Origin: Candidatus Auribacterota bacterium
GTDB taxonomy: Bacteria > Auribacterota > Tritonobacteria > UBA1439
NCBI GenBank assembly: GCA_026392015.1
Contig: JAPLCW010000185.1
Location: forward strand, 1 to 64,000
Direction of reading: 5' to 3'
Length of the DNA: 64,000 nucleotides
The notes beneath the pieces are model-generated. The model was not told the origin of the DNA, ran no database searches, and saw only the letters and a program-made list of their open reading frames with translations. Shown in pieces: positions 1 to 64,000 of this stretch. The position numbers and the translations under genes are program-made. Every line of letters begins with the position of its first letter. Position 1 is the stretch's first letter.

Positions 1-372
1 TACTACCTATTTCAATCTGAGACATCACCGGGCGGGACACTTGTATCAGGGGAGGTTCAAGGCGATCGTTGTGGAAGCGGATGAGTATTTGAAGGAATTG
101 AGCCGGTATCTGCATCTCAATCCGGTGCGGCTCAAGAGGTACAATGAATTGACGGTGGAAGATAAGGCCGGGATACTCAAAGAATATGGATGGAGCAGTC
201 TGCCGGGGTACCTGGGGATAACGAAGCAGGATGAATTAGTGACATACGGAACGGTATTAGGGTGCATGGGAGGAAATACCAGGGAGGGAAAGAAGCGATG
301 GTGAATGACAAGAGACTCGCTCAACGGGTGGAGAAGATTTTTAAAAGCACTCAGTTAATAGTAGAGGTCTGA
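1..372 (+). pseudogene. REP-associated (HUH/Y1) transposase, 5'-truncated by window edge and internally deleted
   Basis: The frame from base 2 to the stop at 302-304 encodes a protein closely matching residues 84 to about 180 of the intact transposase at 33567-34580, including GHLYQGRFKA and SRYLHLNPVR. The homology then jumps: a different frame from 298 to the stop at 370-372 encodes KRLAQRVEKIF..TQLIV, which matches the last residues of the intact protein. About 130 residues, including the DnaA-like C-terminal domain, are therefore missing, and the two parts are out of frame. Just downstream, ctgaccctgat (370-380) resembles the right-end inverted repeat of the intact element. The HUH motif lies outside the window. 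I infer a dead copy of the same transposon family, inserted in the gene whose tail follows. Confidence 0.85.
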
Positions 373-385
373 CCCTGATGCTGCT

Positions 386-568
386 GATGCTGTCCAGCAA
401 CCGAGCACGGGTCCCGGCCCGACGATGAAGACATTGAGGGAGATTTACGACGACATCAAGGCGAAGTTAGACCAGTGCGGAGCGACCGCCGCCGATGTAA
501 AAACGGGCAAAACCTTTTTCTGCACGCAGGCGGGAAGCTGGGGAGTGCAGACAGGGACAGTAGAATAA
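386..568 (+). pseudogene. C-terminal remnant of an exported protein with the shared N-terminal module
   Basis: The frame ending at the taa stop 566-568 encodes TGPGPTMKTLREIYDDI, a segment with one Cys, then FFCTQAGSWGVQTGT and the stop. This matches residues 64-115 of the protein at 57492-58583 and the equivalent part of the protein at 60320-61105, where the segment is followed by a Pro/Thr linker and a C-terminal domain. Here translation stops right after the module, so either this paralogue never had a C-terminal domain or it was lost. The first half is replaced by the transposase relic just upstream. There is no start signal, so it is treated as non-functional. Confidence 0.75.
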
Positions 569-573
569 ATTTT

Positions 574-670
574 GGCTCTCTTCCATTTTGTGTGGGTGAC
601 TTTGGCTATCCCTCCCCCTTCACAGGGTGGGGGGGATGTTATTTGCACCCATGCAGAATGGAAGAGAACC
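574..670. repeat. MITE-like repeat, family H, copy 1
   Basis: A 97-bp element starting ggctctcttccattttgtg and ending with the near-complement ...gaatggaagagaacc, with an internal palindrome of ctccccc/ggggg type. Near copies lie at 39820-39916 (also 97 bp) and 42582-42682. It has no coding capacity and looks like a non-autonomous inverted-repeat element. Confidence 0.75.
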
Positions 671-778
671 TAAGTTTTTTACCCATCGCCGGAGACGAGA
701 GAACGTCATTCATTTTGACAGTGTGACCCCATCACGCCCATTTGTGGTAGCATAGCCAATTATCCATGAGGAGGAGAA

Positions 779-2323
779 GTGGGATCACGTCTGTCTTTTC
801 TTGATCTGGCGGTGCTCGCGGTCTACATGGTCGGGGTGGTGGCCTATGGCTGCTATTTTCTCAAGAGGAGCCGCGACACCGACGGCTTCGTGAAAGCCGG
901 GGGCTCGCTTCCGGGGTGGCTGGTCGGCCTCTCGATCTTCGGCACCTACGTGAGCAGCATAAGCTTCCTCGCGCTGCCGGGGAAGGCGTTCTCCGGAAAC
1001 TGGAACCCCTTCGTCTTCAGCCTCGCGCTTCCGCTCGCCGCATGGGTCAGCGCGCGCTACTTTGTGCCTTTTTACCGTTCGCGAGGAGAGATATCCGCTT
1101 ATCAGCACCTCGAGGCGCGCTTCGGCCTCTGGGCGCGCACCTACGCGATGGTCTGTTATCTTCTTACACAGATGGCGCGCATGGGATCGATCATGTATCT
1201 CCTCGCGCTCCCTCTCCACCAGCTCCTTGGATGGGACATCCGGCTCATCATACTGATCACCGGAGGTCTCGTCACTCTCTACACGCTCGTGGGGGGCATT
1301 GCGGGTGTTATCTACACGGATGCGGTGCAGAGCATCATCCTGATCGCCGGGGCGCTGACCTGCGTGATCGTCATACCGTTCGCCATACCCGGGGGGCCGT
1401 CGCGCATGTTCCATATCGCAATGTCGCATCATAAGTTCAGTCTGGGCGGCTTCGGTCCGAGCTTTGTCGAATCGACATTCTGGGTGGTGCTCTTCTATGG
1501 GCTCGTCATGAATTTTCAGAATTTCGGAATCGACCAGAGCTATGTCCAGCGCTATCTCGCCGCGAAATCGGAGCGCGCCGCGAATAGGTCGGTGTGGCTT
1601 AGCGCGCTGCTTTACATCCCCGTGTCGGCGTTCTTCTTCTTTATCGGCACTTCGCTCTTCTCCTACTACACCGCACAGCCGGATCTCCTCCCTGCGGCTC
1701 TCAGGGCGGAGGTGAGCGCAGGGAAGGGAGACGGGGTGTTCCCCTACTTCATCGTGAACGCGTTGCCGGCGGGCCTGCCGGGGCTGCTGATCGCAGCCAT
1801 CTTCGCGGCTGCCATGAGCACGATCAGCTCGAGCCTCAACTGCTCGGCGACGCTGACTCTCTTTGATATCTACATTCGCTTCATCCGGAAGGAGGCCGGG
1901 GAGCGTGAGTCGATGTGGGTGCTCTACCTGAGTACCCTTGTCTGGGGAGTTGTGGGAACCGGCGTCGCTTTGGCGATGATCCATATAAAGAGTGCACTTG
2001 ATACCTGGTGGACGCTCTCGGGAATCTTCGGAGGAGGGATGCTCGGTTTGTTCCTGATGGGCCGCCTCGGGCGGCGAGTGACAAGCGGGATTGCGCTGGT
2101 GGCGGTGGTTGGGGGAGTTATCGCGATCAGCTGGATGACCCTTTCGCCGCTTGCGCCAGGCTCTGCCTTCCTGCCTCAGTACCGGCTCAATGTCTTTCTC
2201 ATTCCGGTATTCGGAACGCTCGCAATCATGATGCTTGGTTTCCTGCTGGCGGCGGCAATCGGAGGGAGACGGAAAATAGATAAACCACGGACGAACACGT
2301 CGCGGGTCAAATGCCGCAGCTAA
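779..2323 (+). CDS. Sodium:solute symporter (SSS/SLC5 family)
   Basis: A 514-residue polytopic inner-membrane protein with about 13 hydrophobic segments, the usual length and topology for SSS transporters that couple Na+ entry to uptake of a small organic solute. The N-terminal segment [20 protein letters not shown] (about residues 41-60) is the family's unwound-helix region. [13 protein letters not shown] and [17 protein letters not shown] match the conserved TM5 and TM8 motifs. The latter holds the Ser pair that binds Na+ in vSGLT-like members. The start is GTG at 779, preceded by a strong gaggagg ribosome-binding site. An ATG at 765 is in another frame. The solute cannot be told from sequence. 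The last ~15 residues ([10 protein letters not shown]) come from the dispersed repeat accacggacgaacacg. It stands alone, with no catabolic neighbours. Confidence 0.92.
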
Positions 2324-2562
2324 ATCTAATCACTGAAGACGCTGAACCCCCTGAAATATACTAAAGTAGATCACACAGATTAATGACTAAAACCGCGGAT
2401 TTTGCGGATTAGAAAACAGAAATCCGCGTAATCCGCGGTTAATACGTTATTTCGTTATATGCTCCCGATATGATGCCAATTCCAATTTGGTGTATATATC
2501 AGGTGAGTAGTGCGGATAAAACGAGATACTATTCTATTCCATGCGAATCCGTTGTTGGGTAA

Positions 2563-4209
2563 CTAATCCCCCCTGTTGCAGATCAGCATATTGTCCGGAT
2601 CATCCTCAAACGTTTCCGCGGGTATGATGTGGAGGAGGTTTTCAAAGGACGGATCGAGGGCGAGGGGGATGAAGTTCCCCTCTTCCATGATGACGAATGT
2701 CATCGCCGGTCCGCGGAGCACCTCATGCACCTGCTCCGGCAGGTCCAACTCCCTGACGGTGCGGTTTCCGTAGAAGTTGACGCAGCCTCTGATATTATCC
2801 GAAGGCCTGTAGAGATAGAGCGGGTCGGTTCCCGCGATGCGCCACGTCTCTTGCGCAAGCGCCATGAAGCATTTCTTTTTAAAGCGCGCATAGAGCATGG
2901 TGGGTGTGGAGCTGACGATGAGGCCGCATAAATAGATAGCGAGAGCCAGGCACAGGGCTACGGTAAAATCCCTCTTGAAGAGCAAATGGATGAACGCGGA
3001 TGCGGGGAGGATAGCCAGTGCGATTGCGATAAAAAGGAATGTCCGGGGCGCCATCTGGCCGAAGATCAGGGCGAACATGGCGAACGGAATGACTATCCAG
3101 AGCCAGCCGAATCCCCTTCGTGAGTCTCCCCGGCGAAAGAGGGGTGAGCTGTCTATCCAGTACGCGATTATGATCGCCAGGGCAGAGTATGACGGCAGGA
3201 TATATGTCCTCTCCTTGATTCCGGAAAAAGAGAGCAGAAACATCGGGAGGAATGCCCAAAGGAGCAGGAAGACAGAAAATTCTTTCCCTCTCCTCTCTCC
3301 GTTGCCCCGTATTTCGCGAGTGGCGTGCCAGACGGCAAAGGGGAGGGCGATTATCCAGGGGCCGAGAATTTCAGGGAGAACCGTTAGATAAAAATACCAT
3401 GGCAGCCTGTGCCCGAGATCCGTATGGTAAAAGCGGGCATTGGGCAGTTCGAAATGTACCTGGAGAAAGCGCCCCAGGATATTGTTCACGAAATGCTCGT
3501 ACAGGTACGGTGTTCCTCCCTCGCGATAGAAGAGATAGAGCCATCCCGCCACGGGAAGGAGGAAGAGGAGAATGGGCAGTGGCGATATCAGTTTTTTCAG
3601 CACGTCCCCCCGCCTTTCCATAATGCAAAAGGGAACAATAATCGCGCCGATGGTGAATACGGCGACGAATCCCTTGGTGAGAAAGGCTGCGGCGGAGAAG
3701 AGCGCAAAGAGAGAGTAGAATGTCCTCCCCCGGGCAGCTCCGCGCTCCCACAGTAATGCGCGGGCGATGCAGGCAAGCGCGCATGTGCACAACGCTCCGA
3801 CGGCGATATCGAGCAGGACAACGTGGCTGTATCTCCAGAATCGCGGCATCGTCAGCAGGATGAACGTTGCGAGCCAGGCGGCGTTCACGCCTCGCCCGCG
3901 GCGGACGAGCGTAAACGTAGCCGCGAGCATGAGGCATCCGAAAAGCATGGAAACCGACCTCGCAACCGTCGGAGTGATCAGGCCGGTGAGAGCGTAGGCG
4001 GATGCCACGATATTATAGTAGAGCGGCGGCTTCTCAAGGAACGGAAGGCCGCAGAGGTGCGGGGTCACCCAGTGCCCCTCAGTGAGGGTTTCCCTCGCGA
4101 TCTCGGCCTCTCTCGGCTCGTCGGGGCCGAACAGGCAGTCGTAGTGGAGCCCGGTGATCATCGCCGCGGCGATAATGAGTAATAGGAATGGAGAATTGAG
4201 CGTACGCAT
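2563..4209 (-). CDS. ArnT/PMT-like GT-C family glycosyltransferase
   Basis: A 548-residue polytopic membrane protein of the dolichyl-phosphate-mannose mannosyltransferase/ArnT superfamily (GT39/GT83-like). These enzymes move a sugar from a polyprenyl-phosphate donor to lipid or protein on the outer face of the cytoplasmic membrane. Residues 28-39 (GPDEPREAEIAR) carry the acidic pair D30/E31 of the first periplasmic loop, the expected catalytic site. Residues 58-65 (LEKPPLYY) match the ArnT substrate loop. About ten further helices follow, then a periplasmic tail of about 110 residues. It has the clearest ArnT resemblance in the window, but no arnBCAD genes are present, so the donor and acceptor are unknown. 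It is transcribed away from the gene at 4488. Confidence 0.85.
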   Translation of the reverse strand: MRTLNSPFLLLIIAAAMITGLHYDCLFGPDEPREAEIARETLTEGHWVTPHLCGLPFLEKPPLYYNIVASAYALTGLITPTVARSVSMLFGCLMLAATFTLVRRGRGVNAAWLATFILLTMPRFWRYSHVVLLDIAVGALCTCALACIARALLWERGAARGRTFYSLFALFSAAAFLTKGFVAVFTIGAIIVPFCIMERRGDVLKKLISPLPILLFLLPVAGWLYLFYREGGTPYLYEHFVNNILGRFLQVHFELPNARFYHTDLGHRLPWYFYLTVLPEILGPWIIALPFAVWHATREIRGNGERRGKEFSVFLLLWAFLPMFLLSFSGIKERTYILPSYSALAIIIAYWIDSSPLFRRGDSRRGFGWLWIVIPFAMFALIFGQMAPRTFLFIAIALAILPASAFIHLLFKRDFTVALCLALAIYLCGLIVSSTPTMLYARFKKKCFMALAQETWRIAGTDPLYLYRPSDNIRGCVNFYGNRTVRELDLPEQVHEVLRGPAMTFVIMEEGNFIPLALDPSFENLLHIIPAETFEDDPDNMLICNRGD

Positions 4210-4258
4210 AGGGAACGGATCAGATTATACACAATTGCCGCTGGATATGTCGAAATAT

Positions 4259-4457
4259 AGCAACTGCTCAGGAGCCAGAATTCAGGAGTCAGGAGCCAGG
4301 AGTTGGAATGAGGACGCCCGAGGCGACATTATTGCTCAGAAGCCAGAATTCAGAAGTCAGAATACAGAATTAAGGGTTAATGCAGTTACTGGAAGAGGTC
4401 AGCAAGCTACTGGAAGCTTATTCGCGATCCATTCTGGATTCTGGCTCCTGACTACCT
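4259..4457. repeat. Intergenic palindromic repeat of gtcaggagccaga type
   Basis: Several short variants of caggagccagaattcagg, agaagccagaattcagaag and cagaatacagaat run in series. The right side (about 4430-4457) carries the complementary attctggattctggctcctg. The region can fold back on itself. It is one of the word-like repeat families of this genome and has no coding signal. It fills the divergent gap between the genes at 4209 and 4488. Confidence 0.5.
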
Positions 4458-4487
4458 GAGTAGTTACGAAATATACAGGGTGTTTGA

Positions 4488-6095
4488 ATGGTGCTACAAT
4501 CATCGCTTATGCAACATGGCGAGGAGAGTATCGGCTCCCGGATTTCATGGACAGGCTTCTGCTTCTGCCTGTGCGCGCTCTTTATTGTGCGAGGGCTCAT
4601 GCTCCTCTGCATCTACCCGCCGCTCGAAGGCTTTGATGAACACCAGCACATCGCATATCTCGCATACGCGAATGAGAACCGGGACGCCCCGCACTACGGC
4701 GTCTCAAGGATGCCGAAATCGCTCTACAGCGACTTCGCGCAAAACCCGAATCCCGTCTACGGCTGTGAGCAGCTCGCCGCGATCGGCGCACTCCCGTACA
4801 GCCGGTTCTGGGCGGAGCCGAAAAACGTTCGTTACGATGCGGACATCATGCTCTATTCCGCGTTCTATCATCCCCTCTATTACAGGACGATCGGGCCGCT
4901 GTACGGTTTTTCCCGGAGCAGGATCGATTTCCGGTTCGCGGTCTACGCCATCCGCATGCTCAATATTTTCCTCGCGGGCTTTTCGATACTGTTCTTCACG
5001 CTCCCTTTTCGCGCCCTTTTTGATTCGGAGCGGTTTTCCAAGCTCACCGCGTTGGCCTCAAGCCTCGTGCCCATCTATCTCGTCTACGTGGCGAGGGTGG
5101 GAAGCGACGCGGCTGCGCTCCTAATCTGCTCGCTGATCTTCTTCCTCCTCGCGCGCATGGATGATGGGCACGCGCTCCGTCTCAAGGCGCTGACCATCGG
5201 TGTCCTGCTGGGGGTCGGGTCCATGGTGAGGGTGAGCGTCCTCTCGTTTCTGCCTGTCAGTATTCTTTTCTGCGTCTTTCTGCCGTCGGTTCATGGAGTC
5301 GGAACCAGGCAGAGGCTTGGGTATGTATCTGTGCTGCTGGTTTCATTTGCCGCCGTCTCCTTTCGCAGTTTTGCATGGGATATGCACACCTACGGAATGA
5401 TCCTTCCGGGACAGGAATCGCTCGCAATCGCGAGAGAAGGGAAGAGCCTTTTCGGCATCCTTGGCGCCGCGAGATTCTCGCACCTCTGGACGTTTTTTGT
5501 GAAAAAGATGATTTTCTCAAACCTCTGGACGAGCGGATGGTCGTTTCTGCCCGTCCCGCGACTGTTCCACTCCATCTTTGCAGCCATCATCCTTGTGTGC
5601 GCCGGGGGAGGATCTGCGGGATTGGCGCGTTCGATTTTCCTGCGGCAGAGGGTATGGTCGCCGAATGGGCGTCTTGCGCTGCTGTGCGCACTCACATGGG
5701 CCATGGTGTGCGGCGGGGTATATCTCCATGGCCTGAGTTCGCTTGTTGCGTACAGGTCGGTGATTTACTCTCCGTCCTATTATGCAATGCCCGGTTTTCT
5801 GCCATTGCTGGGGCTGATGCTCATGATGCTCCAGGGATACGGGAGCACACGGCTGTGGAGGGTGATGGTGGGTATTTTGATCGCAACTTTCGTGATAACG
5901 GAATGGTACTGTCTTCTCTTTCTCGCGGCTCCCTACTGGGCTCAGGCGTCCGCTCTTCGGGATATCTATTCGCGGCTCGCGTCGGTTCACCCGGCTTTTC
6001 CTGCGCCCCTCTTTTTTCTGCCGCTCGGCGCGGTGTACCTGGCGATTCTCGCGGTTGTTCTCCGGTCCGCGGCCGGGCCCGACTTACGGAACTGA
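4488..6095 (+). CDS. Polytopic GT-C-like membrane protein
   Basis: A 535-residue protein with about eleven hydrophobic segments. Residues 44-58 (PPLEGFDEHQHIAYL) hold an acidic pair (D50/E51) after the first helix, as in GT-C glycosyltransferases and in DUF2142-type proteins with a PPDE-like motif. The soluble loop of residues 70-120 is larger than in its neighbours. The ATG at 4488 is preceded by an agggtg site 6 bases away, while the next ATG (4509) lacks one. It converges with the phosphoesterase gene and overlaps it by 12 bp at the stop codons. A glycosyltransferase role is inferred from topology and motif only. Confidence 0.65.
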   Translation: MVLQSSLMQHGEESIGSRISWTGFCFCLCALFIVRGLMLLCIYPPLEGFDEHQHIAYLAYANENRDAPHYGVSRMPKSLYSDFAQNPNPVYGCEQLAAIGALPYSRFWAEPKNVRYDADIMLYSAFYHPLYYRTIGPLYGFSRSRIDFRFAVYAIRMLNIFLAGFSILFFTLPFRALFDSERFSKLTALASSLVPIYLVYVARVGSDAAALLICSLIFFLLARMDDGHALRLKALTIGVLLGVGSMVRVSVLSFLPVSILFCVFLPSVHGVGTRQRLGYVSVLLVSFAAVSFRSFAWDMHTYGMILPGQESLAIAREGKSLFGILGAARFSHLWTFFVKKMIFSNLWTSGWSFLPVPRLFHSIFAAIILVCAGGGSAGLARSIFLRQRVWSPNGRLALLCALTWAMVCGGVYLHGLSSLVAYRSVIYSPSYYAMPGFLPLLGLMLMMLQGYGSTRLWRVMVGILIATFVITEWYCLLFLAAPYWAQASALRDIYSRLASVHPAFPAPLFFLPLGAVYLAILAVVLRSAAGPDLRN

Positions 6096-6899
6096 TACGC
6101 CCGGGTCGGTGACTCCCTCGTCCGGATCGTTCTCTTCGGGAGTATTCCTATCGGAGAGATCGTCCTTCACGCCGAATGTGAATGTCTCCACTTCTTCATA
6201 TTCACGCGGATCGAGGTTCTGGTCCGAGCGGAAGAGGACGAACTGGTTGACCATGAATGCCGTGCACGAGGGGGGCCATATCTTTTTAGTTATTGCTTCC
6301 TTGACGGTTCTGTAATCCACACCGCTGAACGTCCCTATGCTGGTATGCGCGATCCAGTTTTTAGGATTATAATCCCAGCGCCCTTCATCATACTTCGGGT
6401 ACGCCTTTATAAGCTTCGATCGGATAAAATCGACGAGATCCGAAAGTTCCTCCGACCCGCGGGGATCTTTATCAAGTTTGAAGACGAGGTATCCCTTTTG
6501 CCAGACTTCGAATTTCGACTTCTCCATGCTCTCGTGGATATCGAAAGGGGCAACCTTCTCGTTCTCTGCCACGTCCCACATCGCGTCGATTATTTTATTC
6601 AGCGTCGCATCATTGTCGTTCGGAAGGCGGCCGATCTGCTGGAGCGTGATGTGGAGCTGGTCTTTGGGATGGGGCTGGATGTGTGGGAGAATCTTCTTGT
6701 TTTTCTTCTTGATCAACGTTGCGATGTAACTCTGGCGGTTCGCGATGCTCCCCGCGGTGCTGCCGGTGACCCGCACGGCCAGGAAATAGATGTAATCGGG
6801 TGAGATAAGCCGTCCGTCCTGGCCTGATGCAATCCATGGTGCGAACATGGCAGTGCACAGGGCAATGAACACGATTCCGGACCTCTTTCGTATATGCAT
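6084..6899 (-). CDS. Exported 2H phosphoesterase-like protein
   Basis: With the start at 6899 the product is 271 residues: a signal peptide (about residues 1-26, basic MHIRKRS then a hydrophobic stretch to ASGQ) and a mature domain with two H-x-T/S-x motifs, HITL at 83-86 and HTSI at 185-188, about 100 residues apart. This is the hallmark of the 2H superfamily (LigT-like 2'-5' RNA ligases, cyclic phosphodiesterases). YFLAVRV before motif 1 and the VNQFVLFRS strand near the end fit the fold. Known bacterial members are mostly cytosolic, so an export signal is unusual. The frame is open up to the previous stop at 6975, but the upstream Mets lack a signal sequence. It follows 6975-8075 on the same strand, with a cccgcc/ggcggg hairpin near 6932-6944 between them. 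The substrate is unknown. Confidence 0.7.
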   Translation of the reverse strand: MHIRKRSGIVFIALCTAMFAPWIASGQDGRLISPDYIYFLAVRVTGSTAGSIANRQSYIATLIKKKNKKILPHIQPHPKDQLHITLQQIGRLPNDNDATLNKIIDAMWDVAENEKVAPFDIHESMEKSKFEVWQKGYLVFKLDKDPRGSEELSDLVDFIRSKLIKAYPKYDEGRWDYNPKNWIAHTSIGTFSGVDYRTVKEAITKKIWPPSCTAFMVNQFVLFRSDQNLDPREYEEVETFTFGVKDDLSDRNTPEENDPDEGVTDPGVSVP

Positions 6900-6974
6900 T
6901 GAATTCAATCCATACATACGGTATACAGTCCCGCCGGGCGGGAGACTACATACACGATTGATGTCGATCCCCAA

Positions 6975-8075
6975 TTATTCGATGGTGACCTCCGTGGTAT
7001 CGGCGGCGAGCGGGCTCGATGATCCCGGTTTCGCCCCGGCCGGCAGCACGGCGATCGTTCCGGACCACACGCCTGTCGGCGTGAGTTCCGTCACGGGGTA
7101 GTCGAGGAGCGTTGCGCAGGCGCGCCCGGTCGGGTTTAAGGTTGCGCGGTAGTAGGGTTTCGTTCCCTTCACCACATTCCCGTTGCTGAGAAGGGAGAGC
7201 GTTTCCCCCGACGGCGATGTCAGCACCAGGTAGATATCTATCAGGCGGCCTTCAAACGCGGGAATGCAGGCTGAGATAACAAGATGCCCTCCAACGGATA
7301 CGGCATTGATGCCGAAGTCTAGCACGGTGGGGGAGAGGGTCACATAGTTCGCAGTTTCGGTTACCGCGTTCAGTTGCACCTGCGAACCGGCCCATATGAC
7401 ATATTCACTGAGGCCGACCGGATTATACTTATTCCCCCAATCGTATGTATAGCCGAGCCTCGACCAGGGATGTGCGTTATCGGTCGTATAGGAGACGCTC
7501 CGCAGCGCGTTGAACCATGTCTTGTACGTATCGCTGATAACGAGGAAAGGGTTGGCAGGGAAGTCCAATTCGGCTTCATGGTCGGTGATTTCCGGGTCCG
7601 GGCAGGGGCGGATGAGGTCGGCCGGGTTCACCCAGAACTCGGCGAAATATGTCTTGTCCGCGTCGGGCGGCAGGCCGATAAGCTGTTTGAGCCTTAGTAC
7701 CAGATCATTTTGGGCAATCGCGCGATCTGCAACCCACGCCTTGAGCTCATCCGGGGAAGATACCCACGTTTCCCTCATCGTGATGATATCGCCCGGTTTT
7801 TTTGTCGGATAGAATCTATTGTCCGCCCATGTCTCCATGAGGACCCGGCTATTATCCGCATTCCATGTGAGATTCTCTTCTCCTGGAATAACGGCGATGA
7901 GATCTTTGGAAATCTGAGCCTGGGTCGTGTCCTTGGATGTCTCCGTGAGCGAGTCCAGGTATGCCTGCGGCCAGCCCGCGGGGAATGCCGCGCATTCGCG
8001 CGTAAAGAGCGCGATCCCGCTGATCAGAAATATGGACAGAAGCGATACAATGAGATACAGTCTGGAACGGTTCAT
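6975..8075 (-). CDS. Exported protein of unknown function, two-domain
   Basis: A 366-residue protein with a clear signal peptide (MNRSRLYLIVSLLSIFLISG...) and a strong aaggagg ribosome-binding site 8 bases before the ATG. The mature part seems to have two regions. Residues about 50-230 are mixed and rich in conserved-looking aromatic and acidic clusters (LMETWADNRFY, AEFWVNPADLIRPCPDPEI, PWSRLGYTYDWGN). Residues about 240-366 look like a beta-sandwich (VTLSPTVLDFG, LVLTSPSGETLSLLS, GVWSGTIAVLPAG). The first region resembles an uncharacterised family I recall from other environmental bacteria, but I cannot name it. It is the first gene of a likely two-gene unit with the exported 2H phosphoesterase, which suggests a joint extracytoplasmic role. 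Confidence 0.75.
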   Translation of the reverse strand: MNRSRLYLIVSLLSIFLISGIALFTRECAAFPAGWPQAYLDSLTETSKDTTQAQISKDLIAVIPGEENLTWNADNSRVLMETWADNRFYPTKKPGDIITMRETWVSSPDELKAWVADRAIAQNDLVLRLKQLIGLPPDADKTYFAEFWVNPADLIRPCPDPEITDHEAELDFPANPFLVISDTYKTWFNALRSVSYTTDNAHPWSRLGYTYDWGNKYNPVGLSEYVIWAGSQVQLNAVTETANYVTLSPTVLDFGINAVSVGGHLVISACIPAFEGRLIDIYLVLTSPSGETLSLLSNGNVVKGTKPYYRATLNPTGRACATLLDYPVTELTPTGVWSGTIAVLPAGAKPGSSSPLAADTTEVTIE

Positions 8076-8157
8076 GTCAGAACCTCCTTTTAATGAAGTT
8101 TATTTCCCTATAATTGTCGCCTATAATAAGGGGGGACGCAAGGGGGGCCTGTTTTTT

Positions 8158-8478
8158 ATGAAGCCGGCGATATGCGCATCTTGTAGGGTTATCCTCCTGT
8201 TGGTTTTCGCGCCCTTCTCCTCCGAAGCCTGTACGCTCTGGGCGGCGGCGGGCGCCAGGGTTTCAGGCGGGGGGACGCTGATCGCTAAAAACAGGGATAA
8301 AAATCCTGCCGAGGTGAACACCCTCGAAATAGTCATTCCAAAGGATTCACCTGAGTTGTATGTGAAACTTGCGAATAGCGGCGAAACTGATAAAGTCTAT
8401 CGGCTCACGATGGATCCCCGCTTCTGTGCCGGCGCAAAGCAGGGGCCTATTGATCAGAAGCAGGCCGGCATCCGTTGA
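8158..8478 (+). pseudogene. Truncated exported Ntn-hydrolase (C45/choloylglycine-hydrolase-like), N-terminal fragment
   Basis: This 106-residue frame begins with a signal peptide ending SSEA, followed at once by C25 in CTLWAAAGARVSGGGTLIAK and NRD (45-47). A nucleophilic Cys exposed by N-terminal processing and followed by G-x-x-x-x-x-G-G-T-L-x-A-K-N-R-D is typical of the C45/penicillin-acylase-like Ntn hydrolases, normally about 300-350 residues. Here homology ends near residue 90 and the frame stops at 8478, so most of the fold is gone. No continuation is visible in other frames before the next gene. The ATG at 8158 has an aggggggcc site. I infer a broken gene. A small exported peptide cannot be excluded. 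Confidence 0.65.
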
Positions 8479-8524
8479 TAGCTTCTGGGATAGTGTTCTA
8501 TCACCAAGAGGTGTAGCATCCATT

Positions 8525-8977
8525 ATGCAACAGAAATATGATGAACGCAGAGGGGACGGCTTTCGTGCAGGTGTGGACAGGAGGAAGCGCCCCACACCCT
8601 TCCTGTCCCGCTATACGTTCGTGGGCAGGCGAAGGAAGCATCGGCGCGCCGCCGATGGTCTGGAGAATTACTACGCCGACAGATTACAGTCGCGCAGCTG
8701 GTTATTCTTATGGATTATAGTGGGGCTTTCCACAATCGACTCGATTTTCAGCATCTACCACCTGTCAAGAGGCTACGTCGAGGCGAATCCGTTACTCAGG
8801 CTCTCCTTGTTTTTCGGGACGAAGTCGTTCATACTGATGAAATATCTCCTCACCCTCGCCGGAGTATTCATTATCTGCCTGCACCAGTATTTTCGTTACA
8901 TCTACATAATCATCGCTGTGATCATCGCGTTCTACATTTTCCTGGACGGCTACCACCTCGTGCTTCTTTGTCGCTGA
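8525..8977 (+). CDS. DUF5658-type small membrane protein
   Basis: A 150-residue protein. The basic N-terminus has RKRPTPFLSRYTFVGRRRK (about residues 20-38), followed by three or four transmembrane helices, with D(T/S) and the EANPL motif in the first loop. This pattern (DRRxxPTPxLSRYTFxGRRR, then a helical domain with E-x-NP) is what I recall for DUF5658-domain proteins, whose function is unknown. I chose the ATG at 8525 because the family-like sequence begins just after it. The frame is open upstream to 8369, but that part overlaps the Ntn-hydrolase fragment and looks non-coding. Confidence 0.65.
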   Translation: MQQKYDERRGDGFRAGVDRRKRPTPFLSRYTFVGRRRKHRRAADGLENYYADRLQSRSWLFLWIIVGLSTIDSIFSIYHLSRGYVEANPLLRLSLFFGTKSFILMKYLLTLAGVFIICLHQYFRYIYIIIAVIIAFYIFLDGYHLVLLCR

Positions 8978-9123
8978 GCGCCATTTCCCGGTCCATGATG
9001 TACCCGTTCATCCCCTTAGCGTGAACTATTCACCAACTCTTAATGTTTTAACCGCGGATTGGGCAGATTATGCGGATTTTTGGGCAGCGTATACGATTTT
9101 GGTGTCTGCCTATTTCACATAAA

Positions 9124-9199
9124 GGAGTTATCCACATGAGCCCGATGCCGAGCGCTTCTTGCAAAGCTCTGCGAGGCAAGGGCGATTGTGGGTAACTCC
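9124..9199. repeat. Stem-loop repeat bounded by ggagttatccaca / gtgggtaactcc
   Basis: A 76-bp segment whose ends are inverted repeats of ggagttaYcc. An inverted, slightly longer relative (86 bp) lies at 57262-57347 and shares the internal words gccgagcg and ttcttgcaaagct. It has no coding potential. The rest of 8978-9395 holds accgcggattgggcag-type repeat words and an AT-richer stretch leading to the promoter at 9396. Confidence 0.6.
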
Positions 9200-9395
9200 G
9201 GCTTTTAGCCAGAGCAGGTATCGCTTTTTTCGCATACTAGGCCTCCCTTAGCTCTGTACTACAGAGCTAAACTGGAAAGCCTTAAATATGCCAGGCTGTT
9301 AAAATTGCTCCTTTATTCATCTGATGGATAAACCAAGTTAAATTACGATCGGTAAAGCAAATAGTTTTATGCAAATTTAATTCCGATCGCTTGCC

Positions 9396-9424
9396 TTGAC
9401 AACCTCTATTTTTGGTGTCATAAT
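9396..9424 (+). promoter_or_regulatory. Sigma-70-type promoter
   Basis: A perfect -35 TTGACA (9396-9401), a 17-bp spacer and a near-perfect -10 CATAAT (9419-9424) lie 38 bp upstream of the start codon at 9463. The surrounding 150 bp is AT-rich relative to the genome. This is the best sigma-70 promoter I noticed in the window. Confidence 0.7.
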
Positions 9425-9462
9425 ATGTATGTCTGAAGGCAACGGACAGCGGGAGGAAACCC

Positions 9463-10050
9463 ATGAGTCAGAAACGAAACTGGATTGTTCCGGCAGTGTT
9501 AATCTCCGTTGGTGCGTGTGCGCTCTTCTTCAGCCTTGCCCTGCCGCGCCCCGGTGAATACCTGGTGTTGAACACGGTTGCCGATGGGAAGTATCGCCTC
9601 GGCGAAATGGTGACTGTGCACTGGAGCGCGAACCAGGAGATTCTCCGCGGCAGAAAAGTGGACGTTTGCTACGGTCTCGCGGAAGTCGAGCCGCCCTGGA
9701 ACGCCGGCCTCGTATCGGTAGGCGATCTTCTCTCCCGGAGCCGGGCCCTCTATTTCTTCAACGATGCCCTCCTCCCGACCCAATGGCAGGAGGGAATGCC
9801 GGTGCCCGTTGTGAAGGGGGTCTCGCTGGGATCTTATCCTGATGGTGCGATATTCTTTATCGTGACGCCCGAGATCGAATCCAAAACGATGATGTTCTGG
9901 GCAATATTCATCGATCACGCCACAGGGGAATTTATCGATCCCGTTCTCCCGGTCGCGACTTCATCGCATTTTGAAACACGCAATCCGGCGCGGCCGACCC
10001 CGGACCAGGTCTCGATCGACGGAGGGGACGTCGTCGGCCCGGGCAGATAG
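9463..10050 (+). CDS. Exported or membrane-anchored hypothetical protein
   Basis: A 195-residue protein with one N-terminal hydrophobic segment (residues 7-28, WIVPAVLISVGACALFFSLA) that could be an uncleaved anchor or signal. A predicted mostly-beta domain follows (GKYRLGEMVTVHWSAN, KVDVCYGLAEVE, GAIFFIVTPEIESKTMMFWAIFID). The ATG has a gggagg ribosome-binding site and a strong promoter upstream. I recognise no family. It is a single-gene unit, since the next gene begins 550 bases later. The beta-rich part loosely resembles extracytoplasmic domains of unknown function. Confidence 0.7.
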   Translation: MSQKRNWIVPAVLISVGACALFFSLALPRPGEYLVLNTVADGKYRLGEMVTVHWSANQEILRGRKVDVCYGLAEVEPPWNAGLVSVGDLLSRSRALYFFNDALLPTQWQEGMPVPVVKGVSLGSYPDGAIFFIVTPEIESKTMMFWAIFIDHATGEFIDPVLPVATSSHFETRNPARPTPDQVSIDGGDVVGPGR

Positions 10051-10602
10051 TTTTGCTCTCCCCCTGCTTCATCCGTTGTTGATCCGGACAAATAACACTC
10101 CCGTCCGACGCCTCGCGCGGCTCACCCGCCGGTCGAACAATCCCTGATACTGAAGCGCTACGCGCTGTCGTAAGGGATCAGTTTCGCTGGGGTCTGCTGA
10201 CTTTTCTCAGATATCCATATTTTTATTATAACCACGGATAACCACGGATGGACACTGTGGAAGGGGCGTCCTCGCCCCGATCGTCATTGTTGGAGGGCTC
10301 TCCCGACTTAATCGCGGCGAGGACACCCCTCCCACAACATATTCTTATATCGATAACTCAAAAGCTCTATTATCTTGATGTTGTATGACTTAATCACCCA
10401 ATCACCCAATCGCCTAATCACTGCTTTTGAATAGCTTGATAGCTAAATTGCTCTCCCCCCCCTCCCACAATTGACTCACGTGAGATAATCCGTGTCCATC
10501 CGTGTTCATCCGTGGTTTGTATTCCCCTGTGTAACTGAGGCTTTATGCGCTGCCCGATTCTCGGCTTGCCAAACATATCATGCTTGTCTATCATGTCATG
10601 CG
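10051..10602. other. Intergenic, repeat-filled
   Basis: There is no gene. Bases 10256-10475 form a diverged relative of the large repeat seen at 40247-40478 and 47027-47249, sharing ggggcgtcctcgccccgatcg, cattgttggagggct and the tail aattgctctcccccccc. Word repeats of the cccaatcacccaatcgcc type (10387-10427) and of the ccgtgttcatccgtgg type (10490-10517) also occur. The latter would encode the start of any longer version of the next gene. Confidence 0.6.
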
Positions 10603-13104
10603 ATGAAATTATTTGCCAATAAATGGATCGCCGTGATCCTCACACTACTCATCATCCTTACTGCTGTGATCATCCTTCACCTTTTTCTCATCGGCGGTAT
10701 AGAGGCGCGTCTCGGTGGTTCCGTTCTGGGGACAGGGAAGGTCAAGCTCAGCATCCACAAGCTCGGCCGGCCGTTTTTCCTGTTCCTGGTTCTTCTCATA
10801 CTTAAATTTATTCTCGCCCGGCCTGATCCCCTCCTGCATTTCAGGCGCTGGTTCGAACGCAACAGGCGGACCGTTGTGCTGGGACTCATGGTGCTGGTCG
10901 TTGCCTCAATCCCCCGTTTCTGCAATCTGGGAGGACACAGTGTTTCCGCCGATGAACTCCTGTGGATCGATAAAGGCAAAGAGATCATTGTACACTGGCG
11001 CGTCCATGAATTTAAGAGAGCGACGGCGAATCTCGCCCATCCCGGGATTGTGCCGGCGGCTCTTATCGGCGCGTCATATCTCTACCTGGGGAAAGATACA
11101 TCTCCATTCTCGTTCAATCTTGCGGATCCCGTGATCGCGGCGCGCCTGCCGATGGCGTTTCTGGGCGCGCTGACCTGCCTCCTCTTGTACCTCCTCACGC
11201 GCGCCCCGGTTGGCGACACGGTATCTTTTGGAGCGGCCTTTTTCCTTGCCCTCTTCCCCGAACACATCGCGGCCTCCCGCGTCGCGCAGCTCGATGGAAC
11301 GCTCTCTCTGTTCTTCATGCTTTCTCTCCTGTGCTACCTCAATTACACAAACCGGATGCTCACCGGATGGAAAGTGGCATCTGCGATATTCTTCGCTCTC
11401 GCCATGCTCACCAAGGTTCCCGCACTGCTGATTCCGATTATCCTCGCCTTCTGGAAGGCCTGCGCGTGCCTCTATGAGCGTCGCGAAAAACTCCGATTCT
11501 GGGAGGCAAGCGATCTCGGCTGGCTTGGCATCGGCTTCGGTGGATATTTTCTGCTCTTTACGAAACTGTGGTACGAACCGTATGAGAGCGTCTGGAGCGG
11601 GTACACATATGTGTCTCCCCTCGCGGCTGTGCTCAACCGGATAGTTGACTCAATCGCCTGCTGGCCCTGGCTACAGGCGGCGGCCGGTCTTGCCGTGGTG
11701 TATGCGCTCATCCTCATGGCGAAAAGGGCCGCGCGGGGCAGCGGCCGGAGGATAGGGAGATCCGTTCCTGGATTCCTCACGGTGGTGCTATGTATTCTCC
11801 TTTGCCTCGCTTTCATCCAGGTTCTGAAAAAGCCGATCCTAAATGAAATTCGTCACCTCTCCGCGATGCAGCGGGTCGGCGATATGGGACACATCAAATA
11901 CTGGATGGGCAGTGTCGTGTACGCCCCCCCGCGATGGTTTTATGCTTTCATGCTCTCGATACGCATGCAGCCGCTTATGCTCTTCTTCCTGGCTTTCGGC
12001 CTCGTCAGGTCGTGCGGCGTCGTGTGGCGGAGGGAGCGATCGTGGCAGGCATATCTGTTATTCCTCGCCGCATTCGCCATTTTTGCCGGGGTGATGAGCG
12101 GGGGGAACAAAATGGCAATACGGTATCTTACCCCCGTATTCCCGTTTGTGTGTCTCTTGTCGGGGGCAGGCTGTGCACATATTGCCGATTCCCTCGGCTC
12201 CCTCATTGCGCAGCGGGCGAATCCCGCAGGGATAGTTTTTGTTTTTTTGGCAGGTGTCTTGGCGGTCGGCGCTCTTGTTGTCCCGTTGCGAATCATCGCG
12301 CCGGATTATGATATCTACTGCAATTCTCTTGTCGGCGGGCCTGCGGGCGCCACCCGCTTCATCATGCCGGGCGGGGGAGTGGGGATACGGGAGGCAGTGG
12401 AGTTCATCAAGGCACACGCGAAAATGGAGGATGCGATCTTTGCCCTCGGGGTCCATGGGGAGGTTCGTTATTACTGGGAGCGTGCTGAGCCGCGCGATCC
12501 TTTCAGGGTACTCATCAATGACACGAAACCGCCCCACGTTGATTGGATCGTTATTCCGCTCACACAAAGATTGCGCTATCCTGATAACGCGATTATGAAG
12601 TTATCGAAGGCATTGCCTCCGGTGTATTCCGTGGTGCGATGCGGCGTTGACTTCATGGATGTCTACCGCGTGGAGGAGATGACCGCAACCGATGGGCGCC
12701 GCTACGAAGCGGAGGATCTCAAGTCCGATCTGGGGAAAGAGGTTGTCGATGATCGAGCCTTGAACGGCGGAGCGATCCGGGGAGAAGGGAACGGCCGGAC
12801 GGGGATGCTCCTCTACGGGCCGTATGAGCGTTATGGTCCCGGACAGTGGAGGGCGGTATTCAGGCTGAGGGGGGGGCTCGCGCCGGGGGGGGAGCCGATC
12901 GCTCGCATCTTGGTGTCGGGTGTATCGGCGGATGATGTTCTGGCCTCGCGGGAGTTACGCCAGGGGGATTTTCAAACCGGCGATGAGTATCGCGATTTCT
13001 TGATTGATTTTTCCCTGGACCATGCCCGCCGGCTCCAGTTCTGTGTGTATTCAACGGGGACGGCGGATGTATGGGTGGACAGGGTGACGGTTGAGAGGCG
13101 ATAG
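10603..13104 (+). CDS. GT-C family glycosyltransferase (PMT_2-like) with C-terminal soluble domain
   Basis: An 833-residue protein with two N-terminal helices, then a PMT_2-like core beginning near residue 90. Residues 112-124 (HSVSADELLWIDK) hold the D117/E118 pair expected at the GT-C active site, and HPG at 146-148 is also family-like. About eleven helices run to residue ~600. After the membrane part come a periplasmic region (EAVEFIKAHAKMEDAIFALG) and a beta-rich tail from about residue 700 that looks carbohydrate-binding (YEAEDLKSD..., FRLRGGLAPGG). I moved the start from the longest open frame (10492) to ATG 10603, because the first 37 codons derive from an intergenic repeat and the hydrophobic N-terminus begins here. 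It is a single transcription unit. Confidence 0.8.
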   Translation: MKLFANKWIAVILTLLIILTAVIILHLFLIGGIEARLGGSVLGTGKVKLSIHKLGRPFFLFLVLLILKFILARPDPLLHFRRWFERNRRTVVLGLMVLVVASIPRFCNLGGHSVSADELLWIDKGKEIIVHWRVHEFKRATANLAHPGIVPAALIGASYLYLGKDTSPFSFNLADPVIAARLPMAFLGALTCLLLYLLTRAPVGDTVSFGAAFFLALFPEHIAASRVAQLDGTLSLFFMLSLLCYLNYTNRMLTGWKVASAIFFALAMLTKVPALLIPIILAFWKACACLYERREKLRFWEASDLGWLGIGFGGYFLLFTKLWYEPYESVWSGYTYVSPLAAVLNRIVDSIACWPWLQAAAGLAVVYALILMAKRAARGSGRRIGRSVPGFLTVVLCILLCLAFIQVLKKPILNEIRHLSAMQRVGDMGHIKYWMGSVVYAPPRWFYAFMLSIRMQPLMLFFLAFGLVRSCGVVWRRERSWQAYLLFLAAFAIFAGVMSGGNKMAIRYLTPVFPFVCLLSGAGCAHIADSLGSLIAQRANPAGIVFVFLAGVLAVGALVVPLRIIAPDYDIYCNSLVGGPAGATRFIMPGGGVGIREAVEFIKAHAKMEDAIFALGVHGEVRYYWERAEPRDPFRVLINDTKPPHVDWIVIPLTQRLRYPDNAIMKLSKALPPVYSVVRCGVDFMDVYRVEEMTATDGRRYEAEDLKSDLGKEVVDDRALNGGAIRGEGNGRTGMLLYGPYERYGPGQWRAVFRLRGGLAPGGEPIARILVSGVSADDVLASRELRQGDFQTGDEYRDFLIDFSLDHARRLQFCVYSTGTADVWVDRVTVERR

Positions 13105-13453
13105 AGTATGTGTTCCGGGATCCTGAGGTTCCTGGCCTGGATTATTCACGAGGCGCCCGTATTAAAAGGGGCGTAACCACTGAGGGCATTGAATATACTG
13201 AATGTTTGGACGCAGATTTGCGCAGATGAACGCAGATCAACAAAAGAAGCAGCGTGAACCCTTGAAGTTTTCACCTCACACTGTCTTTGTATCTGCGCGT
13301 TCTGCGTTCATCTGCGTTCTGAATAGCGATTAGGATATCAATGGGATGGTTTTTTGAACCGTTCAGTGTCCTCAGCGTCTTCAGTGGTTAAAAGCGTGTA
13401 GTCTGTTGTGCTATTGGGCAGGTATGTCAGTTTTTAGTTGGTGAATAGGTCAG
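13105..13453. other. Intergenic, repeat words only
   Basis: No gene is visible. It holds the words cgcagatttgcgcagatg, aacgcagatcaac and ctgcgttcatctgcg as a loose inverted pair (13200-13320), and a cctcagcgtcttcagtggtt-type word (13370-13390). Confidence 0.5.
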
Positions 13454-13607
13454 GCTAGTGTCTTGTCTCAGAAATATCTCGCATATGTTTGTCATTGCGA
13501 GCGAAAGCGAAGCAATCCCAACTCGTTGTTATCAAATAGATTGCTTCGTCGCTTTGCTCCTCGCAATGACATGAGTAAGACGTGTTATTTCCGGGACACC
13601 ACACTAG
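13454..13607. repeat. MITE-like element with CTAG ends
   Basis: A 154-bp element bounded by inverted repeats: left ctagtgtcttgtctcagaaa, right the complement of ctagtgtggtgtcccggaaa. CTAG lies at both extreme ends. The interior holds gtcattgcgagc...ctcgcaatgac, an inner palindrome shared with the elements at 30415 and 37607, although the terminal repeats differ from theirs. It is non-coding. Confidence 0.75.
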
Positions 13608-13680
13608 GTTATAATATTTTTTAAATTCGTGAAATTCGTCCTATTCGTGGTTAAGAACCTCTTTTAACAGGGCAGGCGAA

Positions 13681-15819
13681 ATGCGCACCGTTGCTATTTG
13701 GATCTTCATCGTTCTCCTTCTTGTGTACCTTTATTGTCTCGCCCCCAACTGGGGGGCGATGACGCTCTTCAACACCTGGGATGGCCTCGAGTATGTAATC
13801 ACTTCCTGTCTTCTCGGCATAGATCATCCTCCCGGCCATCCGTTCTACCTCCTCCTCTGCAAGCTTTTCTCCCTTCTTCCCACGAACGATCCTGCCTGGA
13901 ATATAAACTTTCTGTCCGCGTTTTCCGGGGCAGCCGCGGTGATGGTTCTATTTATCGCGATCGTCGAGTTGCTGCGGCCGTTCGGTAAGGGGACCGGCAG
14001 CATCCTCACATCGCTTGCGGTGAGCCTGACGTTCGCATTTTCCTATGTGTTCTGGAGCCATTGCGAGATTCCGGAGGTGCACACGCTCCAGCTCGCGCTT
14101 ACCGGCGCCTGTGTCTGGGCGCTGCTGAAATGGCATAGAGGCGGAAGAGACGCCTGGCTCTATGCCGCGGCGCTCTTTCTCGCCGTCGGCATCGGTGTCA
14201 ACATACTCGCTGATCTGGCGCTCCTGATCCCGGTGGCCATTCTGGTCATTTTCTCTCTCCGGTTGAAAAGGCGCCTCGCCCCAGGGGTGATTGCCGTGGC
14301 GATACTGTGCACCGGTTTTATCCCGTATATCTATTATCCGCTGCGCATCGCGCATGGTCCCTTCTACAGCCATCCGATGAACTATCTCGGCCCGTACGAG
14401 ATGGGCACAGCCGCCTGGTATCGCTGGTATATCATGGGTAAGGCATGGACCGGCGGCCAGATGTTTTTCCTCAATCGCGTGGCGGGAAACATACCGCTCT
14501 ACCTGAGGTTTGGGTTCAGGGATCTAGGGCCCCCTCTCTTCATCCTCTCCCTCTTCGGTATTCTTCTCTCTCTGCGTGAATCAGTGGGCCTCTTCAGAGT
14601 TGTCGGGCCCGAGGACCGGGCATCGGCGGGGGAAAGGGCGGTTCTCCCCTTCCTCCTCCTGCTTTTTGCCTTTTCCCTCCTTCCGGAGATATCGATCCAC
14701 GACCCGAGCAATCCGAGGGCCGTAAACTACCTCCAGAATTTCTTCCTCCCCTCGCTCTATCTTCTCTCCCTGCTCGGCGCATGGGGCGCGATGAGCCTGT
14801 ACGGTGCAATCCGGTCGAAGGCGAAAGAGGGAGCCATGGTTCTCCTCGCGGTTCTTCTCGCAGTCCCCGTCTATCAGTGTTTTGCGAATGCCGGGTCCTG
14901 CGACCTAAGGGGGCAGGAGTGCGCCTACACGCTGTCGCTGAGGACGCTCGAACAGATTCCGAGGGGATCGGTAATCGTCTCAAAACTCGTGTACGGGATG
15001 GTGGTGGAGTCTTTTACCAAAGTCGAGCACAGGATCCCGGCCGGCGATGTTTCCCTGCTCGACCCCGAGGTCGTGGCGAGGAGGCTCGCGAAGGAATCGC
15101 AGGCGAAGGATCTTTTTGACCGCAAGAACAAAGCGCTGCTGCATGACGTGCAGCGGATTGTGGGGGAGGGGAGATCCGTTTTCCTTGCGGGGGATATTGT
15201 CGATGAGGACAAATCGCCGGAGAAACTCCTTCTCTCCGACCTGGAGCTCGAGCGGTGGAATGAGAAACTCTCTCCCTCTGAGTTGCGCCTCGTCTATCCT
15301 CGGGAACTCTACCTTTACCGCGTCACCGGTGTCAGGGCGGCCACTCCGGTTGAATCCCTCCCCGCGGGTCTTCAGAAGGGAAGCGCAAACGACGGGAAAT
15401 TCGCCAACGGCGTTGAACTCCTTGGCTTTCTCCCGGCGGCGCCCGACCGGAGGATCAGGGAGGATATCCTGAGCCTCGATCTCTTCTGGAAGGGTTCGAG
15501 GCGTGTCGGGGGGGATCTCTACATTGGAGTGATCTTCCTTGACGGCGCGATGAGACGCATCGGTGAAGCGTGCTGGCATACGCTCGGCGGTTCTTTCGGG
15601 GCGGCGTCCTGGAAGGAGGGAGAGCTTATCCGCGAGAAGGTGAATATCTTTCCCCCGCCGCTCCCTCCGGGAAGATACTTCATGGCGCTCGGGATAGTGG
15701 ATGAGAAGGGCAGGGAAGTCAAGTATCTGCCCCCCGACTCTTCTATTACGGGGCGCGCATTTGACTACGTGCTGCTCGCCCCATTTGAAATGGGAGCCAT
15801 GCCGTACACGGAACAGTAA
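13681..15819 (+). CDS. DUF2723-type membrane glycosyltransferase-like protein
   Basis: A 712-residue protein. The N-terminus has W-D-G-L-E-Y (W33, D34) and LGIDHPPGHPFYLLLCKLFSLLP (residues 45-67), the signature of DUF2723 proteins, which have GT-C topology and are linked to protein O-mannosylation in Bacteroidetes. FSYVFWSHCEIPEVHTLQ around residue 120-137 is the second family motif. About ten helices are followed by a periplasmic region from ~410 and a beta domain from ~555 (VELLGFLPAAPDRRI...DLFWKG). The start ATG follows the repeat-rich gap. The stop is 3 bases before the ATG of the O-antigen-ligase gene, so the two are co-transcribed and probably act on the same glycan. Confidence 0.85.
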   Translation: MRTVAIWIFIVLLLVYLYCLAPNWGAMTLFNTWDGLEYVITSCLLGIDHPPGHPFYLLLCKLFSLLPTNDPAWNINFLSAFSGAAAVMVLFIAIVELLRPFGKGTGSILTSLAVSLTFAFSYVFWSHCEIPEVHTLQLALTGACVWALLKWHRGGRDAWLYAAALFLAVGIGVNILADLALLIPVAILVIFSLRLKRRLAPGVIAVAILCTGFIPYIYYPLRIAHGPFYSHPMNYLGPYEMGTAAWYRWYIMGKAWTGGQMFFLNRVAGNIPLYLRFGFRDLGPPLFILSLFGILLSLRESVGLFRVVGPEDRASAGERAVLPFLLLLFAFSLLPEISIHDPSNPRAVNYLQNFFLPSLYLLSLLGAWGAMSLYGAIRSKAKEGAMVLLAVLLAVPVYQCFANAGSCDLRGQECAYTLSLRTLEQIPRGSVIVSKLVYGMVVESFTKVEHRIPAGDVSLLDPEVVARRLAKESQAKDLFDRKNKALLHDVQRIVGEGRSVFLAGDIVDEDKSPEKLLLSDLELERWNEKLSPSELRLVYPRELYLYRVTGVRAATPVESLPAGLQKGSANDGKFANGVELLGFLPAAPDRRIREDILSLDLFWKGSRRVGGDLYIGVIFLDGAMRRIGEACWHTLGGSFGAASWKEGELIREKVNIFPPPLPPGRYFMALGIVDEKGREVKYLPPDSSITGRAFDYVLLAPFEMGAMPYTEQ

Positions 15820-15822
15820 TCC

Positions 15823-18075
15823 ATGAAGTCTCCAGTGCAAGGGGATTCGATCGCCCCCCTCACGCGGTTTTCCGCGTGGTGCAGCGTCACCTGTGTCTCT
15901 ATCCTCCTGCTGCTCGTCCCCTTCGCCTGGTGGCCCAAAGATCTCTACGGCCTTATCAAATGGGTTGTGATAGACATCGCGGTGATTGTCGCGGTATCGG
16001 TCTGGCTCGCATCGTCTTTCTTTGAAGGGGTGTTCACCTTCCGCCGGAACGCTCTCAATCTCCCGCTCGCCCTCTTCATCTTCTGGTCCTCGCTCTCGCT
16101 GTGGATGGGCCCGGACCGCTACTACGTTGTGAAGAGGATGCATGAGCTGCTGCTCCTCGGCCTCCTCTACCTGTCCCTGACATTCTCGCTCACGACGCGC
16201 GGAAGGAGGATTTTCCTTTCCGCGGCCGCGCTCTCGGGGCTCACCGCGATTTCAGTCCTCGGGATCGCGCACTACTTCGGATTTTTTCCCGTCGAGAGTC
16301 CGTGGGGCGGGGGGCTCGGGAGGCGTGTGTACGCCACCATGCTCAATCCGAACTTCCTCGCGGATTTTATCGTGGGTCTCTTCCCGCTCGCCCTCTGCTT
16401 TTTTATCTTCAGTTGCCGCCGAAAGGCCGTTGCCGCGCTCGCGGCGATCGTGATGCTCGTATCGTTTCTCTGCCTCCTGTTCACGGTGTCGTGGGGCGGA
16501 CTGCTCGGATGGTCACTCTCCGTCGTTGTGTGTATTTCTCTCGCCTTCGGAAAGCGCAGGGAGCACGTGCAGGCGGAAAGGCTCGTTGCGATTCTCCTCG
16601 TTCTCGTACTGATGGGGGGAGTATTTCTCGCGATGAACAAGGGGACCGTGGCTGCTGATTATTCCGGGATGAAGTACCGCGTGTTGTACTGGAGGGCGTC
16701 GCTCAGGATGATAGAGGAGAGGCCGCTTTTCGGTTTCGGGCTCAACAGCTTCCAGCCCTATATCCCCAGGTACCTGACAGAGGTAATCTCCTCAGACATG
16801 AAGAGCGGGGTCTTCGATCGAAAAGGGTATGTCACCGTCTACGAAGGGGTGTACGCGCATGATGAGTACCTTGCGATCTGGATCGAGCTCGGCATCGTCG
16901 GTCTCCTCCTCTTCCTCTGGCTTGTCATCCGCTTCTATCTTCAGGCGCGCAGGAATCTCTCGATGGATCCATCTGAGGAGGAGATCGCGATTCAGGTGGG
17001 GGCTATGTGCGGCATCGCCGCGCTCCTCGCGCAGAGCATCTTCAACTATCCGCTGCGCGTGCCCGCGTCGACCGTGAGCATCGCACTGCTTCTGGCATTT
17101 GTGGGTTCCGGTTCGTCGAGCCGCGCACGGAGTTTCCATCTCTCCATGGTCCCGGGGAGCGTGAGGGGGATCCTCGCGCTTTTGCTGCTGTTGTGCGCGG
17201 CATTTCTCATTCCCCGTACGGCTCGACCGCTCATAGGCGAGAGACTGTATGTGGAAGCCCGCTACGCCTCCTACAGGAAGGACTGGCCGGCGGTGCGGGA
17301 GCGGTGCCGCGCCGCGCTCGACTATCCGGTCACCGAGCCGGAGATGTTCGATCTCCTGGGAGAGACCGAGGAGCGTCTCGGGTTGTTCGCAGACGCGATA
17401 TGGGATTTTCAGCGAAAGCTCGATCTCAAACCGTTCGACTCGTACGCACACCTGAAGCTCGGAGCCCTCTACGACCGGCTCGGCATGGAACGGCAGGCGG
17501 TATCGCACCTCGAGGAAGCGATCGCCCTGGAGCGGCATGATTCCGCGGAGGGGAGAGAACGTCTCGCGGAGATTTTGGGGCGGCATGGGCGGTGGGACGA
17601 AGCGGTGAGGCTGCTGAAGGAGGATCTTCCGCATCACGGGCGGGAGTGGATGCTGAGGAATTCACTGGGGATTGCCTATGCCGTTCGGGGCGACAGGGAA
17701 TCTGCCGCGCGCGAGTTTCTCGCAGTAAAGGAACTGGGAGGGGGGGACGTCGCCGGGTATAATATGCGTGTGCTTCGGAGCCGGGCGGAGTCAAAGAATG
17801 GTCCTGGGCAAATGGAGTCATTACTCATCGGCCCATCAGGCAACGACTGGGTCAACGCCCGGATCGAGCGGGGGCGCGAGGCCGTCCGGAGAGGAGCCTA
17901 TGAGGTTGCGGGGCAGGACTTCCAGAGCGTCCTCGGCCGCTACCCGGACTATGTCCCCGCCATGTCGAATATGGGGATTTACTATTTGAAGACCGGACAG
18001 GCGGATCGGGCGACTGTGACATGGGATGCTGCGCGCCGTATCGATCCGGGGTTCACAATCGAGATTCCTCGATGA
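15823..18075 (+). CDS. O-antigen ligase/polymerase family protein with C-terminal TPR domain
   Basis: A 750-residue protein. The first ~450 residues hold about twelve helices with the Wzy_C/WaaL pattern: MLNPNFLADFIVG (N175 region), RPLFGFGLNSFQPYIP and the large periplasmic loop ending AHDEYLAIWIELGIVG (H346). These enzymes join polyprenyl-linked glycans to each other or to an acceptor at the periplasmic face. Residues ~470-750 are helical tandem repeats of TPR type (LLGETEERLGLFADAIWDFQRKLDLKPFDSYAHLKLGALYDRLG), expected to bind partner proteins. Ligases with TPR tails are common in environmental bacteria. It lies 3 bases after the DUF2723 gene. Its acceptor, lipid or protein, is not determinable. 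Confidence 0.88.
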   Translation: MKSPVQGDSIAPLTRFSAWCSVTCVSILLLLVPFAWWPKDLYGLIKWVVIDIAVIVAVSVWLASSFFEGVFTFRRNALNLPLALFIFWSSLSLWMGPDRYYVVKRMHELLLLGLLYLSLTFSLTTRGRRIFLSAAALSGLTAISVLGIAHYFGFFPVESPWGGGLGRRVYATMLNPNFLADFIVGLFPLALCFFIFSCRRKAVAALAAIVMLVSFLCLLFTVSWGGLLGWSLSVVVCISLAFGKRREHVQAERLVAILLVLVLMGGVFLAMNKGTVAADYSGMKYRVLYWRASLRMIEERPLFGFGLNSFQPYIPRYLTEVISSDMKSGVFDRKGYVTVYEGVYAHDEYLAIWIELGIVGLLLFLWLVIRFYLQARRNLSMDPSEEEIAIQVGAMCGIAALLAQSIFNYPLRVPASTVSIALLLAFVGSGSSSRARSFHLSMVPGSVRGILALLLLLCAAFLIPRTARPLIGERLYVEARYASYRKDWPAVRERCRAALDYPVTEPEMFDLLGETEERLGLFADAIWDFQRKLDLKPFDSYAHLKLGALYDRLGMERQAVSHLEEAIALERHDSAEGRERLAEILGRHGRWDEAVRLLKEDLPHHGREWMLRNSLGIAYAVRGDRESAAREFLAVKELGGGDVAGYNMRVLRSRAESKNGPGQMESLLIGPSGNDWVNARIERGREAVRRGAYEVAGQDFQSVLGRYPDYVPAMSNMGIYYLKTGQADRATVTWDAARRIDPGFTIEIPR

Positions 18076-18330
18076 AATCAATTTAAGAACTAATCCGGAC
18101 GCAGATTTGCGCAGATACACGCAGATTAATAACAGCAGCGAGGGACTAGTAGTTAGGGATTAGGGAAAGTGGAACTGAAATGCGGTAGCTGGATATTAGT
18201 TGCCGGGTGCTAAGGATAATGTCCCAGAAATAGAGCATTCTCCCTAATACCTAACTACCAACCCCTAACTACTGAATGTAGTCTGCGTCCATCTGCGTCC
18301 TGTGGCTGGCATTTACTGGAGTTTCTAAGA
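18076..18330. repeat. Short inverted repeat of tagttagggattaggg type
   Basis: actagtagttagggattagg at 18146-18165 is mirrored by ccctaatacctaactacc and cccctaactactg (about 18242-18276), so the gap can fold. ctgcgtccatctgcgtcc and gcgcagatacacgcag words flank it. There is no coding signal. Confidence 0.5.
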
Positions 18331-20127
18331 ATGAATACGAACGCTGTACGCCAGGGCATTGCGTCCCTCACGATCATCGTGCTTATCGTCACCTTCTGTC
18401 TCAGTACATTCGACATCACCGAGCACGATTACTGGTGGCACCTGTCCACCGGAAAATATATACTCGCGCAGAGGACCGTCCCGCACATGGACGTGTTCTC
18501 CTACACCGCCACGCGGCCGTGGATCGCCCACTACTGGCTCGCCGATGTGATCGGCTACGCGCTCTACAGTGTCGTGGGTACGCCGGGGATGATAGTTCTT
18601 AACGCCCTCGCGATCACCTTCTCGTTCTGGGTCGTGCTCAGGATCGCGCGCGCGGTCTCCGCACCTCCCCTCATTGCGGAATCAATCACGCTGCTCGCCG
18701 TCTATGCGAGCCGGAGCCGGTTCTATGTGCGGCCGGAGACGTTCTCTTTCCTCCTGATGGCGCTCTACCTCGCGATCTACTACAGATGGAAACGCTCCGG
18801 GGAGAGATGGCTGCTCCTTGTCTTCCCCTTTCTTCAGGTACTCTGGATCAATCTTTACGGGGGGGGATCCGTGATCGGTCTCCTCCTGCTCGCCTGCTTC
18901 AGCGCCGGCGAGATTATGAATCTCCTTCTCCCCCTCGGGAGGGAGATGAGGAAGAAGAAGGGGGAGGTGTTCGGGCTGCTGCTCTCCGCGCTCGCCGCAT
19001 TCGGACTCTCTTTCATCAACCCCAATACCTATCGCACCGTGTTCTACTTTCTCATGAGCCGGGATCCGATATTCCGCCACATCGTCGAGTGGCGCCATAT
19101 GGAGCTCAAGGAACTGCTCGGGATCCATGGGCTCCTATTGGGGCTCGGCGGAATTCTCCTGGTGCGTTTTGCAGGGTCGACCGATTTCGTGGAGCTCGCC
19201 CTCTTCGCGGTTTTCGCCGCCCTCTCCGTGGACGCGCCGCGCAGCCTCCCGTTCTTCGCCATTGTATCGGTGCCGATCGTCGCTTCCCGGGCCCGTCGCC
19301 TCCTGGAATTGTGGAGAGAGAGAGGGCGTGATGCGGGAAGGGTCCTTTGCCAGCGTTGGCTCCAGTGCATCTTCGTTCTCGTCGTCGTCGTATTCTCGTT
19401 CTGGTATATCGTCAAGGATATCGGGAAATTTCAGAGCGACTATATTTTCGGATTTGGCGTCAACATGAAGCTCGTGCCGGTGGAGGCGGTGGATTTTATC
19501 GAGGAGAACGGGGTGCAGGGCCCGATATTCAACTCCTACGGCATCGGCGGCTATCTCATCTGGCGCCTCTATCCGCGGATGAAGGTGTTCGTGGACGGCA
19601 GGGTTGAAATGTACGGGACGGATTTCCTCAAAACATACATGCTCTACTGGCAGCCTGACGTATGGGAGGGGTATGTGAAGAAATACGGCATCAACGCGGC
19701 GATCATCGACCGGGAGCCGAACTACACGACGCAGTATCTGGACGAGGGCGGCCAGTGGACCCTCGTTTTCTTCGATGACCGGGCGATGGTGTACCTGCGG
19801 AATGCGCCCCAGAACGCCGCTCTTATCAAAAAATACGGTTATAGATACATTCGCCCCGCCGCCGGGAGGTTTGACTACCTCGACAGATACCTTTCGGATC
19901 CCGCATCCTCTCTCGCGGTCTTGGGGGAGCTCAAGAGAAGCCTGCATGACGAAATATACAATCTCAACGTCCACCTGATGCTCGGCTACTGCTACGTGAA
20001 GATGGGCGCCCCGTACTTCCCATTGGCCCTCCACGAGTACGAGGCCGCGGCCCGGATCATGCCGGAGGGAAAGGATATACAGAAGAAAATCGAGTGGGTG
20101 GAGCAGCAGATGGGGAGAAGAAGCTGA
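18331..20127 (+). CDS. Polytopic GT-C-like membrane protein with TPR-like tail
   Basis: A 598-residue protein. After helix 1, residues 28-43 (DITEHDYWWHLSTGKY) hold an acidic pair and the D-x-W-W-H-L motif that marks one group of GT-C-like proteins of environmental bacteria. PHMDVFSYTATRPWIAHYWL follows. About ten helices end near residue 375. A soluble region begins FNSYGIGGYLIWRLYPRMKVFVDGR (about 400-425), and the last ~90 residues (NLNVHLMLGYCYVKMGAPYFPLALHEYEAA) look like a TPR-type helical repeat. The start ATG is fixed by the hydrophobic N-terminus. It stands between two repeat-filled gaps. The transferase role is inferred. Confidence 0.65.
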   Translation: MNTNAVRQGIASLTIIVLIVTFCLSTFDITEHDYWWHLSTGKYILAQRTVPHMDVFSYTATRPWIAHYWLADVIGYALYSVVGTPGMIVLNALAITFSFWVVLRIARAVSAPPLIAESITLLAVYASRSRFYVRPETFSFLLMALYLAIYYRWKRSGERWLLLVFPFLQVLWINLYGGGSVIGLLLLACFSAGEIMNLLLPLGREMRKKKGEVFGLLLSALAAFGLSFINPNTYRTVFYFLMSRDPIFRHIVEWRHMELKELLGIHGLLLGLGGILLVRFAGSTDFVELALFAVFAALSVDAPRSLPFFAIVSVPIVASRARRLLELWRERGRDAGRVLCQRWLQCIFVLVVVVFSFWYIVKDIGKFQSDYIFGFGVNMKLVPVEAVDFIEENGVQGPIFNSYGIGGYLIWRLYPRMKVFVDGRVEMYGTDFLKTYMLYWQPDVWEGYVKKYGINAAIIDREPNYTTQYLDEGGQWTLVFFDDRAMVYLRNAPQNAALIKKYGYRYIRPAAGRFDYLDRYLSDPASSLAVLGELKRSLHDEIYNLNVHLMLGYCYVKMGAPYFPLALHEYEAAARIMPEGKDIQKKIEWVEQQMGRRS

Positions 20128-20424
20128 AAAGCTATCGAGCTATTTGAGGAGGCGATTGAGCGATTGGGCGATTAAGTGATAAAGTATCAAAGTAACAGAG
20201 CTCTCGGGCAATCGAGAGAAGGAGAAAATATAGCGATAGAGAAAAGAAAGCAATCGCTTTGACTTCAATCAGGGCAAGCCCACGATTGAGGGACAGAGAT
20301 AATAGGTTTATGATGCTGTTTGTAAAATATCTCCCTCTCCCGCTTATTGCGGGAGAGGGTGGGGGTGAGGGGAGATGCGACGGATTATCAAAAGAGATTT
20401 TGCAAGAAAATTGCGTAAATACCA
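20128..20424. other. Intergenic, repeat words only
   Basis: No gene is seen. gaggcgattgagcgattggg (about 20141-20160) belongs to the gcgatt-word family. Bases 20331-20378 form a palindromic word ctccctctcccgc/gcgggagagggtgggg of the type also found at 20901-20940. Confidence 0.5.
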
Positions 20425-20605
20425 GTAATGCATCACGTAGGGGTGGTACATTGCTGAATATGTCATTCCTGCCCCCGTTTTCACGAGGGTAAACTCCAGC
20501 AGGAATCCAGGTTTCATACTGGATCCCCGCTCGAGTTTACACTGAGCGCAGTCGAAGTGCCGGGATGACAAGTAAAAGGGATACCACCCATAAGTGACCC
20601 ATTAC
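20425..20605. repeat. MITE-like element, gtaatg-ended, copy 1
   Basis: A 181-bp element with imperfect inverted ends (left gtaatgcatcacgtaggggt, right the complement of gtaatgggtcacttatgggt) and an inner gtcattcctgc...cgggatgac palindrome. A second copy (159 bp) lies at 63796-63954. Its right end runs into the DUF559 pseudogene. It is non-coding. Confidence 0.75.
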
Positions 20606-20899
20606 AAATACCAAACGGATGCTGAACGTTGCTTATGGATTTTACTGCGCTCCCGAAGATTAGGGGGGTATAAATTCCGCAGACAGCATCCCATTGGCCC
20701 GTAGAGTGTAGATTTCTGCTGTAGTGAAATAGGATTGATTGTTGAACTGGATGGCGGTCAACATATGTATTCTGTTGAAAAAGATACTCAGAGAGCGAGG
20801 TTTTTAGCCCGCCAAGGGTTCCATATCTTGCGATTCTGGGATAATCAAATGCTTAAAGAGACAGAAGCTGTACTGGAAAGCATCTTGGCAAATCTGTCG
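20597..20899 (+). pseudogene. DUF559-domain (VSR-like endonuclease fold) protein, broken by an in-frame stop
   Basis: One frame reads TDAERCLWILLRSRRLGGYK, then FRRQHPIGP, a TAG stop at 20702-20704, then SVDFCCSEIGLIVELDGGQH and GFHILRFWDNQML. This is the DUF559 pattern (T-x-A-E-x-x-L-W...LRxRRLxGxKFRRQHPIGPYxVDFxC...ELDGxQH), with the stop in place of the expected Tyr. D and E/QH of the nuclease-like core are kept. No start codon or ribosome site is present, because the upstream end is the repeat element, and the 3' end runs into a ctcaccctggccctctcc repeat. It is a relic of a small nuclease-fold protein whose intact homologues are often near mobile DNA. Confidence 0.8.
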
Positions 20900-20979
20900 A
20901 ACCCTCACCCTGGCCCTCTCCCTATAGGAGAGAGGGGATCGGTTAAACCGCATTATTTCGTTATGTCTCAAAAAATATT

Positions 20980-22584
20980 ATGAAAACTGAGCGAATTCTG
21001 ATTTTTTTCATTCTTGTCTCTTTTCTCCTCAGGCTCTTCCTGTGCCTCCAGCCTGCGGCGGAACTGGTTCCCAAGGCTGTTTCCGACGATATGTTCTATT
21101 ATCTCTGCATCGCGAGAAATATCGCACACGGGCTCGGAGCGACGGCGGACGGCGTGAATGTCACGAACGGATTTCATCCGCTCTGGACGTTTGTGCTTGT
21201 TCCGCTCTCTCTGCTTTCCGGCGATGCGGTTCTCCAGGCGGCTCTCGTGGCGCTGACGTTTTTCTCGGTGCTCTCGGCCTGGTTCCTTTACAAAATCCTG
21301 AGGTTCTCATGTGACGAGGCCGCGTCCTTTCTCGCAGCTCTTGTGTGGCTTTTCTGCCCCTACACCGTGCTCGTCACGCTCGCCGGTGTCGAGGCTCCTC
21401 TCTTCGTGCTCGTACTCTCCGCCGCCGCATACTACTACCTCATGATGAAAAGCCGCGCCCCCGCCGGAGGCTATTCCTGGAAGAGACTTATTGTGCTCGG
21501 TATTCTCTCGGGCGCGGCAGCCCTGGCGAGGATCGACGGGGGAGTCTTCGCCGCGATACTGTTCCTGTCTCTCCTGGCGGAGCAAAGGGCGAGGGCGGCA
21601 TTCCCGAGGCGCGTAGTCGAGGCATGCGTCTTCGCGTGCGTCTGCGGAGTCGTGACCCTGCCCTGGTTCCTCTGGTCATATCTGAGAACCGGCTTCCTTC
21701 TTCAGACGAGCGGAAGCACGATCTATCACCAGCAGCACGTGATTTTCTGGGCGCAACAGAAGGACGCGGGCCCCCTGCGCTATGCCGCAGCGTGGATATC
21801 CCAGGTGCTCGCGAATTTCTCCGCGGCAGCCAGGTCTGTCTCGGTGCTCTGCGGCACGATCTATGCGGGGGCGGTCATCGCGCTGGTCGTTGTCGCATTG
21901 TCTCTCATGGTTGTCGATAGTCTTAAGGGCCGGCCATCCCGGAGATGGCTGAGGGGGGGCGCATCGCCGGCGTTCCTTTTCTGTTACGCTGCGGTGCTGC
22001 TGCTCCTTTACTGCGGCTACCTCTGGTACAGCCAGGACTGGTATTACTATTCGATCGTTTTTATCGCCTGTATTTTCCTCGGATGCGTATTCGATCTCCT
22101 GGACGAACGGTTGCGGCGGGGATGCGGCCTTATCCTGAGAACCTCCGCGATTGCCGCGGCCGCAGCGTGCATCGTCCTTTTTTCGCAATGGCAGACGCGC
22201 GCATGGTGGGAGAGGGGGATCCGGGGGTGGCAGATCGACATGTACCGCGCCGCGCTATGGGTGAAGAAAAATGTCCCCCAGGAGAGCAGGATCGGATCGT
22301 TCAACTCCGGAATCCTCTCCTACTACTGTCCCCAGACGGTCATCAACCTCGACGGTGTGGTCAACGGGGCGGCGTACAGGGCGATTCAGAACGGGAAGAT
22401 CTTTTCCTATGTGAGGGAGCAGGGGATCGATTATCTCGTCGAGTCGCCGCTTTCCATCAATTTCAGGATGTTTCAGTCCCCGGCGGCCCCTCCGCCGGCA
22501 ATGAAGGCAATCCACGCCGAGGGGACATACCCGGAAGCGGCGGCGCGACGGAATCCGGTGACTGTGTACCAGATTGTGCGCTGA
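20980..22584 (+). CDS. GT39-like GT-C glycosyltransferase
   Basis: A 534-residue polytopic protein. Residues 34-51 (AVSDDMFYYLCIARNIAHG) hold the D36/D37 pair after helix 1, and VTNGFHPLWTF (61-71) is the following family motif, typical of a group of PMT-like glycosyltransferases in environmental bacteria. About eleven helices run to residue ~415. The periplasmic tail starts IDMYRAALWVKKNVPQESRIGSFNSGILSYY, as in relatives. No clear ribosome-binding site precedes ATG 20980. It is the first of a five-gene run (20980-28159) with short gaps or overlaps. Confidence 0.8.
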   Translation: MKTERILIFFILVSFLLRLFLCLQPAAELVPKAVSDDMFYYLCIARNIAHGLGATADGVNVTNGFHPLWTFVLVPLSLLSGDAVLQAALVALTFFSVLSAWFLYKILRFSCDEAASFLAALVWLFCPYTVLVTLAGVEAPLFVLVLSAAAYYYLMMKSRAPAGGYSWKRLIVLGILSGAAALARIDGGVFAAILFLSLLAEQRARAAFPRRVVEACVFACVCGVVTLPWFLWSYLRTGFLLQTSGSTIYHQQHVIFWAQQKDAGPLRYAAAWISQVLANFSAAARSVSVLCGTIYAGAVIALVVVALSLMVVDSLKGRPSRRWLRGGASPAFLFCYAAVLLLLYCGYLWYSQDWYYYSIVFIACIFLGCVFDLLDERLRRGCGLILRTSAIAAAAACIVLFSQWQTRAWWERGIRGWQIDMYRAALWVKKNVPQESRIGSFNSGILSYYCPQTVINLDGVVNGAAYRAIQNGKIFSYVREQGIDYLVESPLSINFRMFQSPAAPPPAMKAIHAEGTYPEAAARRNPVTVYQIVR

Positions 22585-22622
22585 GGATCGGATGTGTCGG
22601 GAAAACCGTGTGGAATACTTTT

Positions 22623-24059
22623 ATGAATGATTCCTATAGAGTTTCTGGAAAGGGTACGCTCGCGAGGGTGCTGATTCTCGCGGCTATCTTGTTCGCTGTA
22701 TTTTACTTTAACTACTTCAATGATATCCAGCGCTTTCTGCTCTCGCAGAACGATTGGCTGAAGAGGTTGCGTTTCTACGCCGATGTGAAGCACCAGGTGT
22801 TCACCCTGGGACAATTTCCCCATTACCACCCCTATTATTTTAAAGGAACCAACGTCCTTTTCGCGAATGCGGAGGAATCGGTGCTCACGCCCATCAATCT
22901 CCTCCTGCCGTTGGTGTCGCTCTACCACTTTTTTATCTACCATCTCATCCTCCATTACCTCGCCGCCCTCATCGGCTTTGTCCTCCTGAGGAGGTTGCTC
23001 GGCCTACCCTATTTTTCGATTCTGCTGATGTTCGTGCTGTTCGGTTTTAACGGGAGGATCCTCTCCAACTATTATGTCGGACACGCCGGTTTCATCACGG
23101 TAATGTGGATTCCGCTTCTGCTGTATTTCTATTTGTCGTACCTCCTTCGAGGGGAGCGGCTCCTCTTCCATTGCGCGGCATCGGCGCTCATCATGACGTT
23201 GATATTTTTCGAAGGGGGAGTCCATGTCATTAACTGGCTCATCGCAATGTTCGCGTGCGATGCGGTCCTGATCTTCGCAGGCTGGTTCCTTGACCGGCGA
23301 CGGGGGGTGCGGGGGGCATTCCCATCTGTCGCGAGATTCTGGGGATTGACCCTGCCTCTGTTCCTGGGACTGAGCGCGATAAAGATATTCCCCTGCGCGA
23401 GCGTGTGGGGGGGGATGCAGTTCATCGGAGGGGGGGTTGGGTATCAAAACCTCGTGTTTTTTGCCCAGACCTTTTACCAGCGGGGACTCGGTACGGTAAT
23501 CCCGTTCAAGGAGTTCTGGCTCCAGGAGGCGTACAACTATGTCGGCAGCGTTGCCTCCGTTCTGGCCGTGATCTCCATGGCGTATTCGCTGTGCGGAGGC
23601 CGGGATACTGTGATGAGGAGATTCGCGCTCCTCTCGATTCTGTTCCTCGTTTTTTCGATCGGCCAGAGCTATCTGGACATCTTTGGCCATTTCCCGCTTC
23701 TGGGCCAGGAGCGTGCCCCCACCAGATTCATCTTTGTGGTCATGGCGATCTGGTCGCTTCTGATCCCCGGCGCGCTACACGGAATTATGGGGCGCCTGAA
23801 GTTCGGCGCGGCGTTGCAGGAGATGGTGATGTGTGTCCTCGGCATGGCGATCTACTGGCAGCTTTTCTCCGAGAGCAGACGGTGGATGGTGGTGCGTGAG
23901 CAGCTCGCGCCGGAAATGATGCTCTCCGGCAGGTACGAGTTACCCGCAGCCTATCATCGCACTTTTTATGCGGGCCTCGCCGTGACCGCGGTGACCATCG
24001 TCTGCCTCCTGATTGCCGCGCTATGGGTGCGCGCGAGATCGAGAAGGGGATGCGCATGA
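22623..24059 (+). CDS. YfhO-like polytopic membrane protein (short form)
   Basis: A 478-residue protein starting at ATG 22623, 38 bases after the previous stop. The open frame extends much further upstream, but that part overlaps the preceding gene and is a shadow. The first periplasmic loop FPHYHPYYFKGTNVLFANAEESVLTPINLLLPL matches the YfhO layout (F-P-x-x-N-P-Y...G...N-P...P-x-N-L-L). FFEGGVHV and LSAIKIFP are shared with the protein at 45135-46904, so those two are paralogues. It lacks the C-terminal periplasmic beta domain of full-length YfhO proteins. In Gram-positives YfhO-type proteins glycosylate teichoic acids. The role here is inferred. Confidence 0.65.
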   Translation: MNDSYRVSGKGTLARVLILAAILFAVFYFNYFNDIQRFLLSQNDWLKRLRFYADVKHQVFTLGQFPHYHPYYFKGTNVLFANAEESVLTPINLLLPLVSLYHFFIYHLILHYLAALIGFVLLRRLLGLPYFSILLMFVLFGFNGRILSNYYVGHAGFITVMWIPLLLYFYLSYLLRGERLLFHCAASALIMTLIFFEGGVHVINWLIAMFACDAVLIFAGWFLDRRRGVRGAFPSVARFWGLTLPLFLGLSAIKIFPCASVWGGMQFIGGGVGYQNLVFFAQTFYQRGLGTVIPFKEFWLQEAYNYVGSVASVLAVISMAYSLCGGRDTVMRRFALLSILFLVFSIGQSYLDIFGHFPLLGQERAPTRFIFVVMAIWSLLIPGALHGIMGRLKFGAALQEMVMCVLGMAIYWQLFSESRRWMVVREQLAPEMMLSGRYELPAAYHRTFYAGLAVTAVTIVCLLIAALWVRARSRRGCA

Positions 24060-24138
24060 GCGCCGGTACGCTGGTGGCTGCGCGGGGCGCTGTTGCATTC
24101 CGTCGTTCCGTGCGGATTCAATGGCGGGGGAGAGGCAG

Positions 24139-26631
24139 ATGAACGGAGAGGTGCGGATGCAGTGGCAGGGGGCAGGACATTTATCTGATAGGGGCGGACA
24201 TTTCCGACGCTGGCGGGATGCCGGGTGCCTTCTCCTTCTGGCGCTCCTCACGCTGTTCTTTCTTAAGGACGGACTCTTCGCCCGCTCGCCTGTGGTGATC
24301 GCCGATCCCATGGTCATTGATCTTACCCATCATGTTTATCCCTGGAAGCTCTTCGGATTCAGCTCGCTGCAACGGGGGGAAATTCCTCTGTGGAATCCGT
24401 ACCTGTTCTGCGGGGCCCCTTTTATCGCGAGCTGGTCATCGGCGATGTTCTACCCTCTGAATGCGCTCTTCCTGTTCCTGCCCGTTCACACGTCCATCAA
24501 CTGGAGTTTCGCGCTCCATATCTTCCTCACCGGCATGTTCACCTATCTGTTCATGAGACTGGTGGGCGTGGCGGAGTTCGGCTCTCTGATCGCGTCGATC
24601 TCGTTCATGTTCTCCGGGACGGTCATCTTGCGCCTCTTCGCGGGCCATCTCTCGATTGTGTGCGCATTGACCTGGTTTCCCGCGCAGATCCTCGCGGTGG
24701 AGGCGGGGCTGCGATTCAAACGGTTGTCCTGTTTCATACTCGGTGGGCTTGCGGTGGGTATGCAGTGGCTCGCGGGGCATCCGCAGTATCCGCTGTACAG
24801 CCTTATGGCGCTCGTCGTCTACTTCGTCTTGCGGCTCGCCATCCGTGTGAGCGGTTCTGAAAAGGGATTTGCCCTCCGGGCGTGCGTTTTTCTCCTGGTG
24901 ATGCTCGCGGCGGGTTTCGCTCTCGGCGCGGTTCAGATTCTCCCCAGCCACGAGTTCGCGCAGCATTCGTACCGGGGGCAAAAATTTGATTATGCGGGGG
25001 CCGTGGCGAATTCTCTGCCGCTTGAGAACCTCGTGACATTTCTCGTACCGGACGCGTTCGGGAACTTCAAGGATGTCTTCTGCTGGGGGCAATGCTACCT
25101 ATGGGAAGGATCCGTATATATGGGCATCCTGCCGCTCGCCCTCGCGCTTCTTTCGTTGTTTGGGAGGCGGAGCAGGTACGTGTATATTTTTGGGTTGATG
25201 GCGGTCCTCTCCTTCCTCATCGCGATGGGGCGTTTCACCCCCTTGTTCACGCTGCTCTATGATTACGTGCCCGGTTTTAAAATGGCGAGGGGAAGCGCGC
25301 GGATGCTTGTTGTCACCGTATTTTCGCTTTCGGCACTGGCGGGGTTTGGGGTAAACGCGCTTCAGGACGGTTCACCCCCGCAGAGGAAACTCTTCCTCCG
25401 GGCGTTCTGCGGGGCGGCGGCGGCGTGTGTCGTGCTTGTCGCGTTGTATTACGCGGGAATTGCGGGGGGCGCCGGAGATGCGACCGTCTGGAAGGCATTA
25501 CTCCATTACCGTAAATCCACCGATAGCGCATACTGGAAGATTCTCGACGACCCGAGTTTTGTGCGCAGCGCATATGAGATGTTTCGCCTGGGCGTCCTGC
25601 GCCTTATAGCCCTCACCGGCGTTACCGCGCTGATTCTTTTGCTCGCGGCGCGGAGGGAGAGGAATTTGGGAATGATGAAGGCGCTTATGGTGGCTGTAGT
25701 GGCTCTGGATCTGTGGAGTTACGGCGGTCCTTTCATTCACACAGAACCTATTTCCGCATGTTGGTGGCCAAAGAGCGCGATGGATTTCTTGTCGAAGGAC
25801 AGTTCCCTCTTCAGGATCTTCAGGGATTACTGGGTGTCGGCACTCGGCGTGAATCAGAATATGAATAACCGGATTGCGTCGGTGGACGGCTATGAGGCCG
25901 ATTTTGTGAGTGTGTTCAAGGAGTTTGTTGACGCGGTGGGCATCAATCAGGAGAATGCGGCTCGCGTCCTGAGTGATGCGCGCGCGTCACGGATCGCGGC
26001 AATGATGAACATGAAATATGTCATTCTGCCCGCGGGGAAGATGGTGGGCAGTCCCCTGTGCGTGCTCAAGTTTGATGGGGAGGGGTTCTGGGGGTACGAG
26101 CGCACGGAGGTTTTGCCGCGCGCGTTCGTGGTGCACGGCGCGAAGGTCATCCCGGAGCCGGCCGCGGTGCTGGCATTTCTCGAGGTGGGCGATTTCAGGC
26201 CTCGGGAACAGGTGCTGCTGTCCGATGCCCCGGGGAGCCGGCTGCCGGAGTACGGCGCGGCGAGCGATCGTGAGGAGGCGACCATCGTCCGGTATTCTCC
26301 CAACGAGGTGGTGGTGAAGAGCACCCTGGAAGAGCCGGGCATTCTCTTCCTCAGCGATGTCTACTACCCCGGTTGGACGGTGCGTATTGACGGCGCCCCC
26401 GGCCGTATCCTTCGCGCCAACTACGCATTCCGCGCCGTGTTTCTGGAAAAGGGCGCACATGAGGTGCGTTTCCGCTACCTCCCTCAGTCATTTATAGAGG
26501 GGGCATTGCTCAGCCTCATCTCACTCGCAATGGTGGCGGCGTGGATTGCCTATGGATGGGGGAGGGGGAAGGGACGCAGGGCCGCGCCATACGAAATGCG
26601 CGGGAAGGACGGCGCAGATGCGGTTGCCTGA
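24139..26631 (+). CDS. YfhO family membrane protein
   Basis: An 830-residue protein of the YfhO family (GT-C fold). The N-terminal loop has DLTHHVYPWKLFGFSSLQRG, then EIPLWNPYLFCGAPFIASW and YPLNALFLFLP. HPQYPLYSL and GFKMARGSARMLVVT are further conserved points. After about twelve helices comes a large periplasmic part ending in the YfhO signature FLSDVYYPGWTVRIDG...NYAFRAVFL and a last helix. I chose ATG 24139 with its ggggagagg site. The open frame begins at 24013, inside the previous gene. It is very similar in plan to the protein at 34633-37173. It overlaps the next gene by 14 bases, so translation is probably coupled. Confidence 0.88.
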   Translation: MNGEVRMQWQGAGHLSDRGGHFRRWRDAGCLLLLALLTLFFLKDGLFARSPVVIADPMVIDLTHHVYPWKLFGFSSLQRGEIPLWNPYLFCGAPFIASWSSAMFYPLNALFLFLPVHTSINWSFALHIFLTGMFTYLFMRLVGVAEFGSLIASISFMFSGTVILRLFAGHLSIVCALTWFPAQILAVEAGLRFKRLSCFILGGLAVGMQWLAGHPQYPLYSLMALVVYFVLRLAIRVSGSEKGFALRACVFLLVMLAAGFALGAVQILPSHEFAQHSYRGQKFDYAGAVANSLPLENLVTFLVPDAFGNFKDVFCWGQCYLWEGSVYMGILPLALALLSLFGRRSRYVYIFGLMAVLSFLIAMGRFTPLFTLLYDYVPGFKMARGSARMLVVTVFSLSALAGFGVNALQDGSPPQRKLFLRAFCGAAAACVVLVALYYAGIAGGAGDATVWKALLHYRKSTDSAYWKILDDPSFVRSAYEMFRLGVLRLIALTGVTALILLLAARRERNLGMMKALMVAVVALDLWSYGGPFIHTEPISACWWPKSAMDFLSKDSSLFRIFRDYWVSALGVNQNMNNRIASVDGYEADFVSVFKEFVDAVGINQENAARVLSDARASRIAAMMNMKYVILPAGKMVGSPLCVLKFDGEGFWGYERTEVLPRAFVVHGAKVIPEPAAVLAFLEVGDFRPREQVLLSDAPGSRLPEYGAASDREEATIVRYSPNEVVVKSTLEEPGILFLSDVYYPGWTVRIDGAPGRILRANYAFRAVFLEKGAHEVRFRYLPQSFIEGALLSLISLAMVAAWIAYGWGRGKGRRAAPYEMRGKDGADAVA

Positions 26632-28159
26632 AAGAGGCTCGCTATATAACAGGATCATCCTCATGCTTGTCTGCGTCCCGGTGGTGCAGACACTTTTGTG
26701 CCACGATATGCCGGGTCTCAATGCCGATGTCGCGCTCATGGGTATCTCGGCGTATAAAATTCTGCACGGCGAAACCACCGGGCTGCGCGGCGAAACGCCC
26801 TACACGGGATCGCTCCGGATATATCTGACGACCCTCCTTTTCCGGATAGGGGGCGTCAACCGGCTTTGCCTCGAGCTTGCCCTCGGGATCTACAACTCAC
26901 TCACCCTTCTCTTCGTGTATCTCCTGGGGAAGAGAATGATCTCCGCGCGCGCCGGGATCATTTGTGCCGTTGTCGTCTCGTGCGCCCCATGGTTTGTGGT
27001 GAAAGATCCTGAAAACTGGCAGTACCTTCTGCTGGTGGCTGCCCTTTATCTCCTGGTGCGGCGTCGGGACGCAGGCAAATCCCAAACTTCTACGCAAAAT
27101 GCAAAGGAGTTGAGGAGTAAGAATCTAAGCGCGGGCGAAGTTCTCACAGCTCTCATGGGAGGGATTGTGATCGGTCTCGGATGTTATGAACATCAACTCA
27201 CCGCGATCATCCCCCTCTCCCTTCTGATTGCGTACGCGGTGTATCGCAGGGGGAGCGGCATGGCATGGGGCCGTCTCGCGCTCATTCTGACCGGGTGCGC
27301 GGCCGGTTTTTCCCCGAGGATTATCTCCAGCATCGTGCACGCGATACCCGTTCCCATGGAGACGCTCAATGCGCCATCGAGGGTTGCGCGCGATGCGGCG
27401 GCCTGCGTCCCCTACTTCCTGAGCCTTCTGAACGGGTCGGTGGTTTACCTGGCGCACACCGGACGCATCAGGTTCTGGGTTATCCCGATCAATGCCGCGC
27501 TGTTCTTCGGCTCCCTCAGTGTCCTTTTGTTCTGGGGGAAAAAGAGCCTCGCGTATGCCATGGTGGCCCTGTTTCTCATGCTCTATCTCCTTCCCCTCAT
27601 TGTGGTGAAATACACGACAATGCGATACTTCTTCGGCGCGCTTATGACCGCCGCGCTGATTTCAGGAGTCGGCATATACGTGGTGTCATGCAGGTATGCA
27701 GTGGCGGGCATGCTTATCCTGCTCGTGTACGCTGCATGCAATATATTCTATATAGCCGAGAATTTTTATATGGAGTTCGGGGAGACGGGAGGAGGCCTGA
27801 CAATCTTCAGGACGGGCAATGTGTTTGATGCGAGCCATCACCTGGCGAGAACCGATTTTCTGTACGAGTGCCTGGACAAGACCGTGCCGGTAATTGTTGC
27901 TCCCGAGCCATTCATCGGCACCCCGCTCAGATTCTACGATCTTGGGCCTGGAAGCTTCAAGGTGATCACGGGGAAGATGGACGCGTCGTACGACAGTTTC
28001 TATTTTATCGATTATGCGAACGGCGGCAAGCTCGGCATCAGGATAGTGCCGTCCCTTTTCCCTGAGTACACCATCACCACGGAGTGCCCGGAACTCAAAA
28101 ATTTTTCCGTGTACCGGTTCGTCAGAAAATCAACGGGGTATGTCGCCCGGCCCCGTTGA
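26618..28159 (+). CDS. GT39-like GT-C glycosyltransferase
   Basis: A 513-residue polytopic protein. The start at ATG 26618 (MRLPERGSLYNRIILM) lies inside the last 14 bases of the YfhO gene. The longer open frame from 26546 has no hydrophobic N-terminus and is rejected. LNADVALMGISAYKILHG (residues 34-51) places D37 after helix 1, and PYTGSLRIYLTTLLFRIGG follows, as in PMT_2 proteins. A loop near residues 148-168 (SQTSTQNAKELRSKNLS) is less GC-rich and may be an inserted sequence. The C-terminal soluble part (LYECLDKTVPVIVAPEPF) is short. It ends overlapping the convergent gene 28130-30358 by 30 bp. Confidence 0.75.
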   Translation: MRLPERGSLYNRIILMLVCVPVVQTLLCHDMPGLNADVALMGISAYKILHGETTGLRGETPYTGSLRIYLTTLLFRIGGVNRLCLELALGIYNSLTLLFVYLLGKRMISARAGIICAVVVSCAPWFVVKDPENWQYLLLVAALYLLVRRRDAGKSQTSTQNAKELRSKNLSAGEVLTALMGGIVIGLGCYEHQLTAIIPLSLLIAYAVYRRGSGMAWGRLALILTGCAAGFSPRIISSIVHAIPVPMETLNAPSRVARDAAACVPYFLSLLNGSVVYLAHTGRIRFWVIPINAALFFGSLSVLLFWGKKSLAYAMVALFLMLYLLPLIVVKYTTMRYFFGALMTAALISGVGIYVVSCRYAVAGMLILLVYAACNIFYIAENFYMEFGETGGGLTIFRTGNVFDASHHLARTDFLYECLDKTVPVIVAPEPFIGTPLRFYDLGPGSFKVITGKMDASYDSFYFIDYANGGKLGIRIVPSLFPEYTITTECPELKNFSVYRFVRKSTGYVARPR

Positions 28160-30358
28160 GCGTAATTTCACCGCGACGATCCCGTGTTCGGTGGTTTCCA
28201 TATTCTCGAACCGGAACTCCCGGCCCAGCCGCATGACGATCGCCTGCTGGAGTTCGTTGAGCTGGCCGATGTCTCTTTCCATGAACAGGTAATCGCCGCG
28301 GGTGAGGTGGTGCGCATAGCGCAGACCCCGATCCATGGCGGACCTCGCATTCCCCAGAAGATAATCCTGTCCGGGGTGACTGATCGGGAAAACGTTGGTT
28401 TTCCCGGCCAGCATGAGCGCCTCGGTGGTGCAGTCGGGCTCGATAAACAGGGCAACGCGCTGCTTGTCGGGGGCGTATTTTTGGATCAGGTACAACGCCT
28501 CGGCCACGCGCTGCCTCGTGGGCGATCTCGATTCCAGGTTGGCGAGTTGTTCCCGGAGTATCGTGGGCTTGCCCTGGCGCAGCTGCGCGATGCTGCGTCC
28601 GGCGGAGTAAAGGGCGGTGCTGTGCCATTTGTGTGTCACAGAGGGGACTCCTGCAAAATACAGGAGGGCGATGGCACAGCAGGAGCAGTAGGCGACGGAG
28701 AAACGGAAGGTGCGCGGCAGTCCGAGTTGGGAAACCCGCATCAGCCAGTATGCTGCCACAAAGATCGTCGGCAGGCAGATGTGGTAGAGATTGTTGGGAT
28801 GGGGGCGGATGATAAAATAGGTGAAAAGGGCAATTCCGCACGTGGTCATTCCGAAGACGATCGAGAGCTCGCGCGCGTTCTCCCGTCTCCCCGGGGCCGG
28901 GAGCGCGTACAACGCAGCGATCAGAGACGCGAAGTAAATCGCAATGACTATCCCCCAGGCACCCCATGGTTGTATCGGGAGCGCCCCCACACCGCCGCTG
29001 TACGGCAACAGATTAACAGCTCCGTACAGAACCAGGTATTCCCCGTAGTATCTCCAGTGGGGCCATTCTCCCGATCGAAGGCGAATATCGATTGACACAA
29101 GGGCGTAGGCGATCAGGACGGTTAATCCCACCCGGATGAGTTCTCGCCCAACCCATCGCGCGCGATCCCGGTAGCTCGATGACTCGGTGCAGCACTCACA
29201 CATCACGATGCCCGCATACGTTGCCGCCGAAAAGAAAAAGGTCTCCACGCTCCACACCGATGCGATTCCCAGAGTGGCATAGTCGATCCATCGTGTGCGC
29301 CTCCGGATGCCGGGGCGCCGGACGCGCAGCGCAGCCAGGGCAAGCAAGAGGTAGGGCAGGCCGAATCTCAGCGGGCCGGTGGAGGGGGTATTCGTGGGGT
29401 AGCCCATGGACATAAAGTAGTTCATCATGAGAATCAGGGAGAGCGTCACGACGGAGAAGATAATCGATTTCAGCGACGTTCGCAGCAAAAAGTACACAAC
29501 GAGGAACTGCGCAACCCACAGGATGCTTATCACACACGAGAGGCCCGCGTAGGAAAAGGGGATGAGGCCCGTTTGAAACAGGAATGAGAGAAAGTAGACG
29601 ACGAAGAGCCCATACTGGCAATTAATATCGAAGAGCAGTGATTTTCCCCGCATGAGATCGTTCACGGGTCCGGTGTAAAAATTGTAGTGGGGGGGGTCGA
29701 AGTGGAAATATGTGTCGAACGTCATGAGAGCGATGAGCAGAATGACCAGTCCGTCGAGTATCCGTTTGGTGAGCCTTCCCCCGCGCCACTGAACCAATGG
29801 TCCGTGAAATAGTGCGGCAGTCGCGATCAGGGCGATCAACGCGGAGATACGGAAAGCGGGCAGTGTGAAGGGAAGGAAGGTGAACAAGGCCGCTCCGAAC
29901 AGCAGGGGGGTAAGAAAATACACGGTGTTCGAGAACAGAATAGCCCGCCCGGGCTCCCTGAGCAGACCCTTCCCTGCGCGAAGAGCAGCCACCGGGGCGA
30001 ACAGGCTTGCAAGAGGGAACAGAGAGGCGACAAAGGCGGGAGGAATCGCGTGAAGGCGCAGGCCCCATATTCCCGAACATACGCAGAGGGCGTTAAAAGC
30101 GATCAGGAATGCATGGGGGAGGCGATTTTCCCCGAAGAGTTTTCGCATCAGCCCTCGGATTGCATATGAGGAGAGCATCGCGAGGGGGATGACGATCAGC
30201 AGGCACACACTATAAATGACCCAGAGCGTATTCCTTGTGAGATGCGCGTTATCGAACGGCAGCAGAAGCAGGAGGAAAAAATAGCTGCCGTAGCAAAGGG
30301 AAAGCAGGAACAGGTCCAGTTTCCCTTTGGAGGATACATGGTCGGTGGCGGTCATCAT
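28130..30358 (-). CDS. Large polytopic membrane protein, GT-C-like, unrecognised family
   Basis: A 742-residue protein with about fourteen hydrophobic segments and a soluble C-terminal part of ~180 residues (AEALYLIQKYAPDKQRVALFIEPD). Residues around 215-245 (DTYFHFDPPHYNFYTGPVNDLMRGK, then SLLFDINCQYGLFVVYFLS) form a loop rich in acidic and aromatic residues between helices, reminiscent of the GT-C active-site loop but much further from the N-terminus than usual: five or so extra helices precede it. I do not recognise a named family. It is a lone minus-strand gene convergent with the 20980-28159 run. The start codon ATG 30358 has only a weak upstream site. Confidence 0.65.
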   Translation of the reverse strand: MMTATDHVSSKGKLDLFLLSLCYGSYFFLLLLLPFDNAHLTRNTLWVIYSVCLLIVIPLAMLSSYAIRGLMRKLFGENRLPHAFLIAFNALCVCSGIWGLRLHAIPPAFVASLFPLASLFAPVAALRAGKGLLREPGRAILFSNTVYFLTPLLFGAALFTFLPFTLPAFRISALIALIATAALFHGPLVQWRGGRLTKRILDGLVILLIALMTFDTYFHFDPPHYNFYTGPVNDLMRGKSLLFDINCQYGLFVVYFLSFLFQTGLIPFSYAGLSCVISILWVAQFLVVYFLLRTSLKSIIFSVVTLSLILMMNYFMSMGYPTNTPSTGPLRFGLPYLLLALAALRVRRPGIRRRTRWIDYATLGIASVWSVETFFFSAATYAGIVMCECCTESSSYRDRARWVGRELIRVGLTVLIAYALVSIDIRLRSGEWPHWRYYGEYLVLYGAVNLLPYSGGVGALPIQPWGAWGIVIAIYFASLIAALYALPAPGRRENARELSIVFGMTTCGIALFTYFIIRPHPNNLYHICLPTIFVAAYWLMRVSQLGLPRTFRFSVAYCSCCAIALLYFAGVPSVTHKWHSTALYSAGRSIAQLRQGKPTILREQLANLESRSPTRQRVAEALYLIQKYAPDKQRVALFIEPDCTTEALMLAGKTNVFPISHPGQDYLLGNARSAMDRGLRYAHHLTRGDYLFMERDIGQLNELQQAIVMRLGREFRFENMETTEHGIVAVKLRSTGPGDIPR

Positions 30359-30414
30359 GGGTAAGGTCTCAGAAGTTGTGCAATAATCAGATTCATGAAC
30401 TTGGCCAATTGTCT

Positions 30415-30596
30415 CTAGTACACTGTTAAGCTAATTCTTACGAGGTAACCTGTCATTGCGAGCCCGAAGGGCGCGGCAATCTCGTTGTTAAAAGATAAAA
30501 ACGAGATTGCTTCGTCTCCCGCCTCGGCGGGATCCTCGCAATGACATAATGCTTACGGCATTTATATCAGTAAAAACTAATTTACCAGTGTACTAG
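30415..30596. repeat. MITE-like element with CTAG ends, copy A
   Basis: A 182-bp element. The left end ctagtacactgttaagctaa is matched by the complement of the right end (ctagtacactggtaaattag). The interior holds two further palindromes, gtcattgcgagcccg...cgcaatgac. A near-identical copy in the opposite orientation lies at 37607-37786. It is non-coding. Confidence 0.85.
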
Positions 30597-30708
30597 TGTA
30601 GGGGCTTGATTCATCAAGCCCTTGTGTGAGGGTCGGGTGAAACTTGACCAATTTTTTCACACCTCCTGATCCGTGAATTCATGGAAGAGATCGCGTTGTC
30701 GCTCATTA

Positions 30709-31617
30709 TTATTTTTGCGCGATGCAATAGAAATTCCCCAGCGGGATCAGGAATCGGATGCGCCCCGCGAAATTATTTTCAATAGCGCGGAGGAGAGCCC
30801 TCTTGAGCGCCCGCGGCAGCGGGGAGAGTCGGAGCAGGTAGCTCGCGCTATAGCGATTGAAGACCGGGCCGACCTTGAGAACCGAGAATCCGCGCGCGGA
30901 GAAGAGACGGGACACAGTGCACGGGCTGAACAGAAAGGTGTGTTCGATATCGACGATGGGGCTGCGGCTCTTCAATATCCGCGACGAGAGCGCGTCAATA
31001 TTATGGCTGATGCAAAGGATGAACCCCCCCGGGTTGAGGAGGCTGCCGCATTCACTGACGAGCGCCCCCGGGTCGGGGACATGGTCGATCAGCTGAAACA
31101 TGCAGATGACGTCAAAACGCTGAGACCCGAACAGCCCGGGACGCATGGCGCTGCGCGCGATGTGCGGGCGAATCCGCGGATCCGCTTTCGACACCGCATC
31201 CTCACTCGGCTCAACACCCTTCACCACGGAGTAGCCCCGGTCCAGCGCTTCCTCCAGGAAAAAGCCGTTACCGCACCCTATCTCAAGGAGGGAGCCTTTC
31301 CTTGCGCCGTATGTCTCCAGCCTGGCCAGGCAGCGTCCATAAGTGGCTTTGATATTATCGACTTCGCTTGTGTAATCGAACGCGCTCCGCGCATAGAGGC
31401 GCGCCAGCGCCTCCGGTTCGGCAACGGGATCGGAGCGCACCAGCCCGCATTCGGCGCACCTCACCATGCGATAGCGGAGCCGGTCGGGCATGCGCCGGGC
31501 GGAGAAGACGGCAGGGGTAAACGCCCCCGAATCGAAATTTGCCGGGTAAAGTTCGGTCGCATTTCCCTCGGTAGTGCAGATCGCGCATCTCGAAGGGCGG
31601 AGCTCAAGGGAGTGCAT
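30709..31617 (-). CDS. Class I SAM-dependent methyltransferase with N-terminal Zn-ribbon-like motif
   Basis: A 302-residue cytosolic protein. The N-terminus has C11-A-I-C14 and, about 40 residues on, C-A-E-C in VRCAECGLVRSDP, a putative zinc-binding pair seen in many Methyltransf_23-type proteins of surface-polysaccharide loci. SAM-binding motif I is LLEIGCGNGFFLEEA (about 108-122), motif II ends GVEP, and FDVICMFQLIDHVPDP is the motif-IV region. The ATG overlaps the end of the glycosyltransferase gene by 14 bases, implying coupled translation. It is the last gene of the three-gene minus-strand operon. It is likely to modify a sugar or lipid-linked precursor; the substrate is unknown. Confidence 0.85.
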   Translation of the reverse strand: MHSLELRPSRCAICTTEGNATELYPANFDSGAFTPAVFSARRMPDRLRYRMVRCAECGLVRSDPVAEPEALARLYARSAFDYTSEVDNIKATYGRCLARLETYGARKGSLLEIGCGNGFFLEEALDRGYSVVKGVEPSEDAVSKADPRIRPHIARSAMRPGLFGSQRFDVICMFQLIDHVPDPGALVSECGSLLNPGGFILCISHNIDALSSRILKSRSPIVDIEHTFLFSPCTVSRLFSARGFSVLKVGPVFNRYSASYLLRLSPLPRALKRALLRAIENNFAGRIRFLIPLGNFYCIAQK

Positions 31618-32596
31618 CAGGACCCTTATCCTTTATTCCGTTTCCCGGGGCGGGATAGTTGAAAAAGCTTTCGACAAGATACGGAGGGCGGCGCTTCACT
31701 TCTTCGTAGACATGGGCGAGATAGGAGCCGAAGATCGCGAGGCAGAGTAGTTGGACTCCCCCCAGGAACAGGATGAGGAGGATCAGGGTCGCGAAGCCGC
31801 GAGGGGCAAGCGAAGGGCAGAATATGCGCAGTACGATTTGAAGCAATATGCCGCAGAGCGAAGCGCCCACGGTAATGAACGCCAGCCACACGATGAGGTC
31901 GAGCGGGACGTAGGAAAACGAGAAGATGGCCTGACGCGCCCACTGAATATTTTTCAGGAGAGAATTCGTTGTTCTCCCGAACATGCGCTCCGGCCGCGTA
32001 TACGGAACGCCTGTTTGCGTGAATCCCACCCACGACCGGAGCCCGCGAATGAAGCGGTTTGACTCCGGCAGGCTGTTGAGCGCGTCCACCACGCGCCGGT
32101 CGAGCAGCGAAAAATCTCCCGCGTCCAGGGGCATCGGCACATAGGAGGCCGCGCGAAATACGCGGTAGAACGCCTTGTAGGCGATTTTCATGAAGCGCGC
32201 CGTATCGCGCTGGACCCTCACGCCGTACACCACATTGTAACCCTCCCGCCATTTTCCGAAGAATTGTTCGATCAGCTCGGGGGGGTCCTGGAGGTCGCCG
32301 TCGAGGAGGATGACCGCGTCGCCGCGGGCGATTCGCATCCCACTGGTGAAGGAGCTCTGGGAGCCGAAGTTTCGTGTGTGATGGATGGCGATTACTTTCT
32401 TGTCCCGGGTGCACAGTTCCGCGAGGATGTCTCGCGTGTTGTCGGGGCTGCAGTCGTTCACGAAGATGATCTCGTAGTCCACGCCGATCTTTTTGAAGAC
32501 GGTCGTTAGACGCTGGTGCATGACAGGAATTGCAGGGGCATCACGGTAACAGGCGATTATCGCGCTTAGCTTTTTCTGCGCAGTGTGGGTGTTCAC
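31604..32596 (-). CDS. GT2 polyprenyl-phosphate glycosyltransferase (GtrB/ArnC/DPM1-like)
   Basis: A 330-residue protein: a GT-A domain followed by two C-terminal helices (about residues 235-260 and 270-300). Motifs: SAIIACYRD at the start, FVNDCSPDNT (45-54), HTRNFGSQ (73-80) and DGDLQDPPE (99-107), the D-x-D-x-x-D-P-P signature of dolichyl/undecaprenyl-phosphate sugar synthases. Such enzymes move a sugar from a nucleotide donor to polyprenyl phosphate on the cytoplasmic side, making the donor used by GT-C enzymes. I prefer GTG 32596, since earlier candidates lie in the upstream gene's tail. It sits between two methyltransferases on the same strand. It is the only donor-forming enzyme in a window full of GT-C genes. 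Confidence 0.9.
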   Translation of the reverse strand: MNTHTAQKKLSAIIACYRDAPAIPVMHQRLTTVFKKIGVDYEIIFVNDCSPDNTRDILAELCTRDKKVIAIHHTRNFGSQSSFTSGMRIARGDAVILLDGDLQDPPELIEQFFGKWREGYNVVYGVRVQRDTARFMKIAYKAFYRVFRAASYVPMPLDAGDFSLLDRRVVDALNSLPESNRFIRGLRSWVGFTQTGVPYTRPERMFGRTTNSLLKNIQWARQAIFSFSYVPLDLIVWLAFITVGASLCGILLQIVLRIFCPSLAPRGFATLILLILFLGGVQLLCLAIFGSYLAHVYEEVKRRPPYLVESFFNYPAPGNGIKDKGPDALP

Positions 32597-32633
32597 GTGC
32601 TCGCTTTCTCCTCTCTTCTGACGGCCTCGGCGC

Positions 32634-33422
32634 TCATGCCTTTGTCGCCACGACAATGATATCAAAAGCGAAAAGGGGTTTAAGGAAATATCCCAGGCAA
32701 TACTCCACCGGGTACACGTATTTCAGATACCGCCGGTACAGGGGGGATTCCTGCAGCTCTTTCCTGTTGCGGGAGTTTCCGGGGCGGTCGAGCCGGTACC
32801 ATCGCTTGATCAGGGGCAGGAAAGCCCGGATGAAGAACGGGTCGTAGTCGACGCCGACAATGGAACAGCCGGCGGCGCGAACGAGCTCCTTTGCCGTCTT
32901 GAATGTGAAGAACCGGATGTGTGTTCTGTCCATGACTCCCGTGTCGATGTAATTGAATCTGCCGAAGAGGAGCGAGAGTCTGTTTGTCCACACCGCCACG
33001 TTGGGCACCGCGACGATGACGCGGCCGCCCGGCTTCAGAAATGTCAGGTAGTGCTTCAGGATGGAAAGCGGGTCGTAGAGGTGCTCCAGAATGTGCGAGA
33101 AGATGATGTAGTCGAACGTCTGCCCCCCGATCTCATGGCCTACCTTCTCCAATTGCGTGATGTCGCAATGAATCATCCTCGACATCTTGGGGAAGGCCTC
33201 GCGCGCCGCAGCTTCGCTCCTCTCTATTCCCCAGACTGTGTATCCCTTGCTCTGAATAGCCTGGGCGACCGTGCCGAGGCCGCATGCCACGTCAAGGACC
33301 ATCCCGGGCGATGATCCTGTATGGGGAGGAATCTGCTTGATGAGGCCGACGTACGCCTCCTCAAGATACGGATACTGTTCTTTGTTCAGATTGATCATAT
33401 CGTGTGCGCCCGTGCAGCACAT
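32634..33422 (-). CDS. Class I SAM-dependent methyltransferase
   Basis: A 262-residue protein with SAM motif I VLDVACGLGTVAQAI (about residues 42-56), the acidic end of strand 2 in GIERSE, and FDYIIFSHILEHLYDP, LKPGGRVIVAVPN as motifs IV and V, of Methyltransf_11/23 type. The C-terminal ~70 residues are basic and aromatic (FFIRAFLPLIKRWYRLDRPG) and may touch the membrane. The start could be ATG 33422 or the ATG at 33398 (MINLNKEQY); neither has a strong ribosome site. It is the first gene of the operon methyltransferase - GT2 - methyltransferase. The acceptor is unknown, with a sugar or polyprenyl-linked intermediate inferred from context. Confidence 0.85.
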   Translation of the reverse strand: MCCTGAHDMINLNKEQYPYLEEAYVGLIKQIPPHTGSSPGMVLDVACGLGTVAQAIQSKGYTVWGIERSEAAAREAFPKMSRMIHCDITQLEKVGHEIGGQTFDYIIFSHILEHLYDPLSILKHYLTFLKPGGRVIVAVPNVAVWTNRLSLLFGRFNYIDTGVMDRTHIRFFTFKTAKELVRAAGCSIVGVDYDPFFIRAFLPLIKRWYRLDRPGNSRNRKELQESPLYRRYLKYVYPVEYCLGYFLKPLFAFDIIVVATKA

Positions 33423-33496
33423 TATAGTGAGTTCCGCCCCCGCAATAAAGTTGAAAACATGGAAATATTTGGGATTTGGGAAAAGATCAGGAAAAG

Positions 33497-34594
33497 ATCA
33501 GGGTCACACCCTAAATAATAAGTAATACAGATTGAAAAAAGGATTGATGTGTACTAAAGTTACAGAATGGTAAGACCATTCAGGATAGAGTATCCCAACG
33601 CCTGGTATCATGTAACCTGCCGGGGAATTGAACGATCAAGTATTTTTCGGGATGATAATGACCAAAAGAGATTCCTTGAAGCTTTGGGGAAAAGCACAGA
33701 GGTATTCAGAGTGGAAGTGCATAGCTATGTGCTGATGAGCAATCACTTCCATTTTTTATTGAAGACACCAGAGGCGAATCTAAGCCGTTTCATGCAGCGC
33801 TTTAATACGGCATACACCACCTATTTCAATCTCCGCCATAAGAGGGCAGGACATTTATACCAGGGAAGATATAAAGCGCTTCTTGTGGAAGCGGATGCGT
33901 ATTTACTGGAGCTGAGCCGATATATTCATCTTAATCCTGTCCGGATAAAGAAATACTGTGAGCTTCCGACAGCAGAGCAATGGGATATGCTCAAGAAGTA
34001 TCGCTGGAGTAGCTTGTGCGCCTACATCAGGGGTAACGGCAGAGATGAATTTATGCATTATGGCATGGTGTTAGATTATATGGGTGGAGATGACAGAAAG
34101 GGGAGGGAGAGATATCAGGATTTTGTCGTAAAGGGATTGTCTGGCAAATTGGAAAGCCCCCTGAAAGCGGCAAGAGAGAACGCGATCCTGGGATCGGATA
34201 GTTTTGTTGTATGGGTGAAGGAGCTATTCCTTTCTGGGGAGGGATTTAGGCCTCAAGCCTACTCTCACTTGAAGACAATCAGGGAGCCGGTGGAAATCAG
34301 GAAGATAGCGGAAGCGGTGGCCAGAGAATATGGGATTGAAGCGGAGGAGATTATCAAGAAGAGGTCGAAGTTCAGGGAAGCTCGACAAGTGTTGCTGGAA
34401 ATCAGTTACCGTCTTAATTTGAGGAAGAAAAGCATGCGTCAGATGGGTGCTGAGTTGGGTGGAATCAGTGGGGAACAAATTAGTCAAGCACACAATGCTA
34501 TTCAGGCGAAGCTTCAGCGAGATAGCAGATTGCAAAGAAGAATAGAGACACTATTTAGTCAGCTTCAACTTATTATTTAGGGTGTGACCCTGAT
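33497..34594 (+). mobile_element. Intact REP-type transposase element with 27-bp perfect inverted repeats
   Basis: Bases 33497-33523 (beginning atcagggtcacaccctaaa) are the exact reverse complement of 34568-34594, over 27 bp. The right copy includes the transposase stop codon. A partial extra copy aaaagatcagg stands just outside the left end. The enclosed gene is intact. The right end lies 38 bp before the YfhO gene start at 34633. No target duplication is obvious. Confidence 0.85.
33567..34580 (+). CDS. REP-associated Y1/HUH transposase with DnaA-like C-terminal domain
   Basis: A 337-residue protein. Residues 1-130 form the Y1 (IS200-like) HUH nuclease domain: NAWYHVTCRG, then VLMSNHFHFLL with H60-F-H62 as the metal-binding pair, then GHLYQGRYKALLVE and SRYIHLNPVR. 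The catalytic Tyr is probably in one of these last two motifs. Residues about 240-325 (IRKIAEAVAREYGIEAEEI, SKFREARQVLLEISYRL, MGAELGGISGEQISQAHNAI) resemble the DnaA C-terminal duplex-binding domain, as in many longer members of the family. It acts on single-stranded DNA by forming a 5'-phosphotyrosine link. ATG 33567 lacks a good ribosome-binding site, as usual for low-expressed transposases. A decayed relative lies at the window start. Confidence 0.92.
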   Translation: MVRPFRIEYPNAWYHVTCRGIERSSIFRDDNDQKRFLEALGKSTEVFRVEVHSYVLMSNHFHFLLKTPEANLSRFMQRFNTAYTTYFNLRHKRAGHLYQGRYKALLVEADAYLLELSRYIHLNPVRIKKYCELPTAEQWDMLKKYRWSSLCAYIRGNGRDEFMHYGMVLDYMGGDDRKGRERYQDFVVKGLSGKLESPLKAARENAILGSDSFVVWVKELFLSGEGFRPQAYSHLKTIREPVEIRKIAEAVAREYGIEAEEIIKKRSKFREARQVLLEISYRLNLRKKSMRQMGAELGGISGEQISQAHNAIQAKLQRDSRLQRRIETLFSQLQLII

Positions 34595-34632
34595 GATTCC
34601 TATCTCCAACTGTCGCATTGAGGGTAAACCTT

Positions 34633-37173
34633 ATGGCCTGCGCACATGACCGGTCCGCTCCGGATAGCCGTTCCGCGGCCGCGCCGCGTCTGAGCGACTG
34701 GCATTGCATCGCGATCCTCCTTGCCCTCACGGCTCTCCTCTTCAGGAAGGCGCTCTTCAGCAGCCAGGTGATACTCAGCCATCCCGTCTTCCTCGACCTC
34801 ACCCACAGCCTCTACTCGTGGAGGAAGTTCGGCTTCTCCCTTCTGCGGCAGGGTGTGATTCCGCTCTGGAACCCATACTCGTTCTGCGGCACTCCGTTCG
34901 TGGCGAACTGGCACTCGGCGGTCTTCTATCCCCCGAACCTCGTCTTTCTCTTTTTGCCCGCGCACGAGGGGATCAACTGGTCGATTGCGTTTCACTTCTT
35001 CCTCGCGGCGGCGCTCACCTACGCGTTCATGCGTTACCTTGTGAACGACCGCATCAGCGCCCTGCTCTCGGGTCTGACATTCGTTTTCTCCGGCCCCTAC
35101 ATCGTGCAGCTCTTCCCGGGCCACGTCTTTAACCCGTTGCCGTGGCTCCCGCTCTCGTTCCTCATCGCGGAGATTGCGATCCGGAAGGGCAGAATTGTCT
35201 ACTATGTCCTTTGCGGGACCGTGCTCGCGATCCAGATCCTTGCGGGCCATCCCCAGTACGCATTCTACTGCCTCGGGGGACTCGTTCTCTATATCCTGTA
35301 TCGCGCATCCTGCGCCTGTCGTGATGGGAAGAGCCTGAAGCCGCTCGGCATCGCGTGCATCGGCCTCGCGATTCTCCTCGCCGTGGGATTCTCCCTTTCT
35401 GCGGTGCAACTTTTCCCGAGCCTCGAGTTCGCCGGGCAATCGAGCCGCGCGCTCCTGAAGGGGCCTGAGTCTGTCCGTGAAATTTCATTTCCCCCCGAGA
35501 ATCTCGCCACCCTCCTCGCACCGGGTTTCTGGGGCGATATGCACGGGGTCCGGTACTGGGGGAGATGGTTGCTTTGGGAGACCTGCATCTATATCGGCAT
35601 CCTGCCGCTACTGCTCGCTATCGCGGCCGCCTTGCTGATGAGAAACCGATATACATATTTCTTCCTGGGCCTGGCCGCCCTTTCGCTCGTGCTCTCGTTC
35701 GGAGCGTACTCGCCACTCTTTAATTTCCTCTATTATCATATCCCCGGGTTCAACCTCTTCAGGGGGCAGGCAAAGTTCATTTTCCTGACGACATTCTCGC
35801 TCGCGGTCCTCGCGGGATACGGTTGTTCCCTCATCACTCACGCGACCGATCGAAAAAAAGGACTCATCTATCTGGGCGTTGGAACGGTCGTTCTGTCGGG
35901 CGCCGTATTTTTGATCTGCGCGCTGCTTTCCACGGGCGGGGGAGAGCAGTCGCCGCTGTGGAATCGGATTGTGCAGTACAGGGAACTTCTCGGTTTTGAG
36001 GGAACGCCTCCGCTCAGCCGGGGCGAAGGCATGATATTTTCCAGCGCGTACCATGTGGCGTTCAAAGGGCTTCTCATCGCCGGGCTGTGGCTCGCGGTAT
36101 CCGGCATTGTCCTCTGTGCCGTGGCAGGAGGATGGCTCCCCTGCGGGATCGCGGCAATACTGATTGTTGCTATTTCGCTGACCGACCTGTGGTCGTTTGG
36201 CGCAAAGTACATCATGGTGAGCCCCCTCGCGGCGTGTCACTGGCCCCGGCAGATCACGGAAGCGCTGAAAGCCGACGGCTCTCTCTATCGCGTATGTTCG
36301 CCCAATATCGCGGTGCCCGGGACAAACCAGAATATAAACGAGGGCATCTATGCTATAGACGGGTATGAGACAAACAACGTGGGCGTGTACAAAGAGTACG
36401 TCGACTATTCGCAGGGAGTATCGCCCGCGCAGCAGTTGACATTTTCCATCAACAAGATCACCCCGCTGCTGGAGGCGCTGAACCTCAAATACGTTCTTCT
36501 GCCCTCGGCGGAATCTTTTGTGAAGTCCGGCTACAACATGTTTTCCCGGGACAACCAGGTATCCATTTATGAGCGGGTGAATCCCTCGCCGCGCGCCTAC
36601 ATCGTCCATGGCGCTCTCGTCATCCCGGACGGCGGAGACGCCCTCTCAGAGCTGGCGAAAAGCGGACACGACCCCATGCGCGCGGTGGTCCTGGACCGGG
36701 ATCCCGGGGTCCTCATCCCCGCCGGCGGACCCCAGGCCGGGGAGGATGTCGAGATTACGAGCTATAGCCCGAATAGCGTTGTCGCGCGCGCGCGGCTTGC
36801 CATGCCGGGGTTTCTCGTTCTCAAGGATGTCTTCTATCCCGGCTGGAAGGCTTATGTTGACGGGCGGGAGCAGCCGGTTCGCCGCGCCGACTACGCATTC
36901 AGGGCGGTCTATTGCGAGGGCGGAAGGCACACGGTGCAGTTCAGTTACGACCCCCGCTCTTTCGCCGTCGGGGCGAGGGTGAGTGTGGTGAGCGCGGTCC
37001 TCGTGGCGTTATGGCTGCTATTCCCGGCGATATTGTTCGGAGGATATCGTAAACACCCCCCTCCTGACCTCCCCCCCTCAGAGGGGGGAGGGAATAATAA
37101 TGGATCGGGCTTTGCAACTTCCCTCTCCAGAGGGGAGAGAGTAGCGGCGGGTCTCGGGGGGAAGATTAGTTAG
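34633..37173 (+). CDS. YfhO family membrane protein, paralogue of 24139-26631
   Basis: An 846-residue protein with the same plan as the YfhO protein at 24139: DLTHSLYSWRKFGFSLLRQG, IPLWNPYSFCGTPFVANW, LAGHPQYAFYCLGGL, then about twelve helices, a periplasmic region (GTNQNINEGIYAIDGYE) and the closing VFYPGWKAYVDG...DYAFRAVYC signature. The start is ATG 34633. The transposon end at 34594 lies just upstream, so its promoter may have been replaced. The last ~35 residues (RKHPPPDLPPSEGGG...) are translated from a cctccccccctcagagggg repeat that runs past the normal end of the family. Confidence 0.88.
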   Translation: MACAHDRSAPDSRSAAAPRLSDWHCIAILLALTALLFRKALFSSQVILSHPVFLDLTHSLYSWRKFGFSLLRQGVIPLWNPYSFCGTPFVANWHSAVFYPPNLVFLFLPAHEGINWSIAFHFFLAAALTYAFMRYLVNDRISALLSGLTFVFSGPYIVQLFPGHVFNPLPWLPLSFLIAEIAIRKGRIVYYVLCGTVLAIQILAGHPQYAFYCLGGLVLYILYRASCACRDGKSLKPLGIACIGLAILLAVGFSLSAVQLFPSLEFAGQSSRALLKGPESVREISFPPENLATLLAPGFWGDMHGVRYWGRWLLWETCIYIGILPLLLAIAAALLMRNRYTYFFLGLAALSLVLSFGAYSPLFNFLYYHIPGFNLFRGQAKFIFLTTFSLAVLAGYGCSLITHATDRKKGLIYLGVGTVVLSGAVFLICALLSTGGGEQSPLWNRIVQYRELLGFEGTPPLSRGEGMIFSSAYHVAFKGLLIAGLWLAVSGIVLCAVAGGWLPCGIAAILIVAISLTDLWSFGAKYIMVSPLAACHWPRQITEALKADGSLYRVCSPNIAVPGTNQNINEGIYAIDGYETNNVGVYKEYVDYSQGVSPAQQLTFSINKITPLLEALNLKYVLLPSAESFVKSGYNMFSRDNQVSIYERVNPSPRAYIVHGALVIPDGGDALSELAKSGHDPMRAVVLDRDPGVLIPAGGPQAGEDVEITSYSPNSVVARARLAMPGFLVLKDVFYPGWKAYVDGREQPVRRADYAFRAVYCEGGRHTVQFSYDPRSFAVGARVSVVSAVLVALWLLFPAILFGGYRKHPPPDLPPSEGGGNNNGSGFATSLSRGERVAAGLGGKIS

Positions 37174-37198
37174 CGCAGCCCGGACAAAAAGGGAAAGG

Positions 37199-37281
37199 AC
37201 CGTTGATTTGCAGGGGTTCGACGAACTTGTCCTGAGCATTTCGGCTGCGCTCAGTATAAACTCAGCCGAAGGATCGAACCC
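37199..37281. repeat. Dispersed repeat gaacttgtcctgagc...actcagccgaag
   Basis: About 83 bp containing ttcggctgcgctcagtataa followed by its near-complement. An inverted relative lies at about 55690-55775, sharing gtttatactgagcgcagcc and aggacaagttc. It is non-coding and can fold as a hairpin. Confidence 0.55.
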
Positions 37282-37415
37282 GGGCGTGATAAATTCCGCC
37301 CCTACAACATAGAAAAACCATACCCTTAGTCGAATTGACCCAGTGGCAAAATTATAACTGGTCATTCGCAGGTGGGAAATATTGCATAGCACGTTGTCGC
37401 ATAGCGCGGACATAG

Positions 37416-37598
37416 GCCGCAACCGAATCTATCTGTGTGTATCGGTGTTCTATCTGTGTCTATCTGTGATGCACATTGAAGATTTAACGAGCACCACAGA
37501 TACACATAGATAACTGCGGATGAACACAGATAAAGCCATATACTGGGAAAGAGTTACGGATTCAGATGTAATAATCTCTGCCAAAGAACAAACATTTT
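37416..37598. repeat. 183-bp direct repeat, copy 1
   Basis: Runs from gccgcaaccgaatctatctg to aagaacaaacatttt and differs from copy 2 (37803-37985) at only a few bases with no length change. It contains the word family atctgtgtctatctgtg. No coding frame is kept. Copies 1 and 2 flank the MITE-like element at 37607-37786. Confidence 0.85.
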
Positions 37599-37606
37599 GA
37601 TGTTTG

Positions 37607-37786
37607 CAGTACACTGTTAAATTAGTTTTTACTGATATAAATGCCGTACGCATTATGTCATTGCGAGGATCCCGCCGAGGCGGGAGACGAAGCAATCTAT
37701 TTTTATCTTTTAACAACGAGATTGCCGCGCCCTTTGGGCTCGCAATGACAGGTTACCTCGTAAGAATTAACTTAACAGTGTAGTAG
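37607..37786. repeat. MITE-like element, copy B, inverted relative to copy A
   Basis: A 180-bp element matching 30415-30596 in reverse orientation: ends cagtacactgttaaattag and cttaacagtgtagtag, interior gtcattgcgaggatcccgcc and ggctcgcaatgac. It sits between the two 183-bp direct repeats. Confidence 0.85.
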
Positions 37787-37802
37787 TATAGTGTGACAAT
37801 TA

Positions 37803-37985
37803 GCCGCAACCGAATCTATCTGTGTGCATCAGTGTTAAATCTGTGTGTATCTGTGATGCACATTGAAGATTTAACGAGCACCACAGATACACATAGATAA
37901 CTGCGGATGAACACAGATAAAGCCATATACTGGGAAAGAGTTACGGATTCAGATGTAATAATCTCTGCCCAAGAACAAACATTTT
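37803..37985. repeat. 183-bp direct repeat, copy 2
   Basis: Same sequence and length as 37416-37598 apart from scattered substitutions (for example tgcatcagtg for tgtatcggtg). It ends 128 bp before the next gene start. The stretch 37986-38113 holds no other recognisable signal. Confidence 0.85.
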
Positions 37986-38113
37986 TACGCGAATAGTGCA
38001 GAGAACGGCGAGAAGATTCTATTCGGCCTCTGCAGCAGTATCTCTTTCCGGGGCATTGAGGAGGTCTGCTTGGTGAATACACACTTCAGGAAAGACGGTG
38101 CGGAGCGCGGATC

Positions 38114-39766
38114 ATGGAGAAAAAACGTATGACTGATCATCCGAGGACACCGCATCGTGCATTTCTCCTGCTCATGGGGCTTTCGCTCCTCATCATGGCC
38201 CCGATGGTGATATATCCCTGCGGCCGGGACCAGGGAATGTTCGGGTATACGGGGCGCATGGTGCTCCATGGAGCGGTGCCGTTCAGGGATTTTTGGGATC
38301 CGAAACCCCCCGCGATTTATTACACCTATGCTCTGGGAGAGTTGCTCTTTGGCTACTCGATGATCGCGGTGCGAGTGCTGGATATCCTCTGGCAGTTGGC
38401 TGTCGCGGCGGTACTTTTCCATATTACCCGGAGGCTCTCAAAAAATAACCTCCAGGCGGTGGTTGCAGGGCTCCTCTATGTGGTCTCGTACGCAAGCAGG
38501 GGATGGTGGAACACCGCGCAGCCCGACGATTTTCTCAATCTTCCCGCTGCCCTCGGCATTCTATTTTTTATGATGGCGCTGGAGCGTCAACGGATCGCAT
38601 GGTTATCGGTTATGATCGGCATGCTCGCGGGAGCGGCGTTCTACTTCAGGTATCCCATGGGCGCGCTACTCGCTGTTTTTATGTGCGTCATCCTGGTCGT
38701 GCAGGGAATGAACAGGAGGACGGTGGGTGCGATTGTCGCCATGGGGGGGGGATTTGTCCTCCTTGCCGGAGGCTACGCCCTCTATCTCTATCTGGCCGGA
38801 GCGTGGGGAAAGTTTTTCTACACGGAGTTTATCTGGACCAGGGGATACACTGGCTTGGGAGGGACGCCGCGCACTTTTGCGGGCGTAGTGCATCTCGTGG
38901 ATATTCTCCATTCGCACTTCAGTGTCGTGGGTCTCATTTTCCTCGCTCTTCCGACCTATCTCTGGGCGATAAAAAGGGATGCACGCGACATTCGCGTGCA
39001 ACTGATTGCCCTCTGGGTTCTCGTGGCGCTGGTGAATCTATACCTGGAGAACAAATTTTATATATACCATTTCGCGCCGCTCCTGGCGCCGCTCGCGATA
39101 GGCGCGTCGGGTGTGGTGTCCGTCCCTTTTGAAACCAGAAGGCGCCTCGGACTGAGAACCTCCTGCGGGCTGTTCGTGCTGTGTGTGGTCCTGGCATCTC
39201 TGGCGGTTGTGAATACGCGCTACGGCATCTACTGCCTCCAGACCTACCGGGACAGCGTGGATGCGCTCGCCGGGAAGCTGCTCGGAGGCAAGGGGCTGGA
39301 TGATTATTACATGAACGTGAGATTCACCTCTGATGATTTTTCGCTCCCCGCCGACCGGGTGGTGGCGAGGTATCTGGATGAACACACGCGCCCTGACGAG
39401 ACGGTCTTCATATGGGGCTGCGAGACACTCGTCTACTACCTCGCCCAGAGGCGCGCCGTATCGCCCTTTATCCATAATTTCCCCTTCCGCTGTCCATGGA
39501 CCCCCGACCGCTTCGGAGTGGAGCTGCTCTCGGCTCTCTCACGCGAAAAGCCCGACTATTTCCTGGTCGTTCGCAATGACCCCACGTGGTGGGCGACCGG
39601 GACGCATGAAGACTCACTGGGGGCGCTGAGAAGATATCCGCAGATAGAGATGTTCTTGGTGGAGAACTATTCATTCGAAACGTCGATTGAGGATTTTCTC
39701 ATTTACAAAAGAACAGGCGCTCCGCGGGAGGGGCGTGCGGCGGGCTTCCCCACTTCCCGACGCTAA
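38114..39766 (+). CDS. GT39-like GT-C glycosyltransferase
   Basis: A 550-residue polytopic protein. Residues 37-58 (GRDQGMFGYTGRMVLHGAVPF) hold D39 after helix 1, and RDFWDPKPPAIYYTYALGELLFG (58-80) is the second family motif, the clearest PMT_2-type signature of this group. About eleven helices are followed by a short periplasmic domain from ~400 (YLDEHTRPDETVFIWGCETLVYYLAQRR). The ATG at 38114 and the Met at 38129 are both possible starts, each with a purine-rich site. It is a single transcription unit between repeat-filled gaps. Donor and acceptor are unknown. Confidence 0.85.
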   Translation: MEKKRMTDHPRTPHRAFLLLMGLSLLIMAPMVIYPCGRDQGMFGYTGRMVLHGAVPFRDFWDPKPPAIYYTYALGELLFGYSMIAVRVLDILWQLAVAAVLFHITRRLSKNNLQAVVAGLLYVVSYASRGWWNTAQPDDFLNLPAALGILFFMMALERQRIAWLSVMIGMLAGAAFYFRYPMGALLAVFMCVILVVQGMNRRTVGAIVAMGGGFVLLAGGYALYLYLAGAWGKFFYTEFIWTRGYTGLGGTPRTFAGVVHLVDILHSHFSVVGLIFLALPTYLWAIKRDARDIRVQLIALWVLVALVNLYLENKFYIYHFAPLLAPLAIGASGVVSVPFETRRRLGLRTSCGLFVLCVVLASLAVVNTRYGIYCLQTYRDSVDALAGKLLGGKGLDDYYMNVRFTSDDFSLPADRVVARYLDEHTRPDETVFIWGCETLVYYLAQRRAVSPFIHNFPFRCPWTPDRFGVELLSALSREKPDYFLVVRNDPTWWATGTHEDSLGALRRYPQIEMFLVENYSFETSIEDFLIYKRTGAPREGRAAGFPTSRR

Positions 39767-40246
39767 TCCCGGGACCACGAACGAACACGGATTGACACGG
39801 TGTAATGGTTAGAAGAATGGGCTCTCTTTCAATTTGTGTGGGTAAATATTCTTTTCCCTCCCCCTTTGAGGGGGGAGGGAATGGCTAAAGTAACCCACAC
39901 AAAACGGAAGAGAGCCAAAGAATGTAACCGCGGATTACGCGGATTGGAAAAGATGAAGGGATAGTAACCACTGATGAACAGGGATGGGCACGGCAGCTTA
40001 AAGTTGAGCAAGGAGTTTTGGGGCTTTTAATAGCAGGTCTTCTGGAGTTGTTTGAATCCGCATAATCAGCAAAATCCGCGGTTAAAAAGTGATTAAAGAG
40101 TTCTAACCGCGGATTACGCGGATTGCGCGGATTGAAAAAGATGAAGGGATAGTAAACATCGATGAACAGGGATGGGCACGGTTAAGAGGTTTCTCAGTGT
40201 TAATCCGTGTTTATCTGTTGTTGTAGTGAAATTTAATCAGGCTTCG
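39767..40246. other. Intergenic, repeat words
   Basis: There is no gene. It includes MITE-like copy H2 (39820-39916) and three runs of aaccgcggattacgcggatt (around 39922, 40075 and 40105) with the near-duplicated stretch aaagatgaagggatagtaa at about 39948 and 40136. Confidence 0.55.
39820..39916. repeat. MITE-like repeat, family H, copy 2
   Basis: 97 bp, ends ggctctctttcaatttgtgt and the near-complement cacacaaaacggaagagagcc, inner ccctccccctttgagggggg. Same family as 574-670 and 42582-42682. Confidence 0.8.
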
Positions 40247-40478
40247 CAATTGTGGGAGGGGGGGAAAAGCAATTTAGCTATCGAGCTATCAAGCTATCAA
40301 AATAAGAGCATACTGTGGGAGGGGCGTCCTCGCCCCGATCGTCATTGTTGGAGGGCTTTCTGGGCTCGATCGCGGCTGAAAGCCGCTCCCCAATTTATTT
40401 AAATTCCCAGGTATTTAACGCGTGTATCTGCGTGCTCTGCGTTCATCTGCGTCCTGAACAGCAGTTAATGTTTGGACG
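40247..40478. repeat. Large dispersed repeat, copy P
   Basis: 232 bp from caattgtgggagggggg to ttaatgtttggacg, nearly identical in reverse orientation to 47027-47249. It contains ggggcgtcctcgccccgatc, ggctgaaagccgctcccc and gcgtgtatctgcgtgctctg. It carries no coding frame of note. A diverged relative is at 10256-10475. The gap 40479-40587 after it holds only word repeats. Confidence 0.85.
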
Positions 40479-40587
40479 TGGATAGCGCTGATTGGGCGGA
40501 TTAGAAAAGGCTGAATCACTGAGGACTCTGAGATATTGTTTCAGAATCTTCAGTGTTCTCAGATGAATAGATCGGGCTAGCATACTA

Positions 40588-42513
40588 ATGGCTGCGCAAC
40601 TCAACAACGACAACGGCGGGGGGAATAAACGATGCGTCTCTCTGGGCCCGTTCCTATGCATCGCCGTCTGTGCACACCTCTTCCTCGCGCTCCATAACTA
40701 TTGCGGCGTCGACGGGGCCAACTTCTTCAGCTACTACAGCCAGTACGCGTTCGGCCTCTCCGGGGGGCGCTGCAACTATTTCAGCGCGTCGTTTAGCGCG
40801 CTCGCCGTGCCGCACGTGATCTCCTGTCTCCTGCGCGTCCCCCTTGTCGCGTGCGCCAAGTTCCTCCAGTCGGTCTTCTGGATCTGGTGCTCATATCTCG
40901 TCGTCACGATGTTGCCGAAACACGCGCGCGGGGGGAGAGTGCGGTGGTTCCTTTTTCTCGCGCTCAATCCCGTCGCGATCTTCAATATCCACTACCACGT
41001 CCAATACGATGCGCTGGCGCTCTTCCTCATGGTGGCGGGGCTCGACTGCTACAGGCGTAAGGGCGCCGCGGCGCGGCTGCTCGCCGGGCTCTGTTGGGCG
41101 CTGGCCGTGAGCGTGAAGACATATCCCGCGCTCCTCCTTCCGCTCTTTCTTTTTGACCGGAGAGAGCCCGTGAGGGGAAAGGCGCTCTTCTACTGCTCTT
41201 TACTTCTTTTTTTCCTGATCCCCGAGATACCATGGATCTGCCGTGTCGGCTGGTCGCAAACATTCCTGCCGGCCCTCGGCTACCAGGGTTTCCACCGGTT
41301 CGGCCTGTACCTCCTGACCGGGGCCTCCGGTGAGGGATGGGCGGGGAAGGCAAGCGCTCTCACGGACAGCGCCATGCCGGCGCTCGCCGCCGTAGTACTG
41401 ATCCTGGTCGGAACGCTCATCCGGAGGGGGAGGGCGTCTCTCTTCCAGGGCATCGGACTTTTCCTCGCCCTCCTCCTGTTGGTCTCCACGAGGAATGCGC
41501 CGCAATATTTTATCTTCGTCATCCCGTTCCTCATTCTTTTCAGAAGCAGGGGCGCGCTGGTATTTGCCAATGCGGCGTATGCGGTTATCCTCGCCTTCTT
41601 CTATCTCCTCGACAAGGAGATGAGCGGGAGTTACTGTCTTTTGAACTGTCTCCATGCCGTTTCCATCGGCGGCGGAGCCCTGGCATTCTGGGGAAGGCTC
41701 TCCCCATGGATCTCCCGGTACGTATGGGGATGCGCCTTCATAATCGCATCCGGCGTTTTCTCATGGGCATACTGGCCTGCCCGCGGTGAGGTTAAAGATG
41801 ATCCTGTCCCCGCGGCGTCAAGGGGGAAGAAGTCCACCGCCCCTCTCTGGATTGTTCTCTCCGCGCTCTGGGGACTCTCGCTCTTGAGCGCGCATTTTCG
41901 CGGGAATCCGTTCTCCATGCCGCCCAACGGGCTCCCCGATATTCTCAACTGCAACACCGTGCTCGAACCGGCCTCGACCCTCGCCTGGTACGGGAGCCGC
42001 GGCGAGTACGAACTGAGGTTCACAGGTCTCTCGCCGGGCGACGCGGTTCTTGTCTCGGGTGATTCATACTTCCGGGTCAGGATCGGGGACCGTACCATCG
42101 GGCCGTTCCGGGGCGACGGGAACAAACTCTACAGTTTCTGGTGGGGGATATCGTATTCCCTCTCCTATGACGATCTGGAGAAGAACAACTTCCTCGTCGG
42201 GGTCACCAACCAACTCTGCTCGATCCGCGGCGAGAATACGGTGATGGCGAGGCTCGGCGGGAACGGGAGAGACTGGATCCCCAACGGCCACGGCCTGGAG
42301 GGGAAGGTCCAGGTGATGCGATGCGCCCTCAATGGGGTGCCCTGCGATGTGACGCAGGGGGAACGCCTGGGATGGCAGGATACCGGGTGGCTTACTCTGA
42401 GCCCGAGCATCGTCCCCGCGGGAGGGCATTCGGCAGTCAATATCTTCACTATTCTGCTGGCGTACCTCGTGGTATTCTTTAGCATCGTAACTCCTCGGCT
42501 GGATGTATCTTAA
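40588..42513 (+). CDS. GT87-like (DUF2029) GT-C membrane protein with C-terminal beta domain
   Basis: A 641-residue protein. About eleven helices occupy residues 20-400. FNIHYHVQYDALALFLMVAGLD (about 130-150) and GLCWALAVSVKTYPALLLPLFL (about 168-190) are typical of GT87/DUF2029-type polyprenyl-phosphate-mannose-dependent mannosyltransferases (HxQxD and the KxYP loop). After a short linker, residues ~460-610 look like a periplasmic beta domain (GEYELRFTGLSPGDAVLVSGDSYFRVRIGD) and a final helix ends the protein. The combination with a beta tail is not usual for GT87. The ATG at 40588 has only a weak ribosome site. It is the first of three genes enclosed by inverted copies P and Q of the large repeat. 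Confidence 0.75.
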   Translation: MAAQLNNDNGGGNKRCVSLGPFLCIAVCAHLFLALHNYCGVDGANFFSYYSQYAFGLSGGRCNYFSASFSALAVPHVISCLLRVPLVACAKFLQSVFWIWCSYLVVTMLPKHARGGRVRWFLFLALNPVAIFNIHYHVQYDALALFLMVAGLDCYRRKGAAARLLAGLCWALAVSVKTYPALLLPLFLFDRREPVRGKALFYCSLLLFFLIPEIPWICRVGWSQTFLPALGYQGFHRFGLYLLTGASGEGWAGKASALTDSAMPALAAVVLILVGTLIRRGRASLFQGIGLFLALLLLVSTRNAPQYFIFVIPFLILFRSRGALVFANAAYAVILAFFYLLDKEMSGSYCLLNCLHAVSIGGGALAFWGRLSPWISRYVWGCAFIIASGVFSWAYWPARGEVKDDPVPAASRGKKSTAPLWIVLSALWGLSLLSAHFRGNPFSMPPNGLPDILNCNTVLEPASTLAWYGSRGEYELRFTGLSPGDAVLVSGDSYFRVRIGDRTIGPFRGDGNKLYSFWWGISYSLSYDDLEKNNFLVGVTNQLCSIRGENTVMARLGGNGRDWIPNGHGLEGKVQVMRCALNGVPCDVTQGERLGWQDTGWLTLSPSIVPAGGHSAVNIFTILLAYLVVFFSIVTPRLDVS

Positions 42514-42581
42514 GGGGCAGAGGCTATAATTCAGTGCCATTCAGGACGCAGATGAACGCAGAACACGCAGATATAATAAGA

Positions 42582-42682
42582 GGTTCTCTTCCATTTTGTG
42601 TGGGCAAATATACTTTTACTCTCCCCCTGTGAAGGGGGAGGGAATAGGTAGGTAAAGTAATTCACACTAAACGAAAGAGACC
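42582..42682. repeat. MITE-like repeat, family H, copy 3
   Basis: 101 bp, ends ggttctcttccattttgtgt and cacactaaacgaaagagacc, inner ctccccctgtgaaggggga. The remainder of the 42514-42840 gap holds cgcagatgaacgcag words. Confidence 0.8.
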
Positions 42683-42840
42683 CTAAAAGATTCTAGTAAT
42701 AATGATCAAGGACGGATGCCGCTTTCTTGTTTATCTGCGCAAATCTGCGTCCAACCTTTCCAGGACACAGGTGAACGCAGAACACGCAGATACAAAGCTA
42801 ATCTGCGCTGTCTGTGTACTAATGTAACGGAGATGGCTTG

Positions 42841-44868
42841 ATGAATAGCCGGAATACTGACACTTTGCATCTCACGGCACTCGTGCTCCTGCTCGTGTTC
42901 GCCTACGCGTATTTTCTGCCGCCATCCTCGCCCGAGAAATTCGGAACGAACAACAGCGTGCGTTTCTACCTCACCAAGAGTCTTACGCTCGATGGGAGCT
43001 TTACCATTGAAAAATATTACCGGGGCGGCATAGACGCGGCGCTCTATAACGGACACTACTATTCCGGCAAGGCCCCCGCAGCATCCTTCCTCGCGGTGCC
43101 CGTCTTCTGGCTTGTCTGGCATGTTGCGGATGATGCGATTCCTGAGTGGCTCTACCTGTACCTTGTCCAGCTTGTGGTTATCTCTCTCCCGAGCGTTCTG
43201 CTTGCCCTTTTGCTCCACGGCTTTCTTGTGCGGATCGGCGCGCCATGCCGCGTTGCGGATCTTCTTGTCGTCGGCTACAGCCTGGGCACCATGGCATTCC
43301 CCTACAGCACACAGTTCATGGGACACCAGATTGCCGCGGTCTTTCTCTTCGGGTGTTTTACGAGTCTGTTGAGATGGCGAGAATACGAGACGGCGAGTGG
43401 ACGAAACGGAGAGCCGGAGAGCCGGAGAGCCGGCGACCATCGAAACTCTGAATCGCCGACTCGCCCCACCGCCCCATCGCCCACTCGTACTTTCCCCCCG
43501 CTGCTGCTGGCGGGCCTCTTCGCCGGCCTCGCCGTCGCAGCCGACTACCAGGTGGCGCTCGTGGTGTGCATACTGGTGCTCTTCACGATATTCTCTTTTC
43601 GCCGTCTTGGGGCGGTGTTCCTGTTTGCGCTCGGCTGCATCCCCGGCGTTATTTTTATTCTGTTGTATAATTACGCTTCTTTCGGCGATCCGCTCAGTTT
43701 CCCCTATGCGCATGAAGCGATGCCGATCGCGAGGGAAGTCCAGTCAAAGGGCCTCTTTGGTGTGAAGCTGCCGCAGCTGGTGCCGCTCCTGATGCTGCTG
43801 TTCAGTCCGTGGAGGGGGCTGTTCTTTGTCTCGCCTTTTCTTCTGCTCTCGATTCCCGGCCTTTATTGTCTCGCAACACAACCTCAGGAGAGCGGCGATT
43901 TCTGTCGAGGGGCTGGCGTGAGCGGGAAACGGCTCTTTTGGATCTGCGGCCTTGCGGTGGCGGGGTATCTGCTCTTCAACTCATCATACACGGCATGGTC
44001 GGGCGGTTCAGGATATGGGCCGAGGTTCCTCGTGCCCATCCTCCCGTTCGCGGTGATCCCGATTTTGGCGGTCATGGGATCAGGCTCGAAGAGGTACTAC
44101 TGGCTGCTCGTGCTGCTTGTTCTCTATTCGGTTGCATTCCAATGCGTGGGTACCGCAGGCGGCCCTCTCGCGCATGAGTATATCCGGAATCCCGTGAGGG
44201 AGTTCCTGTTGCCCTATGTGCTGAGAGGGAACGTCAGGCCGAACTGGTGCACGCTCGCGGGGTTCAGGGCGGGGCCAAGCATGGTGCTGTTCGCCGCTCT
44301 CCTGGCGTCGGGGATTACACTTTTTATCGCAACGGGGAGGAGGGGCTCCAGCGGAATGGCGCGGCGCGCCGGGATGGGGGAGAAACTTTTATGGTGGCTC
44401 TGCCTGTTGGGGGCGCTGGCGATGGGGCTCCTCTTCATCTTTCACAGGACTGAGGAGACCGCATACAGATATGCGGTGATAGGACACAGCTATGACTGGT
44501 CGGGGGACCCCGAGGCTGCAATCCCCTGCTTTGAAAAATCGCTCCAGATGGATCCCGGCAACCCGCTTGTGCTCAATGACCTCACCCTGATCCTCGCCGA
44601 GAGGGGGTCCTATGAGAGGGCGCTGGCGGTCAATCTGCGCGCCCTTGCCGTGCGGCAGGGGGACCCGGAGATTCGGGCACGCGCCGATCTGCTTTCTCGA
44701 ATTGTGGATATTTCGAATGCGATAGACGCTCCCCCTCGACGGAAAGAGCTCCTGAGAGAGCGCGCCGCACTCCTCGAGAAACTCGGCTGCCCCGCTGCGG
44801 CGCAAAGAGACCGGGAAGAGGCTGAGAGAGGGGAGGCAAATACGGGGGCAATGACAAATAGCAAATGA
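42841..44868 (+). CDS. GT-C-like membrane protein with TPR tail and an internal repeat insertion
   Basis: A 675-residue protein. The N-terminal loop NNSVRFYLTKSLTLDGSF...RGGIDAALYNGHYYSGKAP resembles a group of PMT-like proteins, and FMGHQIAAVFLFG is a further common point. Residues about 181-220 (ETASGRNGEPESRRAGDHRN...) interrupt the sequence between two helices and are encoded by a repeat-like segment (about 43384-43490), kept in frame. Helices continue to ~540. The end is a TPR-type region (YAVIGHSYDWSGDPEAAIPCFEKSLQ). The start is ATG 42841 after aacggag. The very C-terminus (TNSK) reads from a caaatgacaaatg word repeat. Confidence 0.7.
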   Translation: MNSRNTDTLHLTALVLLLVFAYAYFLPPSSPEKFGTNNSVRFYLTKSLTLDGSFTIEKYYRGGIDAALYNGHYYSGKAPAASFLAVPVFWLVWHVADDAIPEWLYLYLVQLVVISLPSVLLALLLHGFLVRIGAPCRVADLLVVGYSLGTMAFPYSTQFMGHQIAAVFLFGCFTSLLRWREYETASGRNGEPESRRAGDHRNSESPTRPTAPSPTRTFPPLLLAGLFAGLAVAADYQVALVVCILVLFTIFSFRRLGAVFLFALGCIPGVIFILLYNYASFGDPLSFPYAHEAMPIAREVQSKGLFGVKLPQLVPLLMLLFSPWRGLFFVSPFLLLSIPGLYCLATQPQESGDFCRGAGVSGKRLFWICGLAVAGYLLFNSSYTAWSGGSGYGPRFLVPILPFAVIPILAVMGSGSKRYYWLLVLLVLYSVAFQCVGTAGGPLAHEYIRNPVREFLLPYVLRGNVRPNWCTLAGFRAGPSMVLFAALLASGITLFIATGRRGSSGMARRAGMGEKLLWWLCLLGALAMGLLFIFHRTEETAYRYAVIGHSYDWSGDPEAAIPCFEKSLQMDPGNPLVLNDLTLILAERGSYERALAVNLRALAVRQGDPEIRARADLLSRIVDISNAIDAPPRRKELLRERAALLEKLGCPAAAQRDREEAERGEANTGAMTNSK

Positions 44869-45134
44869 CAAATGACAAAACAGATTTATAGTACGTTGTG
44901 CCAATGGGAAGTTATGTTATCTCAGTGTGGATGAATGAATAAGATCAAAATTTTTTCTGCATTTGCGGAATAATCCGCGTAATCGGCGAAATCCACGGTT
45001 AAAAACATATAACCACTGAGGCCACTGAGATCTCTGAGATAGTGTTTCAGTGCCTTCAGTGTTCTCAGTGGTTAATAACTTTTATTCTGTCATTTGGATT
45101 TTGTCATTTATCATTCGTCTGTAGGGAGGGATCG

Positions 45135-46904
45135 ATGAAGGGTTTTGCAACATCCAGGAAAAATATTCCGGTATCCAAGAAAGGGCAAGTTCCATCCCGG
45201 GGACAGTACGCGGGGGGGCATCGGCTTGCGCTTTCCATATTTTCTGTGGTGGCGCTGCTTTTCTGGTTGCCCGTGGCGGCGCATATGGACTACTGGGGAA
45301 GCGACATGTGGCATAGGGCCTTCATGCTGGCGGGGGCCGCCCGAAAGACGATTCTCCAGTACTGGCAGATCCCGTACTGGAATCCCTACATGTCGGGAGG
45401 GGCGCCGCTCCTCGCGAATCCCGCCTCCTCCTTTCTCTCCCCGACGTTCATCCTCGTCCTCGTCGCCGGTGTTGTCACCGGGCTCAAGCTGAGGATACTG
45501 CTCGCGCTCTGGATCGGACTGTGCGGGGGATATTTCCTCGGCCGAAAGATCGCCCCGGGGCGTTTCGCGCCGTACCTCTGTTCTTTTGTATTCATGCTCG
45601 GCAGCTGGTATCCGCTCTACATGTCGCGCTGGCACGACGAGTTCATCCCTTTTGTATATTTGCCGTGGCTCCTCCTCTTCCTCTGCTTGGGCGCCGAGAG
45701 ACGGCGATGGTGCGCCGCCGGCGGCCTCACCCTCGCTCTCATGTTCTTCGAGGGAGGGGTGTACCCGGTGCCCTATGCGGTGCTCTTCATCGTGTTCTAT
45801 GCGATCCTCCAGTCGATTCGGGAGCGGAACCGAAGATTTCTCACGAGCCTTTTGCGCGTGCTTATTCTCGGGCTTCTCGTCAGCGGGATCAAGCTGCTCC
45901 CGGCCATTGTTCTTCACCTGAAATATCCGCGCCCGACATTCTGGCAGGAGCCGGTCCTCCCGTTCGCGGCAATACCGAGGATGTTGTGGGGGGGAGACCA
46001 GTTGTCAGAGACGAATTTCAAGGGAGCGTGGCTTGGCTGGTGGGAATACGGTATGTACGTGGGTATTCTCCCCTCCATCCTCGCCGGATTCGGCGCACTC
46101 GTTCTCTGGCGGCGCTCATGGACTGTGGGGCTCACCGGCCTGATATTCGGGAGCCTCATATTCGGCGACTACGGCATCTTCTCCGCCTGGCACTGGATTC
46201 ATAAATTGCCCGTCTTTTCGTCACTGCACGACCCTGTGCGGTTCCACATCGTCGTCGTTTTTTGCATATCGATCCTCGCAGCGGAGGCGATCTCCTACAT
46301 CGAGCAGAAGCGAGCGGGGCCCGGTCCGCGGATCGTGAATGCGGTGCTGCTGTTGTTCGTGGTGTGGACGGCCGTCGATTTCTGGCAGGTCTGCGGACCT
46401 TTGTACGCGCGCATATCAAGCACCCCGCCGCTTACGCCGAATAGAACGGGTACGTTTCGCCAGGCCAAGTTGCCCAAGGCGGATCAGCAGGGGCCGCTTT
46501 CCTACCTGCTCTTCCTTCAAAACGAGGGGCTCGTGAACAACTATGAACCCCTCGAATTGCCCTCGGTGACGGTGAAGGCGTTCGATGAGCCGGGCTACAT
46601 GGGCGAGGCATGGCTCGAGGGCTCGGAGGGGGAGTTTATGCTCAGGCAGTGGACCCCGAACCGGCTCTGCTTCCGTGTGAAGGTGGGGGACGGAGCGACG
46701 GTACTCGTCAATCAGCGCTACGACGAAGGCTGGCGTTTGCTGAACGGGCAAGAGGTGATCTCCGTGCACGGGATCCTGGGGGTGCCTATCTCGCCGCCGG
46801 GGCGCACTCTCTGCATGGCATATCTTCCGCCGCTGTTTTACCCCGGCTGTATCCTCTCTATAATAGGCGCTTTTTACGCCACTCTCCTATGGCGGAGGAG
46901 ATAA
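45135..46904 (+). CDS. YfhO-like polytopic membrane protein
   Basis: A 589-residue protein starting at ATG 45135 with a ggaggg site. Codons upstream (from 45042) come from a repeat and are rejected. The first loop WQIPYWNPYMSGGAPLLANPASSFLSP follows the YfhO plan. FFEGGVYPVPY and VSGIKLLPA are shared with the protein at 22623-24059, so these are paralogues. This copy also has a C-terminal periplasmic part with NQRYDEGWRLLNGQEV, the counterpart of the YYPGW-x-V-x-x-D-G signature. About eleven helices are present. It is the last of the three genes enclosed by inverted repeats P and Q. Confidence 0.7.
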   Translation: MKGFATSRKNIPVSKKGQVPSRGQYAGGHRLALSIFSVVALLFWLPVAAHMDYWGSDMWHRAFMLAGAARKTILQYWQIPYWNPYMSGGAPLLANPASSFLSPTFILVLVAGVVTGLKLRILLALWIGLCGGYFLGRKIAPGRFAPYLCSFVFMLGSWYPLYMSRWHDEFIPFVYLPWLLLFLCLGAERRRWCAAGGLTLALMFFEGGVYPVPYAVLFIVFYAILQSIRERNRRFLTSLLRVLILGLLVSGIKLLPAIVLHLKYPRPTFWQEPVLPFAAIPRMLWGGDQLSETNFKGAWLGWWEYGMYVGILPSILAGFGALVLWRRSWTVGLTGLIFGSLIFGDYGIFSAWHWIHKLPVFSSLHDPVRFHIVVVFCISILAAEAISYIEQKRAGPGPRIVNAVLLLFVVWTAVDFWQVCGPLYARISSTPPLTPNRTGTFRQAKLPKADQQGPLSYLLFLQNEGLVNNYEPLELPSVTVKAFDEPGYMGEAWLEGSEGEFMLRQWTPNRLCFRVKVGDGATVLVNQRYDEGWRLLNGQEVISVHGILGVPISPPGRTLCMAYLPPLFYPGCILSIIGAFYATLLWRRR

Positions 46905-47378
46905 CGCGTCCTCCCAGCACTCCGGGTCACGCCGCGCAAGGACCGCAGCCAAATTTATCTGTGTGCATCGGTGTTCTATCTGTGTTTATCTCTGTCGGCA
47001 GACAGGGCAGGCAGGCGCGATATCCGCGTCCAAACATTAACTGCTGTTCGGGACGCAGATGAACGCAGATACACGCGTTAAATACCTGGGAATTTAAATA
47101 AATTGGGGAGCGGCTTTCAGCCGCGATCGAGCCCAGAAAGCCCTCCAACAATGACGATCGGGGCGAGGACGCCCCTCCCACAGTATGCTCTTATTTTGAT
47201 AGATTGATAGCTCGATAGCTAAATTGCTTTCCCCCCCCTCCCACAATTGAGAAGCCGGATTGAAAATAAAGAGGTTGCATCAAAATTCTCTGTGATCTCT
47301 GTGCTCTCGGTGGCGAACATAAAAGTTGCGAAGACTAATCTACCCTCCCGGCACTCCCGGTCACGCCATCACGCGGGA
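46905..47378. other. Intergenic between convergent genes, repeat-filled
   Basis: No gene is seen. It holds an atctgtgtgcatcggtgttc word run (46953-46993), copy Q of the large repeat (47027-47249) and a short ctgtgatctctgtgctctcg word. No clear terminator was found. Confidence 0.55.
47027..47249. repeat. Large dispersed repeat, copy Q (inverted relative to P)
   Basis: 223 bp from cgtccaaacattaactgctg to cctcccacaattg, the near-exact reverse complement of 40247-40478. P and Q bracket three membrane-protein genes (40588-46904). Confidence 0.85.
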
Positions 47379-49061
47379 TCAACGCGGGGCGGGGGTGCGG
47401 AAAACCATTTCATTGAGGACAAGCTGGCTGTTCCGGTAGACCGTCTTCGTTGCCGACGGGTCGAAGGTGAGCGCGCTCCTCGTTTTTCCGGTGTAGAATC
47501 CGAACTCCGCGGAGTCGATATAGAGCAGCCTCTTTATTTTTCCCTGGTTGACGAGGGCGCCGATGATGGCGGGATTGGAAATGAGGTGCGACGGGTATTG
47601 CCTTGAGTAGAGCTTCAGATACTGGTCGATCAAGCCAAAGACATGGGATTCGCGTTGCATCAGCATCGGCGAGAGAAAATAGGTTCCTTCCGTGAAGTAG
47701 CCGTCCGCCCTCTTCGCAAGGTCGTATATTCCACGGTGGTCGAAGTAGAAGTAGATCTTGTTGTAGTACGGCCAGGGCTTGGCGGACGGACGATAGGGGA
47801 TGGAGTTGTTGGTAATCCCTATGAGGAGGCGCGTGCTCCTGATATTCGAGCCCACGAGCACGCTGAAGAAGATCAGGAGGAAAGCGGACAGGCGAACGCC
47901 GGCGGGGCGCACACGCTCATCCTCGCCGCGCAACATCGAATCCCAGAAGATGCCGATGGTGAGAAAAACCGGAAGAGTGAACGAGTCCCAGCGTTCCACC
48001 ACCCAGGAATCGTACAGGAACGAGTGTCCGGCATCGCACAGGAAGAGGGCGAAGAGGATTTTGACCATCCTGTTCGCGCGCATCGCGCATGCGGATACAA
48101 GGTAAAGGGTGAAAAAAGTGGCGATCACGATGGGACCGAGGATGTCTCCGTCGTAGATATCCGTGTGGATCACCAGCTCCTGGAATGCATAGAGGCTGGA
48201 GCGGATCCCCGCGAGCACGAAGACCAGATGGTCGCTCAGGGCGGGGTGGGGGGGGGTCAGGAAAAATCTTCCCGGAACCCTGTGAAAAACCCAGAAATCG
48301 AGCTTGGAGGAAACCGGCTCCCCAGTGCTCTGCATCCAGTAAAGCAGGTACATGAGGCCGAAGGAGAGGAGCAAGCCCAGGAACCCCGCCGCGCCTACGG
48401 AGATCCTCTTTGTAGGGCGGGGAGGTTTCACCGCAACAAGCGCGAAAATTATCGGCAGGGCAACGATATTCTTGAGATGCGCGGCCATGCTGAATCCCGC
48501 CGCAATTCCCGCGAGGAAAGCCCAGCGCAGGCAATGCCGTTCGCGCAGCTCTCCCCTGATTGCGCCTGTGGCGATGAGGAGGACCGTGATGAAGACAAGG
48601 TTGAAGAAGTTGGCGAGAGGGTTGTCATCGCATGTGGTGATAAGCCACGAGTAGCCGAGCGTATAGAGCGGGACGATGCTGATCACGAGAATCACGAGGA
48701 GATTGCGCATCGTATTCCTGCCGATGAAGAAGAGGAGGGGCATGGTGAGGACGGCGCAGATCAGCGTGCATATCTTGAATCCCATCAGGTAATCCCACGC
48801 CCCGAACAACGAGTAGAGCTTCGTGATGAGGTAGACAAAAGAGAACATGAAGAGGTGAAACTTGGTGAACCATCCCTTGATGGCGATGGCGTTGAGGAAC
48901 GTCATCTCGTTCTTTAACGGGTTGAGATCGACCGCCCAGTTCATGGTGTCGAGGTCGATGCAGAAGTTGCTGAAGATGGTATAGGAGTAGACGCCGGCGG
49001 TGATCGCCATCGCAATGAGGATGGGGAGCGTCCGGGTGTGGGGCGATTGTCTCTCATTCAT
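47379..49061 (-). CDS. Polytopic GT-C-like membrane protein
   Basis: A 560-residue protein with about twelve helices. The start is placed at ATG 49061 (MNERQSPHTRTLPILIAM), since the open frame upstream to 49199 lacks hydrophobic character and a ribosome site. After helix 1, residues 31-44 (SNFCIDLDTMNWAV) hold D36 and D38, followed by KGWFTKFHLFMFSFVYLI. The loop SWLITTCDDNPLANFF is near the middle of the membrane part. A soluble tail of ~130 residues (IYDLAKRADGYFTEGTYFLSP) contains LLYIDSAEFGFYTG. I recognise no precise family, and the GT-C role is by analogy. It is divergent from the gene at 49258, with a 196-bp gap. Confidence 0.65.
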   Translation of the reverse strand: MNERQSPHTRTLPILIAMAITAGVYSYTIFSNFCIDLDTMNWAVDLNPLKNEMTFLNAIAIKGWFTKFHLFMFSFVYLITKLYSLFGAWDYLMGFKICTLICAVLTMPLLFFIGRNTMRNLLVILVISIVPLYTLGYSWLITTCDDNPLANFFNLVFITVLLIATGAIRGELRERHCLRWAFLAGIAAGFSMAAHLKNIVALPIIFALVAVKPPRPTKRISVGAAGFLGLLLSFGLMYLLYWMQSTGEPVSSKLDFWVFHRVPGRFFLTPPHPALSDHLVFVLAGIRSSLYAFQELVIHTDIYDGDILGPIVIATFFTLYLVSACAMRANRMVKILFALFLCDAGHSFLYDSWVVERWDSFTLPVFLTIGIFWDSMLRGEDERVRPAGVRLSAFLLIFFSVLVGSNIRSTRLLIGITNNSIPYRPSAKPWPYYNKIYFYFDHRGIYDLAKRADGYFTEGTYFLSPMLMQRESHVFGLIDQYLKLYSRQYPSHLISNPAIIGALVNQGKIKRLLYIDSAEFGFYTGKTRSALTFDPSATKTVYRNSQLVLNEMVFRTPAPR

Positions 49062-49257
49062 AGCATCACAACTATACACATTCGATTGTTTTTTGAGTAG
49101 GAAAAACCGCGACGGAAAATAATGGGGCAGTTTCACGGGGATATAATAAATATCTGCACGTCTGGACAAAGTCAGCATGGCCCGGCCTGGATGAGGCATG
49201 ACGGCGGGAAAAAACTACGACCATCATGGCCCGGATTGAGTATAATAACTCCCCGGT

Positions 49258-50862
49258 ATGAAAAAGGCGATCGAGTGGTTCGCTCTTGCAGCCGTGATTG
49301 CGCTGGCGTGCGCGCTTCGTTATACGGATCCTTACTCCGTCGCAGACCTGGCAATTGTGCCCGACTCGGCGCAATACGCCATCTCGGGGTATAATCTCGC
49401 GCACGGCAAGGGGCTGTGGCTCTATATCAATAGCGTGCGGCTGCCGCTCATGTACCCCTGCGGTTTCCCGTTGATTCTCGCTTTCTGGTACGGCCTCACC
49501 GGATCAGCGCTCTATCAGGCGATTTACGTCGTCCTGGCCTTCAGTCTCCTCTCCATCGTTCTGACCTGGCTTTTCGCCCGCGCTGCATTCGGTGCGCTCA
49601 CGGCGTTCTTTTCCGCCCTCCTGCTCTGTGTCGACCCGCTCTACGTGGGCTACAGCCAGGTCTTCATCAGCGACATGGTTTCGAACGCGTTTATTCTCTC
49701 CGGCCTCTGGATGGGATGGCGCGCCTCCGTGCGCGATCGGAGAAGCACGTGGCTCTGGTTCTTTGCGGGGGTGAGCTGCGGTTACGCGGCGAGCGTGCAC
49801 CTGCTCAGCGGAGTCACGATCATTCCTCTCTGCGCGGCCTGTCTCTTCGGGGTGCGGCGGGGATGGCGCGAGCTGCTCTTCTCTCTTGTTCTTGTGTCGC
49901 TCGGTTTCCTCGTCGGACTCGCGCCGACGCTCGTGTACAACCAGATCGCGTTCGGAAACATTCTCACCACAGGCTATTCCTACTGGCCGCGGTGGGGGGA
50001 GGGACAGAGTAATTTCTCGCTTCATTACGCGCTGAGGAATACCGCGGTCTCGGAGCGAGGGGATCAGCGCGGGAATATCGTCTACTATCTCTGGCATTTT
50101 TTCGGCCTGAGCTGGCCCAGCCTTTTTGCCCCGTATTTCCCCTCCGTCCTCCTTCTTGCGATTATCGGGGGGACGGCCTGCTTCAGGCGGAGCGAGGCTC
50201 GCGCCCGCCGCGCATTTTGCTCCATGACCATTTCGCTCGTCCTCGTCACCCTCGCGGTCCTCTTCTGCTACTCGTTCCAGATGGCGAAGTTTTTCCTCCC
50301 CCTTGTCCCGTTCGTGTGTATCCTCGCGAGTTACGGAATCACCGTTCTGTTCGCTGCGTGCGGGGGAAGCAGCGTGCACAACCGTCTCCTGCGCATTCCG
50401 GTGGTGGTCCTCCTGGCCGTCACCGCGTGGGGGTGCGGGAAGCCTTTTGTCGGAGGGGGAAATTCGGCTCGCGCCCCGACCTGGTGGTACGAGGGGCTTA
50501 TACTTCTCGACGGGATCGCTCCTCAGGACGCGTTTCTGATATCAGGGATTGACGGCGTCTACGTGACGCACTATTTCATCAGGGATACCCGGAGGACATA
50601 TCTTCCGGTCTCGCGAGAGGTGGAGTATGTGAAGCAGCGCGGCCTGCCGCTCAAGGTCGCAACAGAAAATATCGCCTACCTGAACAATCTTCTCCGCCAT
50701 GGCAAGAAGGTGTATATGGATGGTTTCACCTACGCCTGGTGGACGCAGCAGCGCGCCCTCCTGGAGAGGCAGTTCAGTTTTGTGCCGGTGGCTTCCTATT
50801 ATGGAGGCTCCCTCGGATTATATGAATTGAGAGCGCGGGCGGAGGTCCCCGGGCGAGGATAG
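49258..50862 (+). CDS. GT39-like GT-C glycosyltransferase
   Basis: A 534-residue polytopic protein. Residues 33-51 (AIVPDSAQYAISGYNLAHGKG) place D36 after helix 1, and LPLMYPCGFPLILAFWYGL (62-80) is the second loop, both typical of PMT_2-type proteins. About ten helices run to residue ~385. The soluble end begins LDGIAPQDAFLISGIDGVYVTHYF. The ATG at 49258 has a poor ribosome site but the hydrophobic N-terminus starts right there. It is the first of a three-gene run (spacings 7 bases and 14 bases) that ends at 54201. Confidence 0.82.
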   Translation: MKKAIEWFALAAVIALACALRYTDPYSVADLAIVPDSAQYAISGYNLAHGKGLWLYINSVRLPLMYPCGFPLILAFWYGLTGSALYQAIYVVLAFSLLSIVLTWLFARAAFGALTAFFSALLLCVDPLYVGYSQVFISDMVSNAFILSGLWMGWRASVRDRRSTWLWFFAGVSCGYAASVHLLSGVTIIPLCAACLFGVRRGWRELLFSLVLVSLGFLVGLAPTLVYNQIAFGNILTTGYSYWPRWGEGQSNFSLHYALRNTAVSERGDQRGNIVYYLWHFFGLSWPSLFAPYFPSVLLLAIIGGTACFRRSEARARRAFCSMTISLVLVTLAVLFCYSFQMAKFFLPLVPFVCILASYGITVLFAACGGSSVHNRLLRIPVVVLLAVTAWGCGKPFVGGGNSARAPTWWYEGLILLDGIAPQDAFLISGIDGVYVTHYFIRDTRRTYLPVSREVEYVKQRGLPLKVATENIAYLNNLLRHGKKVYMDGFTYAWWTQQRALLERQFSFVPVASYYGGSLGLYELRARAEVPGRG

Positions 50863-50869
50863 TTCCGAT

Positions 50870-52564
50870 ATGGAGAGATCAAGAATTCTCGTTCCGCTGC
50901 TCGCGGCAATCCTGTTGTGCTCCATCGCATGCCAGTGCGTCACCAGTTTATTGAGGGAGTCCAACATATTCGATGAAATCGCCGTCATCGAATTCGGCTC
51001 ATCATTCTGGCATGACCGCCAGGTTCCGTTCCCTCCCCACCATTATCCGCTTCTGCTTCCCGTTCTGTATACCTTCCCCATGAAGTTTCTAAGCGGGGTG
51101 CGCTATCCCCCTTACCCCTCCGATCGGGTTGACGATCTCGGGCATACCTTTATGTGGAAGGTGAACAGGGGGAAGGCAGGAATCATACTCACTATCTGCC
51201 GCCTGCCGGTCGTTCTCGTTTCCGTTCTCCTCGGATTTTTCGTGTTTAGGTTTGCGCGGGAGAGCTACGGGAACGCGGGAGGGCTCCTCTCTCTCTTCCT
51301 CTACTCGCTCTCACCAAGCATCATCGCACACTCCCGCTACGTCCACCTCGACCTGGGCGGGGCATGCTTCGGATTGATCAGCGTCTACTATTTCTGGAGG
51401 TGCATGGAGAGCCCTTCAGGGAGGAGTGCGATCCTTGCGGGAGTGACCCTGGGGCTCGCGCTGCTCTCGAAGCATTCGAACCTTATTTTGCTCCCGACGT
51501 ATATCGGTGTGTCCGTCGTGAAGATGATTTTTCCCCTGCGCGCGAAGGAGATGACGCGCCCTCCGCTTCGCAACACGTCTATCCCGTTGATCCGGCTTCT
51601 TGTCATATGCATACTCGCGGTCTCGGTCATAAGCCTTTTCTGCAGCTTTATAAAAAACAGCAATGAGGGATCGGCAAAGCTCCTGGAGAGGCTCGGTCCA
51701 CCCTCGAGGGCGGTGAGGGTCGTTAACGCGGTTGCGGATGTCCTGTTCCTGCGCCCCTACTGGGATGGATTGAGAGAACTTCAGCGCCATGCACGGGGAG
51801 GGCACTCGGCTTTCCTCATGGGCAAATACTCATTTCGCGGATGGTGGTATTACTACTTCATCTGCTTCCTTATTAAAACTCCTGTTCCTTTTCTTGTGCT
51901 GCTCGCCACCGCGGTGTGCGGCTACAGAGGCTTTGGGAGGGCGGACCCGCTCCGTGATGCGCTGCTGATTGTGCCGGTGGCGATTATTTTCATTCTTTCC
52001 ACCAGGAGCGGTCAGGATATAGGCGAGCGCCACATACTTTTTGTGTACCCGCTCCTCTTCGTCTTCCTCGGAAGGGTCGCGAACGCCGTCCCCGGGCGCG
52101 TTTTCTCGCGGAAAATCTTCCGCTATGCGGTTCCGGCTCTGTGTCTCTGGTACCTGACGGAGGCAATCATGATCTACCCTCACTATCTTGCCTACTTCAA
52201 TGAATTCATTGGCGGGCCGAAGAACGGCTATAAGTACCTGGTCGATTCGAATCTGGACTGGGGGCAGGATCTCAAGGGTTTGAAGAGATACATGGATGCG
52301 CATGGCACTAAAAAGATCAAACTCGCCTATTTCGGGACGGCGGATCCTTCCTACTATGGTATAGACTATGAGTATCTGCCGTGCTCCGGCTTGCCGCGAC
52401 CATCAGATTTTCGATGGAACCTGCCGGCAAAGGGATTGATGGCGATAAGCGCAACCGACCTCCAGAGCGTCTATTTCGTGAACAAGAATGTCTATGCGTG
52501 GCTGAGGAAATATAAGCCGATCGACACTATCGGCTACTCGATTTTCATATATACTATACAGTGA
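50870..52564 (+). CDS. GT39/PMT-like GT-C glycosyltransferase
   Basis: A 564-residue polytopic protein. RESNIFDEIAVIEFG (29-43) carries the D35/E36 pair. SLSPSIIAHSRYVHLDLGGACFG is the central loop. The C-terminal segment YPHYLAYFNEFIGGPKNGYKYL, then DSNLDWGQDLKGLKRYM and KIKLAYFGTADPSYYGI, is the strongly conserved tail of a well-populated PMT_2 group of environmental bacteria. It starts 7 bases after the previous stop. Its own stop overlaps a GTG that could start the next gene. Confidence 0.87.
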   Translation: MERSRILVPLLAAILLCSIACQCVTSLLRESNIFDEIAVIEFGSSFWHDRQVPFPPHHYPLLLPVLYTFPMKFLSGVRYPPYPSDRVDDLGHTFMWKVNRGKAGIILTICRLPVVLVSVLLGFFVFRFARESYGNAGGLLSLFLYSLSPSIIAHSRYVHLDLGGACFGLISVYYFWRCMESPSGRSAILAGVTLGLALLSKHSNLILLPTYIGVSVVKMIFPLRAKEMTRPPLRNTSIPLIRLLVICILAVSVISLFCSFIKNSNEGSAKLLERLGPPSRAVRVVNAVADVLFLRPYWDGLRELQRHARGGHSAFLMGKYSFRGWWYYYFICFLIKTPVPFLVLLATAVCGYRGFGRADPLRDALLIVPVAIIFILSTRSGQDIGERHILFVYPLLFVFLGRVANAVPGRVFSRKIFRYAVPALCLWYLTEAIMIYPHYLAYFNEFIGGPKNGYKYLVDSNLDWGQDLKGLKRYMDAHGTKKIKLAYFGTADPSYYGIDYEYLPCSGLPRPSDFRWNLPAKGLMAISATDLQSVYFVNKNVYAWLRKYKPIDTIGYSIFIYTIQ

Positions 52565-52578
52565 GGAAGAGAATCAAG

Positions 52579-54201
52579 ATGATCTCTCCAAACAGGATTG
52601 TGATAAGGGGAATTGCGGTTGCGGTCGTGGGAATAGTCTTCATCCCTTACGTCTGGGGATACCTCCACGTTCCGCCCGGCATGGTCTACATGGGATTCGC
52701 CGACCATCCGTACGACCAGAACAGCTACCTCTCGCGCATCCAGCAGGCCTCCGAGGGAAAATTTTTCATCCGCCGCGACTTCACCCTCGAGCCTCAGCGG
52801 CCGCTCTTCTTCAATCCGTTCACCTGGACGCTCGGCGTGATCGCGGGCGTGACGGGCCTGACCCCGCTCGCCGTCTACTACGGGGCGCTCGCGTTCTACG
52901 CGTTGCTCCTATTTTACATCATCAACTGGTTTATCCGGATCTTTGTCGCCGATCCCCGCCAGCGCGTTTTTGCCTTCGCGCTCTGCGCGTTCTCGTCCGG
53001 ACTCTGCTGGCTGGTCCCCCTCCGGCAGTGGGAGGTGTTGCTCAAGAAGTATAACATGGTTCCCATCGACTACTGGATCGCGGAGACCATCACCTTCGAA
53101 ACGGTGTTCTCCTTCCCTCAATTTTCCCTTACGGCGGCGCTCATGCTGCTCGGCTTCGGTTTCCTGATCAAGGCGCTGAGGGGGAGCCTTGTGAAAAACA
53201 GCATCTGCGGCGGGCTCGCTATTTTTGCGCTTAGTTTTGTGCATACCGTTGACATGGTCACGGTTGCTGTCGTGCTGGCAGTATATACCGTTGTTGTATT
53301 TCTTATGTTCAAGAGGGACGGGGTGCGCACGCTCGGTGCCGTCGCGCTTCTCTCGCTCGTCGCGCTCCCCGCGTTCGGCTACATGCTCTATCTCTTCAGG
53401 ACGGAGCCGGTCTTCATCCAATGGTCGAAGGAGAAGTTTATCTCACCACATTTTCTGAGCTATATCATCGGCTACGGAATCGTCCTCTTCCTCGCCGTCC
53501 CGGAGCTCGTCCGGATATTCAGAGAAGGGAGCCGTGACGACTGGTTCCTCGCCGTGTGGGTGATTGCCGTCGCCGTGCTCCTCTACGCTCCGGTCTCGTT
53601 TCAGCGGAGGCTCTCCACCGCAGTGCACATCCCGCTCTGCATCCTCGCCGCACGCGCAACATTCCGCTACGTGCTGCCGTCCCTTTTGGGGGGATTGTGG
53701 CCTCGAGGCGAACCATCCGGGCAGAGAAGAGACGCCGCGGGGGTATGCATCCTCGTCGCCCTCTTCCTCATTATGGTGCCCGCCAATATCGTGAAGATTT
53801 CCAGTTGCATCGCGGACACGAGGAGGAATCCCCTTGAGTACTACCTCTATGAAGCGGACCTGGAAGCGATGCGCTGGATGCGGGAGAATCACAACGAGGA
53901 TGCCGCGATCCTCTCGACGTACAAGAGCGGCCTCTACCTTCCCGCATATACGGGCAATCGGGTATATGTCGGCCATTGGTCGGAGACGCTGAACTTTAAC
54001 GAGAAGGCCGCCACCGCCGAGCGGGTCCTCTATTCCGGGAAAGAGGCTGACGCGAGGGAGTTTCTGAAGGAGCATAAAATAGACTACATTTACTTCGGCG
54101 CATTTGAGAAGATGAGGGGCCGTTTCAGCCTGGAGCACGCGCCGTTCCTCCAGGAAATATATAACCGCCGCGGGGTGAGTATATACAAAGTAAAATTATA
54201 G
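52579..54201 (+). CDS. Polytopic GT-C-like membrane protein
   Basis: A 540-residue protein with about ten helices. I prefer ATG 52579 with a gaggaagag site. A GTG at 52561 overlapping the previous stop is the alternative (546 residues). Residues 40-51 (FADHPYDQNSYL) and KFFIRRDFTLEPQRPLFFNPFTW (61-83) form the first loop, with D42 and D46 as acidic candidates. YWIAETITFETVFSFPQF is a further loop conserved-looking in this group. The soluble tail reads MRWMRENHNEDAAILSTYKSGLYLPAYTGNRVYVGHW, as in other bacterial membrane proteins of this type. It is the last gene of the 49258-54201 run. Confidence 0.7.
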   Translation: MISPNRIVIRGIAVAVVGIVFIPYVWGYLHVPPGMVYMGFADHPYDQNSYLSRIQQASEGKFFIRRDFTLEPQRPLFFNPFTWTLGVIAGVTGLTPLAVYYGALAFYALLLFYIINWFIRIFVADPRQRVFAFALCAFSSGLCWLVPLRQWEVLLKKYNMVPIDYWIAETITFETVFSFPQFSLTAALMLLGFGFLIKALRGSLVKNSICGGLAIFALSFVHTVDMVTVAVVLAVYTVVVFLMFKRDGVRTLGAVALLSLVALPAFGYMLYLFRTEPVFIQWSKEKFISPHFLSYIIGYGIVLFLAVPELVRIFREGSRDDWFLAVWVIAVAVLLYAPVSFQRRLSTAVHIPLCILAARATFRYVLPSLLGGLWPRGEPSGQRRDAAGVCILVALFLIMVPANIVKISSCIADTRRNPLEYYLYEADLEAMRWMRENHNEDAAILSTYKSGLYLPAYTGNRVYVGHWSETLNFNEKAATAERVLYSGKEADAREFLKEHKIDYIYFGAFEKMRGRFSLEHAPFLQEIYNRRGVSIYKVKL

Positions 54202-54669
54202 CAGCGGATTGAACGGGTTGCCCGGATCAGTGAATTAAGGTAATCCGTCATTTTAAAGAGAATGTTAACCATGGATGAACACGGCTAAACACGGATTAGA
54301 AAGAACTGTGATAGAGGGAGTCGCAGGGTAGAAGGCAGGAATCCTTGATAGAAAGAACAAGAAACTTACTATTAGTGGTAAAGAAAACACCGGGACCGGC
54401 GTTGTCGGTAATTAAATGAATTGGAAACAGGCATTCATATTGTGCAAGGTTCTTGTCCGATGTGCCGTGTTAATCCGTGTTAATCCGTGGTTATAGCGCA
54501 TTTGTAGATTAGTATTTCAGTGGTTAAAATATCATAGCCGCGATTTTTTCATCCGCCCAATCCGCCTAATCCGCGGTTGGGAAGTTTTCGACATTTGAAT
54601 TTCGCTAGGTGTCATTCTCTCTTGTTGTCGCTGTCCTCGATGAATTATTACAGCCGGGAAAGGTGATAT
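54202..54669. other. Intergenic, repeat words
   Basis: No gene is visible. It contains atggatgaacacggctaaac (about 54272), gtgttaatccgtgttaatcc (about 54468) and gcccaatccgcctaatccgc (about 54555), the last two complementary in sense to words elsewhere. The middle (54300-54430) is unique sequence without an open frame. Confidence 0.5.
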
Positions 54670-55584
54670 ATGTTGCGGAAATTCGAGATAGACTCGGGAA
54701 GGGTCGTGGAGAGCGCCTCGGAGGAGAGCCCTATTCTGGTGTTTGCGAATCCCGACCTGAGCGAAAAGAAGAAACTCGTTGAAACCTACAAGATCGACGA
54801 GCAGCACATAAATTACGCATTGGACCCCGAGGAGCTCGCACGGCTGGAATTGGAGCCCGGCTGCGTCTCCTGTTTCTTGAAGATCCCGAAAAACTACTCC
54901 GCGCAGGACCATTTTCTCTTCAAGGTCTCTACCTTGGGGGCATTCCTTGTTCCGGAGCGCCTTATCCTCGTGCTCGGGGAGGATATCAGCCTCTTTGACG
55001 GAAAGTCGTTCATGAAGACGACGGCCCTTTCCGACCTGCTGCTAAATCTCCTCTACAGGGTCATCTGTCATTTTTTGGGACATCTGAAGACAATCAATAT
55101 GATCTGCGATGAGCTGGAAAAGAAGATCAATAGAGCGATGGAGAATAAGCACCTGATCAATCTCTTTACCCTCGAGAAGAGCCTGGTCTACTACCTCAAT
55201 GCGATTAATTCAAACGGCGTTCTTATTGACAAGATCAAGCTGAACGCGGCCAGGCTCGGCTTCGATCAGGAGCGTGTGGATGCAATAAACGAGATTACTA
55301 TCGAGAACACCCAGTGCTGCAAGCAGGCGGAGGTATATTCGAACATACTCGCCAGCCTCATGGATGCCCGAGTCTCCATCGTCAGCAATAATCTTAACGT
55401 CCTCATCAAGATGCTGAACATCATTACCATCGGCATCATGGTGCCGACGCTCGTGGTCTCCATCTTCTCTATGAACGTGACCCTCCCGTTTCAGCAATTC
55501 CATCACGCCTTCTGGGTCATCATGAGCTTCGCCATCATCTCCGGGCTCGGCGTATTCTTTATGTGGAAGTATTTCAGGTGGTGA
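54670..55584 (+). CDS. CorA-family divalent cation transporter, variant SMN motif
   Basis: A 304-residue protein of usual CorA length: a cytosolic alpha/beta N-terminal domain, long helices from ~125 to 245 forming the funnel, and two C-terminal helices (NIITIGIMVPTLVVSIFSM and FWVIMSFAIISGLGVFFMW). CorA proteins form pentamers that pass Mg2+ or Co2+, with a G-M-N motif at the end of TM1. Here the motif reads S-M-N (IFSMNVTLPF), so the Gly is replaced while Met-Asn is kept. The ending KYFRW is basic like the family's K-K-x-W tail. The ATG is preceded by a gggaaaggtgat site. It is a single gene unit. Confidence 0.88.
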   Translation: MLRKFEIDSGRVVESASEESPILVFANPDLSEKKKLVETYKIDEQHINYALDPEELARLELEPGCVSCFLKIPKNYSAQDHFLFKVSTLGAFLVPERLILVLGEDISLFDGKSFMKTTALSDLLLNLLYRVICHFLGHLKTINMICDELEKKINRAMENKHLINLFTLEKSLVYYLNAINSNGVLIDKIKLNAARLGFDQERVDAINEITIENTQCCKQAEVYSNILASLMDARVSIVSNNLNVLIKMLNIITIGIMVPTLVVSIFSMNVTLPFQQFHHAFWVIMSFAIISGLGVFFMWKYFRW

Positions 55585-55860
55585 ACTGGATAAAAATAGC
55601 GATTAGGCGATTGGGCGATTAGGTTAAAACGGTAAGCACACAATCGCTTAATCGCTCAATCGCCTAATCGCTCAAAGAATCTCGCGCCCGGGTTTGATCG
55701 TTCGGCTGAGTTTATACTGAGCGCAGCCGAAGTACCCAGGACAAGTTCATCGGACCCCTACAAATCAACGTCACCCAAATTGAGCCATTGGGATGAGTGG
55801 GGCAGGATGAGTGGGGCGGGTTGCATATCCCGGCTCACTGCGTTATACTAATGGGCGTAC
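55585..55860. repeat. Intergenic gcgatt-word palindrome and ttcggctgag repeat
   Basis: Bases 55593-55676 are a run of gcgattaggcgattgggcg and its complement cgctcaatcgcctaatcgc, which can form a long cruciform. Bases 55690-55775 are the inverted relative of 37199-37281. There is no coding signal. Confidence 0.6.
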
Positions 55861-55865
55861 TGGAT

Positions 55866-55898
55866 AAGGGGCCGGGGATTGGATACCCTGGCCCCTTT
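55866..55898 (+). terminator. Terminator-like hairpin
   Basis: aaggggccgggg and ccctggcccctt pair across a 9-base loop and are followed by tct. It lies 35 bp before the HAD gene. It may end transcription from upstream or attenuate the HAD gene. Confidence 0.45.
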
Positions 55899-55932
55899 CT
55901 ACTAAGATAATCTCCTTGGGAAAGGCAATGAT

Positions 55933-56865
55933 ATGAGGAAGCTTAAGGGAATAAGGGCGGTCGTCACCGATGCCGATAACACATTGTATAGCTGGATTGA
56001 GTACATAGTCCCCAGTCTGGAGGCGATGACGGATGCGCTTTGCCGCGCCACCGGCTTCACGCGCGACGCGGTCGTAACCTCCATGAAGAAGGTGTTCAGC
56101 GCTTATAGCACCAACGAGTACGCATTTGTCCTCCAGAGCGCCGACATCTTCGAAGAGATGCGGCGGCGCGACTACCGCTGGTTCCAGGAGCATGTGATCA
56201 ACGCGGCGCGTTTTTCGTTCAACCGCGCCAGAAAAACGCACCTCAATCTCTACCCCGGGGTGCACAAGACGCTGCATGTCCTCTGCAGCCACGGCATCCG
56301 CGTCATCGGGCTCAGCGACGCCCCCTCTTTTTCAGCCGAGCAGCGCCTGAAACATCTCAATGTGGATAAGTATCTCCAGGCGCTCTACGCGCTCAAGTCA
56401 TACCCGGTGCCGAGGGAGAAGTCGCTCGACGAGGCGATTGTGAACAGGATGAAAATGGGCTACTATCGTTCGCACATCAACAAGGTTGTGGAACTCCCGT
56501 TGAGCTTCGAGAAACCGAGCACACTAGGGCTGAAGAAGATATTGGAGGATGAGCATCTCCGGCCCGAGAAAGTGGTGGTTATCGGAGACAGCCTGAAAAA
56601 GGACATCCGCATCGCCAGGGATATGGGGATTGCGAATGTGTGGGCGCGCTACGGCACGGTGGTGCCCAAAGAGTTGAAGGAAAAACTGAACTACTACTCC
56701 GCGCCCGAGATACAGCGGAGGAACGTTGCCCAGCCGGGCGAGGTCCCCTACGAGCCGATGTATACAGTCGACCGGTTCGACCAGCTTCTGGAGATTATCG
56801 ATCTCCCGCCATGGCGCATCGAGGGAGTGACAGCGCCTCCGCCAATCCCTGCCCCGGCGCACTGA
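55933..56865 (+). CDS. HAD-superfamily hydrolase
   Basis: A 310-residue cytosolic protein with HAD motif I VVTDADNTLY (D13 nucleophile, D15 acid), motif II in VIGLSDAPSF, the motif III Lys probably in the KPSTLGLKKIL segment, and motif IV VVIGDSLKKDIRIARDMG with the metal-binding Asp pair. These enzymes are usually phosphatases. Compared with typical HAD phosphatases (~220 residues) it has a larger cap insert (residues 25-105) and an extra Pro-rich C-terminal ~45 residues (YEPMYTVDRFDQL...PPPIPAPAH). The ATG has a gggaaaggc site. It is a single gene between repeat regions, and the substrate cannot be guessed. Confidence 0.88.
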   Translation: MRKLKGIRAVVTDADNTLYSWIEYIVPSLEAMTDALCRATGFTRDAVVTSMKKVFSAYSTNEYAFVLQSADIFEEMRRRDYRWFQEHVINAARFSFNRARKTHLNLYPGVHKTLHVLCSHGIRVIGLSDAPSFSAEQRLKHLNVDKYLQALYALKSYPVPREKSLDEAIVNRMKMGYYRSHINKVVELPLSFEKPSTLGLKKILEDEHLRPEKVVVIGDSLKKDIRIARDMGIANVWARYGTVVPKELKEKLNYYSAPEIQRRNVAQPGEVPYEPMYTVDRFDQLLEIIDLPPWRIEGVTAPPPIPAPAH

Positions 56866-56978
56866 AAAGCCTTCCTTTATCATCTCCGGCTGCGGGTTTC
56901 TTTGCCGCAGAGAGGCATGACGTACAATCTCTCGGACTTTTCGCCATCAAGGCAGGGTACACTCTTTCCATTCACAAC

Positions 56979-57118
56979 TGTATACAAAGTATACACTTTT
57001 GGCTCTCAGAGGTGTAAACAAAGTATGCAAATTGGACTTTTTTAGAATACATCGAGAATTTTCATGTTTGCGATCATCGCTGCAACTGATTCGGCGCGTG
57101 CTCATTACGACTGTTTTT
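56979..57118 (+). promoter_or_regulatory. Duplicated upstream region, copy 1, with two enhancer-like sites
   Basis: A 140-bp region with a close second copy at 59162-59303. It contains tgtatacaaagtataca (56979-56995) and tgtaaacaaagtatgca (57013-57029) in direct orientation with start-to-start spacing of 34 bp. It is followed 23 bp later by a sigma-54-like promoter. This looks like an upstream activator region with two binding sites on the same helix face. Confidence 0.6.
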
Positions 57119-57141
57119 ATTTTTTTTTATAAACTGCAAGT

Positions 57142-57158
57142 TTGGCATAGAAATTGCT
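57142..57158 (+). promoter_or_regulatory. Sigma-54-like -24/-12 promoter
   Basis: TTGGCATAGAAATTGCT carries the -24 GG and -12 GC doublets with the required 12-base spacing and matches TGGCA-N6-TTGCT closely. It lies about 130 bp after the second upstream site and 334 bp before the start of the exported-protein gene at 57492. The leader holds the stem-loop repeat 57262-57347. Confidence 0.6.
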
Positions 57159-57261
57159 GTCATATTAACTGTAAACGGATTGTATGATTTTACCGCCAAT
57201 GCTGTATATTTGATTTTCGCGGTAAAATGAGAGGTGTATCGCACCATACAAGAAGAAGAAG

Positions 57262-57347
57262 GGAGTTACCCATCCCGCCGTGGCGGGACCCTCGCCTCGG
57301 CGAGCTTTGCAAGAAACGCTCGGCTTCGGGCGGATGTGGATAACTCC
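57262..57347. repeat. Stem-loop repeat, inverted relative of 9124-9199
   Basis: 86 bp bounded by ggagttaccc and ggataactcc, containing cgagctttgcaagaaacgct. It lies in the putative leader between the sigma-54-like promoter and the gene at 57492. Confidence 0.6.
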
Positions 57348-57491
57348 TCCGCAATGAAAAATGAGGGCCAAAAATATGCAAAAGCAGGGGGGATAGAGAA
57401 TATTTATAGGTAATATGCTCGGATTGGGAGAGTTAGAGAAAATTTTAAGGAAAACTTTTGACAATACCCCGGAATGAAGGAGTGATGAGAG

Positions 57492-58583
57492 ATGAGAGCA
57501 ACATTAGCGGTGGTTGTAAGCGTGATGATTGCGGCGAGTTTGTACGGCACGGTGGTTGCGGGGAACCTGGATTCCGCCGGCGCACCATCAGGGGGAAGCG
57601 GGATGTATTCACTCTCACAGATCTATGATTACCTGAACTCGGGGATAAAGGCAACACCTGTCCCCAGTTTCCAGGGACCAGGTGCAGCCCCCGGCTCGAC
57701 GATGAAGACCACGAGGGAGATTTACGAGAGCATCGAGGCGAAGCACAACCAGTGCAATGTGACCGCTGCCCATGTTGAGGCAGGCTGGATGTTCTTCTGC
57801 ACACAATCGGGAAGCTGGGGGGTGCAGACAGGGACATTAGTTGTACCGCCAACCCCAACACCAACCATAACCCCAACCCCATCCCCATCCTCAACCGCAA
57901 CATGGTCGTTAAACGCAGCCGGCTGCAACGCCACTACCGGCTGGCATTGGTACACAACCAACGGCCGCAGTGCCTGCTGGAGCAAGACCCTCGCCGATTC
58001 AGTTTCCTGGAATAAGGGGGTGGGGAATGATAGCAGAAAGACTGGTTCCTATACCTGCACCTCCCTTGTAACATACGACCTAAAGACCCGTATGGAGGCA
58101 GCTGTTAATCAGGATTGGACCAAGATTATAACTAGTGCTGGTGATTTAAGTGCTTTGGCCATTGCAGATTGTATAGATGGCACAAAGGATCTAGTTGACT
58201 GTTCAACTAGTGTCTGCACTGGTTGGTCAAGCACCAACACCTGGCTCAGAGACTGGGCCGGAGCAGCAGGCAAATCAGCCCTGCCGTATCTGGGTGATGA
58301 TGCCGGCACTATAAATGACTACAATACTGCCTGCGCGAGTAGTTCCAATGACCTGCCTTTAGCTTGTGCTACGCCTAACGCATTCTATCTGAATCGCAAA
58401 GCCTGTAGCGATGGCGATACAAACTACAGCTGGGCTGCCGCCTGTGGCTACTCCAGCGGCGATGGCTGGTCCACGATCGCGCGGCTACTGGGCTACTATT
58501 CCTGCTCCTCCCAGGACTACAACGACACGTCGGGCACGAGCGGCAACCTAGCATTTCGCGTAGTTGCGCGGCCAGCGGAATGA
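57492..58583 (+). CDS. Exported modular protein: shared N-terminal module, PTP linker, Trp/Cys-rich domain
   Basis: A 363-residue protein with a Sec signal (residues 1-23, ending VVAG). Module A (25-115) reads NLDSAGAPSGGSGMYSLSQI, MKTTREIYESI and FFCTQSGSWGVQTGT. It is shared with 60320-61105 and with the remnant at 386-568, and from memory resembles a module found before DUF1566-like domains in other bacteria. A Pro/Thr linker (PTPTPTITPTPSP, 120-132) follows. The C-terminal domain (138-363) has 11 Cys, many Trp and Tyr, and motifs such as TGWHWYTTNGRSACWSK, FYLNRKACSDG and the ending FRVVARP. Its codons are visibly less GC-rich than the module's. The ATG has an aaggag site. Likely secreted or surface-bound; the function is unknown. 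Confidence 0.75.
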   Translation: MRATLAVVVSVMIAASLYGTVVAGNLDSAGAPSGGSGMYSLSQIYDYLNSGIKATPVPSFQGPGAAPGSTMKTTREIYESIEAKHNQCNVTAAHVEAGWMFFCTQSGSWGVQTGTLVVPPTPTPTITPTPSPSSTATWSLNAAGCNATTGWHWYTTNGRSACWSKTLADSVSWNKGVGNDSRKTGSYTCTSLVTYDLKTRMEAAVNQDWTKIITSAGDLSALAIADCIDGTKDLVDCSTSVCTGWSSTNTWLRDWAGAAGKSALPYLGDDAGTINDYNTACASSSNDLPLACATPNAFYLNRKACSDGDTNYSWAAACGYSSGDGWSTIARLLGYYSCSSQDYNDTSGTSGNLAFRVVARPAE

Positions 58584-58598
58584 TTTGGTTATTTGATG

Positions 58599-58632
58599 AT
58601 TTGGAAGCCGGGGTTTTTCCCGGCTTCCAAAT
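58599..58632 (+). terminator. Strong hairpin terminator
   Basis: atttggaagccggg pairs perfectly with cccggcttccaaat (14 bp) around a gttttt loop, 16 bases after the stop codon at 58583. A T-rich stretch (cttttct) follows 8 bases later. It probably ends transcription of the exported-protein gene. Confidence 0.75.
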
Positions 58633-58651
58633 CGGAAATCTTTTCTGAAAA

Positions 58652-58792
58652 ATGATTACACTACACAGAAGAGAAATTTTTTATCTAATTGAAGGAGAGG
58701 ACGCGAAACGATTGGCGCGGCCCCTTGGCTTGAAGCTGGTTGAGAAAAAGGTCGTTTCTCCGGGAGGCGAGGAGGACGCACAGAATAAATGA
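58652..58792 (+). CDS. Possible 46-residue small protein
   Basis: An open frame from ATG 58652 to the stop at 58790-58792, encoding a charged peptide (MITLHRREIFYLIEGEDAKR, then LARPLGLKLVEKKVVSPGGEE). The amino-acid pattern looks protein-like, with an amphipathic helix then a strand, but the ribosome site is weak and it follows directly on a terminator. It could be a relic of a larger gene. The rest of 58793-59161 is non-coding and includes ccgaaatccgaaatcc words and a gcttcgtcccgcgtagtggg stretch. Confidence 0.3.
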   Translation: MITLHRREIFYLIEGEDAKRLARPLGLKLVEKKVVSPGGEEDAQNK

Positions 58793-59161
58793 CGAAACCC
58801 GAAATCCGAAATCCAAATCAATGACGAAACCAGAATGAGGAATGACGGTTGGGAGAAAGCGTAACAGTAATTTCCAGCGGAGAAGAAAAGCTTGTAACGG
58901 GACGACGCGGCGATCCACCATTAAACGATGATTGCTTCGTCCCGCGTAGTGGGACTCGCATTGAAAATCTTTCATTATCCGCTATTTAGGAAGTTCGGAA
59001 TTGAGCCATTTTTTGTTGCTCGAACAGGCTCCTTTCTATCCTACTATTTCTGGCTCAATGGAAATATCCCATCCTTCCCTGGCCCCTTCTTTCAGGTGCC
59101 TGTAGAGGAGTTATTTCTATCTTGTCATCTGAGGAACATTACCATTCTTGTATGACAAGAG

Positions 59162-59303
59162 TTGTAAACAAAGTATAAACTTTTGGCTCTCAGAGGTGTA
59201 AACAAAGTATGCAAATCCGACATTTCTAGAATCCACCGAGAATTTTCACCTTTGCAATCATCGTTCCAAGTGTTTGGTCTGGTACTCATTACAACTATTT
59301 TTC
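59162..59303 (+). promoter_or_regulatory. Duplicated upstream region, copy 2, with two enhancer-like sites
   Basis: Copy of 56979-57118: tgtaaacaaagtataaa (59163-59179) and tgtaaacaaagtatgca (59197-59213), again exactly 34 bp apart. The downstream gaattttcaYctttgc and ctcattac stretches are conserved. Confidence 0.6.
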
Positions 59304-59327
59304 ACTAATGAAGGAAAGATTGTTAAG

Positions 59328-59344
59328 TTGGCGCGGAAAATGCA
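59328..59344 (+). promoter_or_regulatory. Sigma-54-like -24/-12 promoter
   Basis: TTGGCGCGGAAAATGCA has GG and GC doublets at the 12-base spacing. The -12 element is ATGC rather than TTGC. It lies 131 bp after the second upstream site (59197), matching the geometry of copy 1, and 60 bp before the gene start at 59405. Confidence 0.5.
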
Positions 59345-59404
59345 GGCTAATTACTTGTGGTTTTGTGAATGTGCATCGATTGTATCACTCCTGCGGAAAG
59401 AATT

Positions 59405-60229
59405 ATGACTCTCATTATCATTGCCTTGGCGCTCTTCGCAGCCTCCTTCGCTGATGCCGTACCCGCCAATTCTCCTTTTCCTCAATGCTATAATTTCCCA
59501 TTCCCCTCCGACTTGGGGAAAAACGACTACCTCCAGCACCCATGCATGGCCCCGGCGAAGATCGGTAGGATCCTTGAAGGCAACAACTTGATCTGGGGGG
59601 AGAGCATAGGATGGATCAATCTCGGGGCGACGCACGCCGAGGTGAAGATCGGCTCAAACATATTGGCGGGTTGGATCTGGTTGGAAAACTGCGGCTGGGT
59701 GTGCCTCGGCAACGGGCATCCTCTGGATGCGAGGCGCTACTCCAACCGTGGCTCCTGTGACTGGGGAGTCAACAACGATGGTCGGGGCAAGTTGTCCGGT
59801 TTTGCCTGGTCTGAAGTCACGGGCTGGATCAGTTTCCGCACCGGTCATTCGTGTGTATGCCTGGATGAGAGCGGCCAGTTTTGCGGCTATGCGTGGGGAG
59901 AGAATGCAGGGTGGATGCATTTCGGGCCTGGCAGCACAGCGCAATATCTTGCGAAGGCGGATCCCGGGCCGTGGAGAGATATCGGGCCGGAACCGGGAGG
60001 GAGACTCGCCGGGAGGCAAAATGATTCTGAAATAAGCAGTGGCTCTGTCCCCGTCACAGGCCTGAATAACAATTATGAGAGATACAACAAGGATATCCGG
60101 ACAGTCTGTCCGCTCAGGCTGGGAAAAGATGATTCCCATGCGGCTATTCGGTGTTGCGATACGCCGATTTATATAAGCAGTCTTGCCAAACTTTCTCCCA
60201 TTCGCGCTCCTCCGCGTTGCGGGTATTAG
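59405..60229 (+). CDS. Exported protein with WGENxGWxxFG repeats
   Basis: A 274-residue protein. The start at ATG 59405 gives a clean signal peptide (MTLIIIALALFAASFADAVP) with a ggaaag site. The frame's earlier ATG at 59369 would spoil it. The mature part holds four repeat-like motifs: IWGESIGWINLG (63-74), WLENCGWVCLG (92-102), FAWSEVTGWISF (133-144) and YAWGENAGWMHFG (162-174), a pattern I recall from exported proteins of Planctomycetes and other environmental bacteria, of unknown function and probably beta-structured. The tail after residue 185 lacks repeats and is low in pattern. Its promoter region is a duplicate of that before 57492, so the two are probably co-regulated. Confidence 0.75.
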   Translation: MTLIIIALALFAASFADAVPANSPFPQCYNFPFPSDLGKNDYLQHPCMAPAKIGRILEGNNLIWGESIGWINLGATHAEVKIGSNILAGWIWLENCGWVCLGNGHPLDARRYSNRGSCDWGVNNDGRGKLSGFAWSEVTGWISFRTGHSCVCLDESGQFCGYAWGENAGWMHFGPGSTAQYLAKADPGPWRDIGPEPGGRLAGRQNDSEISSGSVPVTGLNNNYERYNKDIRTVCPLRLGKDDSHAAIRCCDTPIYISSLAKLSPIRAPPRCGY

Positions 60230-60319
60230 CCATAGTTTCATTGCGAGTCCCACGAAGTGGGGCGTGAAAATCTCACCTTTATCAACTTCAAGATGAATCA
60301 AGAAAGGATTGGTGTCAAA

Positions 60320-61105
60320 ATGAGAAATTTAATCGCAGCAGCTCTGAGTTTAATGTTGATGGTTGGCCTGTCATGCGTGGCTATTGCGGGGAGTCTTGAC
60401 TCCCCCGGTGCCCCTTCCGCGGGGAGCGGGATGTACACGCTCCAGAACCTGTACGACTACCTGACAAGCGGAACGGAGCTCACGGTGCAGACCGGCTTCC
60501 AGGAGCCCACGTCAGGCCCCACCGCTGGCACCATGAAGACGACAAAGAAGATCGGGGATGATGTGAAATCCTTATTTGACCTGTGCGCAATCACGACTGC
60601 CGCAAATGTTGAATCGGGAATGCCATTCTTCTGCACGCAGCCGGGAAGCTGGGGAGTTCAGACGGGAACATTAAGCGTGCTGCCGAGACCGACAGCAACC
60701 CCAACCATAACCCCAACCCCAACCATAACCCCAACCCCAACACCAACGGGTACGCCGTCGCATGCTTGGTGCGTGGCGCTCGGCGGATGGTGGGGACCCG
60801 ACGGCCTGGGGGGGTCGGGATGTTGGTTTGGGGCGGATAGGTGGCCGTCAGGCACGTTTGTTTCGTGCGATACAATTTGTTCGGAACATGGCGCGTTAAC
60901 CTGTGATTCCAGGAACTGGAATGACACTAATTGCCAGTACTGCCTCTCCCAGCATCCCACGTTCTCTTGCAACTCCCCTTGCGGAGGTACGGTTCCACTA
61001 ATGGACAACAGATCCGAGTACTGTGGACAAAGGGCAGAGGGTTGCAACCAAAATTGCAGTCAGACTTCAAACAACGACCTGCGTTTGTGCCTTTGCAAGC
61101 AGTAG
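60320..61105 (+). CDS. Exported modular protein: shared N-terminal module, PTIT linker, Cys-rich domain
   Basis: A 261-residue protein beginning at ATG 60320 (the longer frame from 60257 has no signal sequence). Signal peptide 1-23. Module A (25-117) has SLDSPGAPSAGSGMYTLQNL, TMKTTKKIGDD and FFCTQPGSWGVQTGT. The linker (122-146) is PTATPTITPTPTITPTPTPT, encoded by an aaccccaaccataa tandem. The C-terminal domain (about 149-261) has 14 Cys, an even number suited to disulfides in an exported protein, and shows no similarity to the C-terminal domain of 57492. The two proteins thus share a module and differ in the business end. A gaaagg ribosome site is present. No copy of the sigma-54-like region precedes it, so it may be transcribed with 59405. 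Confidence 0.75.
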   Translation: MRNLIAAALSLMLMVGLSCVAIAGSLDSPGAPSAGSGMYTLQNLYDYLTSGTELTVQTGFQEPTSGPTAGTMKTTKKIGDDVKSLFDLCAITTAANVESGMPFFCTQPGSWGVQTGTLSVLPRPTATPTITPTPTITPTPTPTGTPSHAWCVALGGWWGPDGLGGSGCWFGADRWPSGTFVSCDTICSEHGALTCDSRNWNDTNCQYCLSQHPTFSCNSPCGGTVPLMDNRSEYCGQRAEGCNQNCSQTSNNDLRLCLCKQ

Positions 61106-61136
61106 CGCGATCCTCGTGATACACTACTGAGGGAAT

Positions 61137-61176
61137 AGCGGCAGGGAGTTTGTTGTTCGCATTGCTCCCTGCCGCT
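61137..61176 (+). terminator. Hairpin after the Cys-rich protein gene
   Basis: agcggcagggag pairs with ctccctgccgct (12 bp, 16-base loop) 31 bases after the stop at 61105. No T-run follows, so it may be a 3'-end-stabilising hairpin or a Rho-assisted end rather than a classical terminator. Confidence 0.5.
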
Positions 61177-61855
61177 GGCGGAGATAACTCCGAATCTTCG
61201 TGTAAGAAGATCCTTGCTCTTTAAGCCGGAGTAACTTCATTTTCATCTGACGAATGGATCCGGATGAAATCCCGATGATTCATCCAGATATAATGTCCGT
61301 TCGCCAGAAGACCGGGAGTTCCATGCGATGCCGCATGGCGTCGTGTCCGTTCCTAACGCTGTCTACGGTATGCAGGGCGGCCGGCGGGCGGGGATGAATG
61401 GCAACGCCGGCTTCCATCGGCGGGGAGTATGCTTTTTAAACCACGAAGGCCACAAAGAGCGCGAAGATAATATTTTTGGCTCAACACGGATTTTAGTGAT
61501 CCCAAAAATCAGCAAAATATCCCTCCCCCTCAAGGGGAAGGGGATATGCAGCGATTCCATAGTTAGTATCATTTTGCGGCGCAGTTTGTTATCCAGTTTT
61601 GGCTGCGCATATTCTTCACAAAAATCTGTGTTGAGCCATATTTTCTTACTAACTATCTTTGCGACCTTCGTGCGCTTCGGGGTAGAGACACAATTTGGTT
61701 GCGGCCAGCAGGCCGCGCTGTGTGTGTATGGTGGGCGTTGAAAATTCAATATGTGTCACAGATGAACCCAGATAAGGCACAGATATATTTGGTTGCGGCC
61801 TTTGTGCCGCGCTGTGATATACTTTTCCAAAAGAACGAGATAGTGAGGAGGAGAG
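61177..61855. other. Intergenic, nested inverted repeats
   Basis: There is no convincing gene. Outer arms ccacgaaggccacaaagagc (61441-61460) and its near-complement (about 61660-61685) enclose the element 61478-61637. Further right, ttggttgcggcc occurs at about 61697 and 61790, both followed by a ccgcgctgtg word. An agtgaggaggagag ribosome site precedes dcd. Confidence 0.5.
61478..61637. repeat. MITE-like element with ggctcaacac ends
   Basis: 160 bp, left end ggctcaacacggatttt, right end the complement of ggctcaacacagatttt, with an inner tccctccccctcaaggggaa palindrome. It is a single copy in this window and sits inside a second, outer inverted repeat. Confidence 0.7.
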
Positions 61856-62359
61856 ATGAGTGTCATTGCGCAGAGCGAACTCGAAAAGCTGTTGAAGGAG
61901 GGCGTCATCAAGGTTGAACCATTCTCTTTTGATCAGATAGGCCCTGGCTCGATCGACCTTCATCTGGGCAACGAGTTCACTGTGTTCCGGAAGGTGAGGG
62001 AGGTGTTTCACGTCACCGATGAGACCGATTACCGGACGATCAGCGAAACAATTCGTGTGAACGATTTCTTCGTGCTCATGCCGGGTGAGTCGGCTCTCGC
62101 AAAAACCGTGGAGAAGATAACCCTGCCGGATGACATTTGCGGGAGGCTCGAGGGGAGAAGCAGGTTTTCCAGGCTAGGCCTCCTCGTGCACATCACCGCC
62201 TCTTTCATGCACCCGGGGATCTCCAACCATCAGGTTCTTGAGATGTATAACGCCAGCCCCATTCCGCTGGCGGTTCACCCGGGCACGAAAATCTGTCAAT
62301 TCGTATTCGAAAGGACGATTGGCAGGGGGCACTATAGCGGCAAGTTCGTGAATCAATAA
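61856..62359 (+). CDS. dcd: dCTP deaminase
   Basis: A 167-residue cytosolic enzyme of the Dcd/Dut trimer fold that deaminates dCTP to dUTP (or to dUMP in bifunctional members), feeding thymidylate synthesis. GSIDLHLG (31-38), GRLEGRSRFSRLGLLVHITA (96-115) and HPGISNHQVLEMYN (119-132) match the family. By position S102, R106 and E129 correspond to the catalytic S111, R115 and E138 of the E. coli enzyme. It is slightly shorter than E. coli Dcd (193), as are many environmental homologues. ATG 61856 follows a strong gaggaggag site. It is a single gene, and its neighbours are not nucleotide enzymes. Confidence 0.93.
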   Translation: MSVIAQSELEKLLKEGVIKVEPFSFDQIGPGSIDLHLGNEFTVFRKVREVFHVTDETDYRTISETIRVNDFFVLMPGESALAKTVEKITLPDDICGRLEGRSRFSRLGLLVHITASFMHPGISNHQVLEMYNASPIPLAVHPGTKICQFVFERTIGRGHYSGKFVNQ

Positions 62360-62611
62360 TCCCTGTGACCGCGGATGCACTCGGAGTATCACGAGTGAGT
62401 GCGAATTAGCCAAGCAAAGTTCGCTGATGGAAAAGATAATGAGTGTCCTAACGGAGCAGATATTTGCATTCGCAGATTAGACCGATTATGGGAAGAAGAT
62501 ATTGATGTTTGGATTTTCTATTGGGATGTATTTTGTCATTTGGATTTTGTCATTTGTCAGTCATCTGTTCTCAGTGATTAAAGGGTTGGTCATCTTTATG
62601 GAGGCGTTCCG
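62360..62611. other. Intergenic
   Basis: A short gap with a tttgtcatttggattttgtc word at about 62532-62551 and ccgcggatgcac at its start. There is no gene or clear promoter. Confidence 0.4.
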
Positions 62612-63505
62612 ATGACAATGAGGCACTGTGCTCTTTCGGCTGCATTTGTTGCAATCATCATGCTGTGCCCGCCCGCTGCGCGCGCACAATATTTCCTTAG
62701 CTATTCGGGAGACACTGCGTCGCGGGAGATACGGGATTCGCTCTCCCTTCTGACGGAGGTTGAACAGGCGATTGACACAAATCACCGCGTCCTCGCGCGG
62801 TGGCTTTTGGTCGTGACCGAGGGTATGATCAAGAATGCCCAGGGGGATATTCCCAACGCGGTCTTCAATTCCGACCTTGCGAGCGCCAAAACAGCGCTCG
62901 AAAGAAAAGAGAGTAAGAAAGCGATCCGGTATCTGGGGAAGGCGAAGTCGGAACTCGATAATCTCTCGAAGGTCTGGGACGAGGGAAATGCCGGAGAGAA
63001 GATGGCCGAGTGCCTCTCTCGCGCGGAGAAGGGCGATCTGCAGGCTTCCCTCGCGAATGTCGCTGAACTCTCCGCCCTTGTGAGGGTCGACCCGCTTCAG
63101 AAATGCATCGAGAGCGCCATATCGCAGGTGCGCGAGGCAAAGGCGAAGCATGCGCACGGGTACGAGATAGAGGCTCTCCAGGCGCTCGGCAGCGCCGCTC
63201 ACTCTCTGAGGAGGGCATACCTGGCCTCGCGTCTCACTCAGGCAAAGCTCATCGTGACGCACGCGCGGCTCATGGCGGACGGCGGCAGTTGCCGGAGAGC
63301 GGCTTGGACCCTCGGGCGCGCGGAGAGGAGACTCAAGAAGGGGAGTTACATGGCGGACAGCGCAGAGGCGGACGCGATCGCAAAAATAGCCGCGGATATG
63401 AACGATGCCCGTGGGGCGGTGCGGGAGAGGACAAGCGATGCGCGTGGCAAGCTCGAGCAGGTGGAAGCGAAGATCATCGCCCTCCTCGCGAAGATTGAAC
63501 CATGA
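62612..63505 (+). CDS. Exported alpha-helical protein of unknown function
   Basis: A 297-residue protein with a signal peptide (MTMRHCALSAAFVAIIMLCP, cleavage near PAARAQ). The mature chain is almost wholly helical, with heptad-like charge patterns (AVFNSDLASAKTALERKESK, KAIRYLGKAKSELDNLSK, KLEQVEAKIIALLAKIEP) and only two Cys (in KMAECLSRAEK and LQKCIESA), suggesting a periplasmic helical bundle or coiled coil. YfdX-like periplasmic proteins have a similar look, but I cannot confirm the family. ATG 62612 follows a ggaggcg site 6 bases upstream. It is a single gene unit. Confidence 0.7.
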   Translation: MTMRHCALSAAFVAIIMLCPPAARAQYFLSYSGDTASREIRDSLSLLTEVEQAIDTNHRVLARWLLVVTEGMIKNAQGDIPNAVFNSDLASAKTALERKESKKAIRYLGKAKSELDNLSKVWDEGNAGEKMAECLSRAEKGDLQASLANVAELSALVRVDPLQKCIESAISQVREAKAKHAHGYEIEALQALGSAAHSLRRAYLASRLTQAKLIVTHARLMADGGSCRRAAWTLGRAERRLKKGSYMADSAEADAIAKIAADMNDARGAVRERTSDARGKLEQVEAKIIALLAKIEP

Positions 63506-63795
63506 ACGCAGCAATGCAATTTCGGCATGCACCCTCTACACGTAATCCGCAAGTTTCAAAACCAAAAACAAATCTCCAGTGCCCAGCCTTTTCTAGCGAT
63601 TGAGCGATTAGGGACTGGGCGATTGGGTTAAACCATTGAACACCTAATCGCTTAATCGCCCGGTTGCCCAATCGCTATTTGTGTTTTGGATTATTAAATT
63701 TGGTTTTTGGGCTTATTTTGAAATTTGATCTTTGAATTTTGGATTTTTACCTGTGGGGAACGCAGCAGAGAGGTGTTTATCCGCCATCTCTGGTC
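63506..63795. repeat. Intergenic gcgatt-word palindrome
   Basis: Bases 63594-63678 run tagcgattgagcgattaggg... and back through cgcttaatcgcccggttgcc, a cruciform-capable relative of 55593-55676. It is followed by tttggattattaaatttggt-type AT-rich words. There is no gene. Confidence 0.55.
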
Positions 63796-63954
63796 GTAAT
63801 GGGTCACTTAGGGGTGATACATTACTAAATATGTCATTCCTGCACTTCGACTGCGCTCAGTGTAAACTCGAGCAGGAATCCAGGTTCCATACTGGATCCC
63901 CGCTTTCGCGAGGATGACAAGTGAAAGGGATACCACCAATGAGTGACTCATTAC
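63796..63954. repeat. MITE-like element, gtaatg-ended, copy 2
   Basis: 159 bp, the same family and orientation as 20425-20605: left gtaatgggtcacttaggggt, right the complement of gtaatgagtcactcattggt, inner gtcattcctgcac and gaggatgac. The last 46 bases of the window hold nothing recognisable. Confidence 0.75.
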
Positions 63955-64000
63955 CTCGGGTTCCTGATTGCTCTTGCAATTCCGATATAAAGTTCATACT

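Follow-up and report, generated by a model that had tools for sequence, protein, structure and literature searches.

Near the end of a 64,000-nucleotide stretch of DNA from a Candidatus Auribacterota bacterium (the window, C125:1-64000 of a 3.85 Mb metagenome-assembled genome with 216 contigs and 94% completeness), two genes encode exported proteins that begin alike and end in different ways. A dCTP deaminase encoded in the window is 89% identical to its counterparts in a Candidatus Auribacterota MAG from Lac Pavin and in an unclassified MAG, which makes that phylum very likely. The locus raises the question of whether a constant N-terminal module has been combined with exchangeable C-terminal domains, how far such a family extends, and what kind of biological system it would represent. 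The original prediction, which was drawn from the window only, took the layout to be that of a diversifying surface or secreted repertoire with a variable effector or binding domain.

Two module genes and a remnant

The first module gene (57492..58583, forward strand) specifies 363 amino acids, comprising a signal peptide (57492-57554), the module (57555-57845), a proline/threonine (P/T) linker (approximately 57846-57902) and a second domain rich in Trp and Cys (57903-58580), which belongs to a '57492-type' class with 19 members in the genome. The second gene (60320..61105, forward strand; 262 amino acids from the ATG) follows the same plan with a signal peptide (60320-60382), the module (60383-60679), a P/T linker (approximately 60680-60760) and a Cys-rich second domain (60761-61102) of the class CysW, which has 48 members. 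A module remnant (365..568, forward strand) retains the 3′ two thirds of the module, stops right after TGTVE, lacks both the signal peptide and a second domain, and adjoins a broken Y1 transposase. Over the shared part, which in the remnant spans about 377-565, the three copies are 57-60% identical in pairwise comparisons and FFCTQ-x-GSWGVQTGT is invariant, which bears out the proposed common module of about 95 residues. The C-terminal parts, with 11 Cys in the 57492 protein and 14 in the 60320 protein, are unrelated in sequence, as had been claimed, and not even the profiles of the domain classes can be aligned with one another.

Neither protein scored above the cut-off in Pfam or NCBIfam or had a convincing match in the PDB, and structure prediction from the window sequences alone gave unusable models (pLDDT 42 for the module and 35 for the 57492 domain). 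Y1 transposases (IS200-type, REP-associated-like) are found in the window as the broken copy beside the remnant (2-304) and as an intact-looking copy at 33597-33929.

A large and intact gene family

The module is not confined to the three copies from which it was first recognized. A module profile matched at least 150 places in the same genome (the best 150 of 227 candidates), all with E < 1e-40, and the 1.06 Mb of contigs examined contain at least 187 complete and about 17 partial modules on 68 contigs, with three of these copies in the window; a further 470 kb of other contigs added one more. These gene counts rest on stop-to-stop frame gene models and single-linkage classes. Module genes account for 4.9% of the assembly, nearly all module copies lie in open frames, and most of the 187 complete genes have a signal peptide and a ribosome-binding-like leader. 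Contigs of at least 15 kb hold 120 of the 187, and the other 67 lie on shorter contigs, the tetranucleotide make-up of which is less typical. Module genes are often neighbours: of 115 adjacent pairs no more than 3 kb apart, 113 share a strand and 91 combine different domain classes.

Purifying selection acts on the module (median dN/dS 0.17, 224 pairs), and the closest pairs of second domains mostly give values of 0.2-0.8, a rough estimate at considerable divergence. The module has no match in Pfam, NCBIfam or the PDB, profile search of the PDB included. It is more than an export leader, since in 12-13 proteins it is C-terminal, where a P/T linker separates it from a preceding LamG, DUF2341, Gly-rich or other domain.

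Relatives of the organism carry between none and two copies, namely two in G004, one in G006, two in G031 and none in the single congener compared, in whose genome (400 contigs, 83% complete) fragmentation may partly explain the absence. Outside the phylum, a divergent version with the motif ADVLSGKTFWGLTSGEWG-x-x-TGT is present in G101 (five copies in tandem) and G161 (one copy), where it is N-terminal, has a signal peptide and precedes Lcl_C or SGK-type repeat parts. Among the genomes compared, the large expansion is seen in one alone. A phage or plasmid origin was rejected, as comparison with phage and plasmid collections gave no match, apart from a single weak one in IMG/VR.

About seventeen classes of second domain

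Single-linkage clustering of the parts after the linker by blastp gave 17 clusters, or about 17 sequence-unrelated classes, one singleton of which belongs to GGGWT because its linker had been cut too far. The largest are CysW (48 members), GGGWT (fibrinogen-like, 47), Lcl_C/DUF1566 (22) and the 57492-type (19), followed by DUF2341/LamG (12), FISUMP (8), FGE-like (4) and smaller ones. The unrelatedness proposed for the two window proteins holds more widely in the family, where eight class profiles are mutually unalignable in profile-profile comparison (hhalign probability at most 1.9). Single representatives of several classes exceed curated thresholds, with 39 bits for Lcl_C (Pfam cut-off 34.9), 84.6 bits for GGGWT_bact (cut-off 30) and 76.1 bits for FISUMP (cut-off 41.65); the LamG class is likewise above its cut-off. 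In a profile search of the PDB the 57492-type domain matched nothing and CysW produced weak matches alone (best E 0.07). Within the domain classes the Cys and Trp frameworks are kept while other positions vary.

Many of the partners are of adhesive or sugar-binding types, which would point to binding. Lcl_C is an adhesin head with a C-type-lectin-like fold that binds glycosaminoglycans in the Legionella protein Lcl, and some of the second-domain classes may share the fold known for Lcl-CTD (PMC11162425). Neither toxin families (Pfam, NCBIfam) nor glycoside hydrolase or other enzyme domains were found among the class representatives scanned. Open reading frames that carry a class domain without a module number seven.

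Exchange between module and second domain

Module and second domain are, in statistical terms, nearly completely independent. Mapped onto the module tree, the domain class changes 88 times, compared with 88.2 ± 3.4 times after shuffling, and within each of six classes domain identity is uncorrelated with module identity (Mantel p ≥ 0.15). Neighbouring parts of the same genes do correlate, and the correlation decays with distance, from 0.42 (leader and signal peptide), 0.31 (signal peptide and 5′ half of the module) and 0.33 (the two module halves) to 0.11 (signal peptide and 3′ half of the module) and 0.07 (leader and 3′ half of the module); the halves of the second domains give 0.16-0.43. Since the same kind of test detects linkage between neighbouring parts, the missing linkage across the linker is not simply a consequence of low power. 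In a nearest-neighbour test, module and class still show a slight residual association, 25% against an expected 16.5%.

Individual pairs reveal where the exchanges took place. Unrelated domains follow modules that are 90-97% identical in DNA (maximum 96.6%), and in such pairs the stretch of identity has its 5′ edge either in the leader, a long way upstream, or precisely where the signal peptide meets the module, and its 3′ edge within the linker. The breakpoints that had been anticipated at the linker thus do map there; the linker is not the sole breakpoint, because recombination also occurs within the module. The linkers themselves favour ACA/ACC for Thr and CCA for Pro, whereas P/T tracts elsewhere in the genome favour ACG and CCG. 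With a median DNA identity of 67%, most module copies are old. Read from such comparisons, the exchange of module and domain can be regarded as a historical fact, whereas the way it works, presumably homologous recombination or gene conversion, and the rate at which it may run today are matters of inference.

Several known routes to protein diversity were considered and are not supported. A diversity-generating retroelement (DGR) is at odds with the sole RVT_1 match, which is fragmentary and falls short of the curated cut-off, and with the pattern of variation: a DGR would confine changes to positions 1 and 2 of NNY codons, but in all five classes tested the third positions vary roughly as much as the others or more. 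Integron cassettes were rejected on the grounds that the attC core pattern occurs in 0 of 179 downstream regions, a simple pattern that is also missing from all 895 control stretches and is of unproven sensitivity. The genome does encode an integron integrase (L161; G000:C61:6397-7680; TIGR02249, 396 bits, cut-off 265), which is not near module genes, is extended at its N-terminus by about 100 residues, and has no attC pattern nearby. Silent-cassette antigenic variation of the vls/pilE type does not fit 187 complete genes, most of them equipped with signal peptide and leader, next to the few module-less frames. G-quadruplex-driven exchange at the linker was discarded as well, as only 9 of 164 linkers fit.

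A repeated unit and its regulation

Module genes are accompanied by two further elements. A companion gene, represented in the window at 59369..60229 (forward strand), encodes a secreted protein with GWxNL-type repeats. The companion family has 60 ORFs in the contigs examined, and 48 of these immediately precede a module gene in the same orientation, the gap having a median of 101 bp (quartiles 95-115); the remaining ones are mostly cut by, or near, contig ends. About a quarter of module genes are preceded by a companion, which is common to different domain classes, and in a whole-genome search all companion copies among the matches listed are on module contigs. The pair of companion and module gene is also present once in G006, which suggests that it is the ancestral unit.

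The second element, at 61155..61246 (forward strand) in the window, lies on the 3′ side of module genes, is about 100 nt long, comprises two hairpins and a T-rich tail, and looks like a terminator. It has 101 copies in the contigs examined, nearly all tied to module genes: 77 of the 101 lie no more than 300 bp beyond the 3′ end of a module gene and in its orientation, and the element is found downstream of 88 module genes of eight domain classes, while it is absent from the module-free contigs examined. Covariation is modest, with 4 of 20 pairs changed on both sides. Group IIC introns insert after terminators, and in about eight copies of the element (e.g. L099, L100, L095, L079, L109 and L120) the hairpin is followed by a 5′ end resembling that of a group II intron (GTGCGCC...). 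The unit of companion, module gene and 3′ element was not seen to be accompanied by a transposase gene.

A regulatory input is suggested by riboswitches. Six c-di-GMP-I riboswitches exceed the cut-off in the genome, three of them directly upstream of module genes, one before prepilin-like genes and two before large secreted proteins. As module genes amount to about 5% of genes, three out of six is by a rough estimate more than expected by chance, and the link is suggestive. The three leaders at module genes are similar to one another and may reflect one event followed by duplication. Sub-threshold matches to the same riboswitch at G000:C125:76463-76553 (beyond the window) and C85:537-624 precede closely similar large secreted proteins that resemble subtilisin-type proteases.

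Alternative explanations and related systems

The reading that we favour, and consider rather likely, is that of a recombining genome-wide repertoire of about 190 Sec-exported, surface-displayed binding proteins, each composed of the constant module, a P/T linker and a second domain of one of about 17 interchangeable kinds. Surface display, ligand binding and the function of the module are inferred from the signal peptides and the types of partner domain (Lcl_C, fibrinogen-like, LamG). It is important to point out that the repertoire part of the original prediction is upheld by the unlinked modules and domains, the exchange edges in the linker, the signal peptides and the partner domains; the notion of an 'effector' is not, since no toxin-type domain was seen.

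The main rival is a cellulosome-like assembly, in which the module would dock diverse secreted proteins into scaffolds as dockerins do, making them subunits of extracellular complexes and not free surface adhesins. It owes this position to the presence of a few cohesin domains and to a matching scale and layout in Ruminococcus flavefaciens, where 222 dockerin proteins with 205 complete and 17 partial modules carry the dockerin at the C-terminus, internally or at the N-terminus (PMC2930009). The family described here resembles that set (PMC2930009) in comprising about 200 secreted proteins with one module (187 complete and 17 partial), in having the module at either end of the protein, and in the many partner domains of no known function. 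Four proteins with two cohesin domains each are encoded in the genome (C30, C160, C66 and C111), and their link to the module is suggestive; the starts of contigs C30 and C160 are near duplicates. However, 47 modules searched against Pfam gave no dockerin match, the module is unrelated in sequence and its alignment lacks the duplicated Ca-binding repeats, a scaffold with many cohesins was not seen in the genome, and one of the cohesin proteins bears its own near-threshold dockerin. In contrast with R. flavefaciens, moreover, the class representatives scanned include no glycoside hydrolases or other enzyme domains, the partners are shuffled to statistical independence, and the set has a companion gene and a 3′ element of its own. 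On balance we hold this explanation to be possible and yet unlikely.

Less probable still is a neutral inflation of the gene family, whereby the unit of companion, module gene and 3′ element spread together with its flanks and reshuffling arose as a side effect of repeats recombining, with no selection for diversity. The dedicated repeats that flank module genes, the group II intron ends after some 3′ elements, the 14 Y1 transposases of the genome and the restriction of the expansion to one genome would all fit such a scenario, but the near-universal intactness of the copies, the purifying selection on the module, the Cys/Trp frameworks that domain classes preserve amid variation elsewhere, and the lack of any transposase gene found travelling with the unit speak against it.

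A set of polymorphic toxins or effectors, which would share the layout of a constant delivery part with exchanged toxic C-termini and recombination in the linker (PMC3482391), is highly improbable, since the C-terminal classes are adhesin- or lectin-like or of no known type and none is a known toxin, the recurrent neighbour lies upstream and is constant in type and common to the classes, unlike a toxin-specific immunity gene, and stand-alone domain cassettes are almost absent in a genome with about 190 intact copies.

Among adhesins, the closest counterpart of the favoured repertoire is the Legionella collagen-like adhesin Lcl (PMC11162425), which is likewise secreted and bears an Lcl_C/DUF1566 head, the type of one class here, at the end of a stalk; Lcl is a single protein with a collagen-like stalk, whereas the present family has a P/T linker, a different constant part and about 17 heads. 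The Lcl_C/DUF1566 proteins of G101 and G161, from other phyla, share with it a divergent version of the same N-terminal module behind a signal peptide, but the one to five copies there show no reshuffling.

A model for the repertoire and its significance

In a recombining repertoire of binding proteins, tandem and dispersed duplication of an ancestral unit of companion and module-domain gene would have given rise to the copies, and homologous recombination among paralogues, by crossover or gene conversion, would swap 5′ parts against C-terminal domains. The homology could be supplied by the low-complexity DNA of the linker together with the shared 5′ and 3′ flanks. The module would serve all the proteins as a shared anchor or assembly element, whether on the cell surface or within an extracellular matrix, with the second domain as a binding head, and at least part of the set would respond to c-di-GMP and hence to surface-attached life. 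We tentatively propose, as a bolder version that has perhaps less than an even chance of being correct, a combinatorial surface-recognition repertoire: about 190 intact and expressed two-part binders whose constant and binding parts keep being reassorted as homologous recombination runs through the linker, using the 3′ element and the common 5′ flank as homology arms, and which have a matched partner encoded upstream. If true, such a system would generate diversity in a way that differs from DGRs, integrons, phase variation and silent-cassette conversion.

Some 5% of one genome is given over to a single modular design the halves of which are paired at random, which is unusual for bacteria, and an undescribed module that occurs in more than one phylum is now associated with both a partner gene and a 3′ element. 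Binding assays could draw on well over 100 naturally occurring fusions of candidate lectin or adhesin domains, and the family is also a natural case for how recombination may build large receptor-like repertoires.
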